32,081 nucleotides of DNA from assembly GCA_018303925.1 (NCBI GenBank), contig JAGVXF010000007.1, forward strand, positions 24,694-56,774. Reading direction: 5' to 3'. Each line of letters begins with the position of its first letter. The first letter of the stretch is position 1. The notes under the pieces are model-generated. The model did not search any database. It saw only the letters and a list, made by a program, of their open reading frames with translations, and was not told the origin of the DNA. Shown here one piece after another: positions 1 through 32,081 of the stretch. A program made the translations under genes and the position numbers. The stretch is from Candidatus Pacearchaeota archaeon. Lineage in GTDB: Archaea > Nanobdellota > Nanobdellia > Pacearchaeales > GW2011-AR1.

Positions 1-74
1 TGGGGAGAATTTAACTCCCTAGGCAAAGTTTTACTTTGACTCCGCAACTTTTGTGAGGACAGGGTGTTAAAAAA

Positions 75-178
75 TGGCTCTGGGGAGAATTTAACTCCCG
101 ACCTCGGCCTCGCCCGGTAATTCGTATTTCTACGAAGAACTCATGAGAGCCGCGCTCTTAACACTGAGCTACAGAGCC
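75..178 (-). tRNA. tRNA with CAT anticodon (elongator Met or Ile2), with a predicted ~31-nt intron (about 111-141)
   Basis: Reverse complement folds as acceptor GGCTCTG/CAGAGCC, D-arm GCTC..GAGC, anticodon stem CGGCT/GGCCG with loop CTCATG^A, T-arm GGGAG-TTAAATT-CTCCC. An insert after position 37 contains the hairpin TTCGTA-GAAA-TACGAA. CCA is not encoded. Confidence 0.9.
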
Positions 179-247
179 AAATATCTGATTTATTCAGAAT
201 AAGTTTACTAAAAAAAAGTAGTTTAAAAGGATTATTAAAAGGTAGGA

Positions 248-454
248 TTACTTAACTTCAAGCTTTTCGGATTCCTTCTTTTTTTGTTTTATGAATCTTG
301 AAAGATACCCTGCCATTTTGTTTCTCATTTTCTTTGAAGGCATTTCGCTTCCAAGAATCTTTTTATTTTTTTCAAATTCACCGTGAAATTCTATTCCATT
401 CGCCATCAATTCATGTGACGCTCTTTTGACTTGTTTTGATTTTATTTTTCCCAT
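248..454 (-). CDS. rps17e: 30S ribosomal protein S17e
   Basis: MGKIKSKQVKRASHELM...FEKNKKILGSEMPSKKMRNKMAGYLSRFIKQ matches the S17e pattern; start moved to MGKIKS. Confidence 0.9.
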   Translation of the reverse strand: MGKIKSKQVKRASHELMANGIEFHGEFEKNKKILGSEMPSKKMRNKMAGYLSRFIKQKKKESEKLEVK

Positions 455-491
455 TCTTATCAATATTGCACCTCTTTTTTAAATCTTGTGA

Positions 492-1376
492 TTAGCCTAT
501 TTTTTCAATAGAATTCATTTTTTTTGCGGCTTCAAGCAGGTTTTTTGTTTTCTTTGGGATTTCTCCCATTGAAAGAATTGTGTATTTCAAACTTTCTTCT
601 TCTGATTTTTTATAAGCATTCAATATATCCTTTTCTGTGATTCTTCTTTTGTTATAAGCAATGACAAGTTTTTCTTCACTATTGTCTTTTATTTTTAAAA
701 TTAAATCTTTTTTATTGAAACTGATTATATCTGTTATCTCAAAACCTTTATTCAGAAGATACTCTTTTACTTTATTAAAGAATTTTTCGTCATTTTGGTT
801 GTTTTGTTTTTTTGCTTTTGTCTCTCTTTTTGCCGGTTTCTTTTTCTGAAGGGGTTTGTCTTTTGGCTTTTCTCTCTTAGTTTCCTCTTCGATATTTTCG
901 TGCTCTTTGATGCTTTCCTTAACTTTTGGCTCTTTAGGGAATTTTTTAAGATCCGCTTCGTAATCTTTTTCCTCTTCAAGAAAGTATCTCCATATCAACT
1001 TTCCATTCTTTTCAAAAGGGTTTGCAAAATCTTTCATTGTTCTCAGAGCAATTTTTATTGCGGGTTCTTGTTTTGAGTCCTCAAGAAATTTTTTGTTTTT
1101 TAAAAGAATCAAAGCCTCGCGCTCTTTTCCCCCGAGGTAATCTATGAATTTTTCGATTCCTTTTTCATTTCCAGGGATAAAATAGACTGGGCTTGTTCCC
1201 ACCTTCATATTTGAGACTTTTATTTTTTGGTGAGAAATTAGTTCAGAAAGAAAAGCAGAAGTGAAAATCATATCCATTCCGGCATCTTTTGCAATGTGAA
1301 CAGGGAGGCTCGCCCCGTTTTTCTCAAGAAACTTTATAATTTTTTCTTTTATGAAATTTGCGTCATTTATGGGCAT
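492..1376 (-). CDS. hypothetical protein: helical N-terminus (possible winged helix), Lys-rich linker, C-terminal alpha/beta domain
   Basis: ORF of 294 aa; Lys/Glu-rich low-complexity linker. Confidence 0.6.
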   Translation of the reverse strand: MPINDANFIKEKIIKFLEKNGASLPVHIAKDAGMDMIFTSAFLSELISHQKIKVSNMKVGTSPVYFIPGNEKGIEKFIDYLGGKEREALILLKNKKFLEDSKQEPAIKIALRTMKDFANPFEKNGKLIWRYFLEEEKDYEADLKKFPKEPKVKESIKEHENIEEETKREKPKDKPLQKKKPAKRETKAKKQNNQNDEKFFNKVKEYLLNKGFEITDIISFNKKDLILKIKDNSEEKLVIAYNKRRITEKDILNAYKKSEEESLKYTILSMGEIPKKTKNLLEAAKKMNSIEKIG

Positions 1377-1424
1377 AAAAGAAATAAAATAAGTTTAATT
1401 ATAAATGTTTTTAAAGTTTTAGTT

Positions 1425-1952
1425 TTAAACTTTCTTCCAATTAACTTCATAATAAATGGCGTTTCCCTCATCGTCATTTACCGCAAGGAGGACTTGTTTT
1501 TTGGTCGAATTAGCAACCCTATTTTTTAAAATGAACTCTTGCCATTTTATTTTCTCAGAGGAGTTTATGCAAGAGAGGAGCCAGGTTGAATGCGCCCTGC
1601 CCGGTTTTTTGCCTTTTTCATAAACAGAAAAATCAGCACCATATTTTGATCCGGATTTAAGGATAAATCCTTTTTCCCTTAAATTTTTATAAACTTTGTA
1701 CTTTTCCAGGAATCTTTTATCTATTTTTGTAAATTTTGAGAGTATCTCGCTTTCACTAAGAAATTTTTTTCCTGAATAAACTTTCATTCCTTTGTATCTA
1801 AATAAAAAAAATCCTTCGCAAAAAGAATATGAAATTTTTTCATTTGATTTTTCGCCGTAAAAGTTTTCTCTTGAGAGGGTATAAGCTTTTTTGGAATTAC
1901 TTGAAAGTAAGTTTCCTATCAGGCGAGCCGCAAATTCTTCTTTTTTATCCAT
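1425..1952 (-). CDS. endA: tRNA-splicing endonuclease (archaeal EndA family)
   Basis: YKVYKNLREKGFILKSGSKYGADFSVYEKGKKPGRAHSTWLL...STKKQVLLAVND contains the conserved catalytic Tyr/His/Lys context. Confidence 0.92.
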   Translation of the reverse strand: MDKKEEFAARLIGNLLSSNSKKAYTLSRENFYGEKSNEKISYSFCEGFFLFRYKGMKVYSGKKFLSESEILSKFTKIDKRFLEKYKVYKNLREKGFILKSGSKYGADFSVYEKGKKPGRAHSTWLLSCINSSEKIKWQEFILKNRVANSTKKQVLLAVNDDEGNAIYYEVNWKKV

Positions 1953-2091
1953 TTCTTTTAGTGTAAAACAGAATATTTAAAATCTTTTGATTTTGAAAAA
2001 CGAAAAATTATTCTGGCAGAGCCGGACGAAAGTAGGAATTTTAAATTTTTCACATCAAAAATCTATTAAACTCCTTTTCTTTTAGTTTTGT

Positions 2092-4554
2092 ATGGATGAA
2101 TTTAATTTTTCTAAGATTGAGAAAAAATGGCAGAAAAGGTGGGAGAAAGAAAAAACTTTTGAGGTTAAGGAAGACCCAAAAAAGAAAAAATTTTACTCTC
2201 TTGAAATGTTTCCCTATCCTTCTGGTTCGGGTCTTCATATGGGTCACGCCCTAAATTACACTATTGGGGACATTTTTGCACGTTTTAAAATTATGAATGG
2301 ATTTAATGTCCTGCATCCAATGGGATATGATGCCTTGGGGCTTCCTGCTGAAAATGCCGCAATAAAAGCCGGAACACCTCCTCAGGACTATACAAAAAAT
2401 TCAACAAAATCATTTACTTCCCAAATGAAATCTTTAGGATTCAGCTATGATTGGTCAAGATTGCTTGACACATCAGATCCCGGCTATTATAGGTGGGATC
2501 AATGGATATTTTTGAAGATGCTTGAAGCAGGACTTGCCTATCAGAAAGAGTCTTTAGTTAACTGGTGTCCTGATTGCAGAACAGTTTTAGCAAATGAGCA
2601 GGTTCATGATGGAAAATGCTGGAGGCATGAAGGCACGCATGTTAAAATGAAATTGCTTAAGCAGTGGTTTTTGAAAATCACAGATTATGCTGATGAGCTT
2701 CTTGATAAAATTGATGACCTTGACTGGCCCGAAAAAACGAAACAGATGCAAAAGCACTGGATTGGAAAAAGATATGGAACTGAAATTGATTTTTTGATTA
2801 ACGGCAAGAAATGGCCTGTTTTTACGACGAGGCCGGATACAGTTTATGGGGTGACTTTTGTTGTGGTGTCACCTTATCATGGGAAGTTGAATAATCTCGT
2901 CACAAAAGAGCACAGGAAGGAAGTTGATGAGTTTTTAAAAAAATTAAAGAGTATTTCTGAAAAAGAGATAGTTCTCCTTGAAAAAGAGGGAGTTTTTACC
3001 GGATCTTATGCAATTAATCCCCTGACAAAAGAAAAAGTTCCAATTTATATTGGGAATTTTGTTGTTGCGGATTATGGTAGCGGGATGGTAATGGCTGTTC
3101 CGGCACATGACCAGAGAGATTATGAGTTTGCAAAGAAATACAGAATAAAAATAAAAATTGTAATTGACCCTGTTGATTTTGAACTCAATGAAAAAAATTT
3201 GGCTGAGGCATATGTTGGCGATGGAACTCTTGTTAATTCAGGAGAATTTAATCATTTGGAGAATAATAAGGCAAAGGAAGTGATTGGTGAATTTTTAACT
3301 AAAAAAGATCTTGGAAGAAAGTCTGTTCAGTTCAGGCTTAAAGACTGGGGAATTTCAAGACAAAGGTATTGGGGGACTCCAATTCCAGTAATACATTGTG
3401 AAAAATGCGGGGCTGTTCCTGTTTCCGAAAAAGATCTGCCGGTTAAACTTCCAAGGGAGGTTAAATTTGGAGAGGGGAATCCGCTTCTCACAAACAAAAA
3501 GTGGATTAATGTAGTTTGCCCAAAATGCGGAGGTAAAGGACATAGAGAAACAGATACTATGGACACTTTTGCAAACTCATCATGGTATTTTTTAAGATAT
3601 TGCGACCCAAAAAACAATAAAAAAATTTTTGATGAAAAGAAGATTCAATACTGGTCTCCAGTTGATATTTATATTGGGGGAGCAGAGCATGCGTGCATGC
3701 ATCTGATTTATTCAAGATTTTATGTGAAATTTCTTAGAGACTTGGGGTTAATTGATTTTGATGAACCGGCAAAAAGACTATTTCATCAAGGGTTGATTCA
3801 TGGAGAAGACGGGGAAAAGATGAGCAAATCGAAAGGAAATGTTGTTGACCCTCTTTTAACATCAAAAAAATACGGAGTTGACTCTTTGAGGTTTTTTTTG
3901 GTCTCAGTTGCGTCACCGGATAAAGATTTTGACTGGAGTGAAAAAGGAATTCAGGGAAGTTATAGATTCATTAAAAAAATTTACCACTATTTTGAAGGTT
4001 TTAAATCAGGGGAGAATTCAAAAGAATTAGACTTTAATATGAATGAAGTAATAAGAGAAGTGAGTGAGGAAATTGAAAATTTTGATTACAGGAAAGCAAC
4101 TATAAGACTAAGGGAAATTTTTGAGACTATTTTAAAAGAGGGAAAAGTTAGAAAAAAAATTGCTGAAGACTTTTTGAAGCTACTTTCTCCATTTTGTCCC
4201 CACATCACTGAAGAACTTTGGGAAAAACTTGGGAGAAATGATTTAATCTCAATTTCAAAATGGCCTGAATATACTAAAATTCAGGTAGGAAAAAAAGCCG
4301 ATGAAGATATAAATAAAAAAATAATTAAAAATGTTTCTTTAGTTGTAAAGAAGTTTGAGGATCGGGGAGATAGAATATCAAAAATTCATCTTTATCTTGT
4401 GCCATCTGACTTTGAAGAGATAAACCCCGAAAAAATAAAAAAAGGAATTGGAAAAGAAGTTTTTGCTTATTCTGTTAGGGACAAAAAAAAGCATGATCCG
4501 GAAGGTCGATCCAAAAAGGCGAGACCGGGAATGCCGGGGATTTGGTTTGAATAA
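2092..4554 (+). CDS. leuS: leucyl-tRNA synthetase, bacterial-type
   Basis: FPYPSGSGLHMGHALNYTIGDI, YDALGLPAENAAIKAG, NWCPDCRTVLANEQV, GEDGEKMSKSKGN. Confidence 0.97.
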   Translation: MDEFNFSKIEKKWQKRWEKEKTFEVKEDPKKKKFYSLEMFPYPSGSGLHMGHALNYTIGDIFARFKIMNGFNVLHPMGYDALGLPAENAAIKAGTPPQDYTKNSTKSFTSQMKSLGFSYDWSRLLDTSDPGYYRWDQWIFLKMLEAGLAYQKESLVNWCPDCRTVLANEQVHDGKCWRHEGTHVKMKLLKQWFLKITDYADELLDKIDDLDWPEKTKQMQKHWIGKRYGTEIDFLINGKKWPVFTTRPDTVYGVTFVVVSPYHGKLNNLVTKEHRKEVDEFLKKLKSISEKEIVLLEKEGVFTGSYAINPLTKEKVPIYIGNFVVADYGSGMVMAVPAHDQRDYEFAKKYRIKIKIVIDPVDFELNEKNLAEAYVGDGTLVNSGEFNHLENNKAKEVIGEFLTKKDLGRKSVQFRLKDWGISRQRYWGTPIPVIHCEKCGAVPVSEKDLPVKLPREVKFGEGNPLLTNKKWINVVCPKCGGKGHRETDTMDTFANSSWYFLRYCDPKNNKKIFDEKKIQYWSPVDIYIGGAEHACMHLIYSRFYVKFLRDLGLIDFDEPAKRLFHQGLIHGEDGEKMSKSKGNVVDPLLTSKKYGVDSLRFFLVSVASPDKDFDWSEKGIQGSYRFIKKIYHYFEGFKSGENSKELDFNMNEVIREVSEEIENFDYRKATIRLREIFETILKEGKVRKKIAEDFLKLLSPFCPHITEELWEKLGRNDLISISKWPEYTKIQVGKKADEDINKKIIKNVSLVVKKFEDRGDRISKIHLYLVPSDFEEINPEKIKKGIGKEVFAYSVRDKKKHDPEGRSKKARPGMPGIWFE

Positions 4555-4590
4555 GCAACTTTCAAGATAAAGGGGTTATTTTTATTTAAA

Positions 4591-4733
4591 GACAGCAATT
4601 TAACCGCGAGGTTTGTTGTGAGTTCCAACTGAGCTGGTTTGGATTGTGACGGGGATCCTTTTAACGGGACTCGGTTCTTAGGGTACGCGCCGTAAGGCAC
4701 CGAAAAAGGATTTGCTTGCTTGCAAGAATAAAA
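4591..4733 (+). pseudogene. decayed DGR variable-repeat / variable-protein 3' remnant
   Basis: Frame reads DSNLTARFVVSSN*AGLDCDGDPFNGTRFLG, alignable to DNNSVVRFLAFEDRAFLYCDRYPSRRGGYLG of the intact target (23337-24020). The downstream 'gggtacgcgccgtaaggc...tttgct.gc..gcaag' is homologous to the VR 3' flank at 23994-24043. An in-frame TGA and an apparent 1-nt indel are present. Confidence 0.75.
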
Positions 4734-4766
4734 TAAATTTAAATACCCCCCTCCCTAAAAAATTCT

Positions 4767-5243
4767 ATGATTGACAAAAAAGAAATTCTGAAGGAACTGG
4801 AAAGCAAGTTTGCGCAGGTAAAAAAAGAACTTTCCATCAAACCGTCTTTTGAGGATCTTGAGAAGGAATTTGAATTAACAGATTTTATTTTGTCTGCAGG
4901 ATTTGTCTCTGAAAACTTTTCAAGACAATTGTCACAAAGAATTGTTGACCATTACAGAGACTGGCACGGATATCTTAATAATCTTCTTTTGCCAAACCCG
5001 TCTTTTCTTGCAGGTCAAACAGAAACAAAACTTTTCAATTCAGAGGAATACAGAAAAAGAATCTGGAGTCTTATTGTGCTTTCAATGAAATTTTCAAGTA
5101 TGCATTCTCTTATTGGTTTAAACCAGAACAAGAAAATGGAAACTGATTTTATAAATCATTCTTACAATATTTGGGTAAGTGAATTTAAACCCGGGATTGC
5201 TTCAATAATGGAAAAAGTGAGCGAAGGCTGGAATAAAAAGTGA
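4767..5243 (+). CDS. hypothetical helical protein, 158 aa
   Basis: ORF with an archaeal TATA-like tttaaata about 25 nt upstream. Confidence 0.65.
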   Translation: MIDKKEILKELESKFAQVKKELSIKPSFEDLEKEFELTDFILSAGFVSENFSRQLSQRIVDHYRDWHGYLNNLLLPNPSFLAGQTETKLFNSEEYRKRIWSLIVLSMKFSSMHSLIGLNQNKKMETDFINHSYNIWVSEFKPGIASIMEKVSEGWNKK

Positions 5244-5475
5244 TATTGAATTCTATTATTAGGTAAATTAGAGTGAGTTTAAAATTTCAGAAAGTGAAAT
5301 TCAAAATCCTCTTCTAATTAACATTTATTCTGGTAAGGTGAGTAAAGAACAAATTTGCATTTAACTATTTAGGCAGGTGAGCGATTAAAGTTTTTTTATG
5401 GGGGGAAAATTTACTTTCTATCCTTTATTTAGACTAAATAAGAACTTTTTTATATATATTTTCTTTTAATAAGAC

Positions 5476-6555
5476 ATGGATAAATTTCCCGAAAAAAAGG
5501 ATGGGTTACTCAGAAGACTTAATTTTTCAAAGGATATTTATTTTATTATTGGGATTATCGTTGTTCTTTTTTTAATCATTTTTTCACTCTCTTCAACCGA
5601 TTTAGAAGAGAAAGTGAGCAAATTTCTAAAATGTGGAGACGGAACTTTTTCTGGTTATTGCTCTTTATCTAAATCTTACTTTTGTGAAAATGAAACATTA
5701 ATTGAAAACTCCTCATTTTGCGGATGTCCCGAAAATTTCAGATCAAAAGAGAGATACTGCATTTCTGATTATGACAATTTGAGTTCCGAGGTTTATCTTG
5801 ATTATTTAATCTATGGAGTCAATAATTCACTGTATTTTAAATTCAGGGAGGATGTCCATCTCTACCTTTCAGGTCTTCCAAGATATAAGGTTTATCTGGC
5901 AGATGAAATTCCAAAGAGAAGCGACTTTAAATATAAGAAAATCGACGAGCCGATTCAGTCTTCTTTTTTGAAGCCTTTGGTCGTCGAGATAGAAAATCTT
6001 TACCCCGAATCAAAAGATATGCAGGCAAAGGTTGCTGTGAGCATAGTTCAGAATATTCCTTATAATGAATCAGAATTCACCTTATTTTTCGGGACAAAAA
6101 TCAGAATCTCTGCTTATCCCTATGAAATTCTGGGGAAAAATCAGGGTTCATGCGAAGAAAAATCTGAGCTTTTAGCTTATCTTTTAAAAGAGCTTGGGTT
6201 TGGGGTCACTTTATTTTATTATCCTAATGAAAACCATGAAGCAGTTGGAATAAAGTGCCCGATTGAAGAAAGTTATCTTGGAATGGGATATTGCTTTGTT
6301 GAGACAACGGTTCCGAGCCCGATTTCTTACAGTGAGGGAATATATCTTGGGCTTGGGGGAGCGGGGAAGTTGGAAAGTGAACCGGAAATTATTTTAATTA
6401 GTGATGGAATCTCGCTTTCAGAAAGTCTTGTCGACTATAAAGATGCGAAAGATCTTAAAAAACTTGTAGACAAAATCGGCAAAACAGGTTTGCTTAATTT
6501 TTTTGAAAAATCAAAAATGAATTATCTAAGGGAAAAATATGGGTTGGGTTATTGA
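5476..6555 (+). CDS. membrane-anchored transglutaminase-like (Cys-His) protein
   Basis: N-terminal TM segment IYFIIGIIVVLFLIIFSL, Cys-rich segment, then GSCEEKSELLAYLLKELGFGVTLFYYPNENHEAVGI (transglutaminase-like Cys and His motifs). Confidence 0.75.
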   Translation: MDKFPEKKDGLLRRLNFSKDIYFIIGIIVVLFLIIFSLSSTDLEEKVSKFLKCGDGTFSGYCSLSKSYFCENETLIENSSFCGCPENFRSKERYCISDYDNLSSEVYLDYLIYGVNNSLYFKFREDVHLYLSGLPRYKVYLADEIPKRSDFKYKKIDEPIQSSFLKPLVVEIENLYPESKDMQAKVAVSIVQNIPYNESEFTLFFGTKIRISAYPYEILGKNQGSCEEKSELLAYLLKELGFGVTLFYYPNENHEAVGIKCPIEESYLGMGYCFVETTVPSPISYSEGIYLGLGGAGKLESEPEIILISDGISLSESLVDYKDAKDLKKLVDKIGKTGLLNFFEKSKMNYLREKYGLGY

Positions 6556-6575
6556 GAGAAAGATAAGAGTAATTT

Positions 6576-8360
6576 TTATTCTAAAACCGCTTTGATTCTT
6601 CTCACTCCAGCACTTGAAGACTCTTCCTTGATAATCCTGAATTTTCCGATTTCTCCTATGTGTTTTACATGCGGTCCGGTGCATATCTCTTTACTGACAA
6701 AACCTTTTTTTTCTTTTTTATCGACGACCGTGTAAACTGAAACTCTTTTTGGATATTTTGCGCCAAATTCCGCCTGAGCTCCCGCTTTTATTGCATCACT
6801 AAGGTTCATTTTTTCAATTGTAACAATCAAATCTTTTTTTATTTTATCATTAATCCAGTCTTCAATTTTTTTCTTTTCTCCATCTGTTAATTTTCTTTCA
6901 TAATTAAAATCGAACCTCAGTCTTTCAGGGGTTATGTTTGAACCTCTTTGAGTGATATTTTTGTCTTTTAAAATTTGCCTTAATGCTTCATTTAGAAGAT
7001 GGGTTGCAGTATGAAGGCATGTTGTGGCAGCAGAATTATTAATAAGACCTGATTTGAATTTTCCAGCAGAGGCGGTTTTTGACAATTTCTGGTGTTTTTG
7101 AAATTCTTTATAAAAAGATTTTTCATCCACACTAGACCCCTTTTCAGTTGCAAGCTCTTTTGTCAGCTCAATTGGAAACCCATATGACTGGTAGAGAAGA
7201 AAGGCATCTTTACCTGAGATGGTTTCATTTATTGACATTTTTTTTACTTCTTTTATTCCTTTTTCCAGGGTTTTTTCAAACTTACTCTCTTCATCCTCCA
7301 ATATTTTTAATATTTTTTTCTTATTATCTTTTAATTCATTATAATCATCATAAATTTCAAAAACAGGCTCTGCAATTTTTCCTGTAAATTTTTTAAGCTC
7401 TAATTTTTTTCCATATATAATTGCTCTTCTTACCAATTTTCTTAATACATACCCTCTTTCCTTGTTTCCAGGTATGACCCCGTCTGAAATTATGAAAACC
7501 GCGGCTTTTATATGGTCTGCAATTATCCTCATTTCTTTTTTATGCTCTTCGTATTTTTTTCCTGAAATTTTTTCTATTTTTTCTATAAGAGATTTCCACA
7601 TTTCTGATTCATAATTATCTTCAAAGCCATTTAAGATGGCAATTGTTCTTTCGACGCCCATTCCGGTATCAACATTTTTTTGTTTTGCTTCGATGTATCT
7701 TCCGTCTTGTTCTTTTGTGTATTCCATAAAAACATCATTCCATATTTCTACCCAATTATACCCCTCCGCTGCTAAAGTAGAATCATTGGGATTAAACTTT
7801 TCAGGCACTTTCTGAGACTTATTCTTCCAGTAAAACATTTCTGTGTCCGGTCCGCATGGGCCAGTCAACCCCGCGGGACCCCACCAATTATCTTCCCTTC
7901 CGAGGGGGGTAATTTTTTCTCCCATAATTTTTAATTTTTTCCATATTTCTTTTGATTTTGTGTCTGCAGAAGCAATTTTATCGCCGGAAAAAATTGTAAC
8001 TGCTAGCTTCTCTTTTGGTATTTTAAGTTCTTTTGTCAGGAATTCGAATGAATATCCAATTGCCTCTTTTTTCCAGTAATCTCCAAGAGACCAGTTCCCA
8101 AGCATTTCAAAAAAAGTGTGGTGAAATGAGTCACCCACTTCCTTGATATCGCCAGTTCTTATGCATCTTTGAATTCCTGTTAATCTTTTGCCAAGTGGGT
8201 GTTTTTGCCCAAGAAGGTATGGGACCAGAGGATGCATGCCTGCTGTTGTGAAAAGAACCGTGGGGTCATTTTCAGGAATGAGTGAATTATTGGGAATTTT
8301 TTTGTGCCCTTTAGATTCAAAAAATTCAATATATTTTTTTATGAGTTCTTTTCGGTTCAT
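6576..8360 (-). CDS. alaS: alanyl-tRNA synthetase, bacterial/CPR-like, without the C-Ala domain
   Basis: RKELIKKYIEFFESKGHKKIPNNSLIPENDPTVLFTTAGMHPLVPYLLG; TGDIKEVGDSFHHTFFEMLGNWSLGDYWKKEAI; editing HTATH and CTGPH; ends at 594 aa. Confidence 0.96.
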   Translation of the reverse strand: MNRKELIKKYIEFFESKGHKKIPNNSLIPENDPTVLFTTAGMHPLVPYLLGQKHPLGKRLTGIQRCIRTGDIKEVGDSFHHTFFEMLGNWSLGDYWKKEAIGYSFEFLTKELKIPKEKLAVTIFSGDKIASADTKSKEIWKKLKIMGEKITPLGREDNWWGPAGLTGPCGPDTEMFYWKNKSQKVPEKFNPNDSTLAAEGYNWVEIWNDVFMEYTKEQDGRYIEAKQKNVDTGMGVERTIAILNGFEDNYESEMWKSLIEKIEKISGKKYEEHKKEMRIIADHIKAAVFIISDGVIPGNKERGYVLRKLVRRAIIYGKKLELKKFTGKIAEPVFEIYDDYNELKDNKKKILKILEDEESKFEKTLEKGIKEVKKMSINETISGKDAFLLYQSYGFPIELTKELATEKGSSVDEKSFYKEFQKHQKLSKTASAGKFKSGLINNSAATTCLHTATHLLNEALRQILKDKNITQRGSNITPERLRFDFNYERKLTDGEKKKIEDWINDKIKKDLIVTIEKMNLSDAIKAGAQAEFGAKYPKRVSVYTVVDKKEKKGFVSKEICTGPHVKHIGEIGKFRIIKEESSSAGVRRIKAVLE

Positions 8361-8751
8361 GATTAACCAAGAAGGAGAGTTGTTTTAAATTTTTGGATTG
8401 GAGAAAAATTAATAAATTTTATTAACCTTTAAAATACATGGAAAATAAATATTATGTTATATCCTGAACTGGAGAATTTCATGATTTTTTTGAAGGAAAG
8501 CAAGCTAATGAAACAGATGTTAAGAAAAAGATTTTTTTGAAGAATTTAGAGAAGAAATTAATGAAGTAACTTTATTATTTTTGATTTATCAATTAATCCT
8601 GAAAATCCCGCTTTTTTTCAAGTTTCTTTTGTAATAATTTTCAATTTCTTTTTTGGAATTTTCTAATATTAAAATTTTTTCCATCCCAATTTCAAAAAAA
8701 TTTGCAATTTATAAAAATTTATGGGATTTAGGGGTGAATTTTTCCAGAAAC

Positions 8752-9150
8752 TCAATGTTCCAGTTTGTTCAATTTTTCCTGTATTTCGCGAAGCTGGTCA
8801 TCAATTGTTCCTTCGCTTTTTAACAAATCAATCTGGATTTCCTTTTCCTTATTTTCAATTTCGTTAACAGGCTGCTCTTTTTGAAGAATTTTTGGAATTT
8901 TCAATGCCGGAAAAAGGTTTTGAAGTTTTGTCAAATTTCCTTTAATTTCTGAAAACTTTTTTATTATTAACTGTTTCTTTCCGAGCTCTTCAAGTCTCAA
9001 TTTTTTATACCCGGAAATGTTTTTTGAAATTTTTAGCAGGCTTATTTCAGAGTTTAAGAGGTCTTTTTTTCCGGTTATAGACTCATATTCATCAAGTTTT
9101 ATGTGGAGAGGGTTTCCCGGATTAATTTTTTGAGAATTTTTTTTTTTCAT
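8752..9150 (-). CDS. hypothetical coiled-coil protein
   Basis: 132-aa ORF starting next to the stop of the 9151-9720 ORF (apparent operon). Confidence 0.6.
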   Translation of the reverse strand: MKKKNSQKINPGNPLHIKLDEYESITGKKDLLNSEISLLKISKNISGYKKLRLEELGKKQLIIKKFSEIKGNLTKLQNLFPALKIPKILQKEQPVNEIENKEKEIQIDLLKSEGTIDDQLREIQEKLNKLEH

Positions 9151-9720
9151 TTAAACCTTAGAAAAAATGTCGCTATTGACCCTTTCAATTTTTCTTTTCA
9201 TCTCCTGAATCTCATTTTCCCAGTTCGACAATTCTGTTTCTTCTTTTCCTTTAAGGTTTTTTGTGTCTTCAAGAAGTTTTTCAATTTCGTTAATTTTTTC
9301 CTTTGTTTCCCTGAAAATGCGGAGCGATTCTTCAAAGCGATCAATTCTGACAAAAACAGGTCCGGCAACATTTCCTTCAGAGTTCTTTCTCATTTCTTCC
9401 ATGGGGGATATTCTTTTCATTTTTTCATTTATTTTTTCTCCGGACATGGGCTTTTGGGGACTTTCAAAATCTGAGCGTGGGATAAGTTCATGATGCATTA
9501 ATTCGGGCTCGTTGTCTTCGTTTCCCCAAATTGCATTTTTTATTGTTTCTCTTGAGAATTTTTCCCCCATGCCGTTTGAAGGAAATCTTGGAAGTTCAGG
9601 AACCTCATTTTCTTCATAATCCTCTTCAAAATCAGGAAATTGCGAAGGAAGCCTTGGAAGTTCCGGAAGTCTTGGAATGCTTATCTCTTTTTTTTCACTT
9701 TTTTTAGAAAATAATCCCAT
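9151..9720 (-). CDS. hypothetical protein with Pro-rich N-terminus (IPRLPELPRLPSQFPDF) and C-terminal coiled coil
   Basis: 189-aa ORF. Confidence 0.65.
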   Translation of the reverse strand: MGLFSKKSEKKEISIPRLPELPRLPSQFPDFEEDYEENEVPELPRFPSNGMGEKFSRETIKNAIWGNEDNEPELMHHELIPRSDFESPQKPMSGEKINEKMKRISPMEEMRKNSEGNVAGPVFVRIDRFEESLRIFRETKEKINEIEKLLEDTKNLKGKEETELSNWENEIQEMKRKIERVNSDIFSKV

Positions 9721-9872
9721 ATTTCACCTCTAAATATATATTAGAGGATATACTTTAAAAAGGTTGTTCTGCAGTGCCCATTTTAAAATTTTCTTTATTA
9801 AGGGTTTATCTCTTTTGAAGAACCTCTAAAAAAACCGAAAGCTATTTTAATCAATACTTTTTTAGTTAGATT

Positions 9873-10673
9873 ATGTTAAATAAACTTCTTGAGGAAATTG
9901 TAGTTTCTATTGTTGGAAAGTCTGCAGAGGGAATAGTCGGTCTTTTAAATACCCCCAAATATGTTAATGAATTTGTTATTGCAAAAAAACTGGGAATTAC
10001 AATCAACCAGACAAGAAACATTCTTTACAAAATTTCAGATTATGGCCTTGTTTCTTCAATAAGAAAAAAAGACAAAAAAAAAGGGTGGTATACTTATTTT
10101 TGGAAATTCGAAATTTTGAAGTGTCTTGAATTTTTGAAGGATTTTTTAATGAAAAATAAAATGCAGATTCAGGAAGAAATTAATTTAAGAAAGTCAAAAG
10201 TTTTTTATGTCTGCGAATCCTGTGGGCTTGAATACGGCGAGGATGAGGCTCTTTTAATGAATTTTACATGTGATGAATGCGGTGAGATTTTTACAGTTAA
10301 GGACAGTTCAAAACTAATAAAGGACTTTGAGAGGTCTTTATTAAAAATTGATGATAAGTCAAAACTTGTTGAGGCAGAAATGGAGAACGAAAGAACGAAG
10401 CTTGACAAAAAGAAAGAGGCTGAGGGAAGGAAAGAGGAAAAAGAAAATAAGAAGAGAAAAGAAGCCGAAAAGAAAAAGAGGGCGGACAAAAAGAAACTTT
10501 CAAAAGCCGTAAAAATTAAACCAAATCAGATGAAAAAGAAACCTGCCGTCAAGAAAGAAAAGAAAAAGAAATTTTCAAAGAAAAAAACCAAGAAAAAATC
10601 TCAGGTTAAGAAAAAGAGCTTAAAAAAGAAACCCTCTTCAAAAAAACAGGGAAAGAAATCTAAGAGGAAATAA
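9873..10673 (+). CDS. tfe: transcription factor E (TFIIE-alpha-like) with a long Lys-rich C-terminal tail
   Basis: wHTH region (VNEFVIAKKLGITINQTRNILYKISDYGLVSSIRKKDKKKGWYTYFWKF) followed by zinc ribbon FYVCESCGLEYGEDEALLMNFTCDECGEIF. Confidence 0.88.
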   Translation: MLNKLLEEIVVSIVGKSAEGIVGLLNTPKYVNEFVIAKKLGITINQTRNILYKISDYGLVSSIRKKDKKKGWYTYFWKFEILKCLEFLKDFLMKNKMQIQEEINLRKSKVFYVCESCGLEYGEDEALLMNFTCDECGEIFTVKDSSKLIKDFERSLLKIDDKSKLVEAEMENERTKLDKKKEAEGRKEEKENKKRKEAEKKKRADKKKLSKAVKIKPNQMKKKPAVKKEKKKKFSKKKTKKKSQVKKKSLKKKPSSKKQGKKSKRK

Positions 10674-10774
10674 AAACTGGGCAGGCCGTTTTTATAGGAT
10701 ATAAAAATATATGAATCTGTCTTCAATTTTCTTTATTTATTAAGGTTTAAATAATCTTTTTTGCTTTTCCTACT

Positions 10775-11443
10775 ATGGCAGTTTATAGGGTCTTTCCAGC
10801 AAAGAAAGAGAGTATTCTCGGAAGTGTTAGCGTTACGCTTTGGCTAATCATTTTTAATGTTATTTTTTTCATCCTATTTTCGGTTTTGATCTCCTATGAA
10901 ATAATTCCCATTGATTACATTGCGCTGAATCCGTCGAACATAATTAATAATTTTTATCCATGGACTTTTTTAACGAGCCTTTTCATGCATGGAGGCTTTT
11001 TCCATTTATTTGTAAATATGCTTTCTTTACTTTTTGTTGGGGGACTCTTAGAGAAAATTCTTGGAAAAAAGAGATTTTTTTCATTTTATATAATTTCGGG
11101 TTTTATTGCCGGGCTTCTTTTTGTTTTATCCGCGTTTATTTTTACGGGGGATTTCAATTCTTATGCAGTCGGGGCCTCGGGGGCAATTTTTGGCCTTATA
11201 GGCGTTTTAGTTTTTTTAACTCCCAACCTTCCGGTTTATATTATGTTCATTCCGATTCCGATAAAAATGAAGTATGCGGCACCAGCAATGCTTTTTATTA
11301 TATGGCTGATTTCGGCAGGTCTAAACCTTGCAATTGGTAATGTTGCACATCTTGGGGGGCTCTTAAGCGGAATCGTATATGGGGTTTATCTAAGAACAAG
11401 GTATCCGCGCAAAGTAAATTTGATTTCAAGACATTTTAGTTAA
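10775..11443 (+). CDS. rhomboid-family intramembrane serine protease
   Basis: HGGFFHLFVNMLSLLFVGG, GASGAIFGLIG, NVAHLGGLLSGIVYG. Confidence 0.93.
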   Translation: MAVYRVFPAKKESILGSVSVTLWLIIFNVIFFILFSVLISYEIIPIDYIALNPSNIINNFYPWTFLTSLFMHGGFFHLFVNMLSLLFVGGLLEKILGKKRFFSFYIISGFIAGLLFVLSAFIFTGDFNSYAVGASGAIFGLIGVLVFLTPNLPVYIMFIPIPIKMKYAAPAMLFIIWLISAGLNLAIGNVAHLGGLLSGIVYGVYLRTRYPRKVNLISRHFS

Positions 11444-11444
11444 A

Positions 11445-12056
11445 ATGGCAGGGAAGAGATTGGAAAATTTTAAGATTAAAAAATTTGTTGATAAAGAATT
11501 TAATTCTTCGATGATATACATAAAAGAATCAAGGAAGTTTATTTATGCCATAGTTTTTATTTTTGCCATTTTTGCAATCGCCGGATATTTTATCCCCCTT
11601 CCTGGCCAATTAAGTTTGCAGATTATTGATTATTTCAGAAATCTTATTGAAAAAACCGAAGGTCTTGGGGGGTTTGAAATGAGCATATTTATATTCGGCA
11701 ACAATTCTGTTTCTGGGTTTATGGGCCTTTTTTTAGGGGTTTTCTTTGGAGTTTTTCCTATTTTTTCGGCCATTGCAAATGGTTTTGTTTTGGGTTTTGT
11801 TGCAAATCTAGCAGTCTCAAGTGAGGGAATTTTTTCACTCTGGAGACTTTTTCCTCACGGAGTTTTTGAACTTCCAGCAATCTTCGTTTCATTTGGGCTT
11901 GGAGTCAAACTTTCAACTTTCATATTTGAGAAAAATAAACTAGACGCATTAAGGATTCTTTTGAGAAAATCTGTTTCTTCTTATGTTTTTGTGGTTTTGC
12001 CTTTGCTTGTTATCGCTGCAGTCATTGAAGGGACTTTAATTGTTTTTGGAATTTAA
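11445..12056 (+). CDS. SpoIIM-like (stage II sporulation protein M family) membrane protein
   Basis: FGNNSVSGFMGLFLGVFFGVFPIFSAIANGFVLGFVA...RLFPHGVFELPAIFVSFGLG. Confidence 0.85.
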   Translation: MAGKRLENFKIKKFVDKEFNSSMIYIKESRKFIYAIVFIFAIFAIAGYFIPLPGQLSLQIIDYFRNLIEKTEGLGGFEMSIFIFGNNSVSGFMGLFLGVFFGVFPIFSAIANGFVLGFVANLAVSSEGIFSLWRLFPHGVFELPAIFVSFGLGVKLSTFIFEKNKLDALRILLRKSVSSYVFVVLPLLVIAAVIEGTLIVFGI

Positions 12057-12244
12057 CCCCTCAATTCATCAATTCCCATAATAATAAGAACTATTCCAAG
12101 AAGGATTATAAAAATTGTTACCCCCCCTTTTATAACTTCCCATGTTGCGGCGCCCCAGTCCGACAGGGGCATTCCAGGTACGATAAGGTACAAAGGAATA
12201 ATTACCAGAATAATCCCAAGAATAATTTTTAATCCTTTATTCAT
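12053..12244 (-). CDS. small two-TM membrane protein
   Basis: 63 aa with two hydrophobic helices; convergent to the SpoIIM-like gene. Confidence 0.6.
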   Translation of the reverse strand: MNKGLKIILGIILVIIPLYLIVPGMPLSDWGAATWEVIKGGVTIFIILLGIVLIIMGIDELRG

Positions 12245-12369
12245 ACTTTTTACAAGGGAGTGGATTTTAAAAGAGTTTCGGAAGAGGTTTTTTAGATTTT
12301 TATTTGTGACCGGCTTTTAAATTATTCTTTAAAGAATAATTTTAAAAACAGCTCTCTTTTTGTGTTTAT

Positions 12370-13362
12370 ATGAGCAAAACGGATAAAGCGAAAATTGCAA
12401 GAAAAAACATTTTAAGAAAGTCAGAAGAAGCAGAAGGCAAAACAATTTGCGGTTATGATTTTAATAAGGGGGTTGATTATGAAAAGATTTTTGATAGTTT
12501 TGCAACGATGGGGATTCAAGCAAGCAACTTTGCGAAGGCCGTTGAAATCATTAATGAGATGATAAAAGAAAAAGCTTTTATTTATCTTGGTTACACATCA
12601 AACATGGTGACTTCTGGAGTGCGTGAAACCATAAGGTATCTTACTGAATGCAAAAAAGTTAATGTTTTAGTCACGACTGCCGGGGGAATTGAAGAGGATA
12701 TAATAAAATGCATTGGGAATTTTAAGCTTGGGGACTTCCGGACTCCAGGAAAAGCGCTTCGGGAAAAAGGGATTAATAGGGCGGGAAATGTCTTTATACC
12801 TAATTCAAGATACTGTGATTTTGAGGATTTTATAATTCCTATTTTTGAAGAGTTTTATGCTAGGCAAAAGGAAAAAGGAAAAGTTCTTACCCCCAGCGAA
12901 CTAATATGGAAACTTGGAGAAAAAATAAATAATGAGGATTCAGTTTATTTTTGGGCGAACAAAAATAAAATTCCTGTCTATTGTCCTGCGATTACCGATG
13001 GAAGCCTGGGGGATATGGTTTATTTTTTCAAATCGTCTCATCCGGACTTTTTAATTGATGTTACTCAGGACATATGGAGTTTAAACAATACGACTCTTGG
13101 TCCTGAAAAAACCGGAGTCATAATTTTAGGGGAGGGGATTATAAAACACCACATATGCAATGCAAATATGTTTAGAAACGGCGCAAATTATGCGGTTTAT
13201 ATTAATACTGCTCCGGAATACGACGGTTCTGATACTGGGGCTCTTCCAGAAGAAGCGGTTAGCTGGGGAAAAATTGCTACTGATGCAAAGAGTGTAAAAA
13301 TTTATGCAGAAGCTTCTTTAGTTTTCCCTTTAATTGTCGCAAGAAGTTTTGCTAAATGGTGA
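12370..13362 (+). CDS. dys: deoxyhypusine synthase
   Basis: LGYTSNMVTSGVRETIRYL, VTTAGGIEEDIIKC, EGIIKHHICNANMFRNGANYAVYINTAPEYDGSDTGALPEEAVSWGKI. Confidence 0.97.
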   Translation: MSKTDKAKIARKNILRKSEEAEGKTICGYDFNKGVDYEKIFDSFATMGIQASNFAKAVEIINEMIKEKAFIYLGYTSNMVTSGVRETIRYLTECKKVNVLVTTAGGIEEDIIKCIGNFKLGDFRTPGKALREKGINRAGNVFIPNSRYCDFEDFIIPIFEEFYARQKEKGKVLTPSELIWKLGEKINNEDSVYFWANKNKIPVYCPAITDGSLGDMVYFFKSSHPDFLIDVTQDIWSLNNTTLGPEKTGVIILGEGIIKHHICNANMFRNGANYAVYINTAPEYDGSDTGALPEEAVSWGKIATDAKSVKIYAEASLVFPLIVARSFAKW

Positions 13363-13453
13363 ATTAATTTTTTTCTTTTAAAATCAACATAAATTTTTTT
13401 ATTTTTTTATCCTTGAGATAAATATTTAAATAGATATGAAGATTTCTCTTTTC

Positions 13454-14560
13454 ATGGCAGAAGAAAATTATGAAAATCCAAAGACTGAAGAAATATTTTT
13501 ACCTTTTTCAAAAGAAAAGATGGAGGGGGAGCTTGGCAAAGACTTTATGGATGTTTTAAAAATGGTTGCTCCAGGAACAAGCCTGAGGGTTGCTCTTGAT
13601 GACTTTTTAAATGCAAAAATGGGGGCTTTAATAGTTCTTGATAATGGAAATCTTGGGGACATTGTGGAAGGAGGTTTTAAGGTTAATACAAAATTCAGTG
13701 CTCAAAAATTGGTTGAGCTTGCAAAAATGGATGGGGCAATAATTCTTTCAAAAGATGTCAAGGAAATTTTGAATGTAAATACTCTCCTTTTTCCGAGTAT
13801 TTCCATCTCGACAAAAGAAACCGGAACAAGGCACAAAGCTGCCGAGAGGACTGCAAAGCAGGCAAAAACAATTGTTATTGCTGTTTCAGAGAGAAAAAAC
13901 AAAATCTCCCTTTATTATGGGGATTCATCTTATCAACTTGAAAGGAGTTCTGAAATTTTGAGAAGAGCTTCGGAGACTTTACAGATTCTTGAAAAACAGA
14001 GAGATGTTTTTGATAATCTTTTATTGAATCTAAATTCTCTTGAACTCAGGCGTCATGCGACAATAACTGATGTTTGTATGGTTTTGCAAAGAGTTGAAAT
14101 CATGAAAAGAGTTTCAGAGGTTGTAGAGAGATATTTAATTGAACTTGGAAAAGAGGGGACAATTGTGAAAATGAGGCTAAAAGAGCTTATGGGAGGCCTT
14201 CAGAAAGAAGAAGAATCAATCCTTAAAGATTATTTTGGCCAGAATCATTCTTCTTCACTTGAAATTCTTGAAAAAATGGATTTTGATTTTTTGCTTGAAC
14301 CCATGAATATTTCAAGGCTCCTTTTTGAAGAACTTCATGATAAAACAATCTCTCCCCGCGGAGTGAGGCTTCTTGGAAAAACAAATCTTCTTGAGAGGTA
14401 TATTGATTTACTCATAGGAAATTTTGAAAATTTATCCGAAATTCTTAGTGCAAGCAACGAGGAGCTTCTTGAAATTTTGGGAAGCGAGGCAATGCTTTCT
14501 TTTTTCAGGGAGGAAGTTTATAATTTGAAAGAGAAAGTTAATCTGGGAAAAGGATTGTAA
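13454..14560 (+). CDS. disA: DNA integrity scanning-type diadenylate cyclase DisA
   Basis: DAC domain: GALIVLDNG, MDGAIILSKD, STKETGTRHKAAERTAKQ; C-terminal HhH-like region. Start moved from 13436 to MAEENYENPK because TATA-like atatttaaat at ~13422 lies ~25 nt upstream of that ATG. Confidence 0.93.
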   Translation: MAEENYENPKTEEIFLPFSKEKMEGELGKDFMDVLKMVAPGTSLRVALDDFLNAKMGALIVLDNGNLGDIVEGGFKVNTKFSAQKLVELAKMDGAIILSKDVKEILNVNTLLFPSISISTKETGTRHKAAERTAKQAKTIVIAVSERKNKISLYYGDSSYQLERSSEILRRASETLQILEKQRDVFDNLLLNLNSLELRRHATITDVCMVLQRVEIMKRVSEVVERYLIELGKEGTIVKMRLKELMGGLQKEEESILKDYFGQNHSSSLEILEKMDFDFLLEPMNISRLLFEELHDKTISPRGVRLLGKTNLLERYIDLLIGNFENLSEILSASNEELLEILGSEAMLSFFREEVYNLKEKVNLGKGL

Positions 14561-14688
14561 TAACTTTCTCTGCGATTTATTTTTTCAAAATAAACTAATC
14601 TGGGAAAAGGATTGTAATAACTTTCTCTGCGATTTATTTTTTCAAAATAAACCGGAAGTAAAAAGTTAATCTGGGAAAAGGATTGTAA
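14539..14688 (+). repeat. 57-bp tandem duplication plus a 22-bp partial third copy at the disA 3' end
   Basis: taatctgggaaaaggattgtaataactttctctgcgatttattttttcaaaataaac at 14539-14595 and 14596-14652; partial taatctgggaaaaggattgtaa at 14667-14688. Confidence 0.97.
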
Positions 14689-14746
14689 AATTATTCTTTG
14701 GAGCATTAGGTTTTCTGTATCTAAATTTTTATAAAATAAGTGCTCT

Positions 14747-15562
14747 TTGTTTTTTTATGGATGGGGAGAGGGAATTTTTTTACCAGGTTTAGTAAATGTG
14801 TTTTTGAGGTCAGACAAAAATAAGCTTGAAGAATTAGAAGATATTGCGAGGTCCGACAGCACATTAAATGAACTCAACATAATAAAAAAAATCGGAATAT
14901 TTCCCCCTTTTAGCATTTTTGTTTATGATTATTTTTTGGGTTGGGGTATTTATTATGCAGAGAATGGGAGAGTAAACCCGACTTTAACAGACTATTCTGA
15001 TAAAATGTTTATGGATTTTATTGATTGTTCTTTTTCGTTTAATCAAAGTCCCTTGAGAGTTATCAAAAAGATTGATAGATTTGAAGAATTTTCCAGAAGG
15101 ATTAAATTAAGGACCGGATTTGACTGGATAGAGTATAATTACAAAACGCAGATTATGAGGGAATCACCAACCAAAAGTTGTGGAATTCAGAAGCCTCTTG
15201 ATATGGATTATTCAATCCCCCCAAGAAAAGAGATATATTCTTTGTCTGAAGGGGAAGGATATGTGTTGGTGAATTATTTTAAAATCGAGGAGTTTGAAAA
15301 AGACAGGGGTGGAAAAATAAAATTTTCATGTGAATGTGAGCGTGAAAAGTATGCAATGTCTGTTGGTGCCGTCGAAGAAATGATTATTTCAAAAGATTCC
15401 AGGGCGTTAATAGTCAAAGAGCCCCTTTTAGGCTGTTCACGAAACATAATTAAATTTCCTCCATGTATCTCGAATATTTTTATGAGGGATTATATTAAAA
15501 AAAGGAATCTTAAAGTTTTAGATGGCTCCGGAAAGGGATTTAATTTTATTTCAGAAAACTAA
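14747..15562 (+). CDS. hypothetical protein, 271 aa
   Basis: long ORF with plausible codon usage. Confidence 0.6.
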   Translation: MFFYGWGEGIFLPGLVNVFLRSDKNKLEELEDIARSDSTLNELNIIKKIGIFPPFSIFVYDYFLGWGIYYAENGRVNPTLTDYSDKMFMDFIDCSFSFNQSPLRVIKKIDRFEEFSRRIKLRTGFDWIEYNYKTQIMRESPTKSCGIQKPLDMDYSIPPRKEIYSLSEGEGYVLVNYFKIEEFEKDRGGKIKFSCECEREKYAMSVGAVEEMIISKDSRALIVKEPLLGCSRNIIKFPPCISNIFMRDYIKKRNLKVLDGSGKGFNFISEN

Positions 15563-15600
15563 TTCTCAACCTTTTTATAGGAAATAGTGCTTTAATTTTA

Positions 15601-16644
15601 ATGTTAATTAAAAAAGAAATCCTCGAATTGAGGGAGCATCTTGAAAAGTCCCAAAACCCTTTGTATTACTTTGACAATGACCAGGATGGTCTTTGCAGTT
15701 ATCTTCTTCTAAAAAGGTTTTACAAAAAAGGCAACGGCATTCCTGTGAAAACATCCCCCCTAGGAAAAGAGTATTTCAGGAGAGTTGAAGAGTTTAATCC
15801 AGATTATATCTTCATTTTAGACCAGCCAACAGTGTCAAAAGAATTTTTCGACTTAATTTTTGAAAAAAACCTCCCGGTTGTTTGGATTGACCATCATGAA
15901 ACAGAAAAAGAAAAAATTCCTGAAAATATTTATTATTATAATTCTTTTATGGGGCATTCAACTCCGGAGCCTGTGACAAAAATATGCTATGAAGTTACAA
16001 AAAGAAAAGAGGATATATGGCTGTTGGTTGCAGGATGCCTTGCAGACAGATTTTTCCCAGAAGAGTATACAGAATTCTCAAAAGATTATCCGGATTTGTC
16101 AATTCAGTCAAAAGACCCTTTCAAAATTTTTTACTCTTCAGGAATAGGGGAAGTTTCAAGGATGATGGGCACAGGATTAAAAGACAGGACGGGGTTGGTT
16201 ATGAAGATGATAAAATTTCTTTTACAGGCAAAAACTCCGTATGAGGTTCTTGAAGAAAAATCTGAAAACCTAAGCATGCATAAAAGGTTCGGAGTTGTGG
16301 ATTTAAAACTAAAAGGTTTAATTAAGAATGCAAAAAAAGAAAATTCAAAGGGAAACGTTTTATTTTTTAGATATTCAGGAGAAATAAGCATGAGCGCGGA
16401 TATTGCTAACAGATTAAGCTACGACTTTCCTAAAAAAGTTATTGCGGTTGTTTACCTTAAGGGCTCAAGGGTTAATATTTCTGTACGGGGAAAAAATGCC
16501 AAGAAAGTGGTTGAAGAGGCTGTTAAAGGAATTAATCTTGCAACTTTCGGAGGACACAATAATGCACTTGGTGTACAGATGGACGAATCTTCTCTTGAAG
16601 AATTTGAAAAAAATTTGATTTCTATTGTGAATAAAAAAGATTAA
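15601..16644 (+). CDS. DHH-family phosphoesterase (RecJ-like)
   Basis: YYFDNDQDGLCSYLLLKRF; IFILDQPTVSKEF; VVWIDHHETEKE; C-terminal SVRGKNAKKVVEEAVKGINLATFGGHNNALG (DHHA1). Confidence 0.9.
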   Translation: MLIKKEILELREHLEKSQNPLYYFDNDQDGLCSYLLLKRFYKKGNGIPVKTSPLGKEYFRRVEEFNPDYIFILDQPTVSKEFFDLIFEKNLPVVWIDHHETEKEKIPENIYYYNSFMGHSTPEPVTKICYEVTKRKEDIWLLVAGCLADRFFPEEYTEFSKDYPDLSIQSKDPFKIFYSSGIGEVSRMMGTGLKDRTGLVMKMIKFLLQAKTPYEVLEEKSENLSMHKRFGVVDLKLKGLIKNAKKENSKGNVLFFRYSGEISMSADIANRLSYDFPKKVIAVVYLKGSRVNISVRGKNAKKVVEEAVKGINLATFGGHNNALGVQMDESSLEEFEKNLISIVNKKD

Positions 16645-16736
16645 AAAGGGTAGACTTTTTATTTTTTTATAAGCAGAGGGCTTAGGATTTATCTTTGTTG
16701 AAATTTTAAGTTAGTTATTACTCTGCCAAATTAACC

Positions 16737-16767
16737 TGATTTAATTCGCTGGTTCTGAATTAAATCA
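16737..16767. repeat. 11-bp perfect inverted repeat, 9-nt loop
   Basis: TGATTTAATTC-gctggttct-GAATTAAATCA. Confidence 0.9.
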
Positions 16768-16816
16768 AGTGAAAGATTTCTTGAAAACTCCAGGTCGGCT
16801 GGATGAAAACTTGAAG

Positions 16817-16930
16817 ATGAATAAAATGGCTGAAAAAAAGGAAGTTGAAAAAGAATTGAGTTTTTTATATGAAAGAACGCTTATTATGGAGGATGAACTT
16901 AATTTATTTATTCAAATGGAAGGAGATTAG
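16817..16930 (+). CDS. small ORF, 37 aa
   Basis: MNKMAEKKEVEKELSFLYERTLIMEDELNLFIQMEGD, read directly from sequence. Confidence 0.35.
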   Translation: MNKMAEKKEVEKELSFLYERTLIMEDELNLFIQMEGD

Positions 16931-16933
16931 TTA

Positions 16934-18391
16934 TTAATAACTTCTTCCAAGGTAAACTACTTTTTTAGCCGGCCTGTTGCAGAACGGGCAATTTCCTGAA
17001 GGTTTTTCATGCGTGTTTGCCATTGTTCCCCTCACTTCAGCTCCGAGTTTTTTTTCAACAATCTGCGCACAATTTAATCCTTCTTTATCTATTGAGCAAA
17101 AATTGATCCTTGCAACTTTTCCGCTGTCAAGAATTTTTTTTATTTCTTTTTCTGTTTTTCCCGAATCTATCCTCTCCTGAAATATTTTATTGGCTTTGTC
17201 AAGAAGCCTTTTGTCAAATTCATTTCCTAATTCCGAAATACTTTTCAATTCCTCTTCTTTTATTTTTATTTTTTCTTTTGTGTCTCTTATAAAAAGAGTT
17301 AATTCCTTTTTTTCAAGTTCTTTTTCGCCAAATTCTATTCTGAAAGGGACGCCCTTGAGTTCCCATAAGTGATATTTTTCACCAGGCCTTTTTTCGGAGT
17401 CTTTATCAAGTTCTGTTTTAATTCCCAGCTTTTTTAATTTAGAAAAAATTTCATCAGCTTTTAGGAGTATTTTCTCTTTGTTTTTTGTTGTGAAAATAGG
17501 AATAATCACAACCTGAACCGGAGTGATTGAATATGGGAAAACCAGTCCAGAATCATCTCCGTGGGTGGCAATTACCGAAACCAAAATTCTTGAAATTGCA
17601 GGACCATATGCGGTTGTCCATAAAAATTCTTTTTTTCCGTTTTCGTTTTCGAATTTTGCATTGAATGCTCTGGAAAATTTTTGGCCCATCAGATGTGTGG
17701 AAGGCTGCTGGATTAATTTTCCATCCGGCATAAAGCAATCCGAACCTATGGTGTATTCTGCTCCTGCAAATCTGTCCCACTCGGGCCTTCTCATAGGCAG
17801 AAATGGGATTCCAAATGTTTGGTGCATTATTTTTTCTGTTACTTCTATATCCTCCTGCACCTGTTTTTCTGCGTCCTCTTTTGATTTAAATGCATCATGG
17901 CATTCTATCCATATAAATTCTCTTGCTCTTATAAGAGGACGTGTTGCTTTTGTGTCCAGCCTGAAAACATTGGCGCGCTGATAAAGTTTCATTGGAAGAT
18001 CTCTCCAACTTCTTATCCAGAGTTTGAACATTGGGGTGTAAACTGTTTCTGATGTGGGCCTTAATGCAAGTTCCTGGCCTTCACCTATATCTTTTAACCA
18101 AAACACCTGGGGAGTAAATCCTTCAATGTGCTCACTTTCTTTAGTCAGATTTTCTTTAGGGATCACTGTTGGCATAAAAGTGGGTTTGTGGCCGTTTTTT
18201 TGAAGCTCTTTTTCAAGATGTTCAAACATGTTCTCCATTGTCATTGCCCCCCATGGCCTCATAATTACAAACCCTTTTATTCCGAGTCTTGTGTCAAGAA
18301 TTTCAGATTTTTCAGTCACTTGAGTAAACCATTCCGAGAAGTTTTCATTTTTCTTCACAGTGAGCCCCTCTTCAGATTTTTTTTTATTCAT
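16934..18391 (-). CDS. proS: prolyl-tRNA synthetase, archaeal/eukaryotic type
   Basis: GFVIMRPWGAMTMENMFEHLEKEL, LRPTSETVYTPMFKLWIRSWRDLPMKLYQRANVFR, C-terminal Zn-like C..C region ending VVYLGRSY. Confidence 0.97.
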   Translation of the reverse strand: MNKKKSEEGLTVKKNENFSEWFTQVTEKSEILDTRLGIKGFVIMRPWGAMTMENMFEHLEKELQKNGHKPTFMPTVIPKENLTKESEHIEGFTPQVFWLKDIGEGQELALRPTSETVYTPMFKLWIRSWRDLPMKLYQRANVFRLDTKATRPLIRAREFIWIECHDAFKSKEDAEKQVQEDIEVTEKIMHQTFGIPFLPMRRPEWDRFAGAEYTIGSDCFMPDGKLIQQPSTHLMGQKFSRAFNAKFENENGKKEFLWTTAYGPAISRILVSVIATHGDDSGLVFPYSITPVQVVIIPIFTTKNKEKILLKADEIFSKLKKLGIKTELDKDSEKRPGEKYHLWELKGVPFRIEFGEKELEKKELTLFIRDTKEKIKIKEEELKSISELGNEFDKRLLDKANKIFQERIDSGKTEKEIKKILDSGKVARINFCSIDKEGLNCAQIVEKKLGAEVRGTMANTHEKPSGNCPFCNRPAKKVVYLGRSY

Positions 18392-18447
18392 TAAAGTATT
18401 AGAAAATTTAAGTTTAAATGGGTTTTTATTTTAACCTATTTGATCAA

Positions 18448-18729
18448 TTACTTTGTTATACATTTCAATTGCTTCTTCTGCTTTTTTAGTGTTTTTTCCA
18501 AGTCTTTTTTTGTAAGGATTCCTTCCGCAATGACTGGGGCAACATTCCCAATAATTTTTATATATTCTTTTAGTGTTTCTTTTATGGATTCTTTTGCGGT
18601 TTCATATTCTTCGTTTTTTATATGATGGTGTATTTTAAGGAAATAATCTGCATTTATGATTGAATATTTTATAAGAAAATTATAAACAGTTTCGGTGAAA
18701 TCTAGGTCCTTTAATTTTAAATTTTCCAT
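18448..18729 (-). CDS. hypothetical helical protein, 93 aa
   Basis: ORF only; possible HEPN-like helical character is a guess. Confidence 0.45.
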   Translation of the reverse strand: MENLKLKDLDFTETVYNFLIKYSIINADYFLKIHHHIKNEEYETAKESIKETLKEYIKIIGNVAPVIAEGILTKKDLEKTLKKQKKQLKCITK

Positions 18730-18738
18730 TTTTTATTT

Positions 18739-19623
18739 TTAATAATCAATCAAGGTCTCATTCAGAACTGCTTTACTTATTGTGTTAATTCCGAGCTTTA
18801 TTTTGTCTGCCTCAAGGGCAAATCCTATCCCCTCAGCCTCTGCAATCTTGAAATTGTTCATTCCTATAACTTCCCCATTTTTATTTAACAGAGGCCCTCC
18901 TGAATTTCCCGGGTTAAGCTCCGCATTTGTTTGTATATATGAACCAATTGTGCCAAATCCTGTTCTGTTGACTGCCGAAACTATTCCATCTGTAGCTGAA
19001 AAACTAAGTCCTTCGGGGGTTCCTATTGCAAGAACTTTTTCCCCGATTCCGACATTTTGTGAACTCCCAAGTGTGAGATGCCTATAATCTGAATTTGTTT
19101 TTATGAGCGCCAAATCAAGGTCTTTTATATATCCTATAAGAGTTCCCGAATGAACTTTATTGTCATTAGTTATAATCTGGATTACATTTGATATATCTCC
19201 GTTTTTATCTTCCAGAACGTGCTTATTTGTTGCTAGGTAGCCGTCGGCTATGAAAAAACCGGATCCTTGCTCAGAAAAAGTTCTAATTATCACTATTGAA
19301 CCTATGACCTTTTTTATCACTTCGGAAAAATCCTCCCCTGACTGAATTTTTAATTTGCTTATCAGTTCGTTTGTCGAAGAGAGATTATCATTCAGGGAGG
19401 TAATTTTCTGATTAAAAGAACTTTTTGTTTCAATCACTTCTGATGTAAGTTCGTTTATTTTTTCATCAGTTGAGCTTTGCAGTTCTGAAATTTTCTGTTT
19501 TAGGGCGTCATTCTCAAGGGTTTGCTTCACAATCACGCCGTTAAGTATAATTGCAATTGCAATGACTGAAATTACCATAATCGTTGAAAAGCTTCCAAGG
19601 ATAATCTTGTGATGCGTTTTCAT
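18739..19623 (-). CDS. HtrA/DegP-like trypsin-fold serine protease, N-terminal TM plus coiled coil, no PDZ domain evident
   Basis: GSGFFIADGYLATNKHVLED, DLDLALIKT, NAELNPGNSGGPLLNKNGEVIGMN (His/Asp/Ser triad). Confidence 0.93.
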   Translation of the reverse strand: MKTHHKIILGSFSTIMVISVIAIAIILNGVIVKQTLENDALKQKISELQSSTDEKINELTSEVIETKSSFNQKITSLNDNLSSTNELISKLKIQSGEDFSEVIKKVIGSIVIIRTFSEQGSGFFIADGYLATNKHVLEDKNGDISNVIQIITNDNKVHSGTLIGYIKDLDLALIKTNSDYRHLTLGSSQNVGIGEKVLAIGTPEGLSFSATDGIVSAVNRTGFGTIGSYIQTNAELNPGNSGGPLLNKNGEVIGMNNFKIAEAEGIGFALEADKIKLGINTISKAVLNETLIDY

Positions 19624-19680
19624 TAAGAGGGGAAAATCTCAAATTATTTAAATCTAATCTTGTATCTATTTTAACAAACA

Positions 19681-19800
19681 AAGCAAACAAAGGGCCTATA
19701 GTTTAGATGAAAACAGCACCCAAAAACTACAGGTCAGACAAATCAAACAAAGGGCCTATAGTTTAGATGAAAACAGCACCCAAAAACTACAGGTCAGACA
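19681..19800. repeat. two tandem 60-bp repeats, each carrying the first ~14 nt of the downstream tRNA
   Basis: 19681-19740 and 19741-19800 differ at one base (aag/aat); the first 25 nt recur at 19801-19825, leading into the tRNA. Confidence 0.97.
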
Positions 19801-19811
19801 AAGCAAACAAA

Positions 19812-19883
19812 GGGCCTATAGTTTAATGGATAGAATTTCGGGTTTCGGCCCCGAAGATCTAGGTTCGATTCCTAGTAGGCTCA
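19812..19883 (+). tRNA. tRNA-Arg (TCG anticodon)
   Basis: Acceptor GGGCCTA/TAGGCTC, anticodon stem TCGGG-TTTCGGC-CCCGA, T-arm CTAGG-TTCGATT-CCTAG; numbering places TCG at 34-36. Confidence 0.88.
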
Positions 19884-19940
19884 TTTAAAATGAGACTCCC
19901 ATACCAACATCTTTTTAACTTTTGATTAATTCTTTTTAGA

Positions 19941-21218
19941 ATGGAAATTGAAGAGAACTACGGAAATTACATTGAAGTTGAAATGGGAAAGGAAATTTAT
20001 GAGGGGATAATACTTCCAAGCCCTGAGGCAGGAACTTTTCTTTTAAAGCTTGACAATGGCTATAACATAGGGTTCAATAAAAAGGATGTTTTGAAAATGA
20101 AACTCATTAAAAAGATTGAAGAGAAAAAAAAGGAGTTTGAAGTGAAAATTTCAAAGGATAAACCAAATGTGGCACTTGTTATTCTGGGGGGAACAATTGC
20201 TGCGAGGCTCAATCCCGGAAAAGGTGGAGTTGATTTTGTTGAGAATCCAAAGGATCTTTTTAGATTTTATCCTGAACTTTTTGAAATTGCCAATGTGAAA
20301 AAAGTTGAAGTTCCTTTCATGAAAGGTTCTGAAAATATGGATTACAAAGACTGGAAAAAAACCGCTAAAGTAATTTGTGAGCTTGTTAATGAAAAAGAAA
20401 TCTCCGGAGTAATAGTTCTTCAGGGAACAGATACGCTTCATTATACCTCTTCGGCCTTAAGTTTTTTTTTGAATAATTTAGGGAAACCGGTTGTTTTGAC
20501 ATACTCCCAGAGGAGTATTGACAGAGGAAGTTCTGATGCAACCTTAAATTTAATCTGCTCAGCGCGTGCTGCAATCTCAAACTTTTCGGGTGTTCTTGTC
20601 GTCGGGCATGCAAATACGAATGATGAATTTTGTTTGGGAATTTCAGGTACAAAAGTCAGAAAAATGCACTCTTCAAGAAGGGATGCTTTTAAACCTGTAA
20701 ATGCCGAGCCTTTCATGAAAATTTATTCTGACAGGATTGAGAGAATTTCAGAACATTCTTTAAGAAATGAAAAAAAGAAATGTGCACTTGATAATAAGTT
20801 TGAGGAAAAAATTGCTCTTCTTAAATTTTATCCGGGGCAGAATCCGGCAATACTTGATTATTACTCTAAAGAGGGTTATAAGGGGATTGTTATTGAAATG
20901 CTTGGCCTTGGTCACGTTGCAACAAGCGGAGGAAGGTTGAGCTGGATAAAAAAATTAAAGGAAGTTCAACAGAAAGGAATTTTTATTTGTGCCGCGTCTC
21001 AGACAATTTATGGAAGGCTTAACCCCTTGGTTTATGTTACAGGGAGAGAACTTCTTGAAACCGGAGTGATTTACCTTGAAGATATGCTTGCTGAGGTGGC
21101 TTACGTAAAACTTGGATGGGTTCTTGGTCACAAAGAATGGGCTAAGTCACGCGAAACTGTTAAAGAAAAAATGCTTGAAAACATTGCTGGAGAAATTAAT
21201 AAAAGATTGGTTGAATGA
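19941..21218 (+). CDS. gatD: glutamyl-tRNA(Gln) amidotransferase subunit D
   Basis: asparaginase-like VALVILGGTIAARLNPGKGGVDF, VLQGTDTLHYTSSALSFFL; N-terminal GatD domain. Confidence 0.96.
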   Translation: MEIEENYGNYIEVEMGKEIYEGIILPSPEAGTFLLKLDNGYNIGFNKKDVLKMKLIKKIEEKKKEFEVKISKDKPNVALVILGGTIAARLNPGKGGVDFVENPKDLFRFYPELFEIANVKKVEVPFMKGSENMDYKDWKKTAKVICELVNEKEISGVIVLQGTDTLHYTSSALSFFLNNLGKPVVLTYSQRSIDRGSSDATLNLICSARAAISNFSGVLVVGHANTNDEFCLGISGTKVRKMHSSRRDAFKPVNAEPFMKIYSDRIERISEHSLRNEKKKCALDNKFEEKIALLKFYPGQNPAILDYYSKEGYKGIVIEMLGLGHVATSGGRLSWIKKLKEVQQKGIFICAASQTIYGRLNPLVYVTGRELLETGVIYLEDMLAEVAYVKLGWVLGHKEWAKSRETVKEKMLENIAGEINKRLVE

Positions 21219-21256
21219 ATGGATAAATATTAATATTACTCTTTCTTGGATAGATT

Positions 21257-21727
21257 GTGAATAAGCCAAAGTTCCCCAAAACAAGTTTGGAAGACTATTT
21301 CAAATACAGGGAAGCTCTTTTTATTAATTTATCTTCAATGATGAAAAGAGGCGAAAAAGCACGGGACATAAGAAAAGTCCTTGATAGAGTTTATGAGCTC
21401 TATAAAGCGTATTTTTTTCTAGAGGATTTTTACTCTTTTGGGAGGTTAGATGAATTGAATGATTTTTTGTTAGGCTCCAGTTTTTTTGAAAAACAATTTA
21501 TTGATGAAGCAATTTTTCATGAGAAAGAGCATATTAAAATGGCTGAAGATTTGGGTTATAATATAAAGGGGTATTCGGCTATACTTTTATTTAATTATAA
21601 AAAGAATGAGCCGTCTTTTGCTCTGCAAGTTCATATTGATTTAGATGAAAAACTCTCTTATGAGAATTTTAAGAAAATGTGTATGGCCCCAAAAAATCCA
21701 AGTTTAATTGATTTGGCATTTAAATAA
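21257..21727 (+). CDS. hypothetical protein, GTG start
   Basis: 156-aa ORF between gatD and gatE. Confidence 0.6.
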   Translation: MNKPKFPKTSLEDYFKYREALFINLSSMMKRGEKARDIRKVLDRVYELYKAYFFLEDFYSFGRLDELNDFLLGSSFFEKQFIDEAIFHEKEHIKMAEDLGYNIKGYSAILLFNYKKNEPSFALQVHIDLDEKLSYENFKKMCMAPKNPSLIDLAFK

Positions 21728-21838
21728 AATTATTTTATTTTTCTTTTATTTTAATAATCCTTAGGGAAAATTCATTATAAAGTTTTTGTTATTTTCTAAA
21801 CCGCCAAATTAATAAACTTCTTGTTTTTTCAATAGTCT

Positions 21839-23281
21839 ATGGGAATTGATTACAAAAAATTAGGTTTCAAGGCGGGTTTGGAAATTCACCAGCAGCTTGA
21901 TACTCACAAACTTTTTTGTGGATGCCCTTCAATTTTAAGAACTGATGAGCCGGCATATTTTGTCAAAAGGAAAATTCATGCTGTTGCCGGTGAATCCGGG
22001 GAAGTTGATGATGCTGCAAAGTTTCACGGGGAAAGAGATAAGGAATACTCTTATCAGGTTTATGACACAACTTGTCTTGTTGAACTTGATGAAGAGCCTC
22101 CTCATGAATTGAATAAAGAGGCTCTTAGAATTGCCTTGGAGATTTGTGTCTTTTTAAACTGCAAAATATTTTCTCTGTCTCAGATTATGAGAAAGACTGT
22201 TGTTGACGGGTCAAACACTTCCGGGTTTCAAAGGACCGTTTTAATTGCGCGTGACGGATACATTGAGACTTCAGAAGGAAAAGTGGGAATTGATTCGGTT
22301 TACCTTGAAGAAGATTCAGCAAGACCAGTTGAAAGAAATGAAAAAAGTGTTGTTTACAGGCTTGACCGGCTTGGGATTCCTCTTGTTGAAATTTCCACCA
22401 ATCCCGATTTAAAGTCAGCGTCGCAGGTTAAAGAAGCTGCTTTGAAAATTGGGGAGATTCTTAGAAGTGCAAAAGTTAGAAGGGGAATAGGGACGATAAG
22501 ACAGGACATGAATATTTCAATTAAGGGAAGCAGCCGGGTTGAAATAAAAGGTTTTCAGGATCCAAAGATTATGGAAAAGTGCGTTGAAACCGAGGTTTTT
22601 CGCCAAAAAAGTTTTTTAGATAAAGGTGAAAAGAATCCCAAGGAGGTCAGAAATTGCATGCCTGACGGAACAACTGAATTTTTAAGGCCAATTCCAGGGC
22701 CCGCGAGAATGTATCCCGAGACTGATTTGCCACTCCTTCACATCTCAAAGGACATTGTAAATGATGCAAAGAAAAATCTTCCAAAACTAAAAGGTGAAAT
22801 TGAGGAAGAATTAAAAAAACATGGGCTTGATGAAGAAAACATAAAGTTGATTTTGAAAGGCAATAAACTTGATGAATACCGGGAATTTTATGAAATTAGC
22901 GGAAATCCAAAATTGATTTCAAAACTTCTTATTTTGTTTCCAAAAGAGATTGCAAAAAAATCAGGGAAAAGTTTAGATGAAATCAGGGGTATTCTGACAA
23001 GAGATGTTTTGGTTTTTGTTCTTGAGGCAGTTTACAAGGAAAAAATTCAGGAAAAAGATGTGAAGCATGTTTTGGAAAAAATTGTTTCAGGAAGCCCATT
23101 GATTGATGCAATAAAACTTGACAAAAAAGATTTGGTTGGTGTTGAAGAAGAAATAATGAAAATAGTTAAAGGAAAACCTGGACTTTCTCCTAACGCATAT
23201 ATGGGCCTTGTTATGAAAGAATTTAGAGGTCAGATTAACGGTGAAGAAGCAATAGAAATAATAAAGAAGTTTTTGAAGTAA
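21839..23281 (+). CDS. gatE: glutamyl-tRNA(Gln) amidotransferase subunit E, apparently lacking the GAD insertion
   Basis: GFKAGLEIHQQLDTHKLFCGCPS; VEIKGFQDPKIMEKCVETEV...PDGTTEFLRPIPGPARMYPETDLP; only 480 aa. Confidence 0.95.
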   Translation: MGIDYKKLGFKAGLEIHQQLDTHKLFCGCPSILRTDEPAYFVKRKIHAVAGESGEVDDAAKFHGERDKEYSYQVYDTTCLVELDEEPPHELNKEALRIALEICVFLNCKIFSLSQIMRKTVVDGSNTSGFQRTVLIARDGYIETSEGKVGIDSVYLEEDSARPVERNEKSVVYRLDRLGIPLVEISTNPDLKSASQVKEAALKIGEILRSAKVRRGIGTIRQDMNISIKGSSRVEIKGFQDPKIMEKCVETEVFRQKSFLDKGEKNPKEVRNCMPDGTTEFLRPIPGPARMYPETDLPLLHISKDIVNDAKKNLPKLKGEIEEELKKHGLDEENIKLILKGNKLDEYREFYEISGNPKLISKLLILFPKEIAKKSGKSLDEIRGILTRDVLVFVLEAVYKEKIQEKDVKHVLEKIVSGSPLIDAIKLDKKDLVGVEEEIMKIVKGKPGLSPNAYMGLVMKEFRGQINGEEAIEIIKKFLK

Positions 23282-23336
23282 TTTTTTAATGGTGACAAAT
23301 AGAAAGTTTTATAAAGTTTAAAATTTTAAAGTCGGC

Positions 23337-24020
23337 ATGGCAAAAATATATGTAGAAGAAAAGAATAGGGAGAGGGTAGAGAACTATCTAAAGTCTGTTG
23401 ACTTGAATTATTCTTTTGAAAAGGATTTTACTGAAAATGAGGATTTGAAGGGTTTTGACTATGTCTCTTCAATAAACTTGTATGTGGCTAAAGAGAAGAA
23501 ACTTTATGGTAAAAACTGGTACGAATCTCACAAGGAACTTCAAAAAGAAGGAGAAAAAATGCTTACAACCCTCGAATTTATTGAATATTTAAAATATGTG
23601 AAAGTCAACAATAAAGATATTTATGATGAAATCACCAAAGTGAAAAATCCATGGAGAGCAGAATGGCTTGATGCAGATTTTAAGGTAAAAAATGGAGAGT
23701 TATATGTTAATTACAATCACATTTTTGACGGCAATGGAAAACTTGTCAAATGTGATTCAGAAGTTCTTGATAAAAATACTTTAATGAAAGATAAAACTCC
23801 CGGAATTTCGTTGGAAGATTATTTAGAGAAGAACCATACTTCTCAAGGTTTTCCTAATAAAGAAGTTAAATCAGGAGATTTATGTTACTGGTTTCCAAGA
23901 AGGGATAATAATTCAGTCGTGAGGTTCCTTGCCTTTGAGGATAGGGCCTTTCTCTACTGCGACAGGTATCCGTCTCGTAGGGGCGGCTATCTTGGGGTAC
24001 GCGCCGCAAGGCGCGAGTAA
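23337..24020 (+). CDS. DGR target (variable) protein with a C-terminal hypervariable lectin/FGE-like segment
   Basis: C-terminus VVRFLAFEDRAFLYCDRYPSRRGGYLGVRAARRE is encoded by the VR; TATA-like tttataaa about 25 nt upstream of ATG. Confidence 0.93.
   Translation: MAKIYVEEKNRERVENYLKSVDLNYSFEKDFTENEDLKGFDYVSSINLYVAKEKKLYGKNWYESHKELQKEGEKMLTTLEFIEYLKYVKVNNKDIYDEITKVKNPWRAEWLDADFKVKNGELYVNYNHIFDGNGKLVKCDSEVLDKNTLMKDKTPGISLEDYLEKNHTSQGFPNKEVKSGDLCYWFPRRDNNSVVRFLAFEDRAFLYCDRYPSRRGGYLGVRAARRE
23917..23999 (+). repeat. DGR variable repeat (VR)
   Basis: 83-nt ungapped alignment with TR at 24276-24358 (offset 359); 16 mismatches, all at TR adenines. Confidence 0.96.
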
Positions 24021-24043
24021 GGCTTTGCTCGCGGGCAAGGGAG
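24000..24043 (+). promoter_or_regulatory. structured VR 3' flank, candidate DGR target-recognition hairpin(s)
   Basis: CGCGCC-GCAA-GGCGCG (24000-24015, perfect 6-bp stem) followed by GCGAG-taaggctttg-CTCGC; homologous flank present after the 4591 remnant. Confidence 0.7.
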
Positions 24044-24098
24044 TTGAACAATACTTTTCTAAACGCAAAATTTTTTAAAAGAATTTCTTTTTAGATAT

Positions 24099-24153
24099 TG
24101 TGTCCTGGAGATTTTACATTTTCTTGAGCAAAGAATGTAAAAAAGGACTACAC
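24099..24153 (+). ncRNA. stem-loop between VR and TR, candidate structured part of the TR RNA
   Basis: gtcct(24102-24106)/aggac(24144-24148) enclosing tttacatt(24113-24120)/aatgtaaa(24134-24141). Confidence 0.5.
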
Positions 24154-24275
24154 GTCAGTTTACTAGCACATTGTTTAAATTTATTTTAAGTCATGAAATT
24201 CAACTTTGACAATCCAAAAATTGAAAAAGTGGTGGCTAACTTTAAGTTAGATAATTGGTAAACTGGCTATATGAT

Positions 24276-24358
24276 TCGTGAGGTTCAATGCCAATGAGGA
24301 TAGGGCCAATCTCAACTGCAACAGGAATCCGTCTAATAGGAACGGCAATCTTGGAATA
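24276..24358 (+). repeat. DGR template repeat (TR)
   Basis: tcgtgaggttcaatgccaatgaggatagggccaatctcaactgcaacaggaatccgtctaataggaacggcaatcttggaata; rich in AAY codons in the VR frame. Confidence 0.96.
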
Positions 24359-24385
24359 GTCTTAATCCAGGACTAAATATTCAGA

Positions 24386-25429
24386 ATGGAACAAAAAATC
24401 TATGAAGAGATAATTTCTTTAAGAAATTTAATTCTTGCTTATAAAAAGACAAGAAAAGGAAAAACAAAAAGAGATTATGTGAAAAAATTTGAAAAGAATT
24501 TGGTTTGTAATCTTAAGAAATTGTATGAAGAATTGAAAAATCAAATTTATCAACCAAAACATTTGAGGGTATTTATCTTGCGTGATCCAAAGACCCGCAA
24601 AATTTCAAAATCAGATTTTAGGGATAGGATTGTCCATCATGCTTTATGCAATATCATTGAATCAATCTTTGATAAAACGTTTATTTTTGATTCATGCGCG
24701 AACAGAATTGGGAAGGGGACTTTGTTTGCTCTTAAAAGATTTGAGAAATTCAGAAGAAAAGTAACCAGCAACTTCACTTCTGAGGGGTTTTGCTTTAAGG
24801 CGGACATTAAACATTACTTTGAAGAGATTAATCATAAAATTTTGCTTGAAATAATCAAAAGAAAAGTTAGGTGTGAAAAAACTATTTGGCTCATAATCCA
24901 AATACTCAATAACAAGGTTGATCTAGAGAGAGAGAGACGTGGTCGAGATAGTAATAAAGGAATGCCGTTAGGCAACTTAACGTCGCAATTTTTTGCAAAT
25001 GTTTATCTTAATGAACTTGATAAATTTGTGAAATATAAATTGAAAGCAAAGTATTACATTAGGTATGTTGATGATTTTGTTATTTTGCACAAATCAAAAA
25101 AGCAATTGGAGGAATGGAAAAAGAAAATTGAAGTCTTTCTTAAAGAAAAATTGGTCCTTGAACTTCATCCTGACAAGTCAAGGATTATTAATTTGTCAAG
25201 GGGAGTTGATTTTGTTGGTTTTAGGAATTTTTATCATCATATATTATTAAGAAAAAGAAATATTAAAAATATGGAAAGAAAAATTAATCTACTTAATAAA
25301 TGGGGAATTTCTTATGAAAAACTTCTTGAATCATTTCAGGGTTGGAACGCTTATGCAAAATGGGCAAATTCTTATAGTTTAATTAAACATTTTTCAGGAC
25401 AAATTTCAAGAGTTAAAATAATAACTTAA
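24386..25429 (+). CDS. DGR-type reverse transcriptase
   Basis: RT motifs FKADIKHYFEEINH, GMPLGNLTSQFFANVYL (SQ variant of the usual QGxxxSP), YYIRYVDDFVIL, plus adjacent TR/VR. Confidence 0.96.
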   Translation: MEQKIYEEIISLRNLILAYKKTRKGKTKRDYVKKFEKNLVCNLKKLYEELKNQIYQPKHLRVFILRDPKTRKISKSDFRDRIVHHALCNIIESIFDKTFIFDSCANRIGKGTLFALKRFEKFRRKVTSNFTSEGFCFKADIKHYFEEINHKILLEIIKRKVRCEKTIWLIIQILNNKVDLERERRGRDSNKGMPLGNLTSQFFANVYLNELDKFVKYKLKAKYYIRYVDDFVILHKSKKQLEEWKKKIEVFLKEKLVLELHPDKSRIINLSRGVDFVGFRNFYHHILLRKRNIKNMERKINLLNKWGISYEKLLESFQGWNAYAKWANSYSLIKHFSGQISRVKIIT

Positions 25430-25475
25430 TTTTCCCTACAGAAACTATTAAAAATCTTCTATTTCTTTTCTATTC

Positions 25476-26933
25476 ATGTTAAGGACGCACACAATTGGAG
25501 AAATAAATGAAAAACTCATAGGAAAAAAAGTCACGCTTTGCGGATGGGTTGATACAATTCGTGAGCATGGAAATGTCATTTTCATTGACCTTCGTGATAG
25601 ATATGGAAAAGTTCAGACAGTTATACATAAAAAAATTCCTGATTTTAGCGAAGTCAAAAAATTAACCATTGAATCATGCGTGCAGTTGGAAGGGGAAGTT
25701 AAAGTGAGGCCGAAAGGGAGTGAGAATAAGGAATTAGAATCCGGAAAAGTTGAGTTGTCTATAAACAAATTAAACATTTTCTCTCTTGCAGACCAATTGC
25801 CTTTTAATATGGAGAAAGGAGAAGAAGTTGCAGAGGACATTAGGCTCAGGTATAGGTATCTTGATTTGAGGAGGCCTAAAATGATTAATAATTTAAGTGT
25901 GAGACATAAAGCAATTAACTTTATAAGAGATTACCTTGATAAAAGGAAATTTTTAGAGATAACCACCCCTATTTTGACAAAATCTTCCCCTGAGGGGGCA
26001 AGAGATTTTATTGTTCCTTCAAGGATTCATCCTGGAAAGTTTTATGCTTTGCCTCAGAGTCCGCAACAATATAAACAACTTTTGATGATTGCCGGAATTG
26101 ATAAATACTTTCAGATTGCCCCTTGCTTTAGGGATGAAGATGCACGGGCAGACAGAAGTCCTGGTGAATTTTACCAACTTGACCTTGAGATGAGTTTTAT
26201 TACACAGGAAGAGCTTTTGAATTTAATAGAGGAACTATTTATTAAATTAACAGAAGAAATTTTTCCTGGAAAAAGAATAACTAAAATTCCTTTTCCGAAT
26301 CTTTCTTATGAAGAGGCAATGAAAAAATACGGGACTGATAAACCGGATTTGAGAGAAAATAAAGACGACCCTGATGAATTGGCTTTTGCATGGATTATTG
26401 ATTTTCCCCTTTTTGAAGAAGAAAAAACGGATGGGCATTATGCACCAATGCATCATATGTTTACCCGTCCAAAAGATGAAGACTTAAAATATTTAAATGA
26501 TAAAGATTCCCATAAAGTCAAATCTTATCAGCATGATCTTGTTTTAAATGGGGTTGAAGTTGGCGGAGGCTCGATAAGGATTCATGATCCTCTTATTCAG
26601 GAAAAAGTTTTTAATCTTATAGGGTTTACACAAAAAGAAAAAAAATATTTCTCGCATATGCTTACCGCTTTTAAGTATGGAGTTCCTCCACATGGAGGAA
26701 TTGCCCCTGGAATTGACAGGCTTATTATGGTTATGCTGGGGGAGTCTTCTATTAGGGAATTAATCGCATTTCCTAAGAACAGGGAAGCCAGGGACGTCAC
26801 TTTTAATGCGCCTGATGATATAACCGAAAAGCAAATGAAAGAAGTTCATATTAAATTGGACATTAAAAAAGAGAAGAAAAAAGCCCCTGAGAAAAAGAAA
26901 GGTCCTGTGAGAAATAAGAAGGAAAAGAAGTAA
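25476..26933 (+). CDS. aspS: aspartyl-tRNA synthetase, bacterial-type but without the GAD insertion; Lys-rich C-terminal tail
   Basis: LRTHTIGEINEKLIGKKVTLCGWVDTIREHGNVIFIDLRDR; APCFRDEDARADRSPGEFYQLDLEMSF; GTDKPDLRENKDDPDELAFAWIIDFPLFE; GVPPHGGIAPGIDRL. Confidence 0.96.
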   Translation: MLRTHTIGEINEKLIGKKVTLCGWVDTIREHGNVIFIDLRDRYGKVQTVIHKKIPDFSEVKKLTIESCVQLEGEVKVRPKGSENKELESGKVELSINKLNIFSLADQLPFNMEKGEEVAEDIRLRYRYLDLRRPKMINNLSVRHKAINFIRDYLDKRKFLEITTPILTKSSPEGARDFIVPSRIHPGKFYALPQSPQQYKQLLMIAGIDKYFQIAPCFRDEDARADRSPGEFYQLDLEMSFITQEELLNLIEELFIKLTEEIFPGKRITKIPFPNLSYEEAMKKYGTDKPDLRENKDDPDELAFAWIIDFPLFEEEKTDGHYAPMHHMFTRPKDEDLKYLNDKDSHKVKSYQHDLVLNGVEVGGGSIRIHDPLIQEKVFNLIGFTQKEKKYFSHMLTAFKYGVPPHGGIAPGIDRLIMVMLGESSIRELIAFPKNREARDVTFNAPDDITEKQMKEVHIKLDIKKEKKKAPEKKKGPVRNKKEKK

Positions 26934-26944
26934 GGTTCAAAAAA

Positions 26945-27094
26945 ATGAAAAAAGAAGATTTAATTGAAACGATTGAAATACTTTCAGATTATAAAACTAT
27001 GAGGGGTATATCTAAGGGTTTAGAAGATTATAGAAAAGGGAGATTTAAAATGCTTAACGAATTTAAAATAGAAATGAAGAAAGCTCCAAAATAA
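26945..27094 (+). CDS. small ORF, 49 aa, possibly antitoxin-like
   Basis: MKKEDLIETIEILSDYKTMRGISKGLEDYRKGRFKMLNEFKIEMKKAPK, read directly from sequence; not in the ORF track. Confidence 0.45.
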   Translation: MKKEDLIETIEILSDYKTMRGISKGLEDYRKGRFKMLNEFKIEMKKAPK

Positions 27095-27122
27095 TTAAAA
27101 ACAACATTCTTTTTGTTTATCT

Positions 27123-28475
27123 ATGCTTAAAGTGGGGCTTGAAATTCATGGTTATCTAAATACGAATGAGAAGTTATTTTGCAGATGCAAGGTTCTCCAT
27201 GGGAAAAAGCATAGTGAATCCAATGTGAATATTTGTCCTGTTTGTACAGGGCAGCCCGGTTCTAAGCCACTTTTACCAAATACTGAAGCTGTCAAGAAAG
27301 TTATTGAAATTGCAATAATTCTGGGATGCAGGATTTCTCCGGAAGGTTTGTGGCAAAGAAAGCACTATTCGTGGCCTGACCTTCCTAAAGGATTTCAGTC
27401 GACAATTTCAGGGCCCCATTCAGTTCCAAGCGGAACTGGGGGAAAATTTATGGGAATAAGAATTAAAGAATGCCATCTTGAAGAGGATCCGGCGGCTTGG
27501 AACCCCATAACCGGTGAAGTTGACTATAATCGTTCCGGAGCTCCGCTTGTTGAGATTGTGACTGAACCCGATTTTAAAACAAGTGAAGAAGTGGTTTCAT
27601 GGCTTGGAAATTTAATGAGCACCTTGAGTTATGTTAGTGCGATTGACAAAAAATCAGGACTAAAAGCTGACGTGAATGTTTCAATTACGGGAGGAGAGAG
27701 GGTTGAAATAAAAAATATAAATTCATTTAGGAAAATAAAAGAAGCAATTGATTTAGAGTTTACAAGACAGGAAAAAAATCCTCCAAAAATTGAGGAAACC
27801 AGAACTTATGACGAAGAGAAAAAAATGACTGTTTTGATGAGAACAAAAGATTCTGCAATGGATTACAGATTTATAAGCGAGCCGGATTTGCCGGTTTTAA
27901 AAATTTCTCAAGTTTTAATAAATGAAATAAAGAAATCAATTCCGAAGCTTCCTTTTGAAAAAATGAAAAAGTTAGTGACAAAGTATAAAATTGAAAAAAG
28001 ATATGCAGAGATTTTAACAAAGAGATTAAGTCTTGTTGAATTGTTTGAGGAACTTGTAAAAAAAGTAAAACCAGAAATTGCAATCCCGTGGGTTAGTGTT
28101 GAACTTTTGGGAGTCGCAAATTATAACAAAATGGATGTTGATGAGATTGATATAAATCCAGAACATTTTACTAAACTTCTTCTGGCGGTTGAATCAGGAA
28201 AAATAAGCGAGCTTAAAGCAAAGGACATTCTTAGGGGATGGGCAAAGGGTTCAAGCCCTCCAGAAAAAGAAATTGAAGAAGGCAAAAAAATTGAACTAAA
28301 AGAAATTGATAAAATTGCAAAAGAAGTGATAAAAGAAAATGAAAAAGCAGTTAAAGATTATAAGGCCGGACAGAAGAATTCCTTAAACTTTTTAATCGGA
28401 GAAATAATGAAAAAATCCGGTAAGCGCGCCGGATTTAAAGAAACAAGGGAGGCCCTTCTTGGAATTTTAGGATAA
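27123..28475 (+). CDS. gatB: Asp/Glu-tRNA amidotransferase subunit B
   Basis: VGLEIHGYLNTNEKLFCRCK, CPVCTGQPGSKPLLN-like, RIKECHLEEDPAAWNPITGEVDYNRSGAPLVEIVTEPD. Confidence 0.97.
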   Translation: MLKVGLEIHGYLNTNEKLFCRCKVLHGKKHSESNVNICPVCTGQPGSKPLLPNTEAVKKVIEIAIILGCRISPEGLWQRKHYSWPDLPKGFQSTISGPHSVPSGTGGKFMGIRIKECHLEEDPAAWNPITGEVDYNRSGAPLVEIVTEPDFKTSEEVVSWLGNLMSTLSYVSAIDKKSGLKADVNVSITGGERVEIKNINSFRKIKEAIDLEFTRQEKNPPKIEETRTYDEEKKMTVLMRTKDSAMDYRFISEPDLPVLKISQVLINEIKKSIPKLPFEKMKKLVTKYKIEKRYAEILTKRLSLVELFEELVKKVKPEIAIPWVSVELLGVANYNKMDVDEIDINPEHFTKLLLAVESGKISELKAKDILRGWAKGSSPPEKEIEEGKKIELKEIDKIAKEVIKENEKAVKDYKAGQKNSLNFLIGEIMKKSGKRAGFKETREALLGILG

Positions 28476-28735
28476 TGGGATTTTTATATAAAAAACTTTC
28501 AGAAAAAGATAAAGAAGAAATAAAAAAGGAGGCAAAGAGAATTATGGATTCCTTTGGTAAAAAGCTATCCAAAATAAAAGAGCTTCCAAAAGAAGGTTCA
28601 ATTAAAAGAGAAAATTCAATAAGGGAAGAGGGTCCGGGAAAAGATGGAAGTCCTGATTTCAAGAAAAGGATTTTAGAAAATGCCCCAAATAAAAATAAAG
28701 ATTTTATAATCGCGGAGAAAAAAGGATGGGAATGA
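28475..28735 (+). CDS. gatC: Asp/Glu-tRNA amidotransferase subunit C-like
   Basis: LSEKDKEEIKKEAKRIMDSFGKKLSKI...ILENAPNKNKDFIIAEKKGWE, between gatB and gatA and overlapping the gatB stop. Confidence 0.75.
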   Translation: MGFLYKKLSEKDKEEIKKEAKRIMDSFGKKLSKIKELPKEGSIKRENSIREEGPGKDGSPDFKKRILENAPNKNKDFIIAEKKGWE

Positions 28736-28778
28736 CTTTTCCGCGAAATTTAAATAAATTCAAATCAGATAATAAGGA

Positions 28779-30116
28779 ATGGTAGAGAAAATGACAACAC
28801 TTGAAAAACTTAAAAAATATCTGGAAAAAATAAAAGAGAAAGATAAAGATTTGAATATCTTTTTAGAAGTTCGGCCTGAAAGCGAATTAATTGATGAAGC
28901 AAAAAGAATAGATGAGAAAATAAAGGATGGAAAAGCGGGAAGGCTTGCAGGCTACGTAATCGGGGTAAAACCAAATATAAATGTTGTCGGGTTTCATGCG
29001 TCGTGTTCTTCAAAAGTTCTCGAGGATTATAAGTCGACTTATGATGCAACAGTTATAAAAAAGATAAAAGAAGAAGACGGGCTTATAATTGGGATGGTTA
29101 ATTCCGATGAGTTTGCCTGCGGTTCTTCTGGAGAAACCTCTGCATATGGTCCGGTTAAAAATCCAGTTAACCCCGAATTAATTCCTGGGGGGTCATCCTC
29201 AGGTTCAGCGGCTTGCATTGCCGCAGGCTTTTGTGATATGGCTTTGGGCTCAGATACAGGGGGATCAATAAGAAATCCTGCGTCACATTGCGGGGTTGTT
29301 GGAATAAAGCCAACTTATGCAAGTGTTTCAAGGCATGGTTTAATTGACCTTTCTATGAGTTTTGATCAGATTGGGCCAATTGCTAAAAATGTTCATGATG
29401 CCACCCTTCTTCTTGACGTGATAAGGGGAAAAGATGAAAATGATTCTATAAGTCTTGAGAGTGGAAAATTGAATTTAAAAGAACTTGGAAAAAAGAAAAA
29501 GTTTAAAATTGGAATTTTGGATTTTAAAATTCAGGATGAGCGCATTCAAAAATTAATTGATGAAAAAGTAAAAGAAATCTCTAAAAAATACGGCTGGAAT
29601 GTGAAAAAGGTCAGGATTGAATATATTGATACTGCAATTGAAACTTATTATCCTATTGTTTACACCGAGTTTTTTTCTGCGACAAGAAAGTTTGATGGAA
29701 GAAAATACGGGAAAAAAATTGAAGACTCATGCGGTCCTGAAGTTTTAAGAAGAGTTCTTGGGGGTGCTGAAATAACCCGCTCAGAGCATGAAGGAAGAAA
29801 TTATTATCTTGCTCTTCGTGTAAGAAAATTAATTGAAGAAGAGTATGCCCGCGCTTTCAAGGAAATGGATATTATAATTTCTCCGACGGTCCCGCGACTT
29901 CCCCATAAAATCGGAGAAAAAATAACCATAGAAGAAATGTATTCTTATGACGCATTAACGATTCCCTCAAACCTTGCCGGAAACTGTTCAATGAGTGTTC
30001 CCGTCGGAAAAGTGGACGGGATTCCTGTAGGAATGCAAATTATGGCTGATAAATTTCAGGAACAAAAGATGCTTGAAGTGGGTGCATTGGTGGAAGGTTT
30101 TGGAGAAAGAAGATGA
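28779..30116 (+). CDS. gatA: Asp/Glu-tRNA amidotransferase subunit A
   Basis: amidase signature GGSSSGSAACIAAGFCDMALGSDTGGSIRNPASHCGVVGIKPTYASVSRHGLIDLSMSFDQIGP. Confidence 0.97.
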   Translation: MVEKMTTLEKLKKYLEKIKEKDKDLNIFLEVRPESELIDEAKRIDEKIKDGKAGRLAGYVIGVKPNINVVGFHASCSSKVLEDYKSTYDATVIKKIKEEDGLIIGMVNSDEFACGSSGETSAYGPVKNPVNPELIPGGSSSGSAACIAAGFCDMALGSDTGGSIRNPASHCGVVGIKPTYASVSRHGLIDLSMSFDQIGPIAKNVHDATLLLDVIRGKDENDSISLESGKLNLKELGKKKKFKIGILDFKIQDERIQKLIDEKVKEISKKYGWNVKKVRIEYIDTAIETYYPIVYTEFFSATRKFDGRKYGKKIEDSCGPEVLRRVLGGAEITRSEHEGRNYYLALRVRKLIEEEYARAFKEMDIIISPTVPRLPHKIGEKITIEEMYSYDALTIPSNLAGNCSMSVPVGKVDGIPVGMQIMADKFQEQKMLEVGALVEGFGERR

Positions 30117-30991
30117 AACTTCTTGTTCTTGGGGATATCCACGGAAAAACCAAAAAACTTGAAAAAGAAATTCCAAAACACGATTTTGACTTTGTTATTG
30201 GTGTTGGAGACTATGCGGGCATCGAAGAGTGGAGAAGTTATATAAAATATACCTTGTTCAAGAAAGGCGAGTCCAATATGGAGGGGATGGCTAAAAGAAA
30301 GTCTCCTGAAGAATTTTATGGAAAGAAAAGATTCAAAGAACTTTTAAAAAAAGATTATGAAGCAGGAAGAGACACACTTACTTTTTTAGATATGCTAGGG
30401 AAACCGGGGTTTTTTGTTTTTGGAAATGGTGATGATGATTGGTATACCTTCCCCTTTGGTAAAAATATTATGAGGATAAAAAAGAGAAATCTAAATGTGT
30501 TAAATAAACTGAAAAATATAAAAAATATCAATTATGGAGTTAGAAAGTATAAAGGAATTACTTTTTTAGGTTTTGGGGGGTACCTTGATGCGACTGCAAA
30601 TGACAAGTCAAGAGATGAAAAGTGGCAGAATGCAGTTGACAAAAGAATGGGAAAAGCTGAAAAGAAATTTAACTATTTTCTGAAAAAAGTCAAGGGAAAG
30701 TCAATTTTTATTTTTCATTATCCTCCTATGGGAGTATTTGACATAATAAGGGACAAGAAAAATCCGTATCATGGGGGAAGCACAGGAAGCAAATTTTACT
30801 GTGAGGGAATATTAAAGAAGAAACCATTTTTGGTTTTGTGCGGGCATATGGAAGAGTATCAGGGAAAAAAGAAACTTGGAAGTTCATTAGTTGTAAATCC
30901 TGGTGAGGGTTCAAAAGGTAAATTTGCAATAGTTGAATTGGATGAAGGAAAAGGTAAAATTGAAACCGTGAAATTTCCCCGTTTTCGTTAA
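30113..30991 (+). CDS. calcineurin-like metallophosphoesterase
   Basis: LLVLGDIHGKTKKL, IGVGDYAG, FVFGNGDDD, FIFHYPPMG, LCGHMEEYQG. Confidence 0.9.
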   Translation: MKLLVLGDIHGKTKKLEKEIPKHDFDFVIGVGDYAGIEEWRSYIKYTLFKKGESNMEGMAKRKSPEEFYGKKRFKELLKKDYEAGRDTLTFLDMLGKPGFFVFGNGDDDWYTFPFGKNIMRIKKRNLNVLNKLKNIKNINYGVRKYKGITFLGFGGYLDATANDKSRDEKWQNAVDKRMGKAEKKFNYFLKKVKGKSIFIFHYPPMGVFDIIRDKKNPYHGGSTGSKFYCEGILKKKPFLVLCGHMEEYQGKKKLGSSLVVNPGEGSKGKFAIVELDEGKGKIETVKFPRFR

Positions 30992-31098
30992 CCTCTCCTT
31001 ATAAACTTTTTCTTGGGGTTTTCGTTACTTTAAGTTATCCAGAAACTTTAAAAAGTCTTTATGGGATAAGAATTTTAATTAAATTGGAGGTATGAAGG

Positions 31099-31200
31099 AT
31101 GCCCAAACCAAAAAAAGAAAAACTTAAAGAAGACGACGACTTCGAAGGGGAAGATGCAGGCAAAGAAGACGACGACTTCGAAGATGATGAAGAATACTAA
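31099..31200 (+). CDS. 33-aa acidic miniprotein
   Basis: MPKPKKEKLKEDDDFEGEDAGKEDDDFEDDEEY; ggaggt SD-like motif ~8 nt upstream; internal duplication aagaagacgacgacttcgaag. Confidence 0.5.
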   Translation: MPKPKKEKLKEDDDFEGEDAGKEDDDFEDDEEY

Positions 31201-31416
31201 ATTTTAGTATCTTTTTTTAATTTTTATTTTTTAAGTTCATTGCCTCAAAATCGAATCTGCTTGATTTCTGCGCTGGAAAGTGTTGATATCAAAGGTCTGT
31301 TTATGCGGGTTAATATTTAGAGGTCAGATTAATCAAATTGACAAAATAAGGTAATTTGTTAAACAATTTTTGGATTTATTAGTTTTCTGGTAAAAGCGGG
31401 GAACCCCCTTTAAAAA

Positions 31417-31650
31417 TCATCTTCTTTCTGGGATTGAAACAAGACAGTCAGAACAAATGGCGCTCTTTTCTTTTGTTTTTGGATCAACGCTAATTTTGTA
31501 ATATCCGGCTCTTAAGTCTCTTTTACATTTTGAACATTTGTTGCCCTGTTTTTTTATAAATTCTTTTCGGTCATATGACGCAACTTTTATCTCTTTTGAT
31601 TTACTTCTTTTAAGTGCATCTATGTAATTTTGTGATTCTATTATTGCCAT
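31417..31650 (-). CDS. small zinc-finger protein (two CxxC)
   Basis: KCSKCKRDLRAGYYKISVDPKTKEKSAICSDCLVSIP. Confidence 0.65.
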   Translation of the reverse strand: MAIIESQNYIDALKRSKSKEIKVASYDRKEFIKKQGNKCSKCKRDLRAGYYKISVDPKTKEKSAICSDCLVSIPERR

Positions 31651-31779
31651 ACAAAAGAGAGAATTTGTCAGGTTATAAACTTAATTATGCTACTTTATAA
31701 TAATTCCAAACCCATTTTTAAATTTTGAAATCTTTACAATTATCTAAATATTTATTAATCTTCCTTCGTAATTTATTTT

Positions 31780-31929
31780 ATGGGGAAAAGTCTTTTGAAT
31801 GTGATAAAAGATTCAGGAATATTTCTAATAAAAGGGGTTGACCAGGGGATTTATGGGCACCTGCAGATTGACGCCGAGTTTTTGATCAAGTCTTTTTACT
31901 ATAAAATTAAGGATTATCTTGGTTTTTGA
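31780..31929 (+). CDS. small ORF, 49 aa
   Basis: MGKSLLNVIKDSGIFLIKGVDQGIYGHLQIDAEFLIKSFYYKIKDYLGF, read directly from sequence. Confidence 0.4.
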   Translation: MGKSLLNVIKDSGIFLIKGVDQGIYGHLQIDAEFLIKSFYYKIKDYLGF

Positions 31930-32009
31930 AAATACAATTTTCTTTAAGTAAATTTTTAAGGGAAAACCTGAATATAAAAACTTAAAAAGTAATTTTTGTT
32001 TTGGGGGTT

Positions 32010-32081
32010 ATGAAGATAGGGGAAGTTGAACTAAAGTGGCTTGGCCATTCGGGATTTTTAATTCAAAATTCAAAGATTATT
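32010..32081 (+). CDS. metallo-beta-lactamase-fold hydrolase, N-terminus only (truncated by window end)
   Basis: MKIGEVELKWLGHSGFLIQNSKII resembles the start of UPF0173-type MBL-fold proteins. Confidence 0.6.
   Translation, partial: MKIGEVELKWLGHSGFLIQNSKII

Follow-up and report, generated by a model that had tools for sequence, protein, structure and literature searches.

A DPANN archaeal DGR whose template repeat is adjoined on its 5' side by an RT-16 RNA

Diversity-generating retroelements (DGRs) rewrite the end of a protein by miscopying adenines. Among described systems, the nanoarchaeal DGRs of DUSEL4 carry an IMH that reads TGGGGT and an IMH* that reads TGGAAT (Paul et al. 2015, PMC4372165). 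In the DGR of Bordetella phage BPP-1 the avd coding sequence is located 5' of the template repeat (TR), and a structured 3' spacer recruits bRT-Avd and primes the cDNA (PMC3240598, PMC12875486). The trailing RNA found 3' of the TR in this phage is about 200 nt long (PMC8867640).

The window analyzed here is the whole stretch of 32,081 nt taken from a contig of a Candidatus Pacearchaeota archaeon (assembly GCA_018303925.1). The genome of this DPANN archaeon, 636 kb in 25 contigs and with an assembly completeness of about 91%, encodes three DGR-type reverse transcriptases (RTs), one in the window (C21) and the other two in C3 and C14. The cassette of the window is arranged, all on the plus strand, as a target gene with a C-terminal variable repeat (VR), a non-coding leader, the TR and the RT (Table 1). 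It very probably constitutes a complete nanoarchaeal (DPANN) DGR with a template RNA organized by a 5' scaffold.

Table 1. Features of the DGR cassette, in positions of the window
Feature	Position	Strand	Basis
DGR target gene, 227 aa, VR at the extreme C-terminus	23337..24020	+	ORF; homologous genes of relatives are DGR targets
Variable repeat (VR), 14 hypermutated adenines and the GG discriminator	23917..23999	+	Alignment to TR
IMH core TTGGGGTA, discriminator GG at 23996-23997	23992..23999	+	Comparison of relatives; motif as in Paul 2015
GC-rich DNA hairpin CGCGCC-GCAA-GGCGCG, immediately 3' of VR	24000..24015	+	Hairpin scoring
Leader 5' arm GTCCTGGA, partner 24366-24373	24102..24109	+	Covariation; MFE fold
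RT-16 RNA (Rfam RF03019), full model 1-158, 3' end one base before TR	24112..24275	+	80.6 bits, E 4.9e-13
Leader 3' arm AGGACTA, partner 24357-24363	24144..24150	+	MFE fold; covariation
Template repeat (TR), 83 nt, 27 A	24276..24358	+	Alignment to VR
IMH* discriminator AA (GG in VR)	24355..24356	+	Comparison of relatives
Post-TR strand GTCTTAATCCAGGAC, partner of both leader arms	24359..24373	+	Covariation; MFE fold
DGR reverse transcriptase, 347 aa	24386..25429	+	RVT_1 and phrog_1423 matches; motifs

The VR/TR pair is the only one of its kind in the whole genome, as the A-masked pattern matched just two places with up to three mismatches. In C14 one TR is accompanied by two VRs, while the VR partner of the C3 TR was not found, probably on account of the contig end. 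Judged by look, the region around the DGR (19941-30116) holds genes resembling those for an asparaginase/GatD, a GatB/GatE domain protein, an aspartyl/asparaginyl-type tRNA synthetase, a second GatB and GatA; two genes of this run were tested with profiles. Three 60-nt tandem units at 19675-19854, each containing the 5'-most bases of the tRNA-Arg(TCG) gene (19812-19883), are partial duplications of the tRNA 5' end. Another tRNA, on the minus strand at 75-178, was detected by Rfam and not by ARAGORN, and its length of 104 nt suggests an intron.

An ungapped re-alignment of VR and TR at an offset of 359 gave 16 mismatches, all of them at TR adenines, as had been reported before; the 56 non-A positions of the TR are identical in the VR, with no substitution at C, G or T. 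The TR is composed of 27 A, 17 C, 21 G and 18 T, and its homology with the VR ends at both edges of the 83 nt. Sixteen of the 27 adenines are changed, eight to T, six to G and two to C. The earlier note had put the chance that all mismatches fall on A at about 1e-8, a with-replacement estimate; the low chance stands, with an exact hypergeometric value of 2.5e-10. The changes are also distributed by codon: 14 of the 18 adenines in AAY codons are altered in this VR and, with the discriminator described below excluded, none of the other seven (six in AGG, GAG or GAT codons plus the last A of ATA). In the archaeal set, first positions of AAY are changed in 76% of cases, second positions in 41% and other adenines in about 40%.

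The same signature was observed in relatives, which were found through their RT and belong mostly to the DPANN (Pacearchaeota, Nanoarchaeota, Woesearchaeota), with some candidate-phylum and other bacteria. In the 80 TR/VR pairs compared, changes are found at 1202 of 2171 TR adenines and at 25 of 5261 other bases. When VRs have a TR in common, nearly all differences among them lie at TR adenines; the two VRs of C14, for instance, differ at 15 of them and at two other positions. There is next to no probability that VR and TR resemble each other by chance or as a coding repeat, with an A bias of the substitutions that has nothing to do with reverse transcription, given the mismatch distribution, the RT encoded next door and the presence of the signature in dozens of independent loci. 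We found no point in favour of such an origin, and the comparative data exclude it. Independent backing for adenine-specific mutagenic retrohoming, the DGR reading already proposed for this locus, comes from the RT encoded alongside, from the IMH/IMH* pair and the hairpin that follows the VR, and from dozens of relatives that show the same signature.

Two of the 16 differences have another origin. The two located at the 3' end, where the TR reads GGAATA and the VR GGGGTA, recur almost everywhere in the archaeal clade. The first discriminator A occupies the third base of a GGA, AGA, CGA or TCA codon in nearly all loci and is replaced by G in 36 of 41 cases, always silently. Since this first change is silent (GGA to GGG in the window), selection on the protein cannot fix it. 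On the comparison of these sequences, the terminal AA/GG is the target-site discriminator of the IMH*/IMH pair and not a random outcome of hypermutation. One could suppose instead that AA/GG arose by ordinary hypermutation and was then fixed because the target protein was under selection, as adenines of this clade are replaced most often by G and the resulting GTA or GTG encodes the Val of a conserved LGV. This is scarcely credible when G is still found in 36 of 41 cases of a change that leaves the amino acid untouched (GGA/GGG, AGA/AGG, CGA/CGG, TCA/TCG), when AAY dinucleotides become GG in only 17% of cases, and when the adenines at -2 and -4 of the AA are never changed. These upstream adenines were altered in 0 of 10 cases at -2 and -4 versus 25 of 44 (57%) at -5 to -8 (p = 0.001); the only two adenines found at -1 are both G in the VR and were counted with the discriminator block. 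With AA/GG taken as the discriminator, the bases downstream of about -5 are apparently left out of the transfer, and the sequence would show where transfer ends, in the interval from -4 to -6 relative to the AA. Exceptions to AA/GG are a small subfamily (L012, L018, L042, L053, L057) and L028, while GG is present in C14, L010, L070 and L072 alike. A discriminator pair of this kind is already known; it is extended here to most of the archaeal set and found to be silent at its first position.

Because two of the 16 differences belong to the discriminator, 14 are left to count as hypermutation, and all 14 fall on A, among the 25 remaining adenines (p = 2.4e-9). The earlier statement that the 16 differences are products of the last retrohoming thus holds for 14 of them and fails for the two nearest the 3' end, near-fixed in the archaeal clade and silent at the first position. 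Hypermutation can in this way be separated from a fixed discriminator in VR/TR comparisons, and two of the 16 changes are not diversification. It had also been argued, from the lack of secondary decay, that the last retrohoming was recent. Recency was not demonstrated: zero non-A mismatches were counted in 58 of the 80 TR/VR pairs. An undecayed pair is therefore the usual case and gives no date for the last event, and the 56 non-A sites bound divergence only at about 5%.

The cassette might also be a dead relic with a VR that no longer changes. Such relics apparently exist in this same genome, as contig C17 carries a fourth RT-16 RNA (L118:45-245) followed by a decayed TR-like sequence and has no listed RT match. 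We regard this as unlikely for the window, where the RT frame is intact with both catalytic motifs, the target frame, the IMH, the hairpin and the RT-16 RNA are all intact, and non-A drift is zero.

The RT itself matched RVT_1 (E 2.3e-22) and phrog_1423 (E 1.2e-116) and scored below the cut-off of group II maturases. DGR-type RTs are characterized by the motif [ILV]GxxxSQ; here LGNLTSQ is found at residues 195-201 and YVDD at residues 227-230. The accessory protein Avd is encoded by many DGRs, not by all. Inspection of the cassette ORFs revealed none suitable for an Avd-like gene between target and RT. A search of the genome, in its approximately 91% complete assembly, with the Avd profile PF05635 gave no match, and neither did its positive control.

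No Pfam, NCBIfam, PHROG or PDB match was obtained for the target ORF by sequence and profile searches. Its homologues in relatives, with 17 to 63% identity, are DGR targets as well. The C-type lectin (CLec) fold is known for the nanoarchaeal AvpA (PMC5006420). A Foldseek search with the AlphaFold model of the target gave no significant match, and C-type lectins appeared among the non-significant rows only, the model being weak over the VR part, where pLDDT is below 50 (residues 189-227). The DNA hairpin that follows the VR has no comparable counterpart after the TR. Across the loci, a GC hairpin with a score of 10 or more lies within 60 nt after the VR in 52% of cases versus 1.3% of shuffles, and TR flanks reach a score of 7 at most. 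Soon after the target stop codon, within 24020-24070, there is a GCTCGC-GGCA...GTTGAACAA-like element that is common to close relatives.

The 164 nt that precede the TR correspond to a full-length RT-16 RNA, with a covariance model score of 80.6 bits versus a gathering cut-off of 50. This RNA scored above the cut-off in almost all archaeal DGR loci that were tested. In 45 of 47 loci its 3' end falls -8 to +3 nt relative to the TR start, with a median of 0; the two remaining loci show gaps of +23 and +35 and have TR/VR alignments shorter than usual. Among 95 relatives, RT-16 was detected in 31 of the 37 genomes with an RT match and in none of the other 58 (Fisher 2e-19), the RT matches being only partial or weak in the six RT-match genomes that lack it. 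In the phylum as a whole it was found in 83 of 284 genomes, compared to 0 of 14 control genomes. As the loci were mostly found through the RT, the adjoining of TR and RT is partly a selection effect; the RT-16 and covariation results are independent of this way of locus selection.

If RT-16 were a mere 5' leader regulating the RT gene, its closeness to the TR would follow from the TR lying just upstream of the RT, and the collinear, tight arrangement of RT-16, TR and RT in the window fits such a role. We consider this reading highly improbable. In L012, L018 and L042 the RT-16 RNA and the TR are kept together 3' of the RT and on the opposite strand, in a convergent arrangement, which indicates that RT-16 goes with the TR and not with the RT; these loci rule out a mere RT-gene leader. 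Moreover, the RT-16 of C17 stands beside a decayed TR-like sequence on a contig with no listed RT match, and the 3' end of RT-16 tracks the TR within a few nucleotides. The TR and the two long-range helices around it are both absent from the Rfam model of RT-16, reportedly from Weinberg et al. 2017. Neither the link between RT-16 and DGRs nor the two helices were found in the literature searched; the Weinberg work lay outside it and may already mention DGRs.

These two helices connect the leader with the sequence past the TR. The strand of helix 1 located ahead of the first hairpin of RT-16 is complementary to the distal part of the post-TR strand, and the AGGACTA of helix 2 is complementary to the part nearest the TR. 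An unconstrained MFE prediction for the window contains both helices. In 52 loci, the duplex between the leader and its own post-TR strand had a mean energy of -20.2 kcal/mol versus -13.9 with the strands of other loci, and the mean was reached by none of 20000 permutations. This cross-locus permutation retains the conserved motifs, and related loci lift the mismatched score, which makes the test stricter. Controls gave -11.4 for shuffled post-TR sequences and -12.3 for other stretches of the same leader, and the true pairing was better than the shuffles in 50 of the 52 loci. With a register that was set from motifs or positions, independently of complementarity, covariation amounted to 0.354 for helix 1 (0.232 shuffled, at most 0.216 when slid) and 0.534 for helix 2 (0.268 shuffled, at most 0.240 when slid). 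A competitor to the long-range helices exists, as local pairing between the two GTCC/GGAC arms of the leader is also possible. Since both helices join the leader to the sequence just after the TR, the TR is placed in a closed loop. The terminal helix of RT-16 is formed by 24156-24163 with 24257-24266, just 5' of the TR.

Based on these features we infer the direction of transfer, the binding of the RT, the start and stop of the cDNA and the activity of the cassette, as follows. The TR RNA would be copied by the RT in a manner error-prone at adenines, and the mutated cDNA would replace the VR. Transfer would halt a few nucleotides before the 5' end of the IMH core, leaving the VR with its GG and the TR with its AA, a difference that would mark the VR as target and the TR as donor. 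With RT-16 abutting the 5' end of the TR and its foot paired through the two helices with the 15 nt directly after the TR, the TR would form a loop closed at its 3' end, next to the IMH*, by helix 2 and on its 5' side by the RT-16 terminal helix. This fold may bind the RT, present the 3' end of the TR as the start of the cDNA and stop copying at the TR 5' end. The 5' scaffold could in this manner do the work of the 3' spacer and Avd in BPP-1. A computed RNA family, RT-16, would thereby gain a concrete job as part of the archaeal DGR template RNA, and the model predicts how a DGR could work with neither Avd nor a long 3' spacer, in a compact layout of about 280 nt of RNA plus one RT.

A different RNA was observed in two bacterial DGR loci, where RT-14 (Rfam RF02921) is located just 3' of the TR (L065:3832-3967 and L102:3284-3425). 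Like RT-16, it is an RT-associated RNA of Rfam adjoining a TR. Its position is 3' of the TR, where BPP-1 has its spacer, whereas that of RT-16 is 5', and RT-14 may correspond to RT-16 as a scaffold on the 3' side. Its location in these two loci supports the view that the RT-numbered RNAs include DGR template RNAs.

Compared with the DUSEL4 DGRs (PMC4372165), the window has in common the IMH/IMH* pair, the hairpin after the VR, several DGRs per small genome and orphan target genes. The hairpin loops differ, being a GCAA tetraloop in the window and a GRA triloop in DUSEL4. Avd-sized ORFs are drawn between target and RT in DUSEL4, whereas in the window this interval is occupied by the RT-16 RNA and holds no ORF of such size. 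We found no mention of this RNA fold in the available part of the text of Paul et al. 2015 (PMC4372165). DGRs and the discriminator are known; what appears new here is that RT-16 belongs to the DGR template RNA, together with the two helices. With the BPP-1 DGR (PMC3240598, PMC12875486) the window shares the RT, the TR/VR pair, adenine mutagenesis, the direction-setting IMH/IMH* and the DNA hairpin after the VR, which is a requirement of the BPP-1 target. The window departs from BPP-1 in having no avd-like ORF, only 27 nt from TR to RT and a structured RNA 5' of the TR. We are somewhat inclined to regard the DPANN DGRs as a distinct mechanistic class, free of Avd, with an RT-binding and template-defining RNA (RT-16) 5' of the TR and two long-range helices that loop it. 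In such a class, RT-16, and probably RT-14, would be DGR template RNAs, and the start and end of the mutagenized cDNA would be set by helices in place of the protein and 3' spacer.
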